Shown: positions 1 to 64,000 of the stretch, in pieces
How the letters are laid out: the number at the start of each line of letters is the position of its first letter
How positions within the stretch are numbered: position 1 is the first letter of the stretch
Source: Pirellulales bacterium
Lineage (GTDB): Bacteria; Planctomycetota; Planctomycetia; Pirellulales; JAEUIK01
Assembly: GCA_019694435.1 (NCBI GenBank)
Contig: JAIBBZ010000022.1
Location: forward strand, 1 to 64,000
Direction of reading: 5' to 3'
Length of the DNA: 64,000 bases
Translations under genes and position numbers: made by a program
The notes under the pieces: generated by a model
What the model was told of the DNA's origin: nothing
The model's database searches: none
Seen by the model: the letters and a program-made list of their open reading frames with translations, nothing else

Positions 1-2
1 TG

Positions 3-125
3 GCCGACGGTGCGATCGACCGCCTGATCGGCGGCAGCGACCTCGATTGGCTCTTCTACACCTTCGGCCAGGACGTCGTAAACGGCCTGGAACCCGGCGA
101 AACGGAAACCGATTCGGCGCCCTGA
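3..125 (+). CDS. C-terminal fragment of a large surface/adhesin-type protein (5' end outside window)
   Basis: An open frame enters from the left edge and stops at TGA 123-125, leaving about 40 codons. The peptide contains LIGGSDLDWLFYTFGQDVV and ends in an acidic tail. This resembles the C-terminal ends of large planctomycete cadherin, VCBS or haemolysin-type surface proteins, which often finish with an LIGGSGxDWFF-like motif. The resemblance is from memory of such tails and the rest of the gene is outside the window, so the parent family cannot be fixed. A surface or secreted location is an inference. Confidence 0.5.
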   Translation, partial: ADGAIDRLIGGSDLDWLFYTFGQDVVNGLEPGETETDSAP

Positions 126-171
126 GCGGCTGCCTGTTTCCCGGTCATGGTGAATCACCGAAGGTGAGCGA

Positions 172-177
172 TATACT
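172..177 (+). promoter_or_regulatory. Possible -10 element TATACT upstream of the beta-propeller gene
   Basis: TATACT lies 60 bases before the ATG at 238 in otherwise GC-rich DNA. No good -35 hexamer is visible 16-18 bases upstream (GGTGAA is the nearest). The same hexamer lies upstream of three other plus-strand genes in this window. Confidence 0.3.
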
Positions 178-237
178 CCATCGTCGCGCCGCAAGGCGAC
201 CTTCGATCTGCACCTCTCTCCCCCCAGGTACCGCGCG

Positions 238-1830
238 ATGAGCGACGACCTGACGTCAGCCACGAGCGCATCTTCCCCAGTGGCCGCGCCGCCCGCGGGC
301 ATCCGCTGGCGAGGCGGCGTCGCCATCGTGGTGTTGACGTTGTTGGCGATCGGCGGCGTGTTTGTCGTCATCGGCGATCAGCAAATGCGCGTGCTGATTC
401 CCCAGCTCTTGGCCATCCTCGGCGCGGCTTTGCTGGTGCTTTGGTTTGTCTTTCTCTCCGGTGCGACGCTCCGTTCACGGTTGCTGGTCGCGGTGATCGC
501 CCTCGCGGGCTTGGGCGGTCTCAAGGCGTGTACGCGCCGTGTCGGCCTCACCGGCGATTTCTGGCTCGATTTCACCTGGCGCTGGGAACCGCAGGCCACG
601 ACGGTGGCCACGAACGCGACTCAGGTCGATCTGCGCTCGACGACGCCGCACGATTTTCCGCAGTTCCTCGGCGTTCACCGCGACTGCCACGTGCCGGGCG
701 TCCGGCTCGACGGCGATTGGACGCAGCACGCGCCGCGTCTGCTCTGGAAGCTGCCCATTGGCGAGGGCTGGTCGGGATTCGCGGTCGTGGGTCCCTATGC
801 GCTGACGCAGGAGCTCCGCGGTCCGAACGAATGCACGTTGTGCTACGAAATCGCCACCGGCCGCATTTGCTGGACCCGCGAAGGCAAGGCCGGCATGATC
901 TCGGCGATCGGCGGCAACGGGCCCCGCTGCACGCCGACCATCGTGGACGGGCGCGTCTACGTGTACAGTTCGCTCGGCGAATTGGCTTGCCTGGATGGTT
1001 CGACGGGCAAGGAAATCTGGTCGCGCGATGTGATCGCCGACTACGGGGGCGCGGTCGTCCAGTGGGGGATGAGCAGTTCACCCCTGGTCTACGGCAACCT
1101 GGTAATCGTGGTCACCGGCGGCACGCGCAGCAACACGCTCGCGGCCTACGACATCCAGTCGGGCAGCCCGCGCTGGGCGGCCGGAAGCGACCTGTCGGGC
1201 TACGCTTCGGCAGGCGTGGCCAAGCTGTTGGGCCGTGAGCAGATCCTCATACTGAACAACAAGACGATCACGAGCCACGATCCTGAAACAGGGACCGAGC
1301 TGTGGTCGTATTCCTGGCCTGGCGACAATTCGAAGTGTTCGCAGCCGGTTGCCATCGGCGAGGACCGCGTGTTCATCTCCAGCGGCTACGGCGTGGGCAG
1401 CGCGCTCTTCCGGTTGACCACCGACCCGGCGGGCAAGATCACGACGGAAACCATTTGGCGCAACAAGAACGTCATGAAGACCAAGTTCACTAACGTTGCC
1501 ATTCAAGACGGCTACGTTTACGGTCTCGACGACGGCATCCTCTCATGCGTCGCATTGGAAACCGGCCAGCGCCGCTGGAAGCAGGGCCGTTACGGCCATG
1601 GGCAGATTCTGCTGGTCGGCGAGCATCTCGTCGTGCAGACCGAGCCGGGCGAAGTCGTCCTCGTGGCGGCGGACCCGGCCAAGCATCGCGAGCTGGGGCG
1701 CGTGGCCGCGCTGTCGAGCAAGACTTGGAACACGCTGGCCGTGGCGGGCAAGTATCTGCTGGTTCGTAATGACAAGGAGGCGGCCTGCTTCGAGCTGCCC
1801 TTGGCGGCCGCACAGATCAGCGGACCATAG
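238..1830 (+). CDS. Membrane-anchored PQQ-like beta-propeller protein
   Basis: This 530-residue protein has three predicted membrane segments near the N-terminus (about residues 27-47, 55-80 and 83-100) followed by a long extracytoplasmic domain. The domain carries repeated blade motifs of the PQQ/BamB type, such as LACLDGSTGKEIWSRD, AYDIQSGSPRW and CVALETGQRRWKQ. The segment around residue 140 (DFPQFLGVHRD) is the usual entry strand of planctomycete outer-membrane-assembly-factor-like propellers. These proteins are generally treated as structural or binding propellers; no dehydrogenase active site is visible, so no enzyme activity is claimed. The gene ends 14 bases inside the 3' end of the opposite-strand glycosyltransferase. 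A second propeller protein lies at 58,635-60,023. Confidence 0.8.
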   Translation: MSDDLTSATSASSPVAAPPAGIRWRGGVAIVVLTLLAIGGVFVVIGDQQMRVLIPQLLAILGAALLVLWFVFLSGATLRSRLLVAVIALAGLGGLKACTRRVGLTGDFWLDFTWRWEPQATTVATNATQVDLRSTTPHDFPQFLGVHRDCHVPGVRLDGDWTQHAPRLLWKLPIGEGWSGFAVVGPYALTQELRGPNECTLCYEIATGRICWTREGKAGMISAIGGNGPRCTPTIVDGRVYVYSSLGELACLDGSTGKEIWSRDVIADYGGAVVQWGMSSSPLVYGNLVIVVTGGTRSNTLAAYDIQSGSPRWAAGSDLSGYASAGVAKLLGREQILILNNKTITSHDPETGTELWSYSWPGDNSKCSQPVAIGEDRVFISSGYGVGSALFRLTTDPAGKITTETIWRNKNVMKTKFTNVAIQDGYVYGLDDGILSCVALETGQRRWKQGRYGHGQILLVGEHLVVQTEPGEVVLVAADPAKHRELGRVAALSSKTWNTLAVAGKYLLVRNDKEAACFELPLAAAQISGP

Positions 1831-4405
1831 CGGACAACGCCACCGCCGGGCGCGATGGCCGACGTTGTTCGATCTGCCGGAGCAGCGCCGCAATTTCGGA
1901 GTTCTCGGGGCGGAGCCCTGCGGCAGCCGCGGCTTGTTCGAAGGCTTCGTCCCAGCGCCCAAGCCGGGCGAGCACATTGGCCAGCCCTTGCCGCGCGAAG
2001 AACTCGTCAGGCGCCAGCTCCAGAGCGGCCCGGAAATGCCGTTCGGCATCCGCCATTTCGCCGGTCGAAAGCCGGCACACGCCCAACGCCGTAGCCGCCT
2101 GAGCGCGCAAACCAGGCAAGGCATCGGGCGGCGCCGTTTCGCCGGCACGTGCTAGCGACGCGACGGCCGCGTCGGTCCGCCCGCTGTGCAAGTCGATCAG
2201 TCCCTGGACCAGCGCGGCAAGTCCCTCGAGTGGCTGCCGGCGATGGTCCTTCGTCAGCACTCGGTCTGCTCCCTGCACGTCACCCTGCGCCAGCAGCAGC
2301 AGCGCCTGTCGGCCCACGCTCGTCGAATCGTGCGTTGCCCCTTGCGCTTGTTTCAGCTCTTCTCGGAGCCAAAGTTCCGCCGCGGCAGGATCGGCGAACA
2401 GCTCGCGGCGCGGCGTGCCCGGCAGGGGGATATACGCCGGCCGCCGATGGCCCTCTCGGCGGCTCCATTCCTGGACTGTTTGCGATGTATCGATGCGCGT
2501 CGCGCGATCCAGGCACAAGTTGGCGGCTTCGAACCAGCATCCGTGGTCGAACAACCAGCGGAGATACGCCTGCTCGATGGCGTCGGCCTGAGGTATCCGT
2601 ACCAGGGTCTCGCGGAGCACGCGCGCCGCGCGGAGGGGGTCGTCGCGTTGTTCGTAGTAATCGCGCAACAGCAGTGCCCAATGCACCGGATCGGCCGGCG
2701 TCCACAGCCGGTCCAGGTACCAGCGCGCCAAGGCACCTTCCGCATCCCCGGCGGGCAGGGTCGGGCGAAACACCACCAGCGGCGAAGCCTGGCGATCGTC
2801 GAACAGAAGCTCTTCGCCCGTTTGTGGCGAGGGCAACACGAACGATCGCGAGTACTCGCTGAACGAGTTCCCCTCGTCGACGACGATGATGCGCTGCGGC
2901 CGATCGACAAACACCGCCTGTTCGATGTCCTGAAACGCCGGGTAGGCCCGTGAAAAGCCGTTGACCGAGTAGCCGGACAAGGGGCGCTCGACGAATCCCA
3001 GGCGCGGCATGGCCAGCATGTGCGGAAACGGCCACGCGGCCAGAATCGGCTCCTGGGGATTCGCGGCCACTAGTGCCCGCACCGCCGCGAGGTTGGCGCG
3101 TTGATCGGCCCGGTATTCCAGGCTTCGCTCGAGCAACGCGCCCGTGCGGCCGAGACGCTCGCCATGCGCCGCAATCAAGTCGGGGTAGAACCGGCCGTAC
3201 TGATTTCCCAGGTTCAGCGCGCAGCATACGGCCAGGATTCCGATCGGCACCAGCCGCCAGGCGATCTGCGCGGCCAGCGCCGTAGTCAGGAAAATCCACA
3301 GCAGCGGAACCGTAGGCAACAGATAGCGCGGCAGGAAGATAATTCGCGTGATCGACCACAACATTCCCACGCACAGGATCGCGGCGAAGACCGCCGCGCC
3401 GTTCTGCGCGAAATGCTGCCCGAGCGTGCCGCGCCGCCACGCGACCACGCTCCAAACAACGGCCAAGGCGCTCGCCGCGAGATAGCCCATCCCGAGATCT
3501 GGACACCACGTCCAAATAGCCGCCAGGCCCAGGTCTCGGGATCGAAACGCCGTCGTCATCTGCCAGCCCAACTGTCCTCCCCAGGAGATGGCAGCGGTCT
3601 CGCAGACCACGAGCAGCGCGGCAACCAGCATCCAGACGACCGGCGGCCGACGCCCGGTGTGGCGCGCCAGGACGAGGCCGCCAATCCAATAGGCCAACAA
3701 GGCGACCGCAACCAACGACCCCGTCGCCTTAACCAGGAACGCCACTGCGGCGGCCGCGCAGGCCCAGGCGGGGCGCTCCCGGTCAATCGACCAGAGTGCC
3801 AGCGTGCAGCACAAAGCCAGAGGCAGGTCCATGCCCAGCATTTCCATCTGCGCGCTGAACATCGGCGTCGTCGCCACGCACCCAGCCGCGAGGACCGCCG
3901 CCACCGTACCGCAGCGCTGCCGGAGCAGATCGATCACCAGGACCAACAAGATCGCCGAGCAAGCCAGGGTGACTAGGTGCGCCACCAAGAGAACGGATGC
4001 GCTCGAAGGCAGCGTCCGCATGGCGATTGCCACGAGCGTGGGCACGATGCTCGTTACGTAGCAGCGCGTACCGCCCTCGCCGATGGGCCGTTCTTCGTAG
4101 CGCAGCCGGGCATAGTCGAAGTCCGTGTCGGCCAGGAAGCTTGCCTCGGCCCAAAGTCCAATCGCAAAGTCCCAATAGGGCGGCCAGCGCAGAATCTCCC
4201 ACCGCGACGCGGCCAACAGCGCCGTCAACAGGACCACGGCCAGCGAAAATAGTTGCCAACAGCCCAGTGGCCAGCGCGCTGCCGATTCGCAATCTCGCTG
4301 GCTCGCCTCGGGCATACGACGGCACGAACACGCGGCAAGAAGAGGAAGCATTCGCCCGGAAAACCAGAGCCAGCAGTTGCTTGGCGAGGCCGGCGTGAGA
4401 TTCAT
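1817..4405 (-). CDS. GT-C/PMT-like membrane glycosyltransferase with C-terminal TPRs, paralogue A
   Basis: About 862 residues. The N-terminal half has roughly ten hydrophobic helices, and just after the first lies the loop motif PPYWDFAIGLWAEASFL with an acidic residue, as expected of GT39/PMT-like GT-C enzymes that use lipid-linked sugars outside the inner membrane. Further family motifs are LGMDLPLAL, LGRTGALLERSLEY and LPRLGF-like MPRLGFVERP. The C-terminal third is soluble with TPR-like helices (GVCRLSTGEMADAERHF, VLARLGRWDEAFEQA). Two paralogues at 5,772-7,832 and 22,521-25,289 share all these motifs. The start is uncertain: ATG 4405 avoids overlap with the divergent GT2 gene, the longer frame could begin at 4540, and ATG 4351 or 4315 are also possible. 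The donor and acceptor are unknown; a cell-envelope glycan role is inferred from the neighbouring GT2. Confidence 0.75.
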   Translation of the reverse strand: MNLTPASPSNCWLWFSGRMLPLLAACSCRRMPEASQRDCESAARWPLGCWQLFSLAVVLLTALLAASRWEILRWPPYWDFAIGLWAEASFLADTDFDYARLRYEERPIGEGGTRCYVTSIVPTLVAIAMRTLPSSASVLLVAHLVTLACSAILLVLVIDLLRQRCGTVAAVLAAGCVATTPMFSAQMEMLGMDLPLALCCTLALWSIDRERPAWACAAAAVAFLVKATGSLVAVALLAYWIGGLVLARHTGRRPPVVWMLVAALLVVCETAAISWGGQLGWQMTTAFRSRDLGLAAIWTWCPDLGMGYLAASALAVVWSVVAWRRGTLGQHFAQNGAAVFAAILCVGMLWSITRIIFLPRYLLPTVPLLWIFLTTALAAQIAWRLVPIGILAVCCALNLGNQYGRFYPDLIAAHGERLGRTGALLERSLEYRADQRANLAAVRALVAANPQEPILAAWPFPHMLAMPRLGFVERPLSGYSVNGFSRAYPAFQDIEQAVFVDRPQRIIVVDEGNSFSEYSRSFVLPSPQTGEELLFDDRQASPLVVFRPTLPAGDAEGALARWYLDRLWTPADPVHWALLLRDYYEQRDDPLRAARVLRETLVRIPQADAIEQAYLRWLFDHGCWFEAANLCLDRATRIDTSQTVQEWSRREGHRRPAYIPLPGTPRRELFADPAAAELWLREELKQAQGATHDSTSVGRQALLLLAQGDVQGADRVLTKDHRRQPLEGLAALVQGLIDLHSGRTDAAVASLARAGETAPPDALPGLRAQAATALGVCRLSTGEMADAERHFRAALELAPDEFFARQGLANVLARLGRWDEAFEQAAAAAGLRPENSEIAALLRQIEQRRPSRPAVALSAMVR

Positions 4406-4407
4406 GT

Positions 4408-4413
4408 TATACT
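4408..4413 (+). promoter_or_regulatory. Possible -10 element TATACT in the divergent glycosyltransferase intergenic region
   Basis: TATACT (within GTTATACTC) lies about 50 bases ahead of the ATG at 4464, in the short gap between the divergent genes. No convincing -35 hexamer was seen at the expected distance. Confidence 0.3.
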
Positions 4414-4463
4414 CGACTGGGTTTCGCTGCATTGGTCCAGCCGCAACCCTGACGAATCTGCGC

Positions 4464-5324
4464 ATGCCGCCCATGATCGACCCGTCCGGCAATTCGACAA
4501 CCGCGCCGCAATCCGGCAGCCAGGAGGGTGCCGGTGACACGCCGGACGTGGCACTGGCGATCCCGTGCTACAACGAGGAATCGGTGTTGGGCACCACGGT
4601 CACCCAGTTGCTGGCCGCCTTCCGCGAACGGCACGTGCGCGTCGAGCTGGTGCTGGTCGACAATGGGTCGATGGACGGCACTGGGCGGATTATCGACGAG
4701 TTCGTCGCCGCCGGGGCGCCGGTCGTCAAACGCCGCATCGATGTCAATCGCGGCTACGGCAACGGCATTCTCCAAGGGCTCGCGGCCTGTCGGGGCCGGA
4801 TCATCGGGTTCGTGCATGCCGACGGCCAATGCGAGGCGGCCGACGTCGTGAAAATCTGCGAGCTGGCCTTGTCGTCGCCGACGCCCGTGTTCGTCAAGGT
4901 GCGGCGGCGGTTTCGCCTCGACGGGCTGCGGCGCAAGATTATCTCGATCGTCTACAACGCCCTGGCCAACATCCTCTACCCGGGCATCGGCTCGCTCGAC
5001 GTGAATGGCAGCCCCAAGGTCTTTCCGCGGGAATATTTTCCCCGCATGAACATCCGTTCGACCGATTGGTTCATCGACCCTGAGATCATGCTCAGGGCTC
5101 GCGAGCTCAAGCTGCCGGTCATCGAACGCAACGTCATGGCGCAAATGCGCACTGGCGGTCGTTCGCACGTCACCGTGCACACCTGCAAAGAGTTCGTGGT
5201 CAATCTGCTCCGCTACCGCGTCGGCATTTGGAAGCCCGCGACCAGCGAGCGCGATACGGATCACGCGATGTCCGCCGCGGGCCGCCCCTCGGGCGCGGCC
5301 CGGGCGAGTTCCCCCACGGGATAA
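4464..5324 (+). CDS. Glycosyltransferase family 2
   Basis: A 286-residue GT-A fold protein of the dolichyl-phosphate-mannose-synthase-like type. It has the N-terminal nucleotide-binding stretch VALAIPCYNEESVLG, the VDNGSMDGTG loop, the conserved NRGYGNGILQGL segment, and HADGQ in the place of the DxD metal/nucleotide motif. There is no C-terminal membrane anchor, so it is probably cytosolic or peripheral. ATG 4464 or 4473 (MPPMIDP or MIDP) is preferred because upstream codons lack family similarity and would overlap the divergent gene. The stop lies 6 bases before the lipoprotein start, suggesting one transcript. DPM-like enzymes make polyprenyl-phosphate sugars, the donors used by GT-C proteins such as the two flanking paralogues. 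That link is inferred from context. Confidence 0.85.
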   Translation: MPPMIDPSGNSTTAPQSGSQEGAGDTPDVALAIPCYNEESVLGTTVTQLLAAFRERHVRVELVLVDNGSMDGTGRIIDEFVAAGAPVVKRRIDVNRGYGNGILQGLAACRGRIIGFVHADGQCEAADVVKICELALSSPTPVFVKVRRRFRLDGLRRKIISIVYNALANILYPGIGSLDVNGSPKVFPREYFPRMNIRSTDWFIDPEIMLRARELKLPVIERNVMAQMRTGGRSHVTVHTCKEFVVNLLRYRVGIWKPATSERDTDHAMSAAGRPSGAARASSPTG

Positions 5325-5330
5325 AGCTCG

Positions 5331-5756
5331 ATGCGCCATTTGCTGCGCTGGTTGGCCATCGTCTGTGTCGGAACTTTGCCGCTCTTGACAGGCTGCGTCG
5401 GGGGGCGTGCCGGCCGGCCGCAACAGCAACTCGATCGCTTCGTCGCCGCGTACCTGATCGACCAGGCGACTCCCAGCGCGGCCTTACAGTCGCCCGATGG
5501 CCGCTGGTACCGCCGCTTGCGGTTGATTCGCAGTCCACAATGGTGCCAGGTGCTAGGCACGACGGCCGACAATGTGCCACGTGCGCGGCTGAGCTTCGAG
5601 TACGACGTCTGGCACACGGCGTCTCGGGCTGATCGCGGCGAAGCGGAGCGCGATCAGGAGTTTCAGGTCGAACCGCCGCTGGGAGGCCGTTACGGGTTCC
5701 GGCGGCGAGATCTCGAATTCGCCTATCGCGATGGCCGCTGGCAGCGGCTCGAGTAG
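5331..5756 (+). CDS. Small lipoprotein of unknown function
   Basis: A 141-residue protein with an N-terminal signal sequence ending in a lipobox (LLTGC, Cys at about residue 22), so it should be exported and lipid-anchored. The mature part has no family I recognise. It contains YDVWHTASRADRGE and ends in a basic/aromatic stretch (LEFAYRDGRWQRLE) that looks like beta-strands. It starts 6 bases after the GT2 stop and is probably co-transcribed and translationally coupled with it. Its location between two GT-C/TPR genes suggests an envelope role, but no function is claimed. Confidence 0.7.
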   Translation: MRHLLRWLAIVCVGTLPLLTGCVGGRAGRPQQQLDRFVAAYLIDQATPSAALQSPDGRWYRRLRLIRSPQWCQVLGTTADNVPRARLSFEYDVWHTASRADRGEAERDQEFQVEPPLGGRYGFRRRDLEFAYRDGRWQRLE

Positions 5757-5771
5757 CCGGAACCCGCGAGT

Positions 5772-7832
5772 TCAAGAACCAAACGGGTCGTGCCGTTCAG
5801 GGTCCAAGCGTGCCGCTCTTTCGCGCGCCGCGGCCGCTGCTTCCGCATGGCCCTGCAGTTGTTCGACCCGGGCCAGGATCAGCCAGGCCCCGGCTTCGTC
5901 GGGTTCCAACGCCAGGGTGCGACGAATCGATTGGTCGGCCTCGTCCAGTTCGCTCGCACCGGCAGCGGGCCGCTTGCGACTGAGCAGATCGGCCAGCATT
6001 TGGCACAGATCGGCAGCTCGCGGCTCGACGGCCAAGGCGTGGCGCAGCTCGGGCAGCGCACGCTCGTCCTGTCCGGTTTGCACCAGGTGCAGCGCCACGG
6101 CGCGTTGCCGGCTGGCGTCGCTCACCAAAGGAAGCAGCCGCTGCCGATACCAGGCTTCGCGCTCTGCTCGCGAGGGCACGCTGCCCCCCCAGCGCTTGCG
6201 AAACACCAACAGCGGCGATTCGAACCGGCGATCTTCGTAGAGGATTTCGTCGCCCGCCTCAGGTTCCGGCGTATCGAACAACCGCGCGAAGCGATGATGC
6301 AGGGTGTCGATGCGGATGAAGACCGGGGCTTCGGGAACGTCGTCGAGCGCCGCCGCCAGCGGGTGTCGCAGCCAGGCCACGCGGTCGGAATAGTTGTTGA
6401 GCAAATAGCCGCCGGTCCACGGTTTCTGGACGTAGCCCAACCGGGGCAACGTCACAAAATTCGTCAGCGGCGCGGGCACAAAGATCGGCTGTCCTGCGCA
6501 GCACTCCTCCAGCCTGCGAATCAAGGCGAGGTTGGCCTGGTGATCGGCCAGGTATTCGCGCGACCGGTCGAGCAGTCCGCCCGTGCGTCCCAATTCGCCT
6601 GCAACGGCCTGGGCCAGCGCGGGGTAGAACCGGCCATGCTGGTTGGCCAGCTCGAAGACGAGCAGGCCCGCGAACAGGGCGTATTTCCAGCGGGCACGGT
6701 TTGCGGTGAACAGCGGCACCGCGCAGGCAGCCACCAGAAACGGCACCGCGACCAGCAGATAGCGCGGTAAGAAGATGACCCGCGCCATGCCCAGCACGAC
6801 GCCCAGCACGATGGCCCAGCACAGCAGGACGAACTGGACATCGTCGCGTGCAAGCCAGCTTCGCAGGCCAGGCCGACTTGCGCCGGAGGTGCCGGACGCT
6901 GGCGCGGCGCCTCGCGCGGAAAGGAACATTGCGACGAGTGCCGCGGCCGCGGCCAGGAGCAGCAATACGATCAGGTCAGGGCAGCACAGCGGAGCCAAGA
7001 CTTGCAACGTGGCCAGCTCGTGGCGATGGTCGCGCAGGATCAGTTCGCTGGAAATGTGGTTATGGCGCATGACGAACAGTTCCGCGGCGACGAGCAACAC
7101 ACCGAGCACGATCGCCCCCGGCAGACGCTCGTCGCGACGGCGATCCCTGCCGACGACGATCGCGCGCAGCACGATCAGCCCGAGGATTGCCACCGTCGCC
7201 ACGGCGCCGCTGGCCTTGCAGGCATAGCCCACGGCGGTCCACCCCAGTGCGGCCGCCGGCCGGCGACTGAACAGTCGATCGACGGCCATCAGCACTGCGG
7301 CCGCCATGGGCATTTCCATGCCCAACAGCTCGATCTGCGTGCTGAAGATGGGCACGGCCGCGGTCAGCGCTACGGCCAGCAGTGCGGCCCCGGCACCGCA
7401 ATGCGGGCGGAGGATGCGAAACAACGCGACCAGCACCACCGCCGCGCACGCATAGGTGAACAGGTGATAGACGATGATCGTCACGCGCGGCGTGGGACAG
7501 ACGAGCATCAGCAGCGCCACGAAGCTGGGGAGGACGCTGGAGACGTAGCTCCGCGCGCCGCCGTCCCACACGCTCTTTTCGCGCGTCATCAGCCGCTGGT
7601 AATCGAAATGGCTGTCGACCAGGAAATCGGCCTCGGTGAACAGCCCCACGGTGGCGTCCCAATAGGGTGGTGAATCGATCGTCTCGAAGCGCCAGGCGAG
7701 CAGCCCCGCACACACGGCCAACCACGCTAGCGCCGTGCGTACCGGGGCGCGTGCCGGACCCTGGCCGGTTGGTTCCGCGCCTGTCCTCCGGTGGGCCGAA
7801 TGCGACAATTGTGCGTTGTCCGAGGCGTTCAA
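5772..7832 (-). CDS. GT-C/PMT-like membrane glycosyltransferase with C-terminal TPRs, paralogue B
   Basis: A 686-residue protein built like paralogue A but with a shorter C-terminal TPR tail. After the first membrane helix comes PPYWDATVGLFTEADFL. Later family motifs are LGMEMPMAA, LGRTGGLLDRSREYLADH and LPRLGYVQKPW. About ten hydrophobic helices follow one another up to roughly residue 390. The last 140 residues hold TPR-like pairs (QTGQDERALPELRHAL, EADQSIRRTLALEPDEAGA). The frame opens at a TTG at 7832, so the true start is uncertain by a few tens of codons. It is convergent with the lipoprotein gene and divergent from the redoxin fusion genes. It is probably an envelope glycosyltransferase acting outside the inner membrane. 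Confidence 0.75.
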   Translation of the reverse strand: MNASDNAQLSHSAHRRTGAEPTGQGPARAPVRTALAWLAVCAGLLAWRFETIDSPPYWDATVGLFTEADFLVDSHFDYQRLMTREKSVWDGGARSYVSSVLPSFVALLMLVCPTPRVTIIVYHLFTYACAAVVLVALFRILRPHCGAGAALLAVALTAAVPIFSTQIELLGMEMPMAAAVLMAVDRLFSRRPAAALGWTAVGYACKASGAVATVAILGLIVLRAIVVGRDRRRDERLPGAIVLGVLLVAAELFVMRHNHISSELILRDHRHELATLQVLAPLCCPDLIVLLLLAAAAALVAMFLSARGAAPASGTSGASRPGLRSWLARDDVQFVLLCWAIVLGVVLGMARVIFLPRYLLVAVPFLVAACAVPLFTANRARWKYALFAGLLVFELANQHGRFYPALAQAVAGELGRTGGLLDRSREYLADHQANLALIRRLEECCAGQPIFVPAPLTNFVTLPRLGYVQKPWTGGYLLNNYSDRVAWLRHPLAAALDDVPEAPVFIRIDTLHHRFARLFDTPEPEAGDEILYEDRRFESPLLVFRKRWGGSVPSRAEREAWYRQRLLPLVSDASRQRAVALHLVQTGQDERALPELRHALAVEPRAADLCQMLADLLSRKRPAAGASELDEADQSIRRTLALEPDEAGAWLILARVEQLQGHAEAAAAARERAARLDPERHDPFGS

Positions 7833-7983
7833 ATTGCGCTAACCCGCCCTGCGATAGAATGTCGCAACCTGAACGGCCGTCGCAAGTTGCTTGGATATCA
7901 TGGCACGACTAGAATCGGCTGTGGAGGCGTTGGCTTCCGCCCGTGGGCGGAGGCTTCATTTGTTGCTCGGTGCGGTGTCGACC

Positions 7984-9969
7984 ATGACCTTCTCCCCGCC
8001 ACCGGTCCCTCGATGCGCGCCGGGTTTGCCGTGCGTCGGCGTGCGGTTGGGCAGGGCGGCCACCCTGGCCGGGATTCTCATCTTCGGGGCGGTGCTGTTC
8101 GCCGGCCCCCGCGCTTTGCGCGCGGCCGACGAGCCGGCAACTCCGCTGGGACGCAAGATCGACGATTTCACCCTTCGCAGTTTTCGGGGGTCCGAGCATC
8201 GGCTCAGCGACTTCTCGGCTGCCCCGGTGGTCGTGGTCGCGTTTCTGGGCGTCGAATGTCCGCTGGCCAAGCTGTATGGTCCCCGGCTCGAGTCTTTGCA
8301 GCAGCAGTTTGCGGCGCAGGGAGTCGTGTTTCTGGGGATCGATTCGAACCGCCAGGATTCGAACACCGAATTGCTCCATTATGCGCGGACGCACGGCATC
8401 ACGTTTCCCCTGCTCAAAGATCCGGGCAACAAGGTAGCCGATCAGTTCGGCGCACAGCGGACGCCCGAGATGTTCGTGCTCGACCGCCAGCGCGTGATCC
8501 GCTACATCGGCCGCGTCGACGATCAATTCATCATCGGGATTCAGCGTTCCAAGCCACAGCGTAAAGACCTCGAGCTGGCGATCGAGCAGTTGCTCGCCGG
8601 CCAGGCAGTCGAAGTCCCCCTGGCCACGGCGGTGGGGTGCCTGATTGGCCGGATCCACGAGCCGGCCGCCGAGGGCAACGTGACCTGGTCGGGCCAGATT
8701 GCCGCGCTGGCCGCCGAGCATTGCCAGGAGTGCCACCGTCCCGGGCAGGTCGCGCCGTTTCCGCTGCTCACCTACGAAGACACGGTCGGTTGGGCCGACA
8801 TGATCGGCGAGGTCGTCGAACAACGTCGGATGCCGCCCTGGCATGCTGATCCCGAGTACGGTGACTTTGCCAACGCGATGCGGCTGCCCGATGAGGCGCG
8901 CCAGATGTTTCTCGACTGGGTGGCGGCTGGCGCACCCCAGGGCGACCCGGCGCTGGCCCCGCCGCCGCGCGAGTTCGTCGAAGGCTGGCAAATCCCTGAG
9001 CCCGACCAGGTCGTCTACATCGCTGACAAGCCGTTTGTCGTACCGGCCGAGGGAACCGTCGAATATCAGTGGTTCGTCGTCGATCCCGGGTTCGAGGAAG
9101 ACAAGTGGATCCGGCTGGTCGAGTGCCGCCCGGGGAATCCGGCCGTGGTGCACCACGTGACGGTCTATTTCCTGCCCCCCAATACACCCTGGGACATCGA
9201 TATTGGGCGGCCGATCAACTTTCTCGGCGGTTTTGCGCCCGGCAAGCGGCCCGTCAACATTAAGCACTTTGACGGTACGGCGCGATTCATCCCGGCCGGG
9301 TCCAAATTCATCTTCGAGATGCACTATACGCCCAACGGCAGCGTGCAAACCGACCGCAGCTCCGTTGCCATGTTGTTTGCCAAGCCCGAAGAGGTAAAGC
9401 GCCAGTTGTCGCTGGTGCTCGTGGCCAATCGCGATTTCACCATTCCGCCCGGTGCCGCGTCGCATCCGGTCACTTCGCGGTTCACCTTTGCCGAAGACTC
9501 GCTGCTCTACTCGATGAGCCCGCACATGCACCTGCGCGGAAACACCTTCCGGTTCCTCGCCCGGTACCCGAACGGTACCAGCGAGATTCTCTGCGACGTG
9601 CCGCGTTTTGATTTCAACTGGCAGCACGATTACCTGCTCCGCACGCCGAAGCTGCTGCCGAAGGGGACGGTGATGGAGTGCCTGGCGACGTTCGACAACT
9701 CGACCGAGAACCCCGCGAATCCCGACCCGACACAGCCGGTGCGCTGGGGCGACCAGACGTGGGAAGAAATGATGATCGGCGCGATCGCCTACGTCGCCAA
9801 GGACCAGGATTTTTCTCGCGGGGTGGGTATGCCGATTCCATCGCGAAATCGTCAAGGCGGCTACGCCGTCCTGGCGGCCTTGCTCAGCGGCGCGGGGCTG
9901 GCCTCGCTGCTGGCCGCGACCTGGACGGTTCGCCCGTGGAGCATTTACCGGTTGCGATCGGTTTCCTAG
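7984..9969 (+). CDS. Redoxin - cytochrome c - copper type II monooxygenase-like fusion, copy 1
   Basis: A 661-residue exported protein with three redox modules. After a signal/anchor segment comes a redoxin (about 50-195) with a single conserved Cys in GVECPLAKLY (C92). A small cytochrome c domain has CQECH (C247, C250, H251) and a likely distal Met in RRMPPWHA (M283). The third module resembles the peptidylglycine/dopamine monooxygenase copper domains: His pair H390-H391 (VVHHVTVYF), H447 (FEMHYTP), H514/H516 (SPHMHLRG) and Met 596/597 (TWEEMMIG). These match the two three-ligand copper sites of that family. A membrane helix ends the protein. ATG 7984 is chosen for its position before the signal sequence; ATG 7900 or TTG 7891 would add a long N-terminal extension. 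A TAGAAT at 7855-7860 could be a -10 element. The substrate is unknown. Confidence 0.8.
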   Translation: MTFSPPPVPRCAPGLPCVGVRLGRAATLAGILIFGAVLFAGPRALRAADEPATPLGRKIDDFTLRSFRGSEHRLSDFSAAPVVVVAFLGVECPLAKLYGPRLESLQQQFAAQGVVFLGIDSNRQDSNTELLHYARTHGITFPLLKDPGNKVADQFGAQRTPEMFVLDRQRVIRYIGRVDDQFIIGIQRSKPQRKDLELAIEQLLAGQAVEVPLATAVGCLIGRIHEPAAEGNVTWSGQIAALAAEHCQECHRPGQVAPFPLLTYEDTVGWADMIGEVVEQRRMPPWHADPEYGDFANAMRLPDEARQMFLDWVAAGAPQGDPALAPPPREFVEGWQIPEPDQVVYIADKPFVVPAEGTVEYQWFVVDPGFEEDKWIRLVECRPGNPAVVHHVTVYFLPPNTPWDIDIGRPINFLGGFAPGKRPVNIKHFDGTARFIPAGSKFIFEMHYTPNGSVQTDRSSVAMLFAKPEEVKRQLSLVLVANRDFTIPPGAASHPVTSRFTFAEDSLLYSMSPHMHLRGNTFRFLARYPNGTSEILCDVPRFDFNWQHDYLLRTPKLLPKGTVMECLATFDNSTENPANPDPTQPVRWGDQTWEEMMIGAIAYVAKDQDFSRGVGMPIPSRNRQGGYAVLAALLSGAGLASLLAATWTVRPWSIYRLRSVS

Positions 9970-9986
9970 CGAGGCGGTCGAGCGCT

Positions 9987-11948
9987 ATGGCCTGGCGGCC
10001 GTTTGTTCCTGTCCTGGTTGTGGCGGCAGCGCTCGACGCGTGGTGCGGGTTCGACGCCGGCGTTGCCCGCGCGGATGATGCCGGCGCTTCGCCCGTGGGA
10101 CGCAGTGTGCCCGATTTCAGCCTCGCCGATACCGCCGGCACGGTCCGCACCCTGGCTCAGTTGGCCGATCGGCCCGCAGTCGTCGTGGCGTTCTTGGGCG
10201 TCGAGTGCCCGTTGGTGGGGCTGTACATTCCGCGGCTCAACGAGCTGGCGGCCGAATATGCCGACCGCGGTGTGGCGTTCTTGGCGATCAACTCGAATCA
10301 GCAGGATTCATTAGCCGAGATCAGCCACCTGGCGCAGGTTACGAAGCTCGCCTTTCCGCTGCTGAAAGACCCGGGCAACGTGGTGGCCGATGCGTTTGGC
10401 GCCGAGCGCACGCCTGAGGTATTTCTGCTCGACGCCCAGCACAAGGTGCGCTACCGCGGCCGCATCGACGATCAATTCGGCGTCGGCTATCAACGGGCCG
10501 CGCCCACGCGCCGCGATCTAGCCGTCGCGCTCGACGCAGTGCTGCAGCAGCGCGCCGTCGAAATCGCCGAAACCGTGGCGCCGGGTTGCCGCATCGGTCG
10601 ACTGCTCGCCCCCGACCCCACGGCCGGGATCACCTGGGCAGGGCAAATCGCCGCAATCTTTCAACGTCGCTGCCAGAACTGCCATCGGCCCGGTCAGATC
10701 GGCCCGTTCTCCCTGCAAGATTACGGCGAAGTCGTCGGCTGGGCCGGCATGATCGGCGAAGTCGTCGAGGCCGGGCGCATGCCGCCGTGGCACGCCGAAG
10801 CGCCCTGGGGCACGTTCGAGAACGAAGGCCGACTGCTGCCCGAGGAGCGCGAAGCGATTCTCGCCTGGGTTGCAGCCGGTGCACCTTCGGGTGATTTGGC
10901 GCGTGTACCGCCGCCACCGAACTTCTCCACCGGTTGGTTGCTGCCGCGTTATCCCGATCTGATTCTGCCCATGAGCGACCGTGCCTACGACGTCGCGCCC
11001 GCGGGAGTGATCGAATACCAGTACTTCGTCGTCGATCCGAAATTCACGCACGATGTCTGGATCGACGCCGCCGAGGCCCGGCCGGGGAACCGCGCCGTGG
11101 TCCACCACGTAAACATCTTTGTGGCGCCGCCCGAGGTCGATGCGGCCCGGCTCACGCGCGACGAATTGGCCGAGTTGTGGGCCCTGCAAAACCACATGCT
11201 CTGCGGCTATGTGCCGGGCATGCGCCCAACGACCTTTCCGGCGGGGCTCGCTAAGCCAATCCCGGCCGGATCGCGGATCGTCTTCCAGATGCACTACACG
11301 CCGACCGGGGCTCCGCAACAGGATCTCAGCTCGCTGGGGCTGATCTTCGCTCCGCCGGGGGCGCGGCGCACCGAAGTGACGACGGTGCCCGCCGTCAACA
11401 ACTGGTTTGAAATCCCGCCCGGCGATCCCGCCTATCGCGCAGACGTCTCGATCCGCGTCAAGTCGCCAGCGCTGCTCTTGGCCATGCTGCCTCACATGCA
11501 TTTGCGCGGGAAATCGTTTCGCTACACGGCCGAGTATCCCGACGGGCACCGCGAGGTGTTGTTGGACGTGCCGCGCTACGATTTTCTCTGGCAGAACCGC
11601 TACATCCTGGCCGAGCCCAAGCGGTTGCCGGCCGGCACGCGGATTCATTGCGAGGCCGGCTTCGACAATTCGGCCGAGAACCCGGCGAACCCCGACCCGA
11701 CCGCCACGGTGCGCTGGGGCGAGCAGAGTTGGGAAGAGATGTTGATCGGCTATTTCGACGTGGCGCCACTGGACGATCCGCGCGCCGCGCCGGCCGGCAC
11801 AGACCGCCGCTACGCCTATTCCGCGGCCGTGGGCGTGCTGGCAATTGCGGCCAGCGCTTGGTGGCTGTCTCGACGGCCGCGTGGCACTGCGCCGTCGCCG
11901 GCGGGAGAGTCCGCATGGGCCGCTTCGTCCGTTCCGGCCGGTCTATGA
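9987..11948 (+). CDS. Redoxin - cytochrome c - copper type II monooxygenase-like fusion, copy 2
   Basis: A 653-residue paralogue of the preceding gene, beginning 17 bases after its stop. ATG 9987 leads straight into a signal peptide (WRPFVPVLVVAAAL). All key residues are kept: redoxin Cys C74 (GVECPLVGLY), CQNCH (C229, C232, H233), distal Met candidate M265 (GRMPPWHA), copper-site H373-H374 (VVHHVNIF), H436 (FQMHYTP), H503/H505 (LPHMHLRG) and M585 (SWEEMLIG). Relative to copies 1 and 3 it has a small insertion near the second module-three motif (LTRDELAELWALQNH). A C-terminal membrane helix is followed by a short Ala/Pro/Ser tail. It is almost certainly co-transcribed with copy 1. Confidence 0.85.
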   Translation: MAWRPFVPVLVVAAALDAWCGFDAGVARADDAGASPVGRSVPDFSLADTAGTVRTLAQLADRPAVVVAFLGVECPLVGLYIPRLNELAAEYADRGVAFLAINSNQQDSLAEISHLAQVTKLAFPLLKDPGNVVADAFGAERTPEVFLLDAQHKVRYRGRIDDQFGVGYQRAAPTRRDLAVALDAVLQQRAVEIAETVAPGCRIGRLLAPDPTAGITWAGQIAAIFQRRCQNCHRPGQIGPFSLQDYGEVVGWAGMIGEVVEAGRMPPWHAEAPWGTFENEGRLLPEEREAILAWVAAGAPSGDLARVPPPPNFSTGWLLPRYPDLILPMSDRAYDVAPAGVIEYQYFVVDPKFTHDVWIDAAEARPGNRAVVHHVNIFVAPPEVDAARLTRDELAELWALQNHMLCGYVPGMRPTTFPAGLAKPIPAGSRIVFQMHYTPTGAPQQDLSSLGLIFAPPGARRTEVTTVPAVNNWFEIPPGDPAYRADVSIRVKSPALLLAMLPHMHLRGKSFRYTAEYPDGHREVLLDVPRYDFLWQNRYILAEPKRLPAGTRIHCEAGFDNSAENPANPDPTATVRWGEQSWEEMLIGYFDVAPLDDPRAAPAGTDRRYAYSAAVGVLAIAASAWWLSRRPRGTAPSPAGESAWAASSVPAGL

Positions 11949-11996
11949 GTCAATTGCACCTTGGACGCAACACGTATTTCGGGGAGCCAGGCTGTC

Positions 11997-12422
11997 ATGG
12001 ATCTTGAATCGCGATTGTTACGAGTGGAGCTGCGTGCCGCGCGATTGCGGTTGCTGGTCGGACTGTTGCTGTTGGGCCTGCTCGGGTCGTGGGCGCTGCA
12101 AGCCGCGTGGATTTACCGCACCAAGCTGCGCGAACGCACCTCGCAGGCTATTCCCGAATTCGTTCAGGCCCGGCGGTTCATCCTGGTCGACCCGCAAGGC
12201 GAGGAGACCGCCGTCTTGGGCAACACGGACCAGGGCCCCTTCCTCGAGTTGAACGATCAGCACGGCCGGCGCCGCGCGGTCCTCGACGTCCGTTCGACCG
12301 GCCCTGGCCTGACGTTGAACGACGCTCGTGGCACCGTGCGGGCGCTACTGGCCGTGGAAACAGGCGGTCCCTTCTTGGGACTCGCCGACGATCAGGGCAA
12401 CGATCTGTACAAGGCGCCCTAG
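11997..12422 (+). CDS. Membrane-anchored protein with short Gly-rich beta repeats
   Basis: A 141-residue protein with one membrane helix (about residues 20-38, LLVGLLLLGLLGSWALQAAW) and a C-terminal exported domain. The domain is made of three roughly 22-residue units with the pattern G-x-x-x-A-x-L-x-x-x-x-x-GP-x-L-x-L-x-D, for example GPFLELNDQHGRRRAVLDV and GPGLTLNDARGTVRALLAV. Such repeats should form a small beta-solenoid or sheet. ATG 11997 is preferred over ATG 11961 because GGGGAG lies just upstream and the peptide then starts MDLESRL. The stop lies one base before the GTG of the third fusion gene, so it is embedded in that operon. No function is known to me. Confidence 0.75.
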   Translation: MDLESRLLRVELRAARLRLLVGLLLLGLLGSWALQAAWIYRTKLRERTSQAIPEFVQARRFILVDPQGEETAVLGNTDQGPFLELNDQHGRRRAVLDVRSTGPGLTLNDARGTVRALLAVETGGPFLGLADDQGNDLYKAP

Positions 12423-12423
12423 C

Positions 12424-14334
12424 GTGGTTCATCGCCGACTTGGCCGCTGCTTCGCGCCGCTGTTGCTTGCCCTGGCAAGCGCCGCGCATTCGAGTTGCTT
12501 GGTGTGCGCCGACGACCAAGCGGCACCCGTAGTCGGACGCCATGTCGACGACTTCGAGCTGGCCGACTACCGCGGCAAGGAATACCGGTTGACGGATTAC
12601 GCCTTTTCGCCGGTCGTCGTGATCGGCTTTCTGGGGACCGAATGTCCGCTGGCGCGGATTTACGCCCGCCGCCTCAACGAGCTGGTTACGGAATTCGCTC
12701 CGGCCGGCGTCGTGTTCTTGGCGATCGATCCCAACCAGCAGGACTCGCTGGCCGAACTGGCCGAGTTGGTCGCCGAGTTTCACTTGCAATACCCGTTGCT
12801 GAAAGATCCCGGCAACGTCGTGGCCGATCGATTCGGCATCCGCCGCACGCCGGAATTTTGTGTGCTCGACGCCGAGCGCGTGGTGCGCTATCACGGCCGG
12901 ATTGACGATCAGTACGAGATCGGCACGCAGCGCACCCGACCCAACCGCCGCGATCTGGCCCTGGCGATCGAACAGGTGCTGGCAAGACGTCCGGTCGAAA
13001 TCGCCCAGACCAATGCGCCCGGCTGTCTGATCGGCCGCGTACGGCAACCCCAGCCCGATGCCGACGTGACCTGGTCCGAGCAGATCGCCCCGCTGCTGCA
13101 GGCACATTGCCAGGAATGCCATCGCCCGGGGCAGATCGGACCGTTTTCGTTATTGACGTATGCCGAGGCCGTGGGCTGGGCCGACATGATCGGCGAGGTC
13201 GTGGCCCAGCGACGGATGCCGCCGTGGCACGCCGCGCCGGAATATGGCACCTTTGCCAACAACCAGCGGCTGACCGACGAGCAGCTCGATCTCGTGCAGC
13301 GCTGGGTGAAAGCCGGTGCTCCCGAAGGCGATCCTGCGCGGGCGCCCGCCGCGCGGCAGTTTTCGCCCGATTGGCGCATCGCGCAACCGGACGCGATCGT
13401 GCCGATGTCCCAGCGGCCGTTTGAGGTGCCGGCCGAAGGCACCGTGGCCTACCAATGGTTCTACGCCGATCCGCACTTCACCGAGGACAAATGGGTCAAA
13501 GCCGTCGAGGTGCGGCCCTCGGCGTTAGAGGTCGTGCACCATGCGACCGTTTATCTCAAGCCGCCGGACGTACCGTTTGATCTGGCGCTCAACGAACGCA
13601 TCAACCTGGTGGGCGGCTATGATCCCGGCGGCGATCCCTGGCAAGCCCCCGAAGGCATGGCCATGCGCATTCCGGCGCGCAGCCAGTTGGTCTTCGAAAT
13701 GCACTACACCCCCAACGGCAACCCGCAGCAGGATTGCAGCCGGGTTGGCCTGGTGTTTGCCGACCCGGCCAAGGTGCACAAGGAGATTCACTCGGTGATG
13801 CCGGCGAACACGAGTTTTGCCATCCCCCCGGGCGCGAGCAATCACGAAGTGTCGGTCGACTTTACCTTTCCGGCGAATGCCTTGGTCCTGGCGATGCGCC
13901 CGCACCTGCATCTGCGCGGCAAGGCGTTTCGTTTCGCGGCACGGTACCCGGACGGTAGCGAAGAAATCTTGTTGGACGTTCCGCGATACGACTTCAACTG
14001 GCAATACAACTATGTGTTTGCCGAACCGAAACGGCTGCCGTTGGGTACCAAGCTGCATTGCACCGCGTGGTACGACAATTCGGTCGACAACCCCGCTAAC
14101 CCGGATCCCGCTGCCACGGTGCGCTGGGGCGACCAGACGTGGCAGGAAATGATGATCGGCATCTTCGCCATGGCGCTGGCCGATGAAGACCGCCTTGCGC
14201 CCAAGCCCACGGCCTCGCCCCCGCTGCCATCGGTGGCCGGAGAGCTAACCGTGGCCGGCTTGCTCGTGGCCGCCGCGGTCGGGGGCTTGTGGTGGCTGCG
14301 GCGCCGCCTGCTCTTCGCCCACCTCGGAGGATAA
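12424..14334 (+). CDS. Redoxin - cytochrome c - copper type II monooxygenase-like fusion, copy 3
   Basis: A 636-residue third paralogue, starting at GTG 12424, one base after the stop of the repeat protein. This start gives a short signal peptide (CFAPLLLALASAAHS). Conserved residues are redoxin Cys C74 (GTECPLARIY), CQECH (C229, C232, H233), M265 (RRMPPWHA), H372-H373 (VVHHATVYL), H427 (FEMHYTP), H494/H496 (RPHLHLRG) and M576/577 (TWQEMMIG). In the HxH site the middle residue is Leu rather than Met, which should not affect copper binding. A terminal membrane helix and a basic tail (WLRRRLLF) anchor it with the bulk outside the cytoplasm. Its last 90 bases overlap the 3' end of the opposite-strand hydrolase gene. 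Confidence 0.85.
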   Translation: MVHRRLGRCFAPLLLALASAAHSSCLVCADDQAAPVVGRHVDDFELADYRGKEYRLTDYAFSPVVVIGFLGTECPLARIYARRLNELVTEFAPAGVVFLAIDPNQQDSLAELAELVAEFHLQYPLLKDPGNVVADRFGIRRTPEFCVLDAERVVRYHGRIDDQYEIGTQRTRPNRRDLALAIEQVLARRPVEIAQTNAPGCLIGRVRQPQPDADVTWSEQIAPLLQAHCQECHRPGQIGPFSLLTYAEAVGWADMIGEVVAQRRMPPWHAAPEYGTFANNQRLTDEQLDLVQRWVKAGAPEGDPARAPAARQFSPDWRIAQPDAIVPMSQRPFEVPAEGTVAYQWFYADPHFTEDKWVKAVEVRPSALEVVHHATVYLKPPDVPFDLALNERINLVGGYDPGGDPWQAPEGMAMRIPARSQLVFEMHYTPNGNPQQDCSRVGLVFADPAKVHKEIHSVMPANTSFAIPPGASNHEVSVDFTFPANALVLAMRPHLHLRGKAFRFAARYPDGSEEILLDVPRYDFNWQYNYVFAEPKRLPLGTKLHCTAWYDNSVDNPANPDPAATVRWGDQTWQEMMIGIFAMALADEDRLAPKPTASPPLPSVAGELTVAGLLVAAAVGGLWWLRRRLLFAHLGG

Positions 14335-15207
14335 CACCGCTTGCGGTCCCAGCACTTCGTCGAGAAAGCGGTCCAAGGCCACATAGTATTCCACGGGTTG
14401 CGAGTCGCCATGTCTCAGGCCCGGCGCGACGAACAGTTCCTTCCGCCCGTGTGCCGTGTCGAACACGCTCCGCGCCATCTCCATCGGCACCACTTCATCG
14501 CGCTCGGCTTGGCTTTGAAACAACGGACCGTCGTATCGGGCCAAATCGGGTAGCCCCTCGAACCGATATCGCTGCAGCCAGCGCATCGGCGCCCAGCGGT
14601 AGTTGACTGCGGCGACGTCGGTCAGCGAAGGCGGCCCGTTTTCCAGGATCAAGCACCGCGCTCCCGCGGTACCCGCCAGCCGCATGGCCAGGGTCGCTCC
14701 CATCGAGCGCCCCAGCAGCAACACCGCGCGCGATTCGAGTTTCTCGCGACGGCAGAGCCAATCGAGCGCTGCCCTGGCGTCGCGATGAAACTGCTCTTCC
14801 GTGGTCGGCGTACCGGCGCTGCGGCCATAGCCGCGGTAATCGAACACGAAGATCGAGAGCCCTAGCCGATGCAGTTCGAGGAGCGCGTCGCGCTGATAGG
14901 GGAGGGCGATGTTTCCGCCCGAGCCGTGCAAGAACAGCAGCGCGCCGCGCGGCTGCGGATGTGGCACGTACCAGCCGAACAGCCGTGTGCCGTCGCTCGA
15001 CTCGAACCACACGTCCTCGCGCGGCAAACCCTCGGGTTCCCAGTCGCCGATCGAAGCGGGGGTGAGCAGGAACCAGTACGATTCCTGGTAGGCCCACATG
15101 TGGTAAAGCTTCGCGGCATAGGCCGCCACGGCCAAGAGCCCTAAGGCAGCCACCCACCGCCACCAGCGGCGCTCCGGCCGAACGGGCATGACTGCGGCGT
15201 CGGCCAT
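14245..15207 (-). CDS. Membrane-anchored alpha/beta hydrolase
   Basis: A 320-residue serine hydrolase of the ABHD/BEM46-like type. An N-terminal membrane helix (WVAALGLLAVAAYAAKLY) precedes the catalytic domain, which shows the oxyanion HGSGGN motif, the YRGYGRSAG strand, the nucleophile elbow GRSMGA, and a C-terminal LRHGDS supplying the likely catalytic His. The start at ATG 15207 overlaps the thiolase TGA as TGATG, which implies translational coupling. It is therefore the second gene of a two-gene unit. The substrate is unknown; coupling to a thiolase suggests acyl or ester chemistry, but that is only inference. The last 30 residues are Pro/Gln-rich and overlap copy 3 of the fusion genes tail to tail. 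Confidence 0.8.
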   Translation of the reverse strand: MADAAVMPVRPERRWWRWVAALGLLAVAAYAAKLYHMWAYQESYWFLLTPASIGDWEPEGLPREDVWFESSDGTRLFGWYVPHPQPRGALLFLHGSGGNIALPYQRDALLELHRLGLSIFVFDYRGYGRSAGTPTTEEQFHRDARAALDWLCRREKLESRAVLLLGRSMGATLAMRLAGTAGARCLILENGPPSLTDVAAVNYRWAPMRWLQRYRFEGLPDLARYDGPLFQSQAERDEVVPMEMARSVFDTAHGRKELFVAPGLRHGDSQPVEYYVALDRFLDEVLGPQAVLSSEVGEEQAAPQPPQAPDRGGHEQAGHG

Positions 15208-16364
15208 CAATCGATCCGTTCGACGATCATCGCCGTGGCCTGTCCATGGCCGATGCAAATGGTCAGCAATCCCAGCGTGCCGCCGGTGGCCTCGAGCCCA
15301 GCCAGCATTTTCGCGGTCAATGCGGCCCCCGTTGCCCCGAGCGCATGGCCGTGAGCGATGGCGCCTCCCCAGGGGTTGACCTTGTTCAGGTCGGCGCCGA
15401 GTTCTCGTGCCCAGGCCAGCACGACGGTCGAAAAAGCCTCGTTGATCTCAATCCAATCGATGTCTGCCAGGCTCAGGCCAGCACGCTTCAGTGCCAGGCG
15501 TGTGGCGGGTATGACGCCAGTGAGCGCCAGCGTGGGATCGTCACCCACAGCGACCCGCGCCAAGAACCGTGCCCGGGGTCGCAGGCCATCGGCCATGGCC
15601 CTGCGGCGGTCACCGATCAGCACCGCCGCGGCACCATCGGCGATCTGGCTCGAATTGGCCGCCGTGAGCACGCCCTGGCCGCTCGGCCGAAACGAAAGCT
15701 GCAAGCTGGCCACCTTAGCAGGGTCGATCGTGTCGCGGATGCCTTCGTCCCGCCGCAGCTCCAGCGGCGCGCCGCTGCGCATCAGGCCAGTGGTCGCTAA
15801 CATCTCGCGATGTCGCCGTTCGGTCGCCGCGCGGCTTGCCCGCCGCATGCTTTCCATGCCATAGGCGTCGGCTGCCTGGCGAGAGATCGCCCAACGCTCG
15901 GCAATCCGCTCGCCGCTTTCAGCCTGATGAACGAGTTCGCAGCGCGCTTGAAGCGCCGGATCGAGCTGGTCGAGTCCGCCGATGTCGCTGTAGAGCGGCA
16001 CGCGCGTCATGTGCTCGATGCCGCCGGCGAGCACGTAGTCTGCATCGCCAGCGGCCACCGCGGCTGCCGCGAATTGCACGGCTTGCTGGCCCGAGCCGCA
16101 CCAGCGATTCACACTCACCGCGGGCACCGTGTAAGGAATGCCCGCCAGTAACATGCCGAGCCGCGCAATATTTGCGCCCTGCTCGCCCGACTGCGTGACG
16201 CAACCGACGATGCAATCGTCCAACTGGTCCGCGGCAATCGCGGCGCGGGCCATCAGGCCACGCATGGCGAAAGCCAGCAAGTCGTCGGGGCGCGTATCAC
16301 TGTATGCCCCGTTCGGGCGGCCAAACGGCGTCCGCACGGCTTCCAAGAGAACGGGTTCGCCCAC
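15207..16364 (-). CDS. Acetyl-CoA acyltransferase (thiolase)
   Basis: A 385-residue thiolase. It catalyses CoA-dependent cleavage of 3-ketoacyl-CoA or the reverse Claisen condensation. Family signatures are complete: the nucleophilic Cys in VNRWCGSGQQAV (C89), NEAFSTVVLAW, the active-site His in NPWGGAIAHGHALGATG, and the second Cys in CIGHGQATAMI near the C-terminus. The start is the GTG at 16364, preceded by GGAGG with a 7-base spacer; upstream in-frame codons lack family similarity. CATAAT at 16401-16406 (minus strand) could be a -10 element. It is translationally coupled to the downstream hydrolase. The exact chain-length preference, in fatty acid degradation or acetoacetyl-CoA metabolism, cannot be read from the sequence. 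Confidence 0.9.
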   Translation of the reverse strand: MGEPVLLEAVRTPFGRPNGAYSDTRPDDLLAFAMRGLMARAAIAADQLDDCIVGCVTQSGEQGANIARLGMLLAGIPYTVPAVSVNRWCGSGQQAVQFAAAAVAAGDADYVLAGGIEHMTRVPLYSDIGGLDQLDPALQARCELVHQAESGERIAERWAISRQAADAYGMESMRRASRAATERRHREMLATTGLMRSGAPLELRRDEGIRDTIDPAKVASLQLSFRPSGQGVLTAANSSQIADGAAAVLIGDRRRAMADGLRPRARFLARVAVGDDPTLALTGVIPATRLALKRAGLSLADIDWIEINEAFSTVVLAWARELGADLNKVNPWGGAIAHGHALGATGAALTAKMLAGLEATGGTLGLLTICIGHGQATAMIVERID

Positions 16365-16522
16365 CTTTCGACCTCCTGATCCGGAGCGCACGATCGACCC
16401 ATTATGACGCCCGCAAGGTCCGACGGACATGCACTCTGCGCGGCGGGTCGCCGCGAGGCCATGTTCCGGCGAAAATCATTTGCCGGCAACGCGTTGCGCG
16501 GTCGATCGCCATCGCCGCATGC

Positions 16523-16552
16523 TGGACCGGTGCCGGTTCGGACGTCTATACT
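16523..16552 (+). promoter_or_regulatory. Sigma-70-like promoter upstream of the cyclophilin/TPR gene
   Basis: TGGACC (16523-16528), an 18-base spacer and TATACT (16547-16552). This fits four of six -35 positions and a good -10. The ATG at 16680 would have a leader of roughly 120 bases. Confidence 0.4.
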
Positions 16553-16679
16553 GAACTCATCGCTGAGAGCGTGATGCAGAGGGGGTCCGCGCCGGCATCT
16601 TTTCCTGTGGCTGCACTGGTTTTCCAGCGGCTGCACTGGCTGTAGTCGTATTGCCAACCACTCGCGGGGGCGATTCCCG

Positions 16680-18467
16680 ATGCGTTTTGTTTGTTGTTTG
16701 ACCGGGCTGCTGCTCCTCGCGTTGTGCCGCCCGTCCGGCGCCCAGGATGCCGGAGCTCCTTCGACCGCCGCGGAACAGCCCCCGGCGGCCGCTGCCGCAG
16801 AGCCTGGCGACGCTCCCCAGCCGGGTGGCGCGGTCGCGCCTCCCGATTCGCCCGATGCCCCCGTGGTGCCGTTCGAGCAGGAACCTCCGGAGGTTCAAGA
16901 GTTCTTGACGCTGCTCAAGAACTGGCAAGAGGAACGAGCCGTCCGGTCCAAGGCCATGCAAGAGGCTCCCAACGACGTCAAACGCACGGAGTTGGTCCGC
17001 GAACAGCAGCGCTGGTCGGACGAGATCGTGCCGCGGCTGATCGATGCCGGCCTGAAAGCATATGCGGCCAAGCCCGGGCAAAAAACGGTCGAGATTTTCC
17101 TGGCGAAGATGGCGGTCACATGCTTCGAGTCGGATCAAATGGAAGACGCGGCCCGGATCAGCAGCGGCATGATCCTCAGCGGATACAACTTCGGGCCCAT
17201 GGCCGTGCTGGCCGGGCGAGCCTGCCTGGAGATTGGCAATTTCGAGGACGGCGAACGCTGGCTGCGGATTGCGCATGACCGGCTGCACATGCAAGACGCC
17301 GTGGCTGCGGCATTTCTCCGCACGCGCGACGAGACCGTACCGCGCTACGAGGCCGAAATGGCGATTCGCGCACGCGAAGCCGCGGCCGACGATCTGCCGC
17401 GCGTCCAGGTCGACACCTCGCGCGGCAGTTTTGTCGTCGAATTGTTCGAGAACGAGTTTCCCAACGCGGTTGCGCTGTTTGTTTCGCTCTGCGAGCGCAA
17501 GTACTACGACGAACGGCCGTTCTATTACGTGCGTCGCAACTATTTTGCGCTGGCTGGCGACAAGACGGGCACCGGCAAAGGCGACGCTGGCTACAGCGTC
17601 GTCAAGGAGTTTGTCCCCTGCACGGGCCCCGATTACGTCTTTCCCGAGGCCGATTCGAAAGAGCCCTGGCGCCTGCCGACGCGCGGCTCGTTCATGTTGC
17701 TCAACGATACCCCGCTCACGCTTGGATCGCGGTTCGCCGTCTGTTATCGCAGTTCGACGGCGCTGACTTTGCAGCAGATGGGTGTCGTGATCGGCCGCGT
17801 CATCTCGGGCCTGGAGTACGTCACTAAGCTCCAGGAACGGAATCCCCAATTGGAGACGCGCGGCGCGGAATTCGACCGAATTCTGAAGACCACCGTGCTC
17901 CGCAAACGCGACCATGGCTATGCGCCCGTGTTCACCAAAGTGCACGTGCAATCGCTTTACAACCAGGGGCTGGCCGCAGCCAAGAAGCTCAAAGCAGATG
18001 ACAACGGGCAGCCGCTGACTCCCGAGCAACACGAGGCTCAATTGCAGCGTGCCATGGAGTTCTGGGACTTTGCCTTGCAGATTCAGCCTGGTCATACGTT
18101 GACGCTGTATGCGCAGTCCGTGGTATATCTAGGTGAACGTCGCTTCACGGATGCCATCGCGTGCCTGGAGCGTCTGCTGAAGCGCGAGCCGAATCATCTG
18201 CTGGGTCGCGAACAACTCGTCACGGCATATCTAGGCGCCAACGAATACGAGAAGGCCATCGCGCAGTGTCGCGAGATTACGGTCCTCGATCCGAAGAACG
18301 CCAAGGCCTATAACAATCTCGGCATGCTCTACGTGCAGCGGCACCGGCCCAGCGAGGCGGAAAAGGCCTTTAAAAAAGCCTTGGAAATCGATCCGACCTA
18401 CGAGAAGGCCCTGCGCAACTTGCGCGCCCTGCGGCAAAACTCGGAGGCCAACGCGGCGACCCCCTAG
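16680..18467 (+). CDS. Secreted cyclophilin-type peptidylprolyl isomerase with TPRs
   Basis: A 595-residue protein with a signal peptide (MRFVCCLTGLLLLALC) and a Pro/Ala-rich linker. A helical region (about 60-235) comes before a cyclophilin-like domain (about 240-405) recognised by VDTSRGSFVVELFENEFPN, CERKYYDERPFYYV and the GVVIGRVISGLEYV strand. The C-terminal 150 residues contain TPRs (YLGANEYEKAIAQCREI, AYNNLGMLYVQRHRPSEAEK). Several active-site positions of classic cyclophilins (the FHRV and QGGD motifs) are altered here to FYYV and LAGDKTGTG, so isomerase activity is uncertain. It likely acts in the periplasm in protein folding or as a scaffold. The gene stands alone. Confidence 0.8.
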   Translation: MRFVCCLTGLLLLALCRPSGAQDAGAPSTAAEQPPAAAAAEPGDAPQPGGAVAPPDSPDAPVVPFEQEPPEVQEFLTLLKNWQEERAVRSKAMQEAPNDVKRTELVREQQRWSDEIVPRLIDAGLKAYAAKPGQKTVEIFLAKMAVTCFESDQMEDAARISSGMILSGYNFGPMAVLAGRACLEIGNFEDGERWLRIAHDRLHMQDAVAAAFLRTRDETVPRYEAEMAIRAREAAADDLPRVQVDTSRGSFVVELFENEFPNAVALFVSLCERKYYDERPFYYVRRNYFALAGDKTGTGKGDAGYSVVKEFVPCTGPDYVFPEADSKEPWRLPTRGSFMLLNDTPLTLGSRFAVCYRSSTALTLQQMGVVIGRVISGLEYVTKLQERNPQLETRGAEFDRILKTTVLRKRDHGYAPVFTKVHVQSLYNQGLAAAKKLKADDNGQPLTPEQHEAQLQRAMEFWDFALQIQPGHTLTLYAQSVVYLGERRFTDAIACLERLLKREPNHLLGREQLVTAYLGANEYEKAIAQCREITVLDPKNAKAYNNLGMLYVQRHRPSEAEKAFKKALEIDPTYEKALRNLRALRQNSEANAATP

Positions 18468-18506
18468 CCAAAGTCGCGCCGGCCCTGCGTCTGCCTGAGC
18501 GGCCGG

Positions 18507-20147
18507 CTATGCCTGGGCGGCCGGGCCGCGGGGTGTCTCGTCGGCCACGAGCCGCCCGTTCTCGAGCCGCAAGATCTCGTCAGCCACGTGGTAATAGCGG
18601 TCGTCGTGCGAAATCGCCACGACGCACTTGCCGCGCTCGCGGAGCTCGGGCAGCAGTTCTTCGTAAAAGACCGCCTTGAACTTGGGGTCCTGATCGGCGG
18701 CCCATTCGTCGAACAGCAGAATCGGACGCTCATCGAGCAGCGCCATGACCAGCGCCAATCGCCGGCGTTGACCCTGAGAGAGCCCGAGGGCCTGGATCGA
18801 GTCGGCCGCTAGTTCGACCTTGTCGGCGATCCGCAGCCGCGCCAGCCACTCGCTTGCCCGGTTGAGCAGGTCGGCCGGCTCGTCACCGACCAGGCGCAAG
18901 AACAGGTGGAAGTCGTAGAAGACGGCCGCGAACAACTCGCGCAAACACTCGCGCCGCCGCTCGTCGATCGGAAGGCCGTCGAGCGTCACCTGACCCGAAC
19001 TCGGCGCGTACAGGCCCGTGAGCAGCTTGGCCAGGGTCGACTTGCCGCTGCCATTGCCGCCCGTCACGAACACCAGACGCCCGGGACGCAGGCCCAGGCT
19101 CAACGGGCCCAGCGTGAACGCCGGCTCGCCCACGGGCGCATCGTAGCGGTAGCAGACGTCGTGGTATTCGAGCCGCGCGAAGCCCCTCCTCCCCGGTTCG
19201 GCGCCGCCGGACGCTTCCGGTCGATCGAACTCCAGTCCCAAAGCGTCGATCTGCTCGAGCGCAATTCGAGCCCGGGTCACGGCCGGCAGAAACTGCAGGA
19301 CAAAATCGAGCGGCCTCAGCAAATACAACAACGTCATCCCGTAGCTGGTCAACAAGCTGGGGGCGTCGGCCTGGGCGCGCGGCCAGCCAAACGCCAACAC
19401 ACCCAGCAGGACAATCACCAGCGTGTTGGCCCAAGTGCCTGCCACGACGTAACGCGCCAACCCGAGCAAGAGTTGATTGCGGTATTGCGCCGCGTTGGCG
19501 TGCAGATCGCTGGCGAGAAACGTCTCGCGCCGCTCGCGGTGCAACTTCAGCTCTTTGTTTCCGTCGGTCGCGGCCCGCAATGCGGCGAACAGCGCGTCTT
19601 GGGTTTGCCGTGCCTGGCTCATCGAGTGTCCACCGCTGCGTTCGATCCGCCGATAGACCACGACCCCCAGCCCGAGCGTGGCGACGACGGCCAGCAGCAC
19701 GCCAGGGGAAAGCCAGCCGAGAAAAGCCAAGCATCCGGCGATGGTTGTCGCGCTGACGAACAAGAACGGCAACCCCATCGCCGCGTCGCTGATGGCTGCG
19801 ACGTCCTCGGTCAGAGCCGCCATCAGCCTGGCTGACCCCGCTCGCTCCACCCGTGCCAGCGGAGCCGCCAGGATGCGCTCGACCAATTGCAGGCGCAGCG
19901 TCAACACGGCGTCTTGCGCCATGCGCAACAGCGATAATTGCGATCCAATCCGTGCCAACGCGGCCGCCAGCGCCAGGGCGACGAAGGCCGCCAGCAGCCC
20001 GCCACCGGGGCGGCTCGACGCGGCCAGGGCCTGCGTAACCACGGCAATCAACCCCGCGCTGGCGGCACCGCTGAGCAGCCCCAGCGCGGTCGACGCGAGG
20101 ACCTTGGCCCGCGACCCGGCAAACAGCACCGCGAAGAGCCGCCTCAC
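18507..20147 (-). CDS. Cyclic-peptide-export-type ABC transporter (membrane and ATPase fused)
   Basis: A 546-residue half-transporter: six membrane helices (to about residue 310) then an ATP-binding domain. Walker A is GGNGSGKST (Lys 369). The signature is LSQGQRRRLALVMALL and Walker B reads RPILLFDEWAADQDP, followed by FYEELLPEL and a switch His in AISHDD. The DEWAADQDP wording and the modified signature are typical of the PvdE/SyrD/YojI cyclic-peptide exporter family rather than MsbA-type exporters. Start GTG 20147 is chosen because GGGGAGG sits 8 bases upstream; a TTG at 20216 would add 23 residues. It would export a peptide or siderophore-like product. Nearby thioesterase and phosphopantetheinyl transferase genes support a natural-product link, but no synthetase is in the window. 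Confidence 0.85.
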   Translation of the reverse strand: MRRLFAVLFAGSRAKVLASTALGLLSGAASAGLIAVVTQALAASSRPGGGLLAAFVALALAAALARIGSQLSLLRMAQDAVLTLRLQLVERILAAPLARVERAGSARLMAALTEDVAAISDAAMGLPFLFVSATTIAGCLAFLGWLSPGVLLAVVATLGLGVVVYRRIERSGGHSMSQARQTQDALFAALRAATDGNKELKLHRERRETFLASDLHANAAQYRNQLLLGLARYVVAGTWANTLVIVLLGVLAFGWPRAQADAPSLLTSYGMTLLYLLRPLDFVLQFLPAVTRARIALEQIDALGLEFDRPEASGGAEPGRRGFARLEYHDVCYRYDAPVGEPAFTLGPLSLGLRPGRLVFVTGGNGSGKSTLAKLLTGLYAPSSGQVTLDGLPIDERRRECLRELFAAVFYDFHLFLRLVGDEPADLLNRASEWLARLRIADKVELAADSIQALGLSQGQRRRLALVMALLDERPILLFDEWAADQDPKFKAVFYEELLPELRERGKCVVAISHDDRYYHVADEILRLENGRLVADETPRGPAAQA

Positions 20148-20324
20148 GCTGAGCGCCTCCCCGGCGGAACAATCGTCACGTATCGCGCACTCGGCATGAA
20201 CAGAATCCTTGTTCAATCCGTAATTTCACGCGGCTCCCCGCGCAGACCCCTGCTGCGACGATGCCGCCGAGCTACATTCCGATAGTCAGCGCAGTCGACC
20301 GCGACGGCCGGCTCGGCTCGCCAG

Positions 20325-20353
20325 TTGGGAGCCGTGACAGGGCTAGTTATACT
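20325..20353 (+). promoter_or_regulatory. Sigma-70-like promoter for the small protein gene
   Basis: TTGGGA (20325-20330), a 17-base spacer and TATACT (20348-20353). It lies about 100 bases upstream of the GTG at 20453 and points toward it. Confidence 0.5.
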
Positions 20354-20452
20354 GAAATGGGCCTGATTTTTGGGGTTATTTTTCGCCTCGACCGACCGGC
20401 ACCACGCAGGGTCGACACTCGATAGGCTACTTCGGGACCGGGGGACGCGACT

Positions 20453-20764
20453 GTGGCTGAATACGTGCCGACATTTCTCGGCTCGGTGATGAAGGCCATC
20501 GCCTGCACGCCGAACAAGAACTTCGACGACGACGCGTACGATCGCGGCGTGATCGAGCCGGCGCGCAAGATCCGCAAGCTCCAGGAAGAACTCGGCGACG
20601 CTCGCCCCTCCGATGAGCAAATCAAGGAAGTCATGGGCCTGCTGCTGATCATCTTCGAAACCAAGATGGTCGACATGGACGAGCGCGAGGATCGGATCAA
20701 GGAGATCCTCGATCGCAATCAACTCCACGCCCTCTTTCCCGATCTCTTGCCGCTCAATCGCTGA
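20453..20764 (+). CDS. Conserved-looking small helical protein, unknown function
   Basis: A 103-residue soluble, mostly helical and highly charged protein starting at GTG 20453 (GGGGGA lies about 7 bases upstream). It has alternating acidic and basic segments such as EPARKIRKLQEELGD and MDEREDRIKEILDR, and no signal peptide, membrane helix or cysteine cluster. It has its own promoter-like sequence and codon use like its neighbours, so it is probably a real gene. It lies between the exporter and the phosphopantetheinyl transferase but on the opposite strand to both, so a shared function is not implied. I do not recognise the family. Confidence 0.7.
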   Translation: MAEYVPTFLGSVMKAIACTPNKNFDDDAYDRGVIEPARKIRKLQEELGDARPSDEQIKEVMGLLLIIFETKMVDMDEREDRIKEILDRNQLHALFPDLLPLNR

Positions 20765-20822
20765 AGCGCGCTTCGCGGAGCGAGGCAGGGCCTCTAGACG
20801 GCCGTAGGTCTGCGGGCGCCAG

Positions 20823-21572
20823 CTATGGCACCGTCTCGCGCACCAGCACCCGCGGTTGCATCGCCCCCACGCGTCGCACGGCTAGCGACAAGGTGTGCAC
20901 CGCCGTCGGGTAGTGCTTTTCGAAATACCAGCTCGCCGGGTCGTCGGGAAGCTCCGGGGCGAACCGGATGCCGATCGGGGCCGCATCGCGCAGCACGAAG
21001 GAAAACTGTTCCAGCGGCAGCGACAGGCCCATGCCACGGGCCTTGATATAGGCTTCCTTGAGCGTCCAGTAGTCGAAAAAACCTCGCCGCTGCGAGGTCT
21101 CGGGCAGCTTCCGTAGATCGGCGACTTCGTCGGGCGAAAAGAACCGATCGGCGACGTCCATCCCGCCGCTGGTCCGATCGCGCCACTCGACATCGACGCC
21201 CGACTCGACTTCCCAGGTAATGATGGCCGCGACCAGGCCCGTCGTGTGCGAGACATTGCATTTCAGCCGTCGCCAGCACTCCGGTTCGGACACGTCCGGC
21301 CGGCCATAGGCGTTCGTCACGAACTTCCACGCCGCCGGGTCGACGCCCGTATAGTTCGCGAGCAGCGTGCGCACCAGGGCACGTGTGACCAGATGGGTGT
21401 GCCGGTCCTTTTCGAAGCGATACCGCTCGCGCCGTGCGTGCTCCTCGGGCGAGAGCAACCGGTGGTAACGGGCCAGCGTGTCCGGATCGGTGATCTCGCC
21501 GGTTCTGACGTACCAGACATGCGCCTCGTTGACGCCCAGGTCAGCCGGCGGCTTGCTCCCGAGGGCGCTCAT
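20823..21572 (-). CDS. 4'-phosphopantetheinyl transferase (Sfp type)
   Basis: A 249-residue protein that moves 4'-phosphopantetheine from CoA onto a Ser of acyl- or peptidyl-carrier proteins. Visible Sfp-family motifs are VTNAYGRPDV, NVSHTTGLVAAII, the magnesium-binding GVDVEWRDR (Asp and Glu), and FFDYWTLKEAYIKARGMGL with the W-x-x-KEA-x-x-K signature. Its length matches the Sfp/Gsp class that serves NRPS/PKS rather than the shorter AcpS class. The ATG at 21572 overlaps the thioesterase stop (ATGA), so the two genes are translationally coupled, with the thioesterase upstream. Confidence 0.9.
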   Translation of the reverse strand: MSALGSKPPADLGVNEAHVWYVRTGEITDPDTLARYHRLLSPEEHARRERYRFEKDRHTHLVTRALVRTLLANYTGVDPAAWKFVTNAYGRPDVSEPECWRRLKCNVSHTTGLVAAIITWEVESGVDVEWRDRTSGGMDVADRFFSPDEVADLRKLPETSQRRGFFDYWTLKEAYIKARGMGLSLPLEQFSFVLRDAAPIGIRFAPELPDDPASWYFEKHYPTAVHTLSLAVRRVGAMQPRVLVRETVP

Positions 21573-22360
21573 GGCGACAGACCGCTCGTGTTGTCCGGCA
21601 GCTCGCGAACGAACCGTTGCAGCCGCTGGCTCAACAGTGCCGCCTCGGTTTGCACGAACATGTGGCCTCCCGGCACGAAATCGACGCGGCAGCCGGGGCA
21701 GAACTGCGACCATTCGAACACATGCTCCGGCCGACAGACGACGTCGTCCGTGCCGCCGAAGACCATCACGGGCACGCCCGTCAGCGGCTGCTCGATTTCG
21801 AAGGCCTCGAACGCCTGGAAATCGGCTCGCAGGGCATGCTTGAAATGGTCGAACACGTCCGGCTCGTCGGCCCATTGTTTCGGCACGCCGCCAAACTGGA
21901 TGAGCGCCTCGAGCAATCGTGCGTCGTCCATCGACAAGAACGATTCGTACTCCGCCTTGCGGTGCGGAGGGCGTGCGCCGCTGAGCACTACGGCCCGCGG
22001 TGCCCGGCCGGCGGCCTGCAATGCTTGCGTCAGGGCAAAGACGACGCACCCGCCCAGACTGTGGCCCAACAGCACCGCATCGTCCAACAGTTCCGCCGGG
22101 AGGTGTGCGAGGTAATCGCGGACCATGGCCGGAATGCTGGGCAGCGGATCGCCAGCGCTCCAGCCGTGGCCGGGAGGATCGATCGCCCAGAATCCCCAAT
22201 CGCGTGGCAGATGGTGGGCCAATTCGCGAAACGCCAGCGATTGGCCGCCGGCGTACGGCAGCGCGAGGATGCGCGGAGCGCCGGCCTGCGCCGCGTGAAA
22301 GCGGCGCAGGCCGATGCGGCCGTCGGCAAGGCGAGTGAATTGGGCGCCCGAGTTGGTCAT
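21569..22360 (-). CDS. Type II thioesterase (GrsT/TEII family)
   Basis: A 263-residue alpha/beta hydrolase of the external thioesterase family that removes mis-primed acyl groups from carrier proteins of NRPS or PKS assembly lines. Hallmarks are LPYAGGQSLAFRELAHHLP, the PPGHGWS segment, the nucleophile elbow GHSLGG (S101), a likely catalytic Asp in FGGTDD and the His in VPGGHMF. It is the first gene of a pair with the phosphopantetheinyl transferase, joined by a 4-base overlap. A promoter-like sequence lies about 60 bases upstream. No synthetase is visible nearby, so it either serves a distant cluster or an unrecognised carrier protein. Confidence 0.85.
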   Translation of the reverse strand: MTNSGAQFTRLADGRIGLRRFHAAQAGAPRILALPYAGGQSLAFRELAHHLPRDWGFWAIDPPGHGWSAGDPLPSIPAMVRDYLAHLPAELLDDAVLLGHSLGGCVVFALTQALQAAGRAPRAVVLSGARPPHRKAEYESFLSMDDARLLEALIQFGGVPKQWADEPDVFDHFKHALRADFQAFEAFEIEQPLTGVPVMVFGGTDDVVCRPEHVFEWSQFCPGCRVDFVPGGHMFVQTEAALLSQRLQRFVRELPDNTSGLSP

Positions 22361-22418
22361 CGGCGTGGACGAGCGAGTTACTTGTTCACCTGGGTCGCAG
22401 TTTCGAAGCCATCAGCCG

Positions 22419-22446
22419 ATAATTCGGCCCTTCAGGCCGCCGACAA
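22419..22446 (-). promoter_or_regulatory. Possible promoter for the thioesterase/phosphopantetheinyl transferase pair
   Basis: Read on the minus strand: TTGTCG (22446-22441), a 16-base spacer and AATTAT (22424-22419). Each hexamer fits four of six consensus positions. The ATG is about 60 bases downstream. Confidence 0.35.
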
Positions 22447-22520
22447 AGTTACGTTGCAGAGCATGACGGGGTAAGGTCAGCGGACTCGCGGTAGGGTTGC
22501 ACCTGCCGCGACCTGTAATT

Positions 22521-25289
22521 TTAGTGTTCGCGAAACGGAAGTCCTTGGCGATAGAGATTCAGACGCGACTCGACGGCGGCTCGCTGGTCCGGCTGAGCCG
22601 GGTCGCCTGCCAGCAAGGCGAGTGCTTCCTCGGCCGTCTGGACAGCCTCGTCGAACCGCGACGCGCCCGCATATGCTGCGGCCAAGGCGTCGAGGCACTC
22701 CCAGCGGCGTCGCTTCGTGGCGCGGACGGCGCGCTGGGCCCAATCGATCGCCTGCCCCGGGTCGAACAACGAAGCCTCGCGCGTCGTCGCGAGAAGCCAG
22801 GCCCCCTGGCGCGCCGCCTCGATGGCCAGATCGCTCGTCGGACCGTACTGAATCACCTGGCGAAATTGGACGAGGGCGGCCGCGATATCGCCGCTTTGCA
22901 ACATCAACCGGCCCAACTCGTAATGGCTGTCGATACGCTGCGGTTCGGCCTCGATCGACAGTGTGTAGGCTCGAATGGCGTCGTCGCGCCGTCCGAGCCG
23001 TGCCAGGGTGGCTCCCCAGAGAGCCGCCGTCGACGCCTCGCGGGGCTCGAGCTTGACCGCCTGGGCCAGGTGCGGCTCGGCTTCGCTGTCGCGATCCAGC
23101 TCCAGCAGCAACTCGCCGCTGGCCCGATGCGCCGTTGCTGACGTAGGGTTCGAAGCCAGGGCCCGCTCGAAATCGGCCAACGCCGGTTCGCGTTGTCCGA
23201 GATGTCGGCGGGCCACGCCGCAGCGCACGTAGACGTCGGCCAGCTCGGCGGGCGCCAGCGATGCGCAGTAAGCGCCAATGTTCAGCGCCGCTTCAAACTG
23301 TTCGACCGCCCGTGCCCACGCCTTCTCGGCCAGGAACATGTCGGCATACCGCACGCGCGCCGGGCCGTACTGCGGATTCGCGGCCACGAGCGACATCAGG
23401 CGCGCCCGTGCCTTCTCTTGCTGACGTTCCGTCAGGTCGAGATCGACCAGCATGAGCTCAGCCCCGGCATTCCCCGGAGCGCGATCGAAGATGCGCAACA
23501 CGGCCTTGCGGGCCTCGGCAAATCGCCGTTCCGCGACGAGCTTGCCGACGAGCTCGCGTAGACCTTCCTCGGGCCACAGCAAGCCGAGCAGCGCCGCTCG
23601 GCGTTGTTGAGGCGTTGCCCGTTCGGGGACACTGTGTACAAAGGCCACCAATGCGTCGTTCGCGCCACGAAACAAGGTTGGGCTGGTCGGCAGCGGTCGG
23701 GGCAACGTGCCGGTGCCGATCGGCGTAAAGCGGTTTTCAGCACGCACGACGATGACTTCGGCGGGCAGGTCCTGCAGCAGATCGGGCGACGGCTTGAACG
23801 ACGCGGAGACGTAGGTGTTCACCGTGTAGCCATGGAGCGGCTGGTTGACGTAGCCCAGCATGGGCAGCGAAAGCAGATAGGCGAACGGATTGCCGGTTAC
23901 GATCGGTCGCCCTGAGGCTTGCTGCTCGAGGATTGCCGCTAGGCGGATGTTTTCCCGGTGATCGGCTAGGTATTCGCGGCTCCGTTCGAGCACCGCGCCT
24001 GTGCGACGATCAAAAACTCCGTGTGTCGAGGCCCGTTCGACTGGCGGCAGCAAGTAGCCGTGCAGTTGCACCAGGTTGACGGCAATCAGCGCGACCGCGC
24101 CGGCCAACGCCACAGGCCGCAGCGCCGCACGATGGCCCCAAAGCATCGCAAGCATGACGAGGACCAAAGGAATGGCCATCGTGATGTAGCGTGGGATCGT
24201 GTAGGAGAGCGTGAGACCGGCGAGCATGCCCCCCGCGACGATCCACGTGAACAAGCCAAAGACCCAACACGACCGCTGCCGCCACAGCGCGTCGACCAGC
24301 GCGTTCCAACGGTTGCCAGCCGCCGGCCCTTCGTGTGGGTGCTCCGGGCTCGATTCGCTCGTCGGTTCCGACAGCGCGCCGCGCATCGCCATCAGCGTCG
24401 AAACGCCCGCGACAGCGACGACCGCAATCCAGGTAGGACACCAATAGAGCAACTGCGTCAGGCTGCGCATGCCCTCGCGCGTATCCACCGGCAATCGCTC
24501 GGGGCTCGACTGCGGCAGTTGACTCGACCAAAGGACCAAAGTCAGGCAGCCCGCCAGGACCAGCAGCAGCGTGCCCAACGCGGTCAGTGTGTGACGCTGT
24601 GCGGCCCGGTCCCGGGCGCAGGCCGCCAGGCAGCACAGCGCCGCCAGGTAAACCGCACTCGCGACGAGCAGCACCCCGCCGCTTTGCTTGATGAAAAAGG
24701 CCAGGCAGCCGACGGCAACCGCGCCCAAATAACGCTCGGAGATCAGACAGCCGGCCATCAGTAGCCCGGTGAGCGCCAGGGGAAGGTCCATGCCGATCAT
24801 GTCGACCTGCACGGCAAACACTGGCGTGGTCACGAGCGCGACGACGGTCAACAGGGCGCCGATCCAACCGATACGCGGCCGCAGCAAGGCCACGGTGGTC
24901 GTCGCAGTGGCCGCGGCCAGGGCGAAAGTCGCCAGATGGCCGACGAACATCACCGAGTGCGGCGATGACGTCAGCCGCATCACCAGGGCCAGCAGCGTCG
25001 GCACGATACTGTGCAGGTAGACCCCCGGTCCGCCTTCCAGGAACCGGGGCTCCTCGTACCAGAGACGCTGGTAGTCGAAACCGCTCTCGGACAGAAAATG
25101 CGCCTCGAGAAACAGCCCCATCGCCGAATCCCAATAGGGAGGCGAGGCGACGATTTCCCAGCGCCAAAGAGTGATCGCCAGCCAACAGACGACGAAGATT
25201 GCCAAAAGTTCGGACCTGCGAAGCGGGCGCAATGCAAGCGGCGCGGAATGTACGGCGGAAGCGGCACTCGCAGGCGACGAACGCTGCAT
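22521..25289 (-). CDS. GT-C/PMT-like membrane glycosyltransferase with long TPR tail, paralogue C
   Basis: A 922-residue protein and the longest of three paralogues. The first membrane helix is followed by PPYWDSAMGLFLEAHFL, and then by about ten further helices. Shared family motifs are IGMDLPLAL, RTGAVLERSREYLADH and LPMLGYVNQPLHGY. The C-terminal 350 residues hold at least five TPR units, such as RFAEARKAVLRIFDRAPGNA, RHLGQREPALADFERALASN and LLQSGDIAAALVQFRQVIQ. As in paralogues A and B, the catalytic part should face the periplasm, with the TPRs on the same side as the large loops. ATG 25289 gives a short basic N-terminus. It lies 36 bases downstream of the TMTC-like gene on the same strand, so the two form a likely operon. 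Confidence 0.75.
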   Translation of the reverse strand: MQRSSPASAASAVHSAPLALRPLRRSELLAIFVVCWLAITLWRWEIVASPPYWDSAMGLFLEAHFLSESGFDYQRLWYEEPRFLEGGPGVYLHSIVPTLLALVMRLTSSPHSVMFVGHLATFALAAATATTTVALLRPRIGWIGALLTVVALVTTPVFAVQVDMIGMDLPLALTGLLMAGCLISERYLGAVAVGCLAFFIKQSGGVLLVASAVYLAALCCLAACARDRAAQRHTLTALGTLLLVLAGCLTLVLWSSQLPQSSPERLPVDTREGMRSLTQLLYWCPTWIAVVAVAGVSTLMAMRGALSEPTSESSPEHPHEGPAAGNRWNALVDALWRQRSCWVFGLFTWIVAGGMLAGLTLSYTIPRYITMAIPLVLVMLAMLWGHRAALRPVALAGAVALIAVNLVQLHGYLLPPVERASTHGVFDRRTGAVLERSREYLADHRENIRLAAILEQQASGRPIVTGNPFAYLLSLPMLGYVNQPLHGYTVNTYVSASFKPSPDLLQDLPAEVIVVRAENRFTPIGTGTLPRPLPTSPTLFRGANDALVAFVHSVPERATPQQRRAALLGLLWPEEGLRELVGKLVAERRFAEARKAVLRIFDRAPGNAGAELMLVDLDLTERQQEKARARLMSLVAANPQYGPARVRYADMFLAEKAWARAVEQFEAALNIGAYCASLAPAELADVYVRCGVARRHLGQREPALADFERALASNPTSATAHRASGELLLELDRDSEAEPHLAQAVKLEPREASTAALWGATLARLGRRDDAIRAYTLSIEAEPQRIDSHYELGRLMLQSGDIAAALVQFRQVIQYGPTSDLAIEAARQGAWLLATTREASLFDPGQAIDWAQRAVRATKRRRWECLDALAAAYAGASRFDEAVQTAEEALALLAGDPAQPDQRAAVESRLNLYRQGLPFREH

Positions 25290-25325
25290 GCAAATCGTTC
25301 TCGAGATAGGCAGCTCGGTTCTCGT

Positions 25326-27653
25326 TCAGTGTGCACCGGCCGCGGGCAGATCGACCCACGGTTCGTGGCGGCGGTAGGCCGCGAGGCGCTGTTCCATAGC
25401 ACCTAGCTGGGGGCTCACCTCGCTGCCTCGGAGCCGAGCCAGGGCCTCGCTGAGCGTCGCAATCGCGTCTTCCCAGCGGCCGAGTCTGGCATAAGCGGCG
25501 GCCAAGGTATCAAGATACTCGACCTGCTGCCGCCCCGTGGCGCGACATGCGGTTTCTGCCAGTTCGACGGCGCGCATCGGATTCTGCAAGGCCGGGTCGG
25601 CGTTCGTGGCATAGAGCCAGGCCAACTCGTTCGCTGCTGCCGGCCAGCCTGGACGCGCAACCATTGCGGTTTCGAGAAAGCGCGCGGCGGCGGCGCTTTG
25701 ACCGGAGTCGATCGACAACGACGCCAAAGGCAACAACGCGTCGGCATAGTTTGGCTCGAGCGTGACCGCGGCCTGGTACGCCTCGATGGCTTCGGCCATG
25801 CGGCCTTGCGACGCGGTGATCGACCCGAGATGGTGCCAGGCGATGGCGTTGTGACGGTCGAGCGACAATGCCTGCCTGCAACGACGCTCGGCTTCTGCTG
25901 GGCGTCCGGTCTTGTAGAGCACCCAGGCCAGATCGCACCAGGACGGCGCATGCTGTGGGTCGCTTTCGACGGCCGCCAGCAAGGCGTTTTCCGCGCCTGC
26001 CAGGTCGCCCCGTTCGAGCAGGACGTTGCCGCGGACGTAGTGTGCGGTCGCCAGCCGCGGTTTGAGCGCCAACGCCGCATCGGCTGCGGTCATGGCCTCG
26101 GTCGGACGCCCGGTAATCGCCAGGCTCATTGCCAGCAGCGCGTGGCTCTCTGCTAGCCAATTGGCCGTCTCGATCGACCGCCGGAAACAGTCGATGGCCT
26201 CTTGATGGCGACGCTCATGTGCCAGCGCCTCGCCTTTGACGGCCAGCGCGACCGCGTTGCGCGGATCGATCTCCAAGGCATGGTTCGCGAGCTTCAGCGT
26301 GTCGTGCCATACGGCGACCTGCTGTGTCGTTCGCCAGAACAACAGTCCCACCGCGATGGCGGCGATCGCCAGCCAGGCTCTGCGCACCGCGAGACCGCTG
26401 CGGGCAGCGATTTCGGCCAGGGCGAACGCCGTCAGCAGGGCCAGGCCGACGTGGGGCAGGTAGGTATAGCGGTCGGCCCGCGACTGGACTCCCGCTTGGA
26501 CAAGCCCCAGCGTCGGCAGCGCCGCCAGGAGAAACCACAGCCAGGCGACAATCACGTACGGACGCCGATTTGCCTGCCAACAAGCAAATGCCGTGATGCT
26601 TAGCAGCAGCAGCGTCGAAACAACGACGGCTGCCGGCGCTGGACTTTGGACAGGGTGCGGATAGCAAAAACTGAGCCCGGTGGGCCAAACGGTGCTTGCC
26701 AGATAGCGGCCCAGGGCAGCCAAGGCGTTTTCCACGCGCACTGACGCGGGCAGGTGTTCCAACGCGCTCACCGCGCCCGCGGCGCGCTGAGCGTGCAACG
26801 TCATCGACGCGCTCAACGCCGCCAGCACGAAAAGAGGCACCTTCTCCTGCAACAGCAGCAGGCCGTCGCGCATGCGCCGCCCCGCGGCCAGCCGCGCCAA
26901 GGGCCACACGTCGAGCAACAACAGGAGCACCGGCAGGACGACCAACGAAGGCTTGCAAAGAATCCCCAGCGCGTAGAGGGCGATCATCGCCAGCCATGCG
27001 GCCCACGATGTGGGCCGAGCGGCATAGGCGCGATAGGCCACGAGCGTGGCGAGGCCAAAGAACACGGCCAGCACGTCTTTGAGCTCCGCAGCCCAGGCCA
27101 CGGATTCGACGCGCAGCGGATGCACGGCGAACAGCAGCGCCGCTGCGGCCGCAGGCCAGGGGGGCGGACCAAGCAAGCGCAACAGCATATACAACAGCGC
27201 GGCGCTGGCCGCGTGTAGCACGGCGCTCGTCAGATGGTGCGCCGCGCTGGCGCTGGGCTCGCTCCCCCAGAGCGAGCAGTTCGTCATATGGGCCAGCCAA
27301 GTCAGCGGATGCCAGTTCGCCGCGTAGGTCGTCGTTAGCGCCCAGCGCACCCCCTCCCAAGTGAGCCCCTGCCGCACATGAGCGTTGTCCGTCAAATAGG
27401 TGCCGTCGTCGTAGCGCAGGAACTCGTTGTCGCGGACGTTCCAGAATGCAGCGATCGCGACGAGCGCCACGGCGGCAGCCACAACGAAATCCGCGGTCCG
27501 CAACCTCGGCAGAGCCGGGGGCGGCGCGGCGTCGGGCGGCTGGCGGTGCGGAGAGTCGACGCGTCGCGGTGCGGGCTTCAACAGCGTAACTGCGCTTTCC
27601 TGGATACCGGGCCGCCGGATGAGTGATGAGGTCCTTTCAGTATGGCGCCGCAC
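25326..27653 (-). CDS. TMTC/DUF1736-like membrane protein with TPRs
   Basis: A 775-residue protein with roughly eleven membrane helices followed by about eight TPRs. The first extracytoplasmic loop carries the family sequence FLRYDDGTYLTDN, and further on NWHPLTWLAHMTNCSLWG, both typical of the TPR-containing PMT/TMTC-like proteins common in planctomycetes. Later TPRs include RRHQEAIDCFRRSIETANW and GRMAEAIEAYQAAVTLEPN. TMTC proteins in eukaryotes are O-mannosyltransferases; function in bacteria is not established. The frame opens with GTG 27653, but a start nearer the first membrane helix is possible because the first 45 residues are low-complexity. It is upstream of, and probably co-transcribed with, paralogue C. 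Confidence 0.75.
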   Translation of the reverse strand: MRRHTERTSSLIRRPGIQESAVTLLKPAPRRVDSPHRQPPDAAPPPALPRLRTADFVVAAAVALVAIAAFWNVRDNEFLRYDDGTYLTDNAHVRQGLTWEGVRWALTTTYAANWHPLTWLAHMTNCSLWGSEPSASAAHHLTSAVLHAASAALLYMLLRLLGPPPWPAAAAALLFAVHPLRVESVAWAAELKDVLAVFFGLATLVAYRAYAARPTSWAAWLAMIALYALGILCKPSLVVLPVLLLLLDVWPLARLAAGRRMRDGLLLLQEKVPLFVLAALSASMTLHAQRAAGAVSALEHLPASVRVENALAALGRYLASTVWPTGLSFCYPHPVQSPAPAAVVVSTLLLLSITAFACWQANRRPYVIVAWLWFLLAALPTLGLVQAGVQSRADRYTYLPHVGLALLTAFALAEIAARSGLAVRRAWLAIAAIAVGLLFWRTTQQVAVWHDTLKLANHALEIDPRNAVALAVKGEALAHERRHQEAIDCFRRSIETANWLAESHALLAMSLAITGRPTEAMTAADAALALKPRLATAHYVRGNVLLERGDLAGAENALLAAVESDPQHAPSWCDLAWVLYKTGRPAEAERRCRQALSLDRHNAIAWHHLGSITASQGRMAEAIEAYQAAVTLEPNYADALLPLASLSIDSGQSAAAARFLETAMVARPGWPAAANELAWLYATNADPALQNPMRAVELAETACRATGRQQVEYLDTLAAAYARLGRWEDAIATLSEALARLRGSEVSPQLGAMEQRLAAYRRHEPWVDLPAAGAH

Positions 27654-27710
27654 CGCCCGAATGCGAAAGGCTTCCGTCTCGCTGGGGTGGCGCCGCGAGA
27701 ACCAACAATG

Positions 27711-27740
27711 AAAAAAGCCGGCCCCCTTGCGGGAGCCGGC
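27711..27740 (-). terminator. Rho-independent terminator of the PEP-CTERM gene
   Basis: On the minus strand a 10-base-pair stem (GCCGGCTCCC with GGGGGCCGGC, one G-T wobble) around a GCAA loop is followed by six Ts (27716-27711). It lies 47 bases beyond the PEP-CTERM stop codon. Confidence 0.85.
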
Positions 27741-27786
27741 TTGGACGAGCCATTCAATCGAACAATCGCTGGGTTACCGAGAAGTC

Positions 27787-29007
27787 CTAGGACTTCTTGT
27801 GGCGGCGCCAGACAAGCGGCACGAGGGCCACGAGCCCGACGCTCGCCAGGATCATGCTGCTCGGTTCCGGAACCAGGACGTCAGAGACGACCTGATCTTC
27901 AAAGCCGTAGCTGATGCCCGTCAAACCGAAGGTCGCATCAATGTTGGCATTGATCGTGCCCGAGATGTAACCATCGAGCGTGACGCTGCCCAGGATACCC
28001 AGGTTGACCGGCACCTTGAAGTCGATGCCGACCGGCTGGCTGAGCGACTGGTTGATGTCGAATTCCAACGGCGTGCTGCCGAGGATGTCGAGATTGCCTT
28101 GCATCGTCACGCGGATGTCGCGCGGCGTGCCGTCATAGACGCCCGGCTCCAGGTCGCGAAGCTTCATCTGGTTGAAGATCAACGCGAGCGTGTCGAGCGA
28201 CAGCGCCTCATTGAGCAGGTCCAGCGTACCCAGGTCTTGGGTCACCGTACCGAAGATACCCAGATCGACTTGGACGTTGCCGGTCGCGTTCACCGCGGCG
28301 TTCGCCGAACCGGTACCAGCCGAGGTGACGGCGCCCAACAAACCAAGCGGGTTGTAGGTCGTCTCGATGCTGCCTTCGGGCTCACCACCGTAGAGCGGCG
28401 GCGTCGTGACGGTGCCGTTCGTGGTCACCAGCGCGCCACCGACCTGATGGTACAGCACGTCCGACAACAGGCCATGCGCGGTCAGGTCAGCCAAAACCGG
28501 GATATCGATCGTGGTGATGCCGAGGATGTTCAAGCTGGCCGAACCCGACACCTGGATCTGGTTCGTGTTGAAGCCGACGCCACCGGGACCGACGAGCGAC
28601 AAGTCCATCTGAGGGATTTCGGCATCCTTCAGCGACTGCGCCGTATTCGGATACGCTCCGAAGAACGTCTCGAGGCTCTTTTCCAGATTGAGCGTCATCG
28701 TACCGGTCGGATCAACCGAGATATTGAGCGGATTCGGCACGGTCGTGATCGGAAGCGTCTGGTTCGGAATCGTCAGCGGGGCACTGATGCTGATCGGCGT
28801 GCCCAAGATCGATCCGGTTTGGATCTGCACGTTCAGGTTCGCACCGAGCGTCAGCGAACCACTGCCAGCCAGAGTGGCATTGAAATAGGTGTTTGCGCTG
28901 CCCGGATCAAAAGTCACCGCGTGATCGACGCGGGCGGCGTTCGCGCTGCTTACCAGCGCGACGAGGGCAAATGCGGATAGAAGTCCACGGAACACGTTCC
29001 GACTCAT
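27787..29007 (-). CDS. PEP-CTERM sorting-domain protein
   Basis: A 406-residue secreted protein. A signal peptide (GLLSAFALVALVSSANA) is followed by a long beta-rich domain with no catalytic motif I recognise. The C-terminus has the PEP-CTERM sorting signal: VPEPSSM, a membrane helix (ILASVGLVALVPLVW) and the basic tail RRHKKS. Exosortase-type systems cleave and anchor such proteins at the cell surface. The start at ATG 29007 has a strong AAGGAG 7 bases upstream; an ATG 30 bases further upstream is less likely. The gene has its own promoter and terminator. The body is rich in Thr, Asn, Gly and Leu and low in Cys, as in extracellular matrix or biofilm proteins. No exosortase gene is in the window. 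Confidence 0.85.
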   Translation of the reverse strand: MSRNVFRGLLSAFALVALVSSANAARVDHAVTFDPGSANTYFNATLAGSGSLTLGANLNVQIQTGSILGTPISISAPLTIPNQTLPITTVPNPLNISVDPTGTMTLNLEKSLETFFGAYPNTAQSLKDAEIPQMDLSLVGPGGVGFNTNQIQVSGSASLNILGITTIDIPVLADLTAHGLLSDVLYHQVGGALVTTNGTVTTPPLYGGEPEGSIETTYNPLGLLGAVTSAGTGSANAAVNATGNVQVDLGIFGTVTQDLGTLDLLNEALSLDTLALIFNQMKLRDLEPGVYDGTPRDIRVTMQGNLDILGSTPLEFDINQSLSQPVGIDFKVPVNLGILGSVTLDGYISGTINANIDATFGLTGISYGFEDQVVSDVLVPEPSSMILASVGLVALVPLVWRRHKKS

Positions 29008-29184
29008 TAGCGACTCCTTAGTTCGAAAGAGGCTCATCTGTGTTCTGGCCGTGGCGATCGTAAGGATTGCCGCGGCATCATCTGTTTCCATCGCCGGTCG
29101 TCCAACCGCGCTCGCATGGGCTGCACCCCAGCGTGTGTGCAGCTCAGGCGGGTTTTGCCACGGCCGACAAACAGGCAATGCGGA

Positions 29185-29205
29185 ACTGTGGAAATTTCCC
29201 ACAGT
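29185..29205. promoter_or_regulatory. Operator-like inverted repeat at the PEP-CTERM promoter
   Basis: ACTGTGG (29185-29191) and CCACAGT (29199-29205) form a perfect 7-base inverted repeat around a 7-base centre that contributes to GGAAATTTCC. It would cover about +4 to +24 of the predicted transcript, so it could be an operator or a 5' RNA hairpin. Confidence 0.45.
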
Positions 29206-29215
29206 CCGAGTGCCT

Positions 29216-29243
29216 AGTGTCGCAGAATCGTCGTGGGTGTCAA
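29216..29243 (-). promoter_or_regulatory. Promoter of the PEP-CTERM gene
   Basis: On the minus strand an exact TTGACA (29243-29238) is followed by a 16-base spacer and GACACT (29221-29216), which keeps the key A and T of a -10. The leader to ATG 29007 would be about 200 bases. Confidence 0.45.
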
Positions 29244-29510
29244 GAAAATAATCCAAATAATCCAAAAAAACCGGTTGATTAGGACCTGGGTCGCAAGTGC
29301 TTGATAAGGCTTGGGTTGCATATGGTAGCTGAAGCGAAAAAAAGCCTGAAATCGCGGCGATCTCTCGGCGGAACCAAACCACGTGCTGGCAAAAACCCGG
29401 CGCCGTCCGCTGCTCGGCAGCCACGACATCTGCTAAAAATCGCCCCACGGCGTTCTGGGGGGCCGTGGCCGCGGTCAAACACGATTCCAACACGCGAGGG
29501 ACAGGTACCG

Positions 29511-30815
29511 ATGGCTGGCCGTAACCCCTTAGTCGAACGGCTGTTTTCCGCGCTCGACTCCTTGAGGCTGATCGATCCGCATTCGCACATTGATCCCCAC
29601 AGGCCGAGTGCCAGCAATCTGGCAGACATCCTGGGATACCACTACTACACCGAGTTGGCCCACTCGGCTGGCATGCCGCGAGCCGAAATCGAGGATCCGC
29701 AACTGGGACCGAAAGAAAAGGTCGAGCGGCTTGTGCGGGGGCTCGGGCCGCTCGAAAACACGATTCAATCCAGTTGGCTGATCGAGATTCTGCAAACCTT
29801 TTTTGGTTTCCAAGACGAGCGGCTCACGCCCGACAACTGGGAAGCGATCTACGACGCCTCGCTGGCCTCGATGCAATCGCCGGGTTGGGCCAACCGGGTC
29901 CTCGAGCAAAGCGGCCTTGAGGCGGTGTTCCTGACCAACGACTTTGACGACCGGCTCGAGGGCTTCGATCCTCGGGTCTACATTCCGTGCTTGCGCACCG
30001 ACGAGCTCGTATTCCACCTGGCCCGGCCAACCGTTCGCCGCCGCCTGGCCGAGTCGACGGGCATCGAGGCGACCAATGCCCGCGAGCTACGCGCGGCGCT
30101 GGCCCAGCGCTTCGAGCACTTCAAGCGGCGGGGTGCCCGGGCTTGTGCGATTTCGCTGCCGCCCGATTTTGTCCCGGAACCGGTGAGCGACACGGCTGCG
30201 GACGCCACGATCGCCGCCGTTTTTGCCGCCGGCGAGGCGGCCGATGCCCACCGGCGGCGCGAGCTGGCCCAGTTTGTCTTTTGGACCCTGGCCGATCTCT
30301 GCGCGGAGTATCGCTTGTCGTTCGATCTGATGATCGGGGTCAACCGCGCGGTTTACCCGGGTGGCGTCTACCAGGGACAAGACCTGTTCGACAGTCGCGT
30401 ATCGCTGATCCAGTACGCGCGACTGCTCAACAGCTTTCCGCAAGTCACGTTTCCGATTTCCGTACTGGCCAGCGTGACCAACCAAGAGCTGGTTAGTTAC
30501 TGCTGGATCTTCCCGAACGTGGTGACCAGCGGGCACTGGTGGTATTCGAACATTCCCAGCATTATCGAGCATGACCTGGCCAGCCGGCTCGAGGCCGTGC
30601 CGCAAACCAAGCAGATTGGTTATTACAGCGATATGTACAAGCTCGAATTTGGGCTGCCGAAGTTCCGCATGTACAAGCGCGTGCTGGCCAAGGTGCTGGC
30701 CGAACGGTTCGTGATCGACCGCGGCTGGACCGAGCAACGGGCCGTCGAACTCGGTTCGACCGTGCTGCGCGGCAACGTCGAGCGCGTATTCTTCGGCGAG
30801 ACGACGGCTTCCTGA
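29511..30815 (+). CDS. Uronate isomerase-family protein (amidohydrolase fold)
   Basis: A 434-residue protein related to glucuronate/galacturonate isomerase, which interconverts uronates and their keto forms. N-terminal metal-binding His pair: LRLIDPHSHIDP. Other family segments are YYTELAHSAG, VFLTNDFDDRLEG, the middle block MIGVNRAVYPGG, VLASVTNQELVSYCWIFPNV, SGHWWYSNIPSIIE and YYSDMYKLEFGLP, with the Asp expected in the active site. Start ATG 29511 is used because GAGGGA precedes it and the upstream frame is unrelated. It is convergent with the carboxylase-like gene. Whether it acts on uronates or has drifted to another substrate cannot be told from sequence. Confidence 0.8.
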   Translation: MAGRNPLVERLFSALDSLRLIDPHSHIDPHRPSASNLADILGYHYYTELAHSAGMPRAEIEDPQLGPKEKVERLVRGLGPLENTIQSSWLIEILQTFFGFQDERLTPDNWEAIYDASLASMQSPGWANRVLEQSGLEAVFLTNDFDDRLEGFDPRVYIPCLRTDELVFHLARPTVRRRLAESTGIEATNARELRAALAQRFEHFKRRGARACAISLPPDFVPEPVSDTAADATIAAVFAAGEAADAHRRRELAQFVFWTLADLCAEYRLSFDLMIGVNRAVYPGGVYQGQDLFDSRVSLIQYARLLNSFPQVTFPISVLASVTNQELVSYCWIFPNVVTSGHWWYSNIPSIIEHDLASRLEAVPQTKQIGYYSDMYKLEFGLPKFRMYKRVLAKVLAERFVIDRGWTEQRAVELGSTVLRGNVERVFFGETTAS

Positions 30816-30835
30816 TGGCCTTGGGGGGCCGTCAG
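30812..30835. terminator. Hairpin between convergent genes, without T tract
   Basis: CTGATGGCC (30812-30820) pairs with GGCCGTCAG (30827-30835) over a 6-base loop, with one wobble pair. It includes the stop codon of the isomerase gene. No T run follows on either strand, so termination is uncertain. Confidence 0.35.
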
Positions 30836-30848
30836 TGCGGCGTTCCTT

Positions 30849-33323
30849 TCAGCGTGGCGCCCACTGCGTCCACAATCCGCGAATGGCTCCAGGCGCAGAG
30901 CGGTTGTCGGCCGGCGCAGCTTGCCCCGGCAGCGGCGCGGGCGGCTCGATCCAATCGTTATGCCGGAAGATATGCAACGGCGCCGCCGCGAGATCGACCT
31001 GCGGGTCGACCAGGGGCGCCATCGCTCGTGCGTTCAATTTGACCCAGCTTGTCACGTGGATCTGTGGCCGGCGGCCGTACTGCGCCTCCCAAATCGCCGC
31101 CACGCGTTGCACATAGCGGTGCAACGCCGGTGGATTGGTGCGCACGCAGACCGACTGCAGAGCGTGCAGGTCACGCGCCTGGTTCCAGAACAGCGCGGGG
31201 CGCCCGTGGAAATCGACCAGCGTGATCACCGGCGGCAAGGCGAGCATGTGCAGATCGGTCAGACGTTCGACGTCGATCAGGATGGCTTCGTAGCCCTGCC
31301 AGCGCTCGCGCGCCAAGGTAAACAGCACGTTGCCCTGTTTGGGAGGCGTCACGAGCATTCCGGCGTCGTAGATGGCCAGCCAGGGCGATCGCTCGTTGCG
31401 CGCGCCTTGCAGCGAAAAAGGAGCCAGCTTGGCCAGCAGCGACGCAAATGCCACGTCGTCTTGCTCGGCCTCGATTTGCAATTGCAGATGCCGTTGAATG
31501 TCTTGAACGATTTCTTCGTGCTCGGTGCTGCCTGATTCGAGTTTCTCCGCCCGCGCCACGAGTTGCTCGAGCACATTCAGATTCAGCAGCGCGCGGAGCG
31601 TCGCCTGGCGCGATGCGCCCGTTGCGGTGCCGGATTGCAGGCGCGATTTCAGCCCGGTCTTGTGAGTCCGCAACAAGGTCGCAAACGGGAAGGTCTCGGT
31701 GACCTGTGCCGTGCGGCCCGAGGTGCGCTGCCAATACTCCTGAACCTGGGCCGGCGTTGCGGTGCCGCGTGCGGCCGACGAGAGCGGGTTGTAAAGAATC
31801 CGCTCTCCCACGAGCGGCTCGTAGGTCAGGACAAATTCGGGCAGTTCTGCCCAAGGCACGTTGTCGGCATCGACGTCGCGATAGACCCGGGGCAATGGCG
31901 AGCTCGCTGGGCGCGGTAGCAGCAGCCGTGGGCCCGCGGGGCCAGGTTGCGGTTCGAGTCCGGGATCGACGATCTCCATGGCAAACGGTCCGCTGACCTT
32001 GTGCCGGAGCATCATGTGCCAGCTGGCGAGCGAACCTTCTTCGGTCCAGCAGACGTAGCCAGGAATCCAGAAATGCCGCAGCGGCACGATCGTCTGGTAG
32101 GCGAACCAAACGCCGATCAGCGCCAGCCCCAACCAACCCAGGCGGCGCGTCGCAGTCGTCGGAGCGGGGCTTGGCTCGAGCCGCCAGCCGGCGAGCGTGC
32201 CGAATCCCGGCAACACGATCGTGCCCGCCAACAGCCAGGGCCAGTCGGGATGCTTGATCCTCGGCCGCCGCAACCACCGGCCGACGCGAAGCGGCCAATC
32301 GGGGTCGAAGAATATGGTCGTCGCCAAGATCGCGAATACGGGAAACGCGCCAATGTTGAACAGGCAGAAATTCGTCCCATGAAAGCCCATCAGCAGCAGA
32401 AACGCGGCAATCCGCGTGCGGCGCCACACGAGGAAGAATCCAATCGACAAGTCGAGCGCCAGGCCGCCGATGGTCATCAACCAGCACACGCCCTCTTGGG
32501 CCAAGAAGGCACGAATCGACTGCATCGTGCCAAGCCCGAAGAATCGCTCGAGATAGTGCGCCGCGTTCGATTGGTGTAGCCAGGTCCGGGGCGGCTCGCC
32601 GCTCAGCCAATCCGGGTTCGTCTTGGCGATGCCGGCGTAGAAATACAGGATGAACATCTGTGCCCGGAGCAAGAACACGCACCAAAACGGAACCCACTGC
32701 TGCTCGAGGGGGCGTTTGCCGGTTGGGTCGCGCTCCAGCCAGGCACGCACGGAAAAACAGCGATCGGCCGGCATCCAACACAGCAAGAACAACAGCAGGC
32801 ACGCCAGGTAGAAGTGATTCAGGTAGACGCACAGCTCGATCAGGTTGACGTAAGCAAAACTGAAGAACAGGCAAACGACGGCCGGTCGATAGCTCCAGCC
32901 CAGCGCCACGAGCAGCGCCGCTAGCGTCATCCCGACGAACACCAGCGTCATCGCCGGTTCGGGCAGCGGCCTCACCCAGGCAAACCCTGGAAAGGCGATG
33001 TTCCAATGGACGTGTGGTCCGGTGTACAGGGCCTGAATCAAATTCATGCCGACCGGCGCCGCCGGCGACCAGCCGAGCCATTGGCCCAGGTGCTGAAAAG
33101 CAACCGCCCCGTTGGGCGCGAACGGAATGAAGCCCAGGTAGTACAGGCCCTCGTAGCACAACACGAGCCCGAAGCCGATGCGAAACACGGCGAGCGATGC
33201 GCCACTGACCGGCGCGGCCAGCGTTTCGCGCCATCGCGCAGGATGCCAGGCGCTGAACGCGGCGGGGGCAGCATCGGGTTGAAGCGAACGGCGTGCCTGC
33301 AACACGAGAAACCATCGCCACAC
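30849..33323 (-). CDS. Vitamin K-dependent gamma-carboxylase relative (HTTM domain)
   Basis: An 824-residue membrane protein. The first 400 residues hold the HTTM membrane domain: FRIGFGLVLCYEGLYYLG, YLNHFYLACLLLFLLCW, then YFYAGIAKTNPDW and the GFHGTNFCLFNIGAFPVF segment. The soluble C-terminal half matches the luminal part of the family. In human GGCX the catalytic base is the second Lys of the KK pair in this loop; here the aligned residue is kept (Lys 234 in AGIAKTNPDW), so a carboxylase-type reaction on reduced quinone is possible. Bacterial members have no known substrate. The frame opens at GTG 33323. It follows the aldolase on the same strand with an 88-base gap. Confidence 0.8.
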   Translation of the reverse strand: MWRWFLVLQARRSLQPDAAPAAFSAWHPARWRETLAAPVSGASLAVFRIGFGLVLCYEGLYYLGFIPFAPNGAVAFQHLGQWLGWSPAAPVGMNLIQALYTGPHVHWNIAFPGFAWVRPLPEPAMTLVFVGMTLAALLVALGWSYRPAVVCLFFSFAYVNLIELCVYLNHFYLACLLLFLLCWMPADRCFSVRAWLERDPTGKRPLEQQWVPFWCVFLLRAQMFILYFYAGIAKTNPDWLSGEPPRTWLHQSNAAHYLERFFGLGTMQSIRAFLAQEGVCWLMTIGGLALDLSIGFFLVWRRTRIAAFLLLMGFHGTNFCLFNIGAFPVFAILATTIFFDPDWPLRVGRWLRRPRIKHPDWPWLLAGTIVLPGFGTLAGWRLEPSPAPTTATRRLGWLGLALIGVWFAYQTIVPLRHFWIPGYVCWTEEGSLASWHMMLRHKVSGPFAMEIVDPGLEPQPGPAGPRLLLPRPASSPLPRVYRDVDADNVPWAELPEFVLTYEPLVGERILYNPLSSAARGTATPAQVQEYWQRTSGRTAQVTETFPFATLLRTHKTGLKSRLQSGTATGASRQATLRALLNLNVLEQLVARAEKLESGSTEHEEIVQDIQRHLQLQIEAEQDDVAFASLLAKLAPFSLQGARNERSPWLAIYDAGMLVTPPKQGNVLFTLARERWQGYEAILIDVERLTDLHMLALPPVITLVDFHGRPALFWNQARDLHALQSVCVRTNPPALHRYVQRVAAIWEAQYGRRPQIHVTSWVKLNARAMAPLVDPQVDLAAAPLHIFRHNDWIEPPAPLPGQAAPADNRSAPGAIRGLWTQWAPR

Positions 33324-33411
33324 GGGGACCCCGCCGGCGACAATCGCGCGGCGAGCGGATCAAGACTATAGCCTGAGACGATCGCCGGGAGCGGTCAAGC
33401 AATCGCCTCGT

Positions 33412-34188
33412 CTAGCGACTGAAGACGCGCTCGTAGAGCTTTTGCGTGGCCTCGATGCCGATGCGGAGGCTGAGCACGTCGCCCCCCATGATCAGCATCC
33501 GGCAGCCTTTTTCGATCGCCCGATCAGCGTAGGCCGGGTCGGCGGGGACGGTGCCCCAGTGCTTGCCATGCTTGATGCAGGCGGCCTGAACGCGGTCGAT
33601 CGCCTCCCAAACGCGCTCGTGGCCCAACTGGCCGATCAGGCCCATGGCCTGCGACAGGTCGTTCGGTCCGACGAACAGCAGATCCACGCCTTCACAGGCC
33701 GCGATGGCGTCGACTTCTTCCAAGGCGCCCAGCGTCTCGATCTGAATGGCGACCAGGTGCGCGCGGTTCGCCGAGGCGGCAAACTCGGCGGGTTTCATGT
33801 GGGTATACCGGGCGTCCCAACCGCCCGTATTGATGCCGCGCGAGCCGGCCGGGTGGAACTTGGACCAGGAGACGAATTCCCGCGCCTGCGCGGCCGATTC
33901 GATGCGCGCTGCCATCACGCCGCCGGCCCCGGCCTCGAGCGCCTGGGTCACCAGCGAATAGTCGATCGGCGCCATGCGTACAAAGGTGTCCATGCCGTTG
34001 GCCCGTGCGGCCACGCTGGCCAGGTTGATCTGCTCGTAGGTCAGGCCGCCGTGTTCCTGGTCGAGCCAGAAGCCGTCGTAGCGTCCGGCCAGGCCGAACA
34101 TGTCGATCACAATCGGGTGGATGATCCGAGCCATCGAGAACACGCGGATGACGCGGTCGGCGGCCAGCATTTCTTTGAAGGTGGGCAT
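33412..34188 (-). CDS. HpcH/HpaI aldolase-family protein
   Basis: A 258-residue class II aldolase relative that should cleave or form 4-hydroxy-2-oxo acids with a divalent metal. Motifs are FWLDQEHGGLTYEQ (catalytic His), RMAPIDYSLVTQALEAGA (substrate Arg), GSRGINTGGWDARYT, the metal-ligand Glu in VAIQIETLGALEEVD and the Asp in FVGPNDLSQAMG. The start is ATG 34188 (MPTFKEMLAADR), where family similarity begins; an upstream ATG at 34299 adds 37 unrelated residues. The neighbours do not reveal the sugar-acid pathway, but a uronate isomerase relative lies 3 kb away. Confidence 0.85.
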   Translation of the reverse strand: MPTFKEMLAADRVIRVFSMARIIHPIVIDMFGLAGRYDGFWLDQEHGGLTYEQINLASVAARANGMDTFVRMAPIDYSLVTQALEAGAGGVMAARIESAAQAREFVSWSKFHPAGSRGINTGGWDARYTHMKPAEFAASANRAHLVAIQIETLGALEEVDAIAACEGVDLLFVGPNDLSQAMGLIGQLGHERVWEAIDRVQAACIKHGKHWGTVPADPAYADRAIEKGCRMLIMGGDVLSLRIGIEATQKLYERVFSR

Positions 34189-34605
34189 GACGGCAGGTCT
34201 CGAGCGGATGTCGTGCGTTTGCGTTTGAACAAGTGTCCAGTGACCGCGGACCGACCACTGGGTGCCGCGAAGCATGACGTGGCCCGAACCAGGGGTCAAG
34301 TTGCCCAGAATGCCAACGGTTCGGCCACACCAAGTCGAATCTGGGAAGGGGTTTGAGATTTTTTAGGATTATGCGCGAACCGGCCGGTCGATTTGATGTC
34401 TATGGATGCAACCGCCCCTGTTCAAGCAGGTTGGCCGGCCGCCCCGGAAGTGGGGACGGATAATTCCCGGTTGACGGCTTGGTAAAGTGGTGGCAGCCTA
34501 GACCGCGACGCGCACGTTTCGTCCTGGTGTTTCCAGGCACGGCGGGCGTGTCGCAAACCGTTCTTTTTTTCTCTCCAGACGCGCTCGATGCGCAAGGGGA
34601 AAGTC
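34189..34605. other. 417-base intergenic region between divergent genes
   Basis: Contains an AT-richer patch around 34350-34370 (GATTTTTTAGGATTATG) and several TTGAC-like words, but no complete promoter that I trust and no gene. Confidence 0.3.
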
Positions 34606-34890
34606 ATGCGTAACGTCATTCGCACCAACACGATTTGTGCCTCGTTCAGCAACAGTCTGAACCGCGCCATCGTGACGGTCAGCGAGGTTGCGCGTGGTCT
34701 AGACCTTGCGCTCCTCTTGAAGCGCGAAGCCAAGGCCGCGGCTAAAACCGCCGCCGCGCAATTCATGCGCGGTGGCGTCGGCGCCGCGATCGGCATGCTT
34801 GGACGCTATCGGCAAATGCAGCCCGTAGTGTCCGTCGTACGCCCGACGTGGCATACGACGCAGCCGGTGTCTTGGCATCCGTCGGTGTAG
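34606..34890 (+). CDS. Possible small protein upstream of the ECF sigma factor
   Basis: A 94-residue frame starting at ATG 34606 with AAGGGGA 5 bases upstream. The product is basic and Ala-rich (LLLKREAKAAAKTAAAQFM), with no signal peptide or known motif. A slightly longer start at 34588 lacks a ribosome binding site. It might be a real small gene or part of the sigma-factor leader; the good ribosome binding site favours translation, the lack of a recognisable family argues for caution. Confidence 0.4.
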   Translation: MRNVIRTNTICASFSNSLNRAIVTVSEVARGLDLALLLKREAKAAAKTAAAQFMRGGVGAAIGMLGRYRQMQPVVSVVRPTWHTTQPVSWHPSV

Positions 34891-35047
34891 TCGGCCGAGC
34901 AAAACCCTCGCCACGACGAACACGAAACCGACGGAAGCAGGCCCGGGCGTCTGCGGTCCGCAGCATTTGCTGCGCTCCGCGGGTGGTCCCTCTGGTCGGT
35001 GCTGTCGGCCGTCGTTTGTCGCGGTGGCCCATCCTGGAGAGAAACCA

Positions 35048-35629
35048 ATGGTCGTCTTGAATGAATATGCAATCACCCCCGAGCAGGAGTTGCTCTGCGC
35101 CCAGGTCGAAGCGGCCCGGCTCGGCGACGGCGCTGCCTTCGGGGCCCTCGTCGAGCGGTTCGAGCGGGCCGTTTACGCAACCGCCTTGCGGCGCCTGCGG
35201 AGCGAAAGCGATGCGCAGGAACTGGTCCAGGAGGTGTTCATCCAGGCCCTGCGCAAGATCGGTCAGCTCCGCGAGCCCGAACGGTTCGCCGGCTGGTTGC
35301 GATCGATCACCGTGCGGATGGCGATCAACCGCAGCGTGCGGCAGCGCCGGGCCTTCTCGGCCGAGCCCGAGACGCTCGAGGCCAATTGCGTCGAGCGCGA
35401 GACTCCCTTGGCGCAATTGCTCGCGCGTGAGCGGCAGTCGCAGGTTCGCGCCGGGCTGCGCAAGCTCAAGCGGCTCGACCGGGAGACGCTCGTGGCGTTC
35501 TACGTCAACGGGCAGTCGCTGGTCGAGATGAGCGATCGTTTCGACGCCCCCGTCGGTACGATCAAGCGGCGTCTGCACGTGGCCCGGAAGCGGCTGGCCG
35601 AGCAGCTCGAGCACTTGCTGCCGGCCTGA
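35048..35629 (+). CDS. RNA polymerase sigma factor, ECF type
   Basis: A 193-residue sigma-70-family factor with only regions 2 and 4. Region 2 (about residues 20-90) reads LVERFERAVYATALRRL through QELVQEVFIQALRKI and FAGWLRSITVRMAIN; region 4 (about 128-185) includes LKRLDRETLVAFYVNG and VGTIKRRLHVARKRL. ATG 35048 has GGAGAG 6 bases upstream. No anti-sigma gene is next to it, unlike many ECF factors, so control may be transcriptional or through the unusual 5' region. A near-perfect terminator follows the gene. Confidence 0.9.
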   Translation: MVVLNEYAITPEQELLCAQVEAARLGDGAAFGALVERFERAVYATALRRLRSESDAQELVQEVFIQALRKIGQLREPERFAGWLRSITVRMAINRSVRQRRAFSAEPETLEANCVERETPLAQLLARERQSQVRAGLRKLKRLDRETLVAFYVNGQSLVEMSDRFDAPVGTIKRRLHVARKRLAEQLEHLLPA

Positions 35630-35682
35630 TTGCGACCGCCACCATGGCGACAGCGCTACCCACAACGCCGGGGTATTCACTC

Positions 35683-35724
35683 GCAGAAGCGACGGGTTTT
35701 CCGCCCGTCGCTTCTGCTTTTTTT
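35683..35724 (+). terminator. Rho-independent terminator of the sigma factor gene
   Basis: A perfect 14-base-pair stem (GCAGAAGCGACGGG with CCCGTCGCTTCTGC) around a 7-base loop, followed by seven Ts (35718-35724). It lies 54 bases after the sigma factor stop. Confidence 0.95.
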
Positions 35725-35805
35725 GAGGCAGCCTTTGTGGTCCGGCGGCGAGCCGGTCAAACTCATTGACGAACTGCTTTTCTGGCCGCAACAGGTCGAT
35801 CCACC

Positions 35806-36105
35806 GTGGGCTATCGGCGTAAACACACCGCGACGGGGCGAGCGGTCGACCGGGTGCCGATCGCGAAGCTCCAAAACCTAGGTGTTGCGTCGTCGCGCTG
35901 GTTGGCCGAGGTCGGGATCCGCACGCGCGGTGACCTGGCGCGCGTGGGCCCGGTGTTGGCCTACAAGCTGGTCCGCGAGCGCGAGCCGAAAGCGAACCGG
36001 ACCTTGCTGTGGTGCCTGTTCGCGGCCTTGCAGGACCGCTGCTGCCTCGACGTCACCGCAGCCGAGAAGCGGCACCTGCTGACGGAGCTCGAGCGGCTGC
36101 AGTGA
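35806..36105 (+). CDS. Stand-alone TfoX C-terminal-domain protein
   Basis: A 99-residue protein whose residues 20-97 match the TfoX/Sxy C-terminal helical domain: LQNLGVASSRWLAEVGIRTR, the LARVGPVLAYKLV helix, then the conserved LLWCLFAALQDR stretch. TfoX proper is a competence regulator with a separate N-terminal domain, which is missing here; the C-terminal domain resembles helix-hairpin-helix DNA-binding folds. The GTG at 35806 is the longest start and the first 20 residues are not conserved, so an internal GTG near 35853 is possible. It converges on a DUF423 gene with only 4 bases between the stops. Confidence 0.7.
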   Translation: MGYRRKHTATGRAVDRVPIAKLQNLGVASSRWLAEVGIRTRGDLARVGPVLAYKLVREREPKANRTLLWCLFAALQDRCCLDVTAAEKRHLLTELERLQ

Positions 36106-36109
36106 ACGG

Positions 36110-36559
36110 CTATTGCCGACGCAGATCCGGCATGCTCCACGCGCCGGCTGCCAAAAGGACCCAGCCGACGATCATCGCGACGCCACCGATGGGCACGATG
36201 GCGCCGAGCACCTTGACGCCCGTCACGACCAGGGCATAGAGCAAACCGGAAAAGACCAGGATGCCGAACAGCATGGCGCAGGCGGCAGCTTGCCAGAGCC
36301 GGCATCCGCGACACGCCAGCAATACCCCGGCCAGCACGATGCCGAGGGCGTGATACATCTGGTAGCGCACGGCCGTTTCATACGTCGCGACGCGCTTCTC
36401 CACTTCGCGCTCGACGGGGATCGAATCCTCGGCGCTGCGCATTTCGGCCGCGACATGTTGTCGCAGCCACGGCGGCAGCCCATGCGCACCAAAGGCGCCG
36501 AGCCCGACGCCCAGGGCCCCAGCGAGCGCTCCGACGATGATCCAGAACCGTGGCGACAA
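36110..36559 (-). CDS. DUF423 membrane protein
   Basis: A 149-residue protein with four membrane helices, of the YgdD/YwdK (DUF423) family. The signature LGAFGAHGLPPWL follows the first helix, YETAVRYQMYHALGIVLAG begins the second, and GILVFSGLLYALVVTG and PIGGVAMIVGWVLLA complete the set. Start TTG 36559 is preferred because GGAGGT lies 9 bases upstream; the frame can be extended to 36661 but without similarity. Compared with short family members it has an insert of about 20 charged residues between helices one and two. Function of the family is not established. Confidence 0.8.
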   Translation of the reverse strand: MSPRFWIIVGALAGALGVGLGAFGAHGLPPWLRQHVAAEMRSAEDSIPVEREVEKRVATYETAVRYQMYHALGIVLAGVLLACRGCRLWQAAACAMLFGILVFSGLLYALVVTGVKVLGAIVPIGGVAMIVGWVLLAAGAWSMPDLRRQ

Positions 36560-36626
36560 GTCCGCGATACCTCCGGTCAAAGTGCATGGATTGCACGCCC
36601 GTTGGTTGTACGCAGACCGCAGCGCA

Positions 36627-36667
36627 AGGAAAAGCCCCGGCAGGCCTGTTGCCAGGCCCACCGGGGC
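36627..36667 (-). terminator. Terminator of the pilus-like operon
   Basis: On the minus strand GCCCCGG/CCGGGGC (36667-36661 with 36640-36634) encloses a second GGCCTG/CAGGCC stem and is followed by TTTTCC. It lies 30 bases after the secretin stop codon. Confidence 0.7.
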
Positions 36668-36697
36668 GATGCGATTTGAACCGACTCCGTGCGAGGT

Positions 36698-39600
36698 TTA
36701 CGGGGCCTCGGCTGGGCTGATGCCCAGCAGCGCCTCTTCCTCTTCCTGGATGATGATCCGCGGAGTGACCATCATCATCAGGCTTTGCGTTTCGCGGCCG
36801 ATGCCGACGTTCTTGAACAAGCGGTTGATGTACGGCAGCTTGTTCAGCATCGGCACGCCGAACTCGTTGCGGCCCTCGCTCAGTCGCTTGATCCCGCCTA
36901 ACAGCACCGTGCCGCCGTCGGGCACGCTCACCGTGGTTGAAACGGAGACGAACGAGAAGGTCGGCAACTGCACGCTCGTGCCTTCAGTGACGGTGGTCTT
37001 GGCGCTCGATTCGCTGGTCGGGTCTTCGTCCGGACCGGTGGACGCGCTTTCTTCGGAGGTCGTCGTCGAGCCGGAGAAGGTGAAGGTGTCGACCTCGCCG
37101 ATCTGGCTGAAGAACGGCACCACGGTCAGACGCACGAAGCGTCGATCGCTCGTCACCACGGCCTGGACCGTGAGGAAGGTGCCTTCCGAGAGCACGACGA
37201 TCACCGGCTGCTGGGCCGCGGCAAAATCGCCGACGACCGGAATCACGCTGATCACGAACGGGCTCTGCGAGATGTCCGACACCGTGGCCGTTTGGCCGTT
37301 GAACAGCGTCACCTTGGGGGCCTGCAACACGTTGCTGCGGCGATCGCCCTGCGCGGCGTTGATGAAGAAGAACGCCTCGATGTCGCTGAGGATCGCAAAG
37401 CCCAGCGAGGCGCCCGCCGCGGCGTCGAAGCCGCCGAACTGTGGCACGGCCAGCGTGAAGCTGTCCTGCCGGAAGGGAATATCCAGATCCGTGCTGAACA
37501 CGCCCGGCGCCGCCTGGCCGACGGTGATCGTCGGCGCGTAGTCGCGATCGCGGAGGTTGCGCTCCGTGGTGATGGCGTCGTCGTTCCGCAATTGGGGATT
37601 CAGCGGCTTGCCCCAGACCTGGAACGGTCGGTCGATCTTGTCGTTCAGGTCGAAGTCGAAATCGATGCCGATGCGTTCGAAGAAGTTGTCGTTGAGCGTG
37701 ATGAACCTGACTTCGATCGTCACTTGCAAGTCTTGCAGGCGCCGGAGCTGTTCCAGCAGGTCGACGATCTGCTCGTGGACCTCTTGCGTCTGGCTGATGA
37801 CCAGGCTGAGGTTCGTGTCGAACTGCTTGACCGAGCCCGGCCCGCCGACTTCGTCCCAGGTTGTCGGGGCGACCGTCGAGGTGATCAATTCGATCAGGCT
37901 GTCGAAATCGGCCTGTGTGCCGCCGCCGGCGCCGCCGGGACCGAAGCCGAAATTCTGCGGGCTGCCAGTGGCTGCGGGATTGCCGCCGCCGATCGGCGAA
38001 TTCATCTGGGCCATCACGCGGGGATCGAGCGTGGCGCTGGTCGTGCCGCCGCCTTGCGTGGCGGCCACCATCAGGGGCGCGCTGCCCCCGGTGCTGGCCG
38101 CGGCGCCAAAACCGACGTTCCCGTAGGCATCGCGCAGGGCACCGGCCATGCCCATATCGTTCGAGGGCAGGAAGTGCGGGATCGGCACCACCAGGTCGGC
38201 GACCCCGTAGGTGCGCGTAATCAGTTCGGTGTCCTTGAGCTGGATGCTCGTGATCTTGAGCACCTCGTCCTTGATCACGTAGGCCAACCGCTTCGGCTCG
38301 AGAATCAACCGCAAGGCACTCTTGAGCTGAATATCTTGCGTCAGGTTGATCGTGACTTTGTCACCGGTGGTAATGCCTTCTTCCGCCAGACCCTGGGGAT
38401 CGAGGTAGATGTTCAATTCGGCTACTTTGCCGAGATACTCCATGACCTCGGACAGCGGGGCATCGGTGAAGCCGAGCGAGACGGGCGTGCGCAGCTTCTG
38501 CTCGATCTCAAGTTCCTTTTCCGAACGCCGTGGCCCGTCGACCTGCATGCTGCGGCGGCGATTGGTCAGCGCTTCCCATTCCTTGGCGTCGCGGAACACC
38601 AGCGGATTGCGGTCATCGAAGGGCGTCGACGATTCCTCGGTGCTGGCCAAGGCGTTGACAAAGCCGTTTTCTTTCTCGTCGCGCACCTGGAGCGACATGC
38701 GGTGGCGATGCAGGAAGTTGGCCTGGACCATCAATTGCTGCGCCACAGGTTCGTCGGGCATCAACTCGACGGCCCGCCGCGCGACGACGATCGCTTCGGC
38801 GAAGCGTTCTTCGTCCTGCAGAGTGTTGAATTCTTCGACGAGCTCGGCCAGCTTTTCCTGCCCGTCGAGCTTGGCCTGGCGCTCGCGGTCGATCTGGGCC
38901 TCGACCGCCTGATTCTTTTGCTTCAATTCCACCAGCGGCCGGTTCTTGTCGATGTATTGCTGCAATTCGTTGATCGTGCGATCGACGCGCCGCAGCAGGA
39001 TGTCGCGCGCTGCCGAGTCGAGCCCGGCGTCTTCGACGAGCTTGCGCGTCTCTTGCAACTTGGCCAGAGCGGCTTGCGGATCCTGCTCGGCCAGTTGCCG
39101 GGCCGCGGCTTCACGTCGCGTCAACTCGACGGCGACTTTGTTCGCCAGCACTTTCTGTTCGGCCGAGGCGTCCGGCAGCAGCGAACCCGGCTGCGCGGTC
39201 TGCGAAACCTCGCCTGGCGACGGCTGGACCTGGCGGAGCAGCTGGTCGAGCTTCAGCAGATGTGCCGGATCAAGCTCTGCACGGCGGGCGTTGGCCTCTT
39301 GCAAATAGGCCCGCGCCTGGACGAGATCGCCACCGGCGAGAGCCTTCTCGCCCCAGACGACGAATGTTTTGCCGTCCGGATTTTCCGGCACCGGCGTTTG
39401 CGGCGGAGCGTCCGTCGTGGCGGCCGGCTCGCCCGCCAGCGGATTGGCGTCGGATTGTCCAAGCGGTACCGACAGCTCGGGCGCTGACGGACCGGACGCC
39501 GGTTCCTCGAATGGCAGTTGCTCGTCGTTCGTCGCGACGTTACGCGTGTGATCGAGTTCGGGCTGATAGACGGCCGCATCCGCACCGGGTTGCGCCGCCG

Positions 39601-41014
39601 TGGCAGGCATTTCGGCGACGGCCTGCTGCACCGCCGCGGCGTTTCCGCCAGCCATCTGGGCCGGCGCTTGCGTCGGGGGTAGGCCCTGCTTTTGCCGGGC
39701 GTCGCTGATTTGGGCCAAGACCTTTTGCGGGGTCATTTCAAAGGGTGCAAAGTTCGCCTGCAACCGATCTGCATCGACGGCCAGGCGTTCGGCGGTGTCC
39801 CATTGACCCCAAGCAATCAGCGCCATCGCCTGCTCAAGGAGAACCTGGGCGTATTGCCGGCGGTAACCTTCGGTCTGGCCGTGCTGCGCGCGATTGGCCA
39901 GCAACAGTTGATATTTCTCGATGGCCGCGGCGACCTTGCTGGGCTGGTCTTCGTGATAGCCGTATTCCACGCCCAGGCTTTGTGCCTGTTCGGCGGCGCG
40001 CCGCGCGCGTGCAAGGTCGCCCACGGCCAGGGCCTGGCGTGCGGCCACCAACAGCTTGTCGCTTTCTGCGCGGGCGTTGGCCAGCGGTGCGGGTGCTTCG
40101 GGCTGCACCCGGCCCGGCAGAGCGAGACCGTCGTTCGGATCGACTGGCGGCTCCGTCGTCACTTCCGTGCCGAAAGGCGAGGTGCGCGGGAAACTCGCCG
40201 CTCCGGGCTCGTCGGCGACTTGCGGCAGCCGTTCTGGCATGCCTGCGGTCGCGGCGGGGCCCAGCGGATGTCCTTCGTCCGGCAAGAGATTGGGATCGAC
40301 CGCGTCGGTCTGTCCCAGCGGGTTCAGCGTGGGAGCATTCTGGGGGCTGTCGAGGCGTCCGCCGGCCGCTTTGATGTCGGCAGCCAGCTTCTCCACCGAG
40401 TCGGCGTCGTCAGGCCCGAACTGGACGCCCAGTTTCAACAACTCGCGGTAGTAGTGAACGGCGGCAGGAACGTTACCAGCATCGAGTGCCTCGCGCGCTT
40501 GCTGCAGCACGAGAACGGCCGTGCCCTTGCGATCTTTCATCTTGCCGGTCACGGCATCGAGGGCGGCATCGCTTTGCAGCGCGGAATTGGTCGCGCCGGG
40601 GTTCGGGTTCGAAGCGGGCGCTTCGTCCTCGGCGTTTGGCTGAATCCGCGCACTGGGCAACTTGGCCTGTTTGCGCTTCGAGGCCCGCAACTTGTCCAGG
40701 TCGCGGCGCACCTTTTTCGGTGTGTCGCTGAGGCTTTGCAGCAGGCTGAATTTCACGTTCAACGATTCGGCGCGCTCGAGCAACTGCTCGGCCTCGTCGA
40801 GCCGACCGGCCTTCATCTCGTCGCGGGCCTGCTTGAGCAGTGCCAGGGCCTCGCCGCGCGGATCCGCGGCCCCCAGATCCTCGTCGGGCTGATTCTGCGC
40901 ACAGGCGACGCGACCCAGCTCCCAGACAATCCACGTGGATTGCGTTTGGGCCAGCACCGGCGCAGCGCAACAGACGACAGCCGTGGCAGCCAAGGAACGA
41001 ATCGTCGTTTTCAA
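36698..41014 (-). CDS. Giant PilQ/GspD-type secretin with N-terminal helical repeats
   Basis: A 1,438-residue outer-membrane secretin. A signal peptide (SLAATAVVCCAAPVLAQ) precedes five related helical units of about 45-50 residues near 55-104, 166-213, 320-366, 391-437 and 551-596, joined by Pro/Ala/Glu-rich linkers. A charged coiled-coil-like region (about 630-770) follows. An N1/STN-like domain (about 845-925) carries DAPLSEVMEYLGKVAELNIY. The C-terminal secretin core ends with VSVPDGGTVLLGGIKR and the family block VPMLNKLPYINRLFKNVG. Known PilQ/GspD proteins are about 650-800 residues, so this is roughly double. The start is TTG 41014 with AAAGGAG 6 bases upstream. It should form the outer-membrane pore of a type IV pilus or type II secretion machine; which of the two cannot be decided here. 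Confidence 0.85.
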   Translation of the reverse strand: MKTTIRSLAATAVVCCAAPVLAQTQSTWIVWELGRVACAQNQPDEDLGAADPRGEALALLKQARDEMKAGRLDEAEQLLERAESLNVKFSLLQSLSDTPKKVRRDLDKLRASKRKQAKLPSARIQPNAEDEAPASNPNPGATNSALQSDAALDAVTGKMKDRKGTAVLVLQQAREALDAGNVPAAVHYYRELLKLGVQFGPDDADSVEKLAADIKAAGGRLDSPQNAPTLNPLGQTDAVDPNLLPDEGHPLGPAATAGMPERLPQVADEPGAASFPRTSPFGTEVTTEPPVDPNDGLALPGRVQPEAPAPLANARAESDKLLVAARQALAVGDLARARRAAEQAQSLGVEYGYHEDQPSKVAAAIEKYQLLLANRAQHGQTEGYRRQYAQVLLEQAMALIAWGQWDTAERLAVDADRLQANFAPFEMTPQKVLAQISDARQKQGLPPTQAPAQMAGGNAAAVQQAVAEMPATAAQPGADAAVYQPELDHTRNVATNDEQLPFEEPASGPSAPELSVPLGQSDANPLAGEPAATTDAPPQTPVPENPDGKTFVVWGEKALAGGDLVQARAYLQEANARRAELDPAHLLKLDQLLRQVQPSPGEVSQTAQPGSLLPDASAEQKVLANKVAVELTRREAAARQLAEQDPQAALAKLQETRKLVEDAGLDSAARDILLRRVDRTINELQQYIDKNRPLVELKQKNQAVEAQIDRERQAKLDGQEKLAELVEEFNTLQDEERFAEAIVVARRAVELMPDEPVAQQLMVQANFLHRHRMSLQVRDEKENGFVNALASTEESSTPFDDRNPLVFRDAKEWEALTNRRRSMQVDGPRRSEKELEIEQKLRTPVSLGFTDAPLSEVMEYLGKVAELNIYLDPQGLAEEGITTGDKVTINLTQDIQLKSALRLILEPKRLAYVIKDEVLKITSIQLKDTELITRTYGVADLVVPIPHFLPSNDMGMAGALRDAYGNVGFGAAASTGGSAPLMVAATQGGGTTSATLDPRVMAQMNSPIGGGNPAATGSPQNFGFGPGGAGGGTQADFDSLIELITSTVAPTTWDEVGGPGSVKQFDTNLSLVISQTQEVHEQIVDLLEQLRRLQDLQVTIEVRFITLNDNFFERIGIDFDFDLNDKIDRPFQVWGKPLNPQLRNDDAITTERNLRDRDYAPTITVGQAAPGVFSTDLDIPFRQDSFTLAVPQFGGFDAAAGASLGFAILSDIEAFFFINAAQGDRRSNVLQAPKVTLFNGQTATVSDISQSPFVISVIPVVGDFAAAQQPVIVVLSEGTFLTVQAVVTSDRRFVRLTVVPFFSQIGEVDTFTFSGSTTTSEESASTGPDEDPTSESSAKTTVTEGTSVQLPTFSFVSVSTTVSVPDGGTVLLGGIKRLSEGRNEFGVPMLNKLPYINRLFKNVGIGRETQSLMMMVTPRIIIQEEEEALLGISPAEAP

Positions 41015-41520
41015 AACGATCTCCTTTCGCGACTCGCAGCAGCCTTCGCCCGGCTCGCTCGAGGGCTCCGCGTTGGTCGCTTCCTTGCGATCACGCGAGT
41101 TTTCCGGGCGTGGAGGCGGTTTGCGATCGCCGGGAATCGGCCGGAGGCCGACTATCAAGGGGCGTCACTTCGCTGCCAGGGCCGAAAAACCAGTGCTCGA
41201 ACGGCTGTGGATGGGCAGAAGGGAGTGCGATAATTACTGGCGGTGGCGAGCGCGGGTCAAGGTCACTTCGCGTCAAGCCGTAGCGCGGTACCGAGTTGGC
41301 ACAAAACGCCTCTCATTTGCTGGCCGATCGGCGCGCAGTTCGGCACGATTCCCCAGCCATTGAAACCGGCGGAAACCGCGAGAAATCGCGCATGCGAAAG
41401 GAAACGATGCCAGCAATCAAGCTGCTGGCGAAAGGCAAGCATTCAAGGCGTCGCCAGCAGGGCGAAAGCGTTGCGCGGCCCATTCCGCGGTGACGTCAGC
41501 GGCCCTGGCGCAGCATCCGA
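41015..41520. other. 506-base gap inside the pilus-like gene block
   Basis: No gene is supported. On the minus strand TTGACC (41260-41255) is followed 18 bases later by TAATTAT (41236-41230), a possible weak promoter that would allow the secretin to be expressed separately from the three upstream genes. Confidence 0.35.
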
Positions 41521-43371
41521 CTACTTGTCGTTGCTGCCGCCCAAGAGATCGCCAAAGCCGTCAGCCGCGTCGCCCGGCTTGTCCTTGTTCTTTTCGCGCG
41601 GCGTGGCCCCGCTGTTACGCTTCACGCGTACCATGATCGGATCGCTGGGGGGCAACTGCGACACGACGTACATCTTCAGATCCGATCCCAACACGAGTGC
41701 CTGCGAATCGTTGCCGCGCTCGTCGGAGATCATGTCGACCACCACATTGTTGGTCGAAAACGACACGGTTTGCAGCGAAGGTGCGTAGCCGCCCTTGATC
41801 GGCACGTCGGCGATCACGCTGACGTCCTGGCGGTTTACCGCTTGCCCGCGTGACACCTTGTCGATCACGGCGACCGCTTCGACGCCGGCGTCGAGAATAA
41901 ACTGCTCGGCGATGACCGACACCGTCGGCTCGCGCAGGCCCGATCCGGGTTGCGAAGGCCCAGTCAGGTGCAGACGTCCCAGCCCGCCGACGGTGACCGC
42001 GGGCGAGGGTTCGCTCCAGCCGCTCAGGCGGTATTGATTGCCCTTGACGGTCTTATCGCCGAGTTCCGGCTTTTCGAGGAAACGCGGATCGACCCCCAGA
42101 TTCGGGTTTGCCAGCGCCAGCCGGACGCGATAGCGATAGCTGACGTTCGGCTGCACCGTGAAATCCATGAAGCGAAACAGCGTGAATTCTGGCGTCTCTT
42201 TGTTCGCGTTCTGCTTGGCCTTGGCCCTGGCAACGGCATTACTGCGGGCCGTCTCGGTCGGTGACTGGCTTGGCAAATCGAATGGCTCGTCGGCGGGAGG
42301 TGCCGTGCCGTCGCCCGCCGGCGATTCGCCGTCGGGCGTTGCGTCGGGTGCCGATTCCGTGGGATCGCCCGCCTGCATCGGCAGCTTCGCGTGAGCAACG
42401 CTTTCATCCCAGGGGCGCCCCAAGAGCGGCGGCAGGGGGAACGTCAGTCGTTCGTCCGTCAGCAACGGGTCGACGACCTCCAGCGTATTGCCTCCCCAGG
42501 CCTTCCTGGCCTGTTCCATGGCCGGGCGGACTGAAATCGGCTCCCACTTCAAATCAGCCGATTCGGCACCTTGTGGCACGGCCGCGCGCTCGAGCAGGAA
42601 ACCGATCCACTGCGGCAAGTCGGCACCTTCCGGGTCGCGGAACTGGGCATTGCCGAAGGCCGCCTTGTAGGCCTCGTATTGCAACTTGGTCGGGACAAGC
42701 CCCGTGATCACCACCCACATCTTGCCTTCCGCGGGCGGCGCATTGACCGTCGGCGGCTCGGGCACGAGCTCGTCTTTTTTCTTGTCGTCCTTGTCCTTGT
42801 CATTGTTCGCGGCAGGCTTCGCACGGGACGGCCGGCCACCCCCTCCACGAGCGTCTTGTAGGCGACGCGCGACTTCTGCCGCTCTGGCGGCCTTGTCGGT
42901 CTCTTTGTCGCCCGCTATCGAAGCCGCGCCGTCCACTAGGGGCTGGCCGCTCGACGAGCCACTGGTCGATTTGGGAAACGCGCCATAGCCATAGGCGGTC
43001 TGCAATTCGATGACCGCCAGGTATTCGGGCTCTCCCCGTTTGCCGCCAAGTTCCAGCGGCCGCTGGAGCGGCCGTTCCACCTTGTAACTGGCCAGGGTGA
43101 TGTTGCCGGCGGACTTTTCGACGTCGCCCTCGAACGATTTCACCTCCGTGGCCTCGGGCCCGGGGCTGTTGGGGCCGAAGAGCTGCCGCGCGGAATTGGC
43201 GTCGCTCGTCAACTGATCGGGCAGTCTCTGAAGCGGCGTGTGACCAAAGGAGCCGTAGATCAGGTACAGCAGCACCGCTCCACCGATCGCCAGGCCGATC
43301 TTCTCGACATGATTGATCAGGAACTGCTGAATCTGGGCCGTATCGAGCTTGAGTTTCACCTTGACGGCCAT
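41521..43371 (-). CDS. Bitopic membrane protein in the PilP position
   Basis: A 616-residue protein with a short cytoplasmic N-terminus, one membrane helix (IGLAIGGAVLLYLIYGSF, about residues 21-38) and a large exported domain. The middle contains a very charged, Lys/Asp-rich low-complexity stretch (NNDKDKDDKKKDELVPEPP) and a second Pro/Ala/Asp-rich linker. The last 250 residues look like beta domains (RYRVRLALANPNLGVD). The C-terminus ends Lys/Asp-rich. There is no clear sequence match to PilP; the assignment rests on topology and its place between PilO-like and PilQ-like genes. Start ATG 43371 is supported by GAAGGAG 7 bases upstream. Confidence 0.75.
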   Translation of the reverse strand: MAVKVKLKLDTAQIQQFLINHVEKIGLAIGGAVLLYLIYGSFGHTPLQRLPDQLTSDANSARQLFGPNSPGPEATEVKSFEGDVEKSAGNITLASYKVERPLQRPLELGGKRGEPEYLAVIELQTAYGYGAFPKSTSGSSSGQPLVDGAASIAGDKETDKAARAAEVARRLQDARGGGGRPSRAKPAANNDKDKDDKKKDELVPEPPTVNAPPAEGKMWVVITGLVPTKLQYEAYKAAFGNAQFRDPEGADLPQWIGFLLERAAVPQGAESADLKWEPISVRPAMEQARKAWGGNTLEVVDPLLTDERLTFPLPPLLGRPWDESVAHAKLPMQAGDPTESAPDATPDGESPAGDGTAPPADEPFDLPSQSPTETARSNAVARAKAKQNANKETPEFTLFRFMDFTVQPNVSYRYRVRLALANPNLGVDPRFLEKPELGDKTVKGNQYRLSGWSEPSPAVTVGGLGRLHLTGPSQPGSGLREPTVSVIAEQFILDAGVEAVAVIDKVSRGQAVNRQDVSVIADVPIKGGYAPSLQTVSFSTNNVVVDMISDERGNDSQALVLGSDLKMYVVSQLPPSDPIMVRVKRNSGATPREKNKDKPGDAADGFGDLLGGSNDK

Positions 43372-43434
43372 CACCTTCTCCTTCGGCAAGTCGATCGCAG
43401 GGGCGACCGCAGGCAACTTGGGTAAATCACCGAA

Positions 43435-44691
43435 TCAGGGCTCGCCAGCCACGGCGGGCTCACCGGTCGCCGCCGGTGCCAGACTTGCGTCCGGTGGGTT
43501 GAACAAATGCAGGTAGCCCCAGATCACAACATTCGCGTCAAAGGGGCCAATGTCGACACCGACCTGGACACCGCCGCCCGCGCCACCCCCTGAGCTGCTC
43601 TTGCTCGAGGAACTGCTACTCGAGGAACCGCCGCCACCGCTGCCGGGAGCACCTTTACCGGCCCCGCCGTTGTCCGCGTCGCGGAACGAGACGTACTGCG
43701 TATTGAACAGCAGCGGACAATTCGCGCACGACACCAAGAGATCGGGCAAGCGGCGTTGATCCATTACGACCTCGAAGAGCACCGGCATCAGCACATACTC
43801 TTCCTTGCCCGAAGGCGTCGGTAACGGCTTCATCGTCGTCGGATCGATGTAGCGGTTGGCCAGCAGCACGGAACTCTCGTCGCTGGGCTTCGGCACTACC
43901 ACGTCGCTCTTGGATTCGTTGCGCCCGCCGGCGGCTTTCGCTTTGGCATAGGGCAGATCGATATTCGGCGCATTGACCGCGGCTTGTGCGAGGCTGATCG
44001 ATACCAGCTGCTTGATCGGGGCCTGGTAATGCTCGGTGACGCCCTCGTTGACCTTGTTGATTGCGTCAAGCATCACCTGGTAGATCCAGAAATTCTCTTG
44101 CGCCACGCGGACCTGCTTCGAATTGGGCTTGCTCCTATAGGAGTAATCGGTGCTCAGTTGCGTGACTTCCTGCCAGACCAAAACGCCCTTGAGCACGGAC
44201 TCGTCATGCTCACCGTCGACGCCCTTGATGACCTCCACTCGTCGCAGGTTGTACTTCTCATTCCAACTGAGCGGAATGTTTTGCGCGTATTGCATGTAGC
44301 GCAGCAGGAATTGATCGGAAAAATCGTCGTCACGGCCCAGCCGGTTGGCCTCGTCGGCAAACCCCGCGCCGAGCACGTCCCCGGGCCAAACCATGACCTG
44401 CTGCTGTCGCTGATAATGCAGTTGCCAGGCTTTGCGCACTTCCTCGCGCAGCCGCGCCGTGGCTTCTTTCTTCTCTTCAATGAACCTGTCGTTCGGGTGC
44501 GGGCTGTTGCTCCGCACGCCCGAAACTTGCCCGAACGCACCCTCGATCTGGCTGCTGTTCGCGGCGAACTGTTCGGCCAGTGTCTTGGTGCCGCTGCGCC
44601 AGGCAAACAAGGCACAGCCCAGCACCACGACCAGCAGCAGCCAGAAGTGATACTTCTTCAACGCGCTCAAGTATGGCCTGAGTTTGTCCAT
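43435..44691 (-). CDS. Bitopic membrane protein in the PilO position
   Basis: A 418-residue protein with one N-terminal membrane helix (KKYHFWLLLVVVLGCALFAW, residues 12-31) followed by a coiled-coil-like segment (about 75-105, RFIEEKKEATARLREEVRKA), then an alpha/beta exported domain and a Ser/Gly-rich low-complexity patch near residue 370. Topology and gene order (after PilM/N, before PilP/PilQ) match PilO, but sequence similarity is not obvious and the length is about double. The start at ATG 44691 overlaps the upstream stop (TGATG) and has GGGAGG 6 bases before it. Confidence 0.75.
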   Translation of the reverse strand: MDKLRPYLSALKKYHFWLLLVVVLGCALFAWRSGTKTLAEQFAANSSQIEGAFGQVSGVRSNSPHPNDRFIEEKKEATARLREEVRKAWQLHYQRQQQVMVWPGDVLGAGFADEANRLGRDDDFSDQFLLRYMQYAQNIPLSWNEKYNLRRVEVIKGVDGEHDESVLKGVLVWQEVTQLSTDYSYRSKPNSKQVRVAQENFWIYQVMLDAINKVNEGVTEHYQAPIKQLVSISLAQAAVNAPNIDLPYAKAKAAGGRNESKSDVVVPKPSDESSVLLANRYIDPTTMKPLPTPSGKEEYVLMPVLFEVVMDQRRLPDLLVSCANCPLLFNTQYVSFRDADNGGAGKGAPGSGGGGSSSSSSSSKSSSGGGAGGGVQVGVDIGPFDANVVIWGYLHLFNPPDASLAPAATGEPAVAGEP

Positions 44692-46901
44692 CAACCACCT
44701 CCCGGACGTTTCGCGCGGGCCCCGCGCCGTCCACCGCCGGTCGACGCTGCCGAATCGTCCTGCCAGCAAAGGTTGATCACGAAGTCGAAGCGCGGCAGCG
44801 GCGTCTTGGGCGCGTTTGCATCACTGCCTTCGCGCTCCAGGATGAATTTCGTGTCAATCTGCTTGGGGTCGATGACGATCGGAAAGCCCAACTGCGCGGC
44901 GACCGGCAGCGACGCAGCGGGATTCGCCTGGCCCGGTTGCTGACCGGCTTCACCGTCGGCCGCAGGGGCGTCCCCTGCGGGCGCGGCGCCTTCGGCCGGA
45001 GTCGCCTGCGCCTTGGCTGCCGCGGCATTCTTCACAAGCGACTTGAAAAACGTATTTTCGACGAACAACGCTCCATCGTTGCGTGGTTCTTTGTTATGGA
45101 AGTGGAAGCCGGTGATTTCGATCACCCAGCCTGCTCCCGTGGGGCCCGGTACGTCAGGGCCCACGTCGACTTCTCGCGGTCCCTTTCCGCGGCCGCCCGG
45201 CCCACCCATTCTGGGCCGCATTTCGGTTCTGCGCCCGGGCTTCTTGGGGCCCGCCTCTTCCGCGTTGCCCGGAGGTTGACCTTCGGCCGCGGCTTCGTCG
45301 GTCGCGGCGACACCTTCCGCCGGGGGCTTCTCGATTTCGATCACGCGATACCACTGGCGAACGTTCTCGTACCAGTCGCCCAGGTTGTCCACCTTCTGGC
45401 AGCGGACGCTGGTGATGTGCAGTTCGTTGCGCTGGGACAAATCGGCCGGCGGTTCCTGGCCATCCGCGTCGTGCGGCAGCGCGTCGTGCAGGGCCTTCCA
45501 CAGCTCGAGCCACTTGGTGCGGTTCTTCCCGGCCTGAGTCAGCCGCTCGCCCAGTTGCAGCGTGGAATCGAATTCGGACTCGGCCGCCTTGAAAGACGAC
45601 ACGAGCTGGCCCGACTGCTGCGCGACGTTTTGCGCCTCGGAGATTCCCTGCTGAAATTTGCTCAGGTCGGCCGTGCTCCAAGCGCGCCAATAGCCAAGAC
45701 AGCTGATGGTCAGCCCGAGCAGCAGGCACGCCGCCGTGGCCACCGCCCACGGCTGCTTGTCGCGGATCATGCGATCCTGCATGATCTCGCGCGGCAGCAG
45801 GTTGGTGCTGATCCGCCCCTGCTTGAGTGCCTGCGCGGCCAGGCCGTAGCACACCGGGAAGCTGAGCAGGTTTTCTTTGAACGCCGGGGCATCGACCACG
45901 CCGGCGCCCGAGAGCACACGGAACGCATCGACGCGGGCAATTTCCTGCCCGAGGTTTTTCGACAGGTAGCTCTGCAGGCCGGGCAATTTCATCGCGTTGC
46001 CCAGCCCGATCACGCGGCCGATCTTGGCATTGCGATCCAGGTTGGTGAAATAGCCCAGCGAACGCTGCACTTCCGTCAACAGGTTGTTGAACTCGGGCCG
46101 CATGGCCTGGAATACGGCCTTCGGATCCTCGGCCGCGGCCGCGTTCCGTTTGAGGTGCTCGGCCTTGGCGAAAGTCAGCTTGAGTTCTTTGGTCAGCGCC
46201 TTGGTGAAATGGTTGCCGCCGATCGGGATGCTGCGCTGCCAGACCCGGAAGCCGTTCGTCACGACTAGGTCGGTCGTGTCGGTCCCGAGCGAAACCATCA
46301 CCAGCGACGGCGGCGGGTTGTCGGGATCGTAGTCCTCGACGCTGGGCGATTCGGGCAATTGATCGAAGGCCGCGAAGTTGTACAGCGCCAGCGGCGTCAA
46401 TTGGACGAAATCAACCTCAATGCCTGCGTCGTCGAGCGGCTTGAGCGCCCGCTGAACCTGTTCGCGCTTCATCGCGAACAAGCCGACCTCGGTCTCCAGG
46501 GCAAAGCCCTCTTCGACACTGCCGCCGGCCATGCGCTGATAGTCCCAAACGACGTCTTCCAGCGCAAAGGGAATCTGCTGCCGGGCCTCGTAGCGGACGA
46601 TGTCCGGGATCTTCTTGGCCTCGACCGGTGGCAACTTGATGAACCGCGCCAACCCGCTCTGGCCGGGTACGGAAATCGCTACCCGGTCGCCGCGCACATT
46701 GTTGCGCGACAAGAACTGCTCGAGTGCCTCTTTGACCAATTGGGCTGGGTCGGCCTCGGGCTGGCTGAGAATCTTGGGGTATTCGATGTAGTCGAATGCG
46801 TCGGCAACGAGCCGGCCAGACTCATCGCCCGGGCGGCAACGCAACGCCTTCAGCGCGCACTGACCAATGTCAATTCCCCAGGCGGCGTTCGATCTCGCCA
46901 T
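44691..46901 (-). CDS. pilM: PilM fused to a PilN-like membrane protein
   Basis: A 736-residue protein. Residues 1-390 are an actin-like ATPase of the PilM family: GIDIGQCALKALRC (phosphate 1), the LPPVEAKKIPDIVRYEARQQ helix, VSLGTDTTDLVVTNGF (phosphate 2) and IGLGNAMKLPGLQSYL (adenosine). After a motif INLLPRE-like (ISTNLLPREIM), which in PilN recruits PilM, comes one membrane helix (about 405-428) and an exported PilN-like helical/ferredoxin-like domain, ending in a Gly/Pro-rich low-complexity tail. In most bacteria PilM and PilN are separate; here one polypeptide spans the membrane. It is the first gene of the pilus-like operon. ATG 46901 follows AGAGGA, and a promoter-like sequence is 200 bases upstream. 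Confidence 0.85.
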   Translation of the reverse strand: MARSNAAWGIDIGQCALKALRCRPGDESGRLVADAFDYIEYPKILSQPEADPAQLVKEALEQFLSRNNVRGDRVAISVPGQSGLARFIKLPPVEAKKIPDIVRYEARQQIPFALEDVVWDYQRMAGGSVEEGFALETEVGLFAMKREQVQRALKPLDDAGIEVDFVQLTPLALYNFAAFDQLPESPSVEDYDPDNPPPSLVMVSLGTDTTDLVVTNGFRVWQRSIPIGGNHFTKALTKELKLTFAKAEHLKRNAAAAEDPKAVFQAMRPEFNNLLTEVQRSLGYFTNLDRNAKIGRVIGLGNAMKLPGLQSYLSKNLGQEIARVDAFRVLSGAGVVDAPAFKENLLSFPVCYGLAAQALKQGRISTNLLPREIMQDRMIRDKQPWAVATAACLLLGLTISCLGYWRAWSTADLSKFQQGISEAQNVAQQSGQLVSSFKAAESEFDSTLQLGERLTQAGKNRTKWLELWKALHDALPHDADGQEPPADLSQRNELHITSVRCQKVDNLGDWYENVRQWYRVIEIEKPPAEGVAATDEAAAEGQPPGNAEEAGPKKPGRRTEMRPRMGGPGGRGKGPREVDVGPDVPGPTGAGWVIEITGFHFHNKEPRNDGALFVENTFFKSLVKNAAAAKAQATPAEGAAPAGDAPAADGEAGQQPGQANPAASLPVAAQLGFPIVIDPKQIDTKFILEREGSDANAPKTPLPRFDFVINLCWQDDSAASTGGGRRGARAKRPGGG

Positions 46902-47204
46902 GGGCAAGTCCTCTCTGTCCACATTCCGCGGGGTTCCAGTCCCGTGGGATGACAATCACGACAAGCGCCGACCTGCGGCCGGCATCACCGTGCAGTATTC
47001 CCCAGCCAATCGCCGTCGCGCGGGCAAACGAACCTAGATGGACCAAATGACGAGTGCCCAGCGACAAGGGCCCGCTACGAACCGAGCGATTTACGCTATA
47101 AATCTTAGCTAGCCGGCGTTGCGACTGTCAAGCAACACGCGGCGGCGTAAGGACATACGACCAGACTGTCCGCCTGGGTCCAGGTGGCTGGAATCGGCTG
47201 TGCT
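46902..47204. other. 303-base divergent intergenic region
   Basis: Holds the pilus operon promoter listed separately and an AT-rich core around 47090-47112. No gene is visible. Confidence 0.5.
47102..47131 (-). promoter_or_regulatory. Promoter of the pilus-like operon
   Basis: On the minus strand an exact TTGACA (47131-47126), an 18-base spacer and TAAGAT (47107-47102), four of six -10 positions. The leader to ATG 46901 would be about 190 bases. Confidence 0.55.
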
Positions 47205-49949
47205 ATGAACAAGTTTGACGAACTAGCGATTGTGCTGCCTTGTCACAGTCTCGAGGACCTGCCCACTTATTACACCGGGACCAATGCCGACGGGCTGCTG
47301 GCCTGCTGGTCCGCTCTTTGGCAACCGGCCGTTTTGGCGGCCTGCGACCGGTTGCCGACCTGGCAAAGGGCCGATTCGCCGCCCGAGCCCGACTCCCGGC
47401 GGGTGTTCACCGTGCCGGCCGTCAGCGATGCCTATCTCCCGACCGGCTGGTTGGCCCGTGCCCGCGATCAAGGCGCGGCCATCGTGGCCCAGCAAGGCGC
47501 CACCCGGCGCCAGATCGCCGATCGTGTGCTGCAGGCCATGGGCGCCGAGCCCGCTGTCGAACAGGACCTTGCCGCCGACGTCGAGGCGGTCGGCTATGCG
47601 TACCTTCAGCAGGAATTGCTCTCGCGGCGGATGCGCTACTCCAGCGCCCTCGACGAAGGCCACTTTGCCAGCGAGGTCAAGGCCGCGGCGGGCGCAGTCC
47701 TGGCGGCAGATCGAGAGTTGGCCCGCAAGCATCTCACGGCCGCCGTCGAGGTGCTGACCGAGGCTCGAGATCGGTTCTTTCCGACCGAGGCGTGGCTGAT
47801 CGATCTGACGCTCGTCGCCGAAACGACGCTCGACGAACGGCTCCGCGCCGAGTTGCAGTCCACCGTCCCGCTGAACCTGCTGCTGACCGCGAACACACTC
47901 GACTGTCTCGCGCGGCACGATGCTGCGCTCGCAGCGGCGATCCGGGTCAAATGGGAGCAGCAGACGCTGGCCGTCGTGGGTGGTCACGTCGACGAAGATC
48001 GCCTGCCGCTCGTGCCGGTCGAGGATACGCTGGACGACTTGCGGCGCGGCCGTTGCGCGTTCGAGCGGTTGCTCGGCAAGGCGCCCCAGGTTTACGCCCG
48101 CCGTCGCGACGGGCTCGCGGCGTTTCTGCCCCAGATCCTGGCCCGCCTGGAATACCACGGCGCATTGCATTTCACGCTCGACGACGGCCGATTTCCACCC
48201 GAAGAGCAGAGCAAGACGCGCTGGGAGGGGCTCGACGGCTCGGCCCTCGATGCGCTGACGCGGGTACCCGTCGATGCGGCCGACCCTGGCACCTTTCTGG
48301 CGTTTTCCGAGAAGCTCGGTCGAGCCATGGACCTCGACTACGTGGCGACGCTCGTGTTTGCCCATTGGCCGGGGCGTAGCAGCTCGTGGTACGACGATTT
48401 GCGGCGCGTGTCCGCCTATGGCCCGGTCTTCGGGCGATTCGTCACGCTGGAAGACTATTTCGCGTCGAGCCAGTCGCCGGGCCGGCTCGCGCGTTTTCCC
48501 GCCGATCGATACCGGCCGGCCTATTTGAAACAAGACGCACAGCAAGGGCGCGCCGATCCACTGTCATCAATTGCTGCACGTCACGAGGCCGACGCCGCGC
48601 GCGTCGGCGCCTCGGCACTCGACACGATCGCCGTGCTTTGCGGTGCAGCGATGGAAACGCCAGGCGAACCCGGCACGCCGCAACGAGCCGCAGAACGGCT
48701 CGCCGGTCGATGGGCTCGTCGCGTTTCGCCGGACGCGAACCCGGACCAGGTGCGATGGCTGGTCCTCAATCCCCTCAGCGGCGCCCGCGTAGCGCCGGTC
48801 GAAGACCCGGCGGGCGATCGCCTTCCGGTGGTCGTCGAGCTGCCGGGGAACGGTTTTCGCGTGATCGACCCGCAGGTATCTCGACCCGCCCCGGTGGGCC
48901 GCAGCCAGCGCGACCGCGTCGGGATCGTTCATGAGTTCGAACTCGCCAACGAGCACTTGTCCGTGCTGGTCGATCCGGAGACGGGGGCCTTGCGATCGAT
49001 CCGCGTGCCCAACAAGCGGAGTTCGTTGCTCTCGCAGCAGCTCGCGTTTCGCCGCACGGGGCCGCCGCCGCGGCCGGGTGAGCCCTGGGTCGATCCCGAC
49101 GATCGGGCGATTTACAGCCGGATGCGCGCGCAGACCGTGGAAACGACCATCAACACGCTCGACGTGGGCGAGATCGTTAGCCGCGGCGAACTGATCTGCG
49201 GCGAAGAGGTCGTGGCCGGCTTCGAGCAGCGCGTGCGGGTGTGGCGCGGCGGCAAGACGCTGACCCTGGACTTAACGATCGAGCCCCGGCAGCTTCCCGA
49301 AGGTGATCCTTGGGACGAATACTTCGCGGCCCGGTTCGCTTGGGCCGACGAGATGGCCGAGATTTGGCGCGGCGTCGGCATGTCGGCGCAGCCGTGCGAG
49401 AACCGCCGGCTCGAGGCACCGCACTATGTTGCGATTCACGAGGCCGCTCACCGCGCAGCCATTCTCACCGGCGGATTGCCTTATCATCGGCGCGTCGGCG
49501 ACCGCATGCTCGACACGCTGCTGATCGTTCCCGGCGAGACTCGGCGGCGTTTTCGGCTGGGGATTGCCGTTGCGGCCGACTATCCCGAGGCGGCCGCGCT
49601 CGATCTGCTTGCGCCGCCGCTGGTCGTGCCGATCGAACGTACCGAGGCGTTGCCCGAATCCGGGTGGTTCTTTCATCTCGACGGTCGCAATGTGCAGGCG
49701 ACGCATTGGGAGCCGCTGTTGGTCGAGGGCCGCCCGGCCGGCTTCGTGGCCCGGCTGATCGAGACGGAAGGTCGCCCGGTGCGGTGCCGATTGCGAGCTT
49801 TTCGCGCGGTCGCTTCAGCCCGGCAGGTAAACTTCGCCGGCACGACGCTGGCCGAGTTGAAAGTCGAGGACGGCGTGATTCAATTGGATTTCACCGCCGG
49901 CGAATGGATGGAAGTCGTGGCCCAGTTCGTAAGCAGTAGCCCAGCATGA
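47205..49949 (+). CDS. Divergent GH38-like (alpha-mannosidase fold) protein
   Basis: A 914-residue protein with the layout of glycoside hydrolase family 38. The N-terminal strand reads LAIVLPCHSLED where active enzymes have H-x-H-x-D. GGHVDEDRLPLVPVEDTLDD matches the GGWVEPD...SGE block, VYARRRDGLAAFLPQIL matches the PDxFGYSAxLPQIL block that carries the nucleophile Asp, and TRWEGLDGSALDALTRVPVD matches the substrate strand. The C-terminal beta-sandwich begins HEFELANEHLSVLVDPE. The middle His of H-x-H-x-D and the nucleophile Asp look replaced (Leu and Arg), so normal mannosidase chemistry is doubtful. No signal peptide. ATG 47205 is preferred over GTG 47184. Its stop overlaps the cmk start by 4 bases. 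The alignment was done by eye. Confidence 0.7.
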   Translation: MNKFDELAIVLPCHSLEDLPTYYTGTNADGLLACWSALWQPAVLAACDRLPTWQRADSPPEPDSRRVFTVPAVSDAYLPTGWLARARDQGAAIVAQQGATRRQIADRVLQAMGAEPAVEQDLAADVEAVGYAYLQQELLSRRMRYSSALDEGHFASEVKAAAGAVLAADRELARKHLTAAVEVLTEARDRFFPTEAWLIDLTLVAETTLDERLRAELQSTVPLNLLLTANTLDCLARHDAALAAAIRVKWEQQTLAVVGGHVDEDRLPLVPVEDTLDDLRRGRCAFERLLGKAPQVYARRRDGLAAFLPQILARLEYHGALHFTLDDGRFPPEEQSKTRWEGLDGSALDALTRVPVDAADPGTFLAFSEKLGRAMDLDYVATLVFAHWPGRSSSWYDDLRRVSAYGPVFGRFVTLEDYFASSQSPGRLARFPADRYRPAYLKQDAQQGRADPLSSIAARHEADAARVGASALDTIAVLCGAAMETPGEPGTPQRAAERLAGRWARRVSPDANPDQVRWLVLNPLSGARVAPVEDPAGDRLPVVVELPGNGFRVIDPQVSRPAPVGRSQRDRVGIVHEFELANEHLSVLVDPETGALRSIRVPNKRSSLLSQQLAFRRTGPPPRPGEPWVDPDDRAIYSRMRAQTVETTINTLDVGEIVSRGELICGEEVVAGFEQRVRVWRGGKTLTLDLTIEPRQLPEGDPWDEYFAARFAWADEMAEIWRGVGMSAQPCENRRLEAPHYVAIHEAAHRAAILTGGLPYHRRVGDRMLDTLLIVPGETRRRFRLGIAVAADYPEAAALDLLAPPLVVPIERTEALPESGWFFHLDGRNVQATHWEPLLVEGRPAGFVARLIETEGRPVRCRLRAFRAVASARQVNFAGTTLAELKVEDGVIQLDFTAGEWMEVVAQFVSSSPA

Positions 49950-50602
49950 TCGTGACGATCGACGGACCCGCCGGCGCGGGCAAAAGCACCGTGGCCCGCG
50001 CACTGGCGCGGCGCCTAGGCTATCGCTTTCTCGACACGGGCGCGATGTATCGCGCCGTCGCGCTGGCGGCGCTGGAGCGGAACGTAGCGCTCGACGATCC
50101 CCAGGCCATGGGCCGTTTGGCGCAGACGTTGCGCATCGAATTGCCCGGCGACAACGTGCTGCTCGATGGCCGCGACGTCACCGCGGCGATTCGTACTCCG
50201 CACGTGACCCGTCACATTCATTATGCGGCCGACAACCCGGCCGTCCGCGCGCACCTCGTCACCTGCCAGCGGCAGCTCGCCGAGCACGCGGATGTGGTCA
50301 CCGAGGGGCGCGACCAGGGAACCGTCGTCTTTCCGCGCGCAGAGTGCAAATTCTTTCTCACGGCCAGCCCCGAAGAGCGCGCCCGCCGTCGCGTCGCCGA
50401 GCTGGCGGCACGTGGGCAAGAGATAGCGTTCGACGAGGTCTTGGCCGATCAGAACCTGCGCGATGCCCGTGATGCGGCCCGCGAAGTCGGGCCCTTGGTC
50501 CGCGCCGCGGACGCGATCGAGGTGCTCACCGACGGGCTGTCGCGCGAGCAGGTCATCGATCAGTTGGAAGCGTTGGTGCGCCGCCGCGCAGCGCAGGGGT
50601 GA
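49946..50602 (+). CDS. cmk: Cytidylate kinase
   Basis: A 218-residue nucleoside monophosphate kinase that phosphorylates CMP/dCMP. It has the P-loop DGPAGAGKST (residues 6-15), the RFLDTGAMYRAVA signature of CMP kinases, the LDGRDVTAAIRTPHVT block, GRDQGTVVFPRAECKFFLTA, and a lid with Arg residues (SPEERARRRVAEL). Family length is about 220, so it is full length. ATG 49946 overlaps the upstream stop (ATGA), and its own stop overlaps the next ATG (TGATG), so three genes are translationally linked. In many bacteria cmk sits next to a plsC-type acyltransferase, as here. Confidence 0.95.
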   Translation: MIVTIDGPAGAGKSTVARALARRLGYRFLDTGAMYRAVALAALERNVALDDPQAMGRLAQTLRIELPGDNVLLDGRDVTAAIRTPHVTRHIHYAADNPAVRAHLVTCQRQLAEHADVVTEGRDQGTVVFPRAECKFFLTASPEERARRRVAELAARGQEIAFDEVLADQNLRDARDAAREVGPLVRAADAIEVLTDGLSREQVIDQLEALVRRRAAQG

Positions 50603-51279
50603 TGTTCGCGATGGCGCAGCGGTCGTTGGCCAGGATTCTCTGGTACGAAACCTTGCGGATCCTCTGCTTTCTGGCGGCGGTCGTCTGGCTGCGGCTGCGC
50701 TGGTCGGGCCGCGACCAGGTCCCACGCACCGGCGCGCTGCTGATCTTGTCCAACCATCAAAGCCACTTGGATCCCGTGCTGATCGGCATCGCCTGCCCGC
50801 GCGTGTTGAGCTTCCTGGCCCGCGATTCGTTGTTTCGCTTCCGGCCCTTCGCCTGGTGGATCAGCGGGCTGGGGGCGATTCCCATCGATCGCGACGGAAC
50901 CGGCCTGACCGGGCTCAAGCAGACGCTTCGCAGGCTGAAGGACGAGGAGGCCGTGTTGATATTTCCCGAAGGGACCCGCACGTTTTCGGGCGACGTGGCC
51001 CCGCTCAAGCCGGGCTTTTCCATGCTGGCCCGCCGCGGAACGGTCACGTTGTTGCCGATGGCGATCGACGGTGCCCATCGGGCCTGGCCGCGGACGCGCG
51101 GATTCCCCTTGCCGGCACCGGTACAGGTCGAATTTGGCGCGCCGATCGCGGCGTCCGAATTGGACGGTCTGTCCGAGGCCGAACTCGTGGCCCTGGTCGA
51201 ACGGCGAATCCGCGAATGTCATGCCCGGGCCAGGGCACGTCGGTTGTCCGCGTCGCCGCCAGGCCTGCGCATGGCGTGA
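50602..51279 (+). CDS. 1-acyl-sn-glycerol-3-phosphate acyltransferase (PlsC family)
   Basis: A 225-residue membrane-associated acyltransferase that adds an acyl chain to lysophosphatidic acid in phospholipid synthesis. One N-terminal hydrophobic helix precedes the four family blocks: NHQSHLDP (catalytic H-x4-D), the GAIPIDRDG segment, FPEGTRT (substrate binding) and a VTLLPMAIDGAH strand. The C-terminus is Arg-rich. The start ATG 50602 shares a base with the cmk stop; a GTG one codon earlier is equally readable. Acyl preference is unknown. Confidence 0.9.
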   Translation: MFAMAQRSLARILWYETLRILCFLAAVVWLRLRWSGRDQVPRTGALLILSNHQSHLDPVLIGIACPRVLSFLARDSLFRFRPFAWWISGLGAIPIDRDGTGLTGLKQTLRRLKDEEAVLIFPEGTRTFSGDVAPLKPGFSMLARRGTVTLLPMAIDGAHRAWPRTRGFPLPAPVQVEFGAPIAASELDGLSEAELVALVERRIRECHARARARRLSASPPGLRMA

Positions 51280-51386
51280 GCTTGACCGCAGGAACCGGCC
51301 CAAGCAGACTGCAAAACCCCGGCAATGAGCCGCGCAGTCGCGGTTGGTTGCCCTATTCCTTTCGCGCCGCCAGGTAGTCGGTTCCT

Positions 51387-52436
51387 ATGCTCGTGTTTCG
51401 CCGCCATGCTTGGTTTGTCTATCCAGCGTGCCTGCTGTTGTTCGTAGCGCCAGGCACGGGCCGCGCTGCGGAGGACGACCAGGGACCCATCGCCACCAGC
51501 GTCGCCGAGGCGGGTCGTGCCTGGTGGTTTCAGGGCGAATACGCCGGCCGGGTGAAATGCGGTTACCGCACGGCCCCCTTGGGCTTGCAGGTGATCGCCC
51601 TGGGCGGACGGAATCTTGGTGCGGTGCAATTTCCCGGCGGTTTGCCCGGTGCCGGTTGGGACTGTGTGACGCGCCAATCGGCCGACGGTACGTGGAGTGG
51701 CGAGGTGGCGTCCCTGGCTGGGCCCGATTGCCAGTTCATGATCCACCGCGAGAAGGTCTACGTTTACGACGGCGATGGTGTGTTTCGCGGCTGGATCTAC
51801 AAGGTCCAGCGCAGCAGCCCCACCGAAGGCTTGCTACCGCCGCCCGGGGCGATCGTGCTGTTCGACGGCACCGCGACCGGCGAACTGAACGGGGTCCGGA
51901 TCACGGCCGATGGCCTGTTGATGGAAGGCACCGAAACGGTCCGCCCGGTGCGCGATTTTCATCTGCACATCGAGTTTCGCACCCCGTTCATGCCCGAGGC
52001 CCGGGGCCAAGGCCGCGGCAACAGCGGCGTCTACCTCCAGGGGCGCTACGAGGTGCAGATTCTCGATTCGTTCGGCCTGAGCGGCGAGCCGAACGAATGC
52101 GGCGGCATCTACAAGCTGATCCCGCCGCGGGTCAACATGTGCTTTCCGCCGCTGGTCTGGCAGACCTACGACATCGACTTCCGCGCGGCCCGCTTCGATA
52201 CGGCCGGCCGCAAGCTGAAGAACGCGTGCATCACGGTCGTCCAGAACGGCGTCCCGGTGCATCGGAACCAGGAGATTCCGTCGAAGACCGGCGCCGGCAA
52301 GCCGGAGGGCTTCGAGCCGCTGCCGATCAAGTTCCAGGATCATCACGATCCGGTGCGCTTCCGCAACATCTGGATGATCGAGCGCTGGTCTCGCGAGCCG
52401 GAAATCTACGGCGATTCAGGCGTCGCGGCCGATTGA
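51387..52436 (+). CDS. Secreted DUF1080 (3-keto-disaccharide hydrolase) protein
   Basis: A 349-residue exported protein. A signal peptide (YPACLLLFVAPGTGRA) leads to a short beta domain and then the concanavalin-like DUF1080 domain (about 150-340): ALIVLFDGT-like GAIVLFDGTATGELN, FHLHIEFRTPF, NSGVYLQGRYEVQILDSFG, and NIWMIERW at the end. Members tested in other bacteria act as 3-keto-glycoside hydrolases, and planctomycetes carry many copies. Here the residues of the carbohydrate-binding face are present but the substrate is unknown. It is followed 35 bases later by a phosphoesterase gene. Confidence 0.85.
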   Translation: MLVFRRHAWFVYPACLLLFVAPGTGRAAEDDQGPIATSVAEAGRAWWFQGEYAGRVKCGYRTAPLGLQVIALGGRNLGAVQFPGGLPGAGWDCVTRQSADGTWSGEVASLAGPDCQFMIHREKVYVYDGDGVFRGWIYKVQRSSPTEGLLPPPGAIVLFDGTATGELNGVRITADGLLMEGTETVRPVRDFHLHIEFRTPFMPEARGQGRGNSGVYLQGRYEVQILDSFGLSGEPNECGGIYKLIPPRVNMCFPPLVWQTYDIDFRAARFDTAGRKLKNACITVVQNGVPVHRNQEIPSKTGAGKPEGFEPLPIKFQDHHDPVRFRNIWMIERWSREPEIYGDSGVAAD

Positions 52437-52471
52437 CGGCCGCACGCACGCCCAGCACGGAAGCGAATCCG

Positions 52472-53257
52472 ATGGCCGTCTCGCTGATCCAACTTTCCGA
52501 CTTGCATCTCGTCGCCGACCCGGCGGGCCTGGTCCGCGGAGTTCCGCCGGCCGATTGCCTGCGCGAGCTGCTTGAAGGTGCCCGCGAACAACTGTCGAAC
52601 GCCGATCGGATCGTCATCACCGGCGATCTGGCGCAGGACGAGCAGCCGGCAACGTACCTGCTCCTGGCCGAATTGCTGGCCGAGCACTTGCCGCGCTGCC
52701 GGTTCTTGCTGGGCAATCACGACAGCCGCGCAGGGCTGCGGGCCGCATTCGCCGAGCAGTTCGCGCCGGTGGCCGGCGCCGCGGTGTGGGAAGATCGCGT
52801 CGGCGATTCGCGGTTGCTCGCGCTCGACTCGCACGTGCCGGGCGAATCCTTCGGCCGATTGGCCACCGGCGTCTGGCCGTGGCTTCGCGGCTGTCTGCAG
52901 GCCGATCCGACCACGCCGACCTTGATCTGCGTGCATCATCCTCCCCTCGAAGTCGGCAGCCCTTGGCTCGACACGATCAACCTGCACGGCGGTGAGGCCC
53001 TGGCCCGCTGCCTGCGTCAATGGCCGTGCGTGCGCGGGATCGTCACCGGCCACATCCACCAAGCGCGGGCGACCGTCTGGCAAGGCTGGCCGCTGTGGAC
53101 GTGCCCTTCGACGGCGTTCCAATTCGCCGCCGGCCAGCCGGAGCCGACAATGGATCATCATCCCCCCGGCTGGCGCAGCTTCACGCTGGACGGCTCGCAG
53201 GTGGAGACGCGCGTGCATTACCTGCCGCAGTTGCGCCATCGGGCCGACGATTTCTGA
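52472..53257 (+). CDS. Calcineurin-like metallophosphoesterase (CpdA-like)
   Basis: A 261-residue cytosolic phosphoesterase with the full set of metal-binding motifs: LSDLHLV (D-x-H), VITGDLAQDE (GD), FLLGNHDSR (GNHD), VHHPPLE (His) and VTGHIHQ (GH-x-H). This matches the CpdA/Icc class, which hydrolyses cyclic AMP, though other phosphodiesters are possible. There is no signal peptide. Start ATG 52472; a longer frame running from 51344 is out of phase with the DUF1080 gene and is not real. Confidence 0.85.
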   Translation: MAVSLIQLSDLHLVADPAGLVRGVPPADCLRELLEGAREQLSNADRIVITGDLAQDEQPATYLLLAELLAEHLPRCRFLLGNHDSRAGLRAAFAEQFAPVAGAAVWEDRVGDSRLLALDSHVPGESFGRLATGVWPWLRGCLQADPTTPTLICVHHPPLEVGSPWLDTINLHGGEALARCLRQWPCVRGIVTGHIHQARATVWQGWPLWTCPSTAFQFAAGQPEPTMDHHPPGWRSFTLDGSQVETRVHYLPQLRHRADDF

Positions 53258-53279
53258 GGGCGGATTGCGAGCCCGCCCT
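53257..53279. terminator. Hairpin between convergent genes, weak
   Basis: AGGGCGG (53257-53263) pairs with CCGCCCT (53273-53279) over a 9-base loop. There is no real T tract, so termination is uncertain. Confidence 0.3.
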
Positions 53280-53297
53280 TGCGCGTCGCGCGCCGAG

Positions 53298-54137
53298 TCA
53301 AGCCAGGGCGTCGGCCGCCTTCGCGGCGACGTCGAAGCACTGCCGCACGTCGTCGCGCGGGTCGGCTTCCTTCTCTTCGTATTCGAGCGACAGGCTGCCA
53401 TCGGCCGGAAACTCGACTTCGCGCAGCGCCTGGAACACGCCTTTGACGTCGAGATGACCCTCGCCCAGGATGACGCCGCGCGCGTTGGCTTTCTGCTCGG
53501 CAAAGTCTTTCAGATGCACGCCGTAGAGCCGGCCCTTGAACAGCCGGATGGCTCGCACCGGGTCTTCGGCCGAGCGGATGTAGTGGCCCAAGTCAGCGCA
53601 GGCGCCGATCTTCGGGTGATGGCCTTCGATGGCCGTCAGGACGTCGGCGATCTTGTTGTAGCGGGCGCCGGGCCCGTGGTTGTGAATCGCAATGCGGATG
53701 TCGAATTCCTCGACCAGTTTGTCGAGGCTGTCGAAGGCGTCCTCGGTCGGATCGGCCGACAGGTTGCGAATGCCGACCCGCTGGGCGAACTCGAACATCT
53801 TCCGATTCTTCTCGTGATCCTTGGTAAAAGGGTTCACGCCGTAGCCGATGATCTTGATGTCGCGGCGCCGAGCCTCGGCCAGCATCTTGTCGATTTCGGC
53901 CGGCGACGACTTGCTGGGAAAATGCGCCTCGAACATCTCGACGTAATGCAGCCCGAGCTTCTGCGTTTCGTCGAGCGCCTTGAGCACGTCGAAACCGCGG
54001 AAGGTGTACGACTGGATGCCCATGGGCATCCCGGCAAAGGGAGCAGCCAGCGCCCGCCCGGTCGCGAACCCTGCGGCGGCCAGCGCCGCCAGACTGGCCT
54101 GCAATAACTCTCGTCGCGATGGGTGGTGCGGATGCAT
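53298..54137 (-). CDS. Tat-exported sugar phosphate isomerase/epimerase (AP endonuclease 2 family TIM barrel)
   Basis: A 279-residue protein. A Tat-type signal (SRRELLQASLAALAAAGFATG) implies export in folded form. The TIM barrel carries metal-ligand-like residues of the xylose isomerase-like family: YVEMFEAHF, IAIHNHGPGA, ACADLGHYIRS and a C-terminal LEYEEKE. Such proteins isomerise or epimerise sugars or polyols and are very numerous in planctomycetes. ATG 54137 fits the Tat signal start; the frame continues further upstream but without sense. It is convergent with the phosphoesterase gene. Confidence 0.85.
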   Translation of the reverse strand: MHPHHPSRRELLQASLAALAAAGFATGRALAAPFAGMPMGIQSYTFRGFDVLKALDETQKLGLHYVEMFEAHFPSKSSPAEIDKMLAEARRRDIKIIGYGVNPFTKDHEKNRKMFEFAQRVGIRNLSADPTEDAFDSLDKLVEEFDIRIAIHNHGPGARYNKIADVLTAIEGHHPKIGACADLGHYIRSAEDPVRAIRLFKGRLYGVHLKDFAEQKANARGVILGEGHLDVKGVFQALREVEFPADGSLSLEYEEKEADPRDDVRQCFDVAAKAADALA

Positions 54138-54265
54138 GGTGCGGGTCTCCCAGTGGGGTGTGTCGAGCGGTGCGGGGCCGAAGCGAAGATCTCTCCGGGC
54201 GGCGATTGTACTCCGGACCAAGCAGCGCCACGAGCACCGCTGCCGGGCGGCGGCCGGGATGCCGC

Positions 54266-54874
54266 TCAGACGCCGCGCAGCCGCTGAAAATCGCGGGCCA
54301 CGAACCAGATCAACCCATAGCAAGCCATCAGCATCAGGTGCAGCAGATCGACGTGCTTGAGCGGCCTGCCCTCGGGCAGGGGAATCCGATTCACGGCAAA
54401 GCCCACGACAACTAACAGCGTAATCGCCCCCAAGGCGGCGCCGGCCACGGGCGCGCGCCCCAATCGCAACGCCTGCACGGCCGCGATCAGCAGCGCGACG
54501 AGCAACGTCGATCCCCAAAGCGTGAGCACCAACTCGAAGTGCGGCGAGCCTTGCAGCGCATGCACGGCGCCCACGCCCACGATGGCCAGCGCCACGGCCC
54601 ACCATCGCGCGCTCGGCCAAGGACCAAATACCGCGGCCAGCACGCCCAGCCCCATGGCCAGCGTTCCCGGTCCGCGCCCGAGTTGCGAGAGCCACTCGTG
54701 CGTGGGGGCGAACTGCGTCCAACCGCCCAGGTTGAAGCCGCCGGCAAACGCAGCCACCGCCACGAAGATCAGGCCTGTGAAGAGGAAGTCGTTTTGCGCG
54801 CGCGCCGCCCACACGGCGATGACCACGCAAATCGCGGCCAGGGCAAAATCAAACCATCCGGAGAGGAGCGGCAT
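54266..54874 (-). CDS. Polytopic membrane protein, unknown function
   Basis: A 202-residue protein with about six hydrophobic helices and short loops. Notable polar features are the GGFNLGGWTQFAPTHEWL loop after helix two, VHALQGSPHFEL, and a terminal DLLHLMLMACYGLIWF helix with His and Met. These could be ligands or lipid-facing polar residues. No family is recognised with confidence. The start ATG 54874 has GGAGAGGAG 4-12 bases upstream. It diverges from rsgA, 54 bases away. Confidence 0.7.
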   Translation of the reverse strand: MPLLSGWFDFALAAICVVIAVWAARAQNDFLFTGLIFVAVAAFAGGFNLGGWTQFAPTHEWLSQLGRGPGTLAMGLGVLAAVFGPWPSARWWAVALAIVGVGAVHALQGSPHFELVLTLWGSTLLVALLIAAVQALRLGRAPVAGAALGAITLLVVVGFAVNRIPLPEGRPLKHVDLLHLMLMACYGLIWFVARDFQRLRGV

Positions 54875-54928
54875 GCCAGCGGTCCGTCGAGTGTCGGAAA
54901 ACGACCAAGGTCTGCTAGAGTAGCCAGT

Positions 54929-56065
54929 ATGGCTAAGAAGAAGGGTAAGCTCCGCGCCGAGTTTCGCAAGCATCACGAATCGCGGCGTCGCGACGGCGAT
55001 CTCACCCGGCAGTTCCATCACGGCGCTCAGCCGCTGGAAGACGTGGCCCGGGGCGAGCGCGTCAGCGGCAAGGGCAAGCTGACCCGCAAACGGACGGTCT
55101 TCGGCGACGAAGTGACCGGCGACGAGCATGGGTTTGCCGTGCATTTGGATGTCGACCTGGCCCAGGCCCTGCGCGGCCGGGTGCTGGCCGTGCGCGGGCT
55201 GCACAGCACGGTGGTCACTGACGAAGGGCGGCAATATCGCTGCGCCACGCGACGCTTGCTCAAGACCCTGTCGACCGACGCCCGGCACGTGGTCATCGCC
55301 GGCGACGTGGTGCTGTTCCGACCCGAGGGCGCCGAAGAAGGCATCATTCTCCGGGTTGAACCCCGGCACGGCACGCTCAGCCGTACGAGCCGTCAGCGGC
55401 AACACCTGATCGCCAGCAACGTCGACCAGGTGCTGGTTGTGGGCAGCGCCGCGCAGCCCGACCTGAAACCCAACTTGCTCGACCGCTTTTTGCTGAGTGC
55501 CGAGCGGACCGGCATCCGCCCGATCGTTTGCATCAACAAGGTCGACCTGATTGACGCCGCGAGCCTGCAGCCGCTGGTGGGTAACTATGCCCAACTCGGC
55601 TACGCAACCTTGCTGGTCAGCGCCACGACGGGGCAAGGGATCGTACGGTTGCGGCGACTGCTGCGCGGACAGCAAACGGCCGTCGTGGGTCAAAGCGGCG
55701 TGGGCAAGTCATCGCTGTTGAACGCGGTCGATCCGAACCTCAAGCTGCGCGTCGGTGACGTCAGCGAGGAATCGCAAAAAGGCACCCACACGACCACCAC
55801 CGCGACGCTGTGGCCCCTGGCCAGCGGCGGGTTCGTGGTCGATACGCCGGGCATCCGGCAAATGGAGCTGTGGGACGTCGTACCGGAGGAGATGGCGGGC
55901 TTTTTCAGGGAATTTCGCCCGTTCGTCAGCCGCTGCCGGTTTCCCGATTGCACACACGTCCACGAGGACGATTGTGCCGTGAAAGACGCCGTGGCCGACG
56001 ACTTGATCGACGGCCGCAGGTATGAAAGCTATTGCCGGCTGCGTGAGGGCGACGGGCTCGAATGA
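54929..56065 (+). CDS. rsgA: Ribosome small subunit-dependent GTPase A
   Basis: A 378-residue circularly permuted GTPase that helps late 30S assembly. A basic N-terminus (MAKKKGKLRAEFRKHHESRR) and an OB-like domain (to about 160) come first. The permuted GTPase motifs follow: NKVD (G4), then VVGQSGVGKSSLLN (G1) and VVDTPGIRQMELW (G3). The C-terminal zinc element is CRFPDCTHVHEDDC (Cys-x4-Cys-x-His-x5-Cys). The N-terminal extension is somewhat longer than in E. coli. It is followed 150 bases later by hflX, another ribosome-binding GTPase. Confidence 0.95.
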   Translation: MAKKKGKLRAEFRKHHESRRRDGDLTRQFHHGAQPLEDVARGERVSGKGKLTRKRTVFGDEVTGDEHGFAVHLDVDLAQALRGRVLAVRGLHSTVVTDEGRQYRCATRRLLKTLSTDARHVVIAGDVVLFRPEGAEEGIILRVEPRHGTLSRTSRQRQHLIASNVDQVLVVGSAAQPDLKPNLLDRFLLSAERTGIRPIVCINKVDLIDAASLQPLVGNYAQLGYATLLVSATTGQGIVRLRRLLRGQQTAVVGQSGVGKSSLLNAVDPNLKLRVGDVSEESQKGTHTTTTATLWPLASGGFVVDTPGIRQMELWDVVPEEMAGFFREFRPFVSRCRFPDCTHVHEDDCAVKDAVADDLIDGRRYESYCRLREGDGLE

Positions 56066-56219
56066 CGCCGCGAACCCTGCTGCCGTTGGAGTTGTCCCCC
56101 GTGTTGGCCCGGAACTCGCGTAGCCGACATTTGGGCGGGTGGTAGAATTAATCACTAGACTTTCGACGAGGAAGTCGTCCGTACGGCCGGCGCTCAGCAA
56201 ACGGGAGCATTCCAACCGC

Positions 56220-57674
56220 GTGACAGATCGAAACCGAATCGGCAGCGTTGTCTCGGAATCGGCCATCCTGGTGGGCGTCCTGCTCGACGACCAACCCGTT
56301 TCGGAAAACCCGCTCGACGAGCTGGCCGGCCTGGCGGAAACGGCCGGCGCCCGCGTCGTCGGCCAGTTGACCCAGCGACGCAACGTGCCCGACAAGACGG
56401 CCTACCTGGGCAGCGGCAAGGTCGACGAGTTGGCCACGCTCGTGGCGGCGAAAGACGCCGACGTCGTAATTTTCGACAACGACCTTTCGCCTGCCCAGAC
56501 CCGCAATCTGGAAAAGGCCACGAGCACCAAGGTCATCGATCGTACCGAGTTGATTCTCGACATCTTCGCCAACCGCGCGCAGACCTACGAGGCCCGGTTG
56601 GCCGTCGAGCTGGCCCAGTTGCAGTATTCGCTGCCGCGGCTGAAGCGGATGTGGACTCACTTGTCCCGCATTAAGAACGGCATCGGGATGCGCGGGCCGG
56701 GCGAAAAGCAGCTCGAAGAAGACCGCCGGCTCGTCGAGCGGAGGATCTTCGAGCTACGTACCGAGCTGGGCGGAATCGAGCGCCGCAAAGAGCGCCAGGT
56801 GGCGGGCCGCCGCGATCATATGACCGTGTCGCTCGTGGGTTACACGAACGCCGGCAAGAGCACGTTGATGAACGCGCTGACCGGCGCCGGCGTCTATGCG
56901 GCCGACAAATTGTTCGCCACGCTCGACACGCGCACGCGCCGCTGGCAATTGCCCGGCTGGGGGCCCGTGCTGTTGAGCGACACGGTCGGCTTCATTCGTC
57001 ACTTGCCGCACCACTTGATCGCCAGCTTCAAGGCGACGTTGGAAGAGGCCCGGCAAGCCGATCTGCTGCTGCACGTCGCCGATGCCAGCAACGACGCGGT
57101 TGTCGAGCAGATTGATTCGGTCCGCGAGGTGCTCGAAGAACTGGGGATTCGGGCCAAGGACACGCTGTTGGTGTTGAACAAGATCGACGCCGTGCCCAGC
57201 CGCACGCAGGTGAGCCTGCTGCTCAACCGCTTCCCTCAGGCGATCGCGGTGAGTGCCCGTAATCGTATCGGGCTCGATCAACTGGCCAACGCCGTGAGCG
57301 ATGCGCTCAGCGCGAGTTTTGCCGACGTCGACGTCGAAACGGGCGTCGACAACGGGCGTTTGCTGGCCTACCTGGCGGCGCGCGGCGAAGTCTTCTCGCG
57401 ACGGTACGACGACAGCCGTGTGATCATCCACTGCCGGCTGCCTCAGCGGCATCTCGTGCAGATCGAATCGATCGGCGGTACAGTCAGTCCGCATCGCAAC
57501 GGCCAAGGCGCCGGCGGTCTGCCTGCGCCAGGTGCGCAGGATGGTGTCGAGCCCCGTAGCGCAGACGAGCGCGGCGCGGCCAACGAGCCGCGCGTGATGG
57601 ATCACGGCCCCGAGGCCTGGATCGAATCTTCACCCGCCGATAGCTTGCCGCTGACCGACCGTCACGCCTCTTGA
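56220..57674 (+). CDS. hflX: GTPase HflX
   Basis: A 484-residue GTPase that splits or recycles ribosomes under stress. The N-terminal nucleotide-binding domain has AILVGVLLDDQ, DKTAYLGSGKVDEL and FDNDLSPAQTRNLEKA, followed by the helical RIKNGIGMRGPGEKQLE linker. GTPase motifs are SLVGYTNAGKSTLMN (G1), FATLDTRTR (G2), LLSDTVGFI (G3) and LVLNKIDA (G4). The start is uncertain: GTG 56220 (GGGAG upstream) is used; GTG 56139 adds 27 basic residues. The last 60 residues, after RHLVQIESIGG, are an unconserved Gly/Pro/Glu tail. Confidence 0.92.
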   Translation: MTDRNRIGSVVSESAILVGVLLDDQPVSENPLDELAGLAETAGARVVGQLTQRRNVPDKTAYLGSGKVDELATLVAAKDADVVIFDNDLSPAQTRNLEKATSTKVIDRTELILDIFANRAQTYEARLAVELAQLQYSLPRLKRMWTHLSRIKNGIGMRGPGEKQLEEDRRLVERRIFELRTELGGIERRKERQVAGRRDHMTVSLVGYTNAGKSTLMNALTGAGVYAADKLFATLDTRTRRWQLPGWGPVLLSDTVGFIRHLPHHLIASFKATLEEARQADLLLHVADASNDAVVEQIDSVREVLEELGIRAKDTLLVLNKIDAVPSRTQVSLLLNRFPQAIAVSARNRIGLDQLANAVSDALSASFADVDVETGVDNGRLLAYLAARGEVFSRRYDDSRVIIHCRLPQRHLVQIESIGGTVSPHRNGQGAGGLPAPGAQDGVEPRSADERGAANEPRVMDHGPEAWIESSPADSLPLTDRHAS

Positions 57675-57753
57675 GGCGACGTGCGGCTGGCCGGGGTCGC
57701 CGCCACCGCGGGAACGATCGCTCGCAAGTACTCCACGGAAGGAAATAAGTGGC

Positions 57754-58539
57754 ATGGCCCGTCGGTCGTTGCGCGATTGCCGTGTGCTGATCACCGGCGC
57801 CTCGAGCGGCATCGGGCGAGCGCTGGCGATCGAACTGGCCCAGCGCGGCTCGCAAGTGCTCGTCTTTGCGCGGAATCGCGATCGCTTGGAAGAACTCGTC
57901 GCGGAGTTGCGCCGAATGGGTGCGCGAGCCGAGGCTGTGGCGGGCGACGTCACCTCGGCCGACGATCGGGCCGCGGCGCTGCGCGCCGCAACCGCTGGCT
58001 TTGGCGGGCTCGACATCCTCATCAACAACGCCGGAGTGGGCGCCCTGGGACCGTTCCTGTCGGCCGAGCCGTCTAGACTGCGCGCCGTCATGGAAGTGAA
58101 TCTATTCGCGGTGGCCGAACTCACGCGCGAGGCGGTACCCTTACTGCGACACGGCTCGCGGCCGCTGGTGGTCAATATCGGCTCGATCCTCGGCCAGCGG
58201 GCCCTTCCACGGATGAGCGAGTATTGCGCAAGCAAATTTGCGCTGCAGGGACTGAGCACGTCGCTGCGGGGTGAATTACGGCCCTTAGGTATCGACCTGC
58301 TGTTGGTCTGTCCTGGCACCACGCAAACCGAATTTCACAGCCACCTGGTCGATCGGCGCGGCGACGTTCCTTGGCCTGTGCCCGCGGGACTGCCGGCCGA
58401 GGTGTGTGCGGGCCGGATTGCACAGGCCATGGAGCGCGGACGTCGAAACCTGATCCCCGACTGGCCGGCATGGTGGCTGAGCCTGCTCAATCGGCACCTG
58501 CCCGCGGTGGTCGATCGTTGGATGGAGCGGTACGGTTGA
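57754..58539 (+). CDS. Short-chain dehydrogenase/reductase
   Basis: A 261-residue classical SDR. It has the dinucleotide-binding TGASSGIGRALA (residues 14-25), NNAGVGALGPF, the active-site Ser in VVNIGSILGQRALP, and YCASK with the catalytic Tyr and Lys. A preference for NADP is suggested by FARNRDR after strand two. The C-terminal stretch (WPAWWLSLLNRHLPAVVDRWM) is amphipathic and may bind the membrane, as in SDRs acting on lipids. The substrate is unknown. GGAAGGAAA precedes the ATG. Confidence 0.88.
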   Translation: MARRSLRDCRVLITGASSGIGRALAIELAQRGSQVLVFARNRDRLEELVAELRRMGARAEAVAGDVTSADDRAAALRAATAGFGGLDILINNAGVGALGPFLSAEPSRLRAVMEVNLFAVAELTREAVPLLRHGSRPLVVNIGSILGQRALPRMSEYCASKFALQGLSTSLRGELRPLGIDLLLVCPGTTQTEFHSHLVDRRGDVPWPVPAGLPAEVCAGRIAQAMERGRRNLIPDWPAWWLSLLNRHLPAVVDRWMERYG

Positions 58540-58634
58540 CCGAGCCGGCGGCGCCGCATCGTCGAATTCGGCCGGACGTCTAAAATGCCGCGCCGGCTTG
58601 CCGGATTAACTCTTGCCCTGCAAAGGATCGGATT

Positions 58635-60023
58635 ATGCCACGCCTACGACTCGGGTTGCTCGTCGCCGTATCTTGCGTGTTTGGCGTCGCCAGTGCCTGC
58701 GGCCAGGAGAACTGGCCGCAGTTTCGCGGTCCGCGCGGCGATGGGACGGTCGAGAGTGCGCGGTTTCCGCACGCCTGGTCGCCGACGGAAAACATCGCCT
58801 GGAAAGTCGGTGTTCCCGGTTCCGGTTGGGCGCAGCCGGTGGTCTGGGGGCAGCAGGTCTTTGTGTTGACGGCAGTCTCGACGGCCGATCCCGAACCGAA
58901 AAAGGCCGCAACGAACGCCTTTACCGGTCCGGCCAAGCCGCCTGAGGATTCCTATCGCTGGGAACTGGCCTGTTTCGATCTCGCCGGAGGCCAGGAGCAA
59001 TGGCGTCAGCAGATCGCCGAACAACAGCCGCCGATCCCGGCGCACGTGACGAACACGTATGCCACGGAGACGCCGGCCACCGACGGCAAGCACGTCGTCG
59101 TCTGGCTGGCCTCGATCGGGAAGGTCTTCGCCTACCGCGTCGATGGCGAGCTGGCCTGGAGCGTTGATCTGGGCGTGCATCCGATGCAGGCCAATCTAGG
59201 AACTGGCAGCTCGCCGGTGATCGTCGGCGATCTGGTCTACGTGCAATGGTACAACGAGGAAGACTCGTTCCTCGTGGCCCTCGAGACGGCGACCGGCCAG
59301 GAACGCTGGCGCGCGCCGCGCAGCAAAGGCACCTCGTGGGCGACTCCGTTCGTTTGGCGCAACTCGGTTCGCACCGAGCTCGTGGCCTGCGGGAACACTC
59401 GCGTGTATTCGTACGATCTCGCCACGGGCCAGGCCTTCTGGGAACTGGGCAATTTCCCGTCGTCGTTCGCCAGCAGCCCCACGGCCCAAGGCGACGCGTT
59501 GTTCTTGGGGAACAACGGCCCGTTCAGCACTGCGCCGTTGTTCTCGGTCAAAGCGGGCAAGTCAGGCGACATCTCGCTGTCGAAGAAAGAGGCCGCCAGC
59601 AAGGAGCTTGTTCACAACGACGGCATCGCCTGGTGGCGCGTGCGGTCGGGTCCCGGCCTCGCGTCGCCCGTCGTCGCGGGGCCCCGGCTGTATGTCTCCG
59701 AAGAATCGATCTTGGCCTGCTACGCCGCCGCCACGGGCGAACGCCTGTATCGCGAGCGGTTGCCCGACGGGAAGGATGTTGTCGCCTCGCCGCTGGTGTT
59801 GGAGGACCGAATCCTCTTGATCGACGGCGACGGCACGGCATTTTTCGTGGCCGCCGAACCGGAATTCAAAATCCTCGGCACCAACCGCCTGAACGAACAA
59901 GTTTGGGCTACGCCGGCAGTCGCGGGTGATGCCTTGCTCGTTCGTGGAGTCGAGCACCTGTATTGCATTCGCGCCCAAAGTGCTGCTGCTGCCGCAGATA
60001 TGTCACCTGCCGAAGCCAAGTGA
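58635..60023 (+). CDS. Secreted PQQ-like beta-propeller protein
   Basis: A 462-residue exported protein with a signal peptide (LGLLVAVSCVFGVASA). Propeller blades follow, with the entry strand NWPQFRGPRGDG and repeated motifs such as ALETATGQERWRA, SYDLATGQAFWELG and CYAAATGERLYRERL. It is a smaller relative of the membrane-anchored propeller at 238-1,830 and lacks its N-terminal helices. As with that protein, nothing shows bound PQQ or catalysis. It lies between an SDR and a Gfo/Idh/MocA gene, about 190 bases from the latter. Confidence 0.85.
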   Translation: MPRLRLGLLVAVSCVFGVASACGQENWPQFRGPRGDGTVESARFPHAWSPTENIAWKVGVPGSGWAQPVVWGQQVFVLTAVSTADPEPKKAATNAFTGPAKPPEDSYRWELACFDLAGGQEQWRQQIAEQQPPIPAHVTNTYATETPATDGKHVVVWLASIGKVFAYRVDGELAWSVDLGVHPMQANLGTGSSPVIVGDLVYVQWYNEEDSFLVALETATGQERWRAPRSKGTSWATPFVWRNSVRTELVACGNTRVYSYDLATGQAFWELGNFPSSFASSPTAQGDALFLGNNGPFSTAPLFSVKAGKSGDISLSKKEAASKELVHNDGIAWWRVRSGPGLASPVVAGPRLYVSEESILACYAAATGERLYRERLPDGKDVVASPLVLEDRILLIDGDGTAFFVAAEPEFKILGTNRLNEQVWATPAVAGDALLVRGVEHLYCIRAQSAAAAADMSPAEAK

Positions 60024-60085
60024 CGTTGGCCGCCGAGGCTGCTTCGCGGTGCCCAAGTGGCTTCCCGGGGCCGAGTTGTGCTATT

Positions 60086-60109
60086 CTGACACCCGGTGCT
60101 GACACCCGG
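60086..60109. repeat. Direct repeat upstream of the Gfo/Idh/MocA gene
   Basis: CTGACACCCGG occurs at 60086-60096 and again at 60099-60109, a 13-base period. It lies 108 bases ahead of the ATG; a regulator site or chance duplication are both possible. Confidence 0.5.
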
Positions 60110-60216
60110 CCGCCTTTCGCGGGGTAGTGCTGTGCAGCACGACACCTCGCGAGCGCGTCGACCGCCGCGCCGCCCCCCCAGGGCTGCCCACCAACAACAT
60201 TCTGGAGTTCTCTGCG

Positions 60217-61665
60217 ATGACCGACTTCAATCGTCGCCGTTTTTTAGAAAAGTCGATGTTCGCCACGGCGACGGCCCTGGCGGCCACCGCCTCGACCCGA
60301 GTCGTCGCGGCGGCCGACAATGCCCCGTCGAGCCCCAATGAGAAGCTCGGGGTGGCCATCCTCGGCGTACGCGGCCGCGGCGGCGAGCACATCGAACAGT
60401 TTGCCAAGCGTCCCAACACCCAGATTCTCTACCTGGTCGATCCCGACTCGAATGTCGCCAAGCGCCGTGCCAGCCAGGTCAAGGAGCTGTCGGGCCACGA
60501 GCCGAAGGTCGTGCAGGACATGCGCGAAGTGTTCGACGACAAGACCATTGATGTCGTGAGCGTCGCCACGCCCAACCACTGGCACTCGCTCGCGTCGATC
60601 TGGGCCATGCAGGCCGGCAAGGACGTGTATTGTGAAAAGCCGGTCAGCCACAACGTGAGCGAAGGCCGCCGGATGGTCGAGGTGGCCCGCAAGCACCAGC
60701 GCATTTGCCAGACCGGCACGCAGATCCGTTCGACCGAAGGCACGAATAAGGCCATGGCCTATCTGCACGACGGCAAGCTGGGCGATGTGACCGTGGCCCG
60801 CGGCCTGTGTTACAAGCGGCGCCCGTCCATCGGCCATCAGCCCGACAAGGAACCGCCGGCCGGCGTCGATTACAACCTCTGGCTCGGTCCGGCACCGGAG
60901 CGGGCGTTCTCGGGCAATCGCTTCCACTACAACTGGCATTGGCACTGGGACTACGGCAACGGCGACCTGGGTAACCAGGGCATCCACCAGATGGACGTGG
61001 CCCGGTGGGGGCTGAACGTCGATAACCTCGGCGAAGCCGTGATGTCGTATGGCGGCCGCTTCGGCTACGAGGACGACGGCGAAACCGCCAACACGCAAAT
61101 CACCATGCACACGTATGGCAATCGTCTGCTGATCTTCGAGGTTCGCGGTCTCGAGACGCCCGACTTCAAGGGCGCGAAAGTCGGCAACGTGTTCTACGGC
61201 ACCAAGGGCTACCTGGTGATGACCGACTACTCGAGCGGCGCCGCGTTCGATCTCGACGGCAAGCTCGTCGAGAAATTCGACGGGGGCGGCGACCACTTCG
61301 GCAACTTCATCGACTGCGTTTTGTCGCGGAAGCAGGAAGACCTGCACGCCGACATTCTCGAGGGTCACCTCTCGAGCGCGTTGTGCCACTTGGGCAACAT
61401 CTCGTACCGCTTGGGCCAGAAGATGTCGCCGGAAGACGTCAAGGCTCAGTTGTCCGACAACCCCGAGTTGCTCGACAGCTTCACCCGGTTCAGCGATCAC
61501 CTGACCGAAGACAAGGTGAACCTGAGCGAGACGCAAATCCAGTGCGGTCCGAAGCTCGCCTTCGACGCGGCCAACGAAAAGTTCGCCAACAATTCGCAGG
61601 CCGACGCGATGCTGACCCGCGAATACCGTGCGCCGTTCGTGGTGCCCAGCGCGAGCCAGATCTAA
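60217..61665 (+). CDS. Tat-exported Gfo/Idh/MocA family oxidoreductase
   Basis: A 482-residue protein with a Tat signal (NRRRFLEKSMFATATALAA). The Rossmann domain begins KLGVAILGVRGRGGEH, contains VVSVATPNHWHSLASIWAMQ and the family EKPVSHNVSEG motif with the catalytic Lys. The C-terminal domain has the repeated NWHWHWDYGNGDLGNQGIHQ block. Planctomycetes export many such proteins and they are thought to act on sugars or cyclitols with tightly bound NAD, but the substrate here is unknown. Start ATG 60217 is fixed by the Tat signal. A terminator follows. Confidence 0.9.
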   Translation: MTDFNRRRFLEKSMFATATALAATASTRVVAAADNAPSSPNEKLGVAILGVRGRGGEHIEQFAKRPNTQILYLVDPDSNVAKRRASQVKELSGHEPKVVQDMREVFDDKTIDVVSVATPNHWHSLASIWAMQAGKDVYCEKPVSHNVSEGRRMVEVARKHQRICQTGTQIRSTEGTNKAMAYLHDGKLGDVTVARGLCYKRRPSIGHQPDKEPPAGVDYNLWLGPAPERAFSGNRFHYNWHWHWDYGNGDLGNQGIHQMDVARWGLNVDNLGEAVMSYGGRFGYEDDGETANTQITMHTYGNRLLIFEVRGLETPDFKGAKVGNVFYGTKGYLVMTDYSSGAAFDLDGKLVEKFDGGGDHFGNFIDCVLSRKQEDLHADILEGHLSSALCHLGNISYRLGQKMSPEDVKAQLSDNPELLDSFTRFSDHLTEDKVNLSETQIQCGPKLAFDAANEKFANNSQADAMLTREYRAPFVVPSASQI

Positions 61666-61690
61666 AGCGCCAGCTCGTCATGCACATTCT

Positions 61691-61729
61691 GGCGGGTCGG
61701 GCCGGAGGGTCCGACCCGTCGGTTTTTTT
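61691..61729 (+). terminator. Rho-independent terminator after the Gfo/Idh/MocA gene
   Basis: CGGGTCGG (61693-61700) pairs with CCGACCCG (61711-61718) over a 10-base loop, followed by TCGG and seven Ts (61723-61729). Confidence 0.85.
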
Positions 61730-61758
61730 GCGCTGCGAATAGGATCGCGTCCGCCGCC

Positions 61759-62463
61759 ATGGAACTGCCGCCGCCCGACATCCTGCTCGAGCAGGGGCCC
61801 GTCCTTGTCGTTCTCAAGCCCTCGGGCGTGCTCAGCCAGGCACCGCCGGGCATCGACAGCCTGGAGCTGCGCATCAAGCAGTTCTTGATGCAGCGCGAAG
61901 GGCGACCGAAAGCACCCTACCTGGCCATTCCCCATCGCCTCGACCGACCGGTCTCGGGCGTGATGGTCTTTGCCCGGCACAGCCGCGCCGCGAAAAAAAT
62001 CGGCCGGCAGTTCGAAGAACGCTCGATCGAGAAGATCTACTGGGCCTGTGTCGAAGGGCACGTCGAGCCAGCCCAAGGTCGCTGGGAAGATTTCGTCCGC
62101 AAAGTGCCCGACGAACCTCGGGCCGAAATTGTTCCGCCCGAGCATCCCGAGGCGCGGCAGGCCGTGCTCGAATATCGCACGTTGGGGCGCAGCCGCTCCG
62201 GCTCATGGCTCGAGATCGTGTTGCAAACCGGCCGCATGCACCAGATCCGTGTGCAGGCCGCGTCGCGCGGCTGGCCAGTCGTGGGCGACGTTCAATATGG
62301 CGCGCAAACGACGTTTGGACCGCCGGTCGACGATGCCCGACTGCGGCCGATCGCGCTACATGGCCAGCGCCTGGCGCTGCGCCATCCGATGACCGGCGAG
62401 CCGATCGACATCACCGCCGCGCCGCCGGCCACCTGGGACGAGCTGCAACTCCAGCGCGATTGA
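61759..62463 (+). CDS. RluA-family RNA pseudouridine synthase
   Basis: A 234-residue enzyme that isomerises uridine to pseudouridine in rRNA or tRNA. The family signature is PHRLDRPVSGVMVFA with the catalytic Asp (D62), preceded by VLVVLKPSGVLSQ and followed by KIYWACVEG, TGRMHQIRVQAASRGWPVVGD and ALHGQRLALRHP. The S4 domain of longer RluC/RluD members is absent, as in the short RluA-type enzymes. The RNA target cannot be predicted. Confidence 0.9.
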   Translation: MELPPPDILLEQGPVLVVLKPSGVLSQAPPGIDSLELRIKQFLMQREGRPKAPYLAIPHRLDRPVSGVMVFARHSRAAKKIGRQFEERSIEKIYWACVEGHVEPAQGRWEDFVRKVPDEPRAEIVPPEHPEARQAVLEYRTLGRSRSGSWLEIVLQTGRMHQIRVQAASRGWPVVGDVQYGAQTTFGPPVDDARLRPIALHGQRLALRHPMTGEPIDITAAPPATWDELQLQRD

Positions 62464-62492
62464 CACTCGCGGTGCACCAGACCCCCGGGCGA

Positions 62493-63062
62493 TTACTTGT
62501 CGCCCTCGGGCTTGTCGGCACCGGCGTCCGCCGGCTTGTCTTTGTTGGCCTGCTCTTTTTCTTTTTCCTTGGCGGCAGCATCGGCAGCGTCCTTGGCCTC
62601 GTCTTCCTTGGTCACCCGGGTAAAGATTTCGGTTCGGCCCAGGATCGAGATGCCGATGAACCCGCGCACGTTGAGCGTGTTCGGGTCGCCGTCCTTGTAC
62701 CACATGCGAGATTTGTAGGTCTTGCCGCTGTCGCCGTCGTAGATCGTGCCGCCCGACCATTCCTGGGCGTCGGCGTCGTAGGTGAAGTCACGCAGCATCT
62801 CGATGCCGATGAATTTCCGCTTCCGCAGCGATTCGTCCGGGTTGTTCTTGTCGAGCGCCTCGGGGTCTTCGTAATAAGCGATCACATTGCCGAAATAGAC
62901 GCCATCTTTATTGACGATTTCGAGGCGGCCGTTCTTCTTGGGGAACCACCACTTGCCCAGCAGCGTGTCGCCGGGCGATTTTTTGTCGGCCGCCAGGGCC
63001 ACGGCCGGCAAGATCAGCAGACCGGCCAGCGTCAGTACGAGGGTGCGGCGGATGCGCGACAT
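62493..63062 (-). CDS. Secreted DUF2147-like protein
   Basis: A 189-residue exported protein with a signal peptide (LVLTLAGLLILPAVALA). The middle (about 35-140) matches the DUF2147 fold: LLGKWWFPKKNGRLEI, VYFGNVIAYYE, the GTIYDGDSGKTYKSRMWYK block and LNVRGFIGISILGRTEIFTR. The C-terminal 45 residues are a very charged Lys/Asp/Ala-rich low-complexity tail that could make the protein flexible or bind surfaces. Function of the family is unknown. GGGAGG lies 9 bases before ATG 63062. Confidence 0.8.
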   Translation of the reverse strand: MSRIRRTLVLTLAGLLILPAVALAADKKSPGDTLLGKWWFPKKNGRLEIVNKDGVYFGNVIAYYEDPEALDKNNPDESLRKRKFIGIEMLRDFTYDADAQEWSGGTIYDGDSGKTYKSRMWYKDGDPNTLNVRGFIGISILGRTEIFTRVTKEDEAKDAADAAAKEKEKEQANKDKPADAGADKPEGDK

Positions 63063-63155
63063 GATCGAAATCCTCCCGAGATATATGCGGTGTTTGCAGG
63101 CCCAGAGGGCATCAAGTCATTCGGCGGACAGGCGCCGACTATTGTGACGCGTTTT

Positions 63156-64000
63156 TCAAGGTGCTGCCAGCCAAACCCAAAGGTTGTAAAGCCAGGGATG
63201 CGTCCAGGGGTTCCATACGGGGTAACACGCCGAAAAGACCGACACGGCCAACAGAGCCAGGCACCACCCGCGTGCGGCGCGATGGCCCGCTGCGGTGTCG
63301 ACCGCCGGGAGCATTGCGACCAGCCACAGCGGAGCGAACCAGAACAGCCAACGAAAGCCTGCCGCCGTACCACCGTAGTTCCGCTGCAGCATGGGCCGCG
63401 AGAGATAAAACGCCAGGCAGACCAGCGACACGCCCGCAATCAGCGCGCCGAGCAGCCACGGGGCCTGTCCCCGGCCGCGCAACCACAGCCCCAGGCCGAC
63501 GGCGCTCGCCAGCCACACGGGCGTGAGCGAAAACACGCCGTGGTGTCCGAACAGGATATGAAAGGCGTACACGGCGCGCGAGGGCTCGCCCCGGTCGACG
63601 CCCTGGGGATGTTGCCAGTAGCTTTCGATGGTGCGCCCTTGGTGCTCGTAAGAGTAGACGTACCAGTTCTCGCCGCTGGCAGGATCGAGCATCTGCCTGG
63701 CGTACGCCGGTTGAATCGTCCCATGGGCTGCATAGTTCGTGGCCAAGGCGGCGATCGTGACCAGCAACACGCCCGGTGCGAACCAGGCGACCGTTCGCCG
63801 GGCGTCGTAGGCAAATAGCCACAGGGCCAGCGGCAGCGCCAAGGCCAGCGCCGGCAATTCCAGCGCGGCCATCAGCCCCGTGGCGAGCCCGCAGAGCAAG
63901 TACGTTCCCGCGCGGGCGCGTTGACCCCGAACGATGCGCAGCACCAAGGCTACCGCGCCCACGGCCGCCACAGCGGCCAGCAAATGATTGTTCAAGGTCA
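63156..64000 (-). CDS. Membrane glycosyltransferase-like protein (5' end outside window)
   Basis: The last 280 or so residues of a polytopic membrane protein with about seven helices left. The frame runs off the right edge; the fragment starts at TLNNHLLAAVAAVG, and this NNH-type loop is common in GT39/PMT-like planctomycete proteins. Loops contain WYVYSYEHQGRTIESYWQHP and FGHHGVFSLTPVWL, which could be the extracytoplasmic face. It is not obviously part of the PPYWD paralogue family seen elsewhere in the window. The N-terminal catalytic loops are missing, so the family is tentative. Confidence 0.65.
   Translation of the reverse strand, partial: TLNNHLLAAVAAVGAVALVLRIVRGQRARAGTYLLCGLATGLMAALELPALALALPLALWLFAYDARRTVAWFAPGVLLVTIAALATNYAAHGTIQPAYARQMLDPASGENWYVYSYEHQGRTIESYWQHPQGVDRGEPSRAVYAFHILFGHHGVFSLTPVWLASAVGLGLWLRGRGQAPWLLGALIAGVSLVCLAFYLSRPMLQRNYGGTAAGFRWLFWFAPLWLVAMLPAVDTAAGHRAARGWCLALLAVSVFSACYPVWNPWTHPWLYNLWVWLAAP

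Follow-up and report, generated by a model that had tools for sequence, protein, structure and literature searches.

Genes at the locus

The window, which is the whole stretch of DNA analysed here (64,000 nucleotides at the start of contig C22 of a Pirellulales genome assembly), carries genes for an exporter, a type II thioesterase, and an Sfp-type 4'-phosphopantetheinyl transferase within 4 kb, all on the minus strand. These three assignments, made in an earlier note on this DNA, were confirmed by family matches, and the genes all look intact from their sequences. The features of the locus are as follows.

18507–20216, minus strand: PvdE/SyrD/YojI-type (TIGR01194) fused permease-ATPase exporter, 569 aa; matches TIGR01194, PF00005, and PF00664
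20453–20764, plus strand: small conserved protein gene, 103 aa, between the exporter and transferase genes and convergent with the latter
20823–21572, minus strand: Sfp-type 4'-phosphopantetheinyl transferase, 249 aa; Pfam ACPS (6.4e-20) and AASDHPPT_N (7.4e-10)
21569–21572, minus strand: ATGA shared by the stop codon of the thioesterase gene and the start codon of the transferase gene, read from the DNA and also present in two relatives (G001 and G006)
21569–22360, minus strand: type II (free-standing) thioesterase, 263 aa; Pfam Thioesterase (1.2e-32)
22521–25289, minus strand: large TPR-repeat protein upstream of the thioesterase, matching TPR families; a conserved flanking gene

The thioesterase is a free-standing α/β hydrolase of the PF00975 family with a GxSxG motif and a Ser–Asp–His triad, in which the nucleophile (GHSLGG), the Asp (GGTDD), and the His (GGHMF) are all in place and conserved in the alignment with relatives. 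The nearest solved structure is that of the surfactin thioesterase subunit (PDB IDs, 2k2q/2ron; E-value, 5.9e-32), and this separate subunit of surfactin synthetase is an editing enzyme. In a PF00975 search of the genome, the window thioesterase was the only full-length free-standing protein, the other strong match being the cis thioesterase (TE) domain of a non-ribosomal peptide synthetase (NRPS) on contig C28.

The transferase has the size of a double-length Sfp-type monomer (about 230–250 aa) and the two motifs of that type, G(V/I)DxE and WxxKEAxxK, which are seen in the alignment as GVDVE and WTLKEAYIKARG, respectively. Its nearest solved structure is Sfp itself (PDB IDs, 1qr0/4mrt; E-value for 1qr0, 1.2e-20). 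The genome contains three transferases of the ACPS superfamily, namely a 132-aa protein on contig C12 that we read as AcpS from its sequence and whose gene adjoins a tryptophanyl-tRNA synthetase-like gene, a domain fused to a synthase on contig C3, and the window gene, which is the only free-standing Sfp-type enzyme. The exporter is a full-length member of TIGR01194 (cyclic peptide export), with a score of 423 bits (cut-off, 286).

Six-frame searches covering the whole genome placed no condensation or carrier (PP-binding) domain on C22, bearing out the earlier statement that the window lacks a synthetase; the locus is thus not an accessory operon adjacent to an NRPS or a polyketide synthase (PKS). 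The pair is flanked instead by genes for TPR, cyclophilin, redoxin, thiolase, and uronate-isomerase-like proteins, with no adenylation or condensation enzyme among them. Three further genes on the plus strand (7891–9969, 9678–11948, and 12328–14334), each encoding an AhpC/TSA-redoxin domain with a long C-terminal part, look like tandem paralogues.

Conservation of the pair in relatives

The thioesterase–transferase pair occupies the same locus in G001 and G006, which represent two other genera of the family, with 45–57% identity and with the ATGA overlap kept; the order of the TPR protein, thioesterase, transferase, and convergent small gene is also retained. Homologues of the TPR protein, about 31–33% identical, lie directly upstream of the pair in both genomes, and directly upstream of the transferase alone in a third relative (G005), in which the thioesterase is encoded on another contig; the coupling of the two genes is therefore not essential. 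The small gene, which has no match in Pfam or NCBIfam, shares 71–75% identity with its counterparts at the corresponding position in G001 and G006, and is convergent with the transferase gene in all three genomes including that of the window. In four more distant members of the same order (G056, G046, G011, and G024), adjacent genes for these two enzyme families, ordered as in the window, lie beside FAAL-ACP genes, and in G056 and G046 additionally beside KS-AT-DH PKS genes, whereas the pair has no such neighbours in the window's family. No paper on this thioesterase–transferase pair in planctomycetes appeared among the titles and abstracts listed in literature searches.

The transferase tends to co-occur with assembly lines. 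Among 97 genomes, in which NRPS/PKS presence was called from two domain families at set thresholds, 48 of the 54 that gave an NRPS or PKS signal had the transferase, compared with 10 of the 43 that gave none (Fisher p, 5e-11, shared ancestry being ignored), leaving 6 genomes with NRPS/PKS only and 33 with neither.

Two apparent links between loci were considered and discarded. In G005, the neighbourhood of the thioesterase gene contains sugar genes of the DegT aminotransferase, GT9, and PfkB/cytidylyltransferase types, and two of these neighbours resemble genes beside the PKS on contig C27 of the window genome; these belong to common sugar-enzyme families. Similarly, a gene common to the G001 locus and contig C60 proved to be DUF1501, a common planctomycete family, whose presence in the window genome together with PSD1, PSCyt1, and PSCyt2 genes points to a planctomycete origin.

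Assembly lines elsewhere in the genome and the proposed role of the pair

The genome assembly comprises 6.1 Mb in 90 contigs, so that the pair may lie nearer to or farther from a synthase than the separate contigs suggest. The search of the rest of the genome called for in the earlier note revealed NRPS and PKS genes on other contigs. C28 encodes an NRPS with the domain order FAAL-PCP-C-A-PCP-TE, upstream of which lie MacB/FtsX-type ABC exporter genes. The KS/KR/ACP modules encoded on C27 and C60 lack AT domains and contain CurL/RhiE-like linkers, a combination that resembles trans-AT PKSs. A 7634-aa open frame takes up C49 and holds five or more carriers along with several PKS linker domains. 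The orientations at the contig ends would fit a single broken PKS running through C27, C49, and C60, in an order that is our reconstruction. The synthase encoded on C25 is of the KS-AT type and has four carriers; C3 (10555–15939) encodes a multi-ACP KS-AT-dehydratase synthase, whose C-terminal phosphopantetheinyl transferase domain is the fused one mentioned above. On C27, genes of the aromatic amino acid lyase, DegT aminotransferase, epimerase, and GT2 glycosyltransferase families are located at 4669–12991, upstream of the AT-less PKS (13004), and perhaps constitute a starter-unit and sugar set.

These findings support the earlier suggestion that the window genes may serve a distant cluster. 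Since there are only three enzymes of the ACPS superfamily in the genome, the window transferase is by elimination the enzyme that likely activates both the NRPS and the trans-AT PKS. We consider it very probable that the thioesterase and transferase are an ordinary service pair that acts in trans on distant NRPS/PKS lines, with the exporter being separate; action on these lines is what the genome content suggests. The pair itself is one more example of an accessory pair of a known kind, and its arrangement is ordinary.

Sfp-type enzymes load carriers with phosphopantetheine and accept acyl-CoA besides CoA, and type II thioesterases clear the carriers misprimed in this way. On the proposed reading, the window pair would be translationally coupled and kept at a chromosomal locus of its own. 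The transferase would use CoA to turn apo carrier domains into holo ones, and, as the only free-standing Sfp-type enzyme in the genome, would be expected to accept a broad range of carriers; its occasional use of acyl-CoA would leave some of them misprimed. The thioesterase, judging from its family, would hydrolyse the mispriming and other stalled acyl groups from the carrier proteins, so that the line is restored. Coupled translation of the two genes fits such a division of labour. The likely clients would be the lipopeptide-type NRPS on C28, the AT-less PKS on C27, C49, and C60, and perhaps the synthase on C25, with the C3 synthase having a transferase domain of its own. A proofreading role of type II thioesterases is stated in PMC9730843, and PMC4147253 cites Schwarzer et al. 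2002 on misprimed NRPSs.

The closest solved relatives of both window enzymes belong to the surfactin system of Bacillus (SrfA-D thioesterase and Sfp), which combines the same two enzyme families. There, the thioesterase gene lies inside the srfA operon with sfp close by, whereas in the window the two genes overlap and have no adjacent synthetase. Accessory genes without a cluster need not imply a new pathway. The transferase gene is also the one likely to control how most assembly lines of this planctomycete are activated, and would be of use in efforts to express or silence the natural products of the organism.

Alternative readings and the exporter

Two other roles of the pair were weighed against service in trans. 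The unusual short carrier-protein pathway entertained in the earlier note, taken here as one encoded next to the pair, would agree with the fact that the pair adjoins no synthetase in the genomes of the window's family; with no carrier domain on C22 and flanking genes of the kinds listed above, however, we regard it as very unlikely indeed. The thioesterase might also serve, instead of or besides editing, as a trans-acting chain-release enzyme for the AT-less PKS, as the only cis thioesterase detected in the PF00975 search was that of the C28 NRPS, the PKS contigs C27, C49, and C60 showing none. On the other hand, this PKS is spread over several contigs and could lack parts, other families can perform release, and the best solved match of the thioesterase is an editing subunit; chain release is therefore improbable. 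We likewise assign a low probability to the combined reading that, in this planctomycete family, the pair is a stably kept, unlinked module shared by assembly lines across the genome and that its thioesterase additionally releases the product of an AT-less PKS without a thioesterase of its own.

The three genes could, alternatively, form one accessory module for a single product, separated from its synthetase by rearrangement, with the exporter exporting that product. Homologues of the exporter in other phyla are indeed often close to assembly lines, 33 of 80 loci having condensation or KS domains at a distance of about 10 kb or less, and 12 of these 33 also having a transferase nearby. Many homologues are nevertheless without a nearby NRPS, including a 33-row cyanobacterial clade of the exporter tree, in which the window exporter is a long branch of unusual composition, weakly joined to another long branch and thus unplaced. 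Among the 96 relatives, real exporter homologues occur only in G024 and G053 (fragments), the former being 36% identical and on a contig that also holds an NRPS; the remaining relatives show generic ABC matches only. Moreover, the conserved convergent gene at 20453–20764 stands between the exporter and the pair, and at the syntenic locus of G001 this small gene is followed, with no exporter in between, by a homologue of the cyclophilin-TPR gene, which in the window lies beyond the exporter. A single module is thus unlikely, and of the trio proposed earlier, the pair is conserved in relatives and the exporter is not.

The exporter is not part of the thioesterase–transferase unit, as indicated by the intervening convergent gene, its absence at the G001 locus, and its patchiness among relatives. 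Compared with the PvdE/SyrD/YojI exporters, it is likewise full-length and above the curated cut-off, but is located outside an NRPS cluster, divergent, and patchily distributed. It is most likely an independently acquired, later arrival, whose adjacency to the pair may be a coincidence. Its cargo is uncertain, and may be one of the NRPS/PKS products or another small molecule.

In Nitrospira-group genomes (loci L191, L194, L197, L206, L207, L208, L218, and L226), NRPS domains and a transferase are encoded no farther than about 10 kb from the exporter homologue, which makes a complete-looking cluster type.
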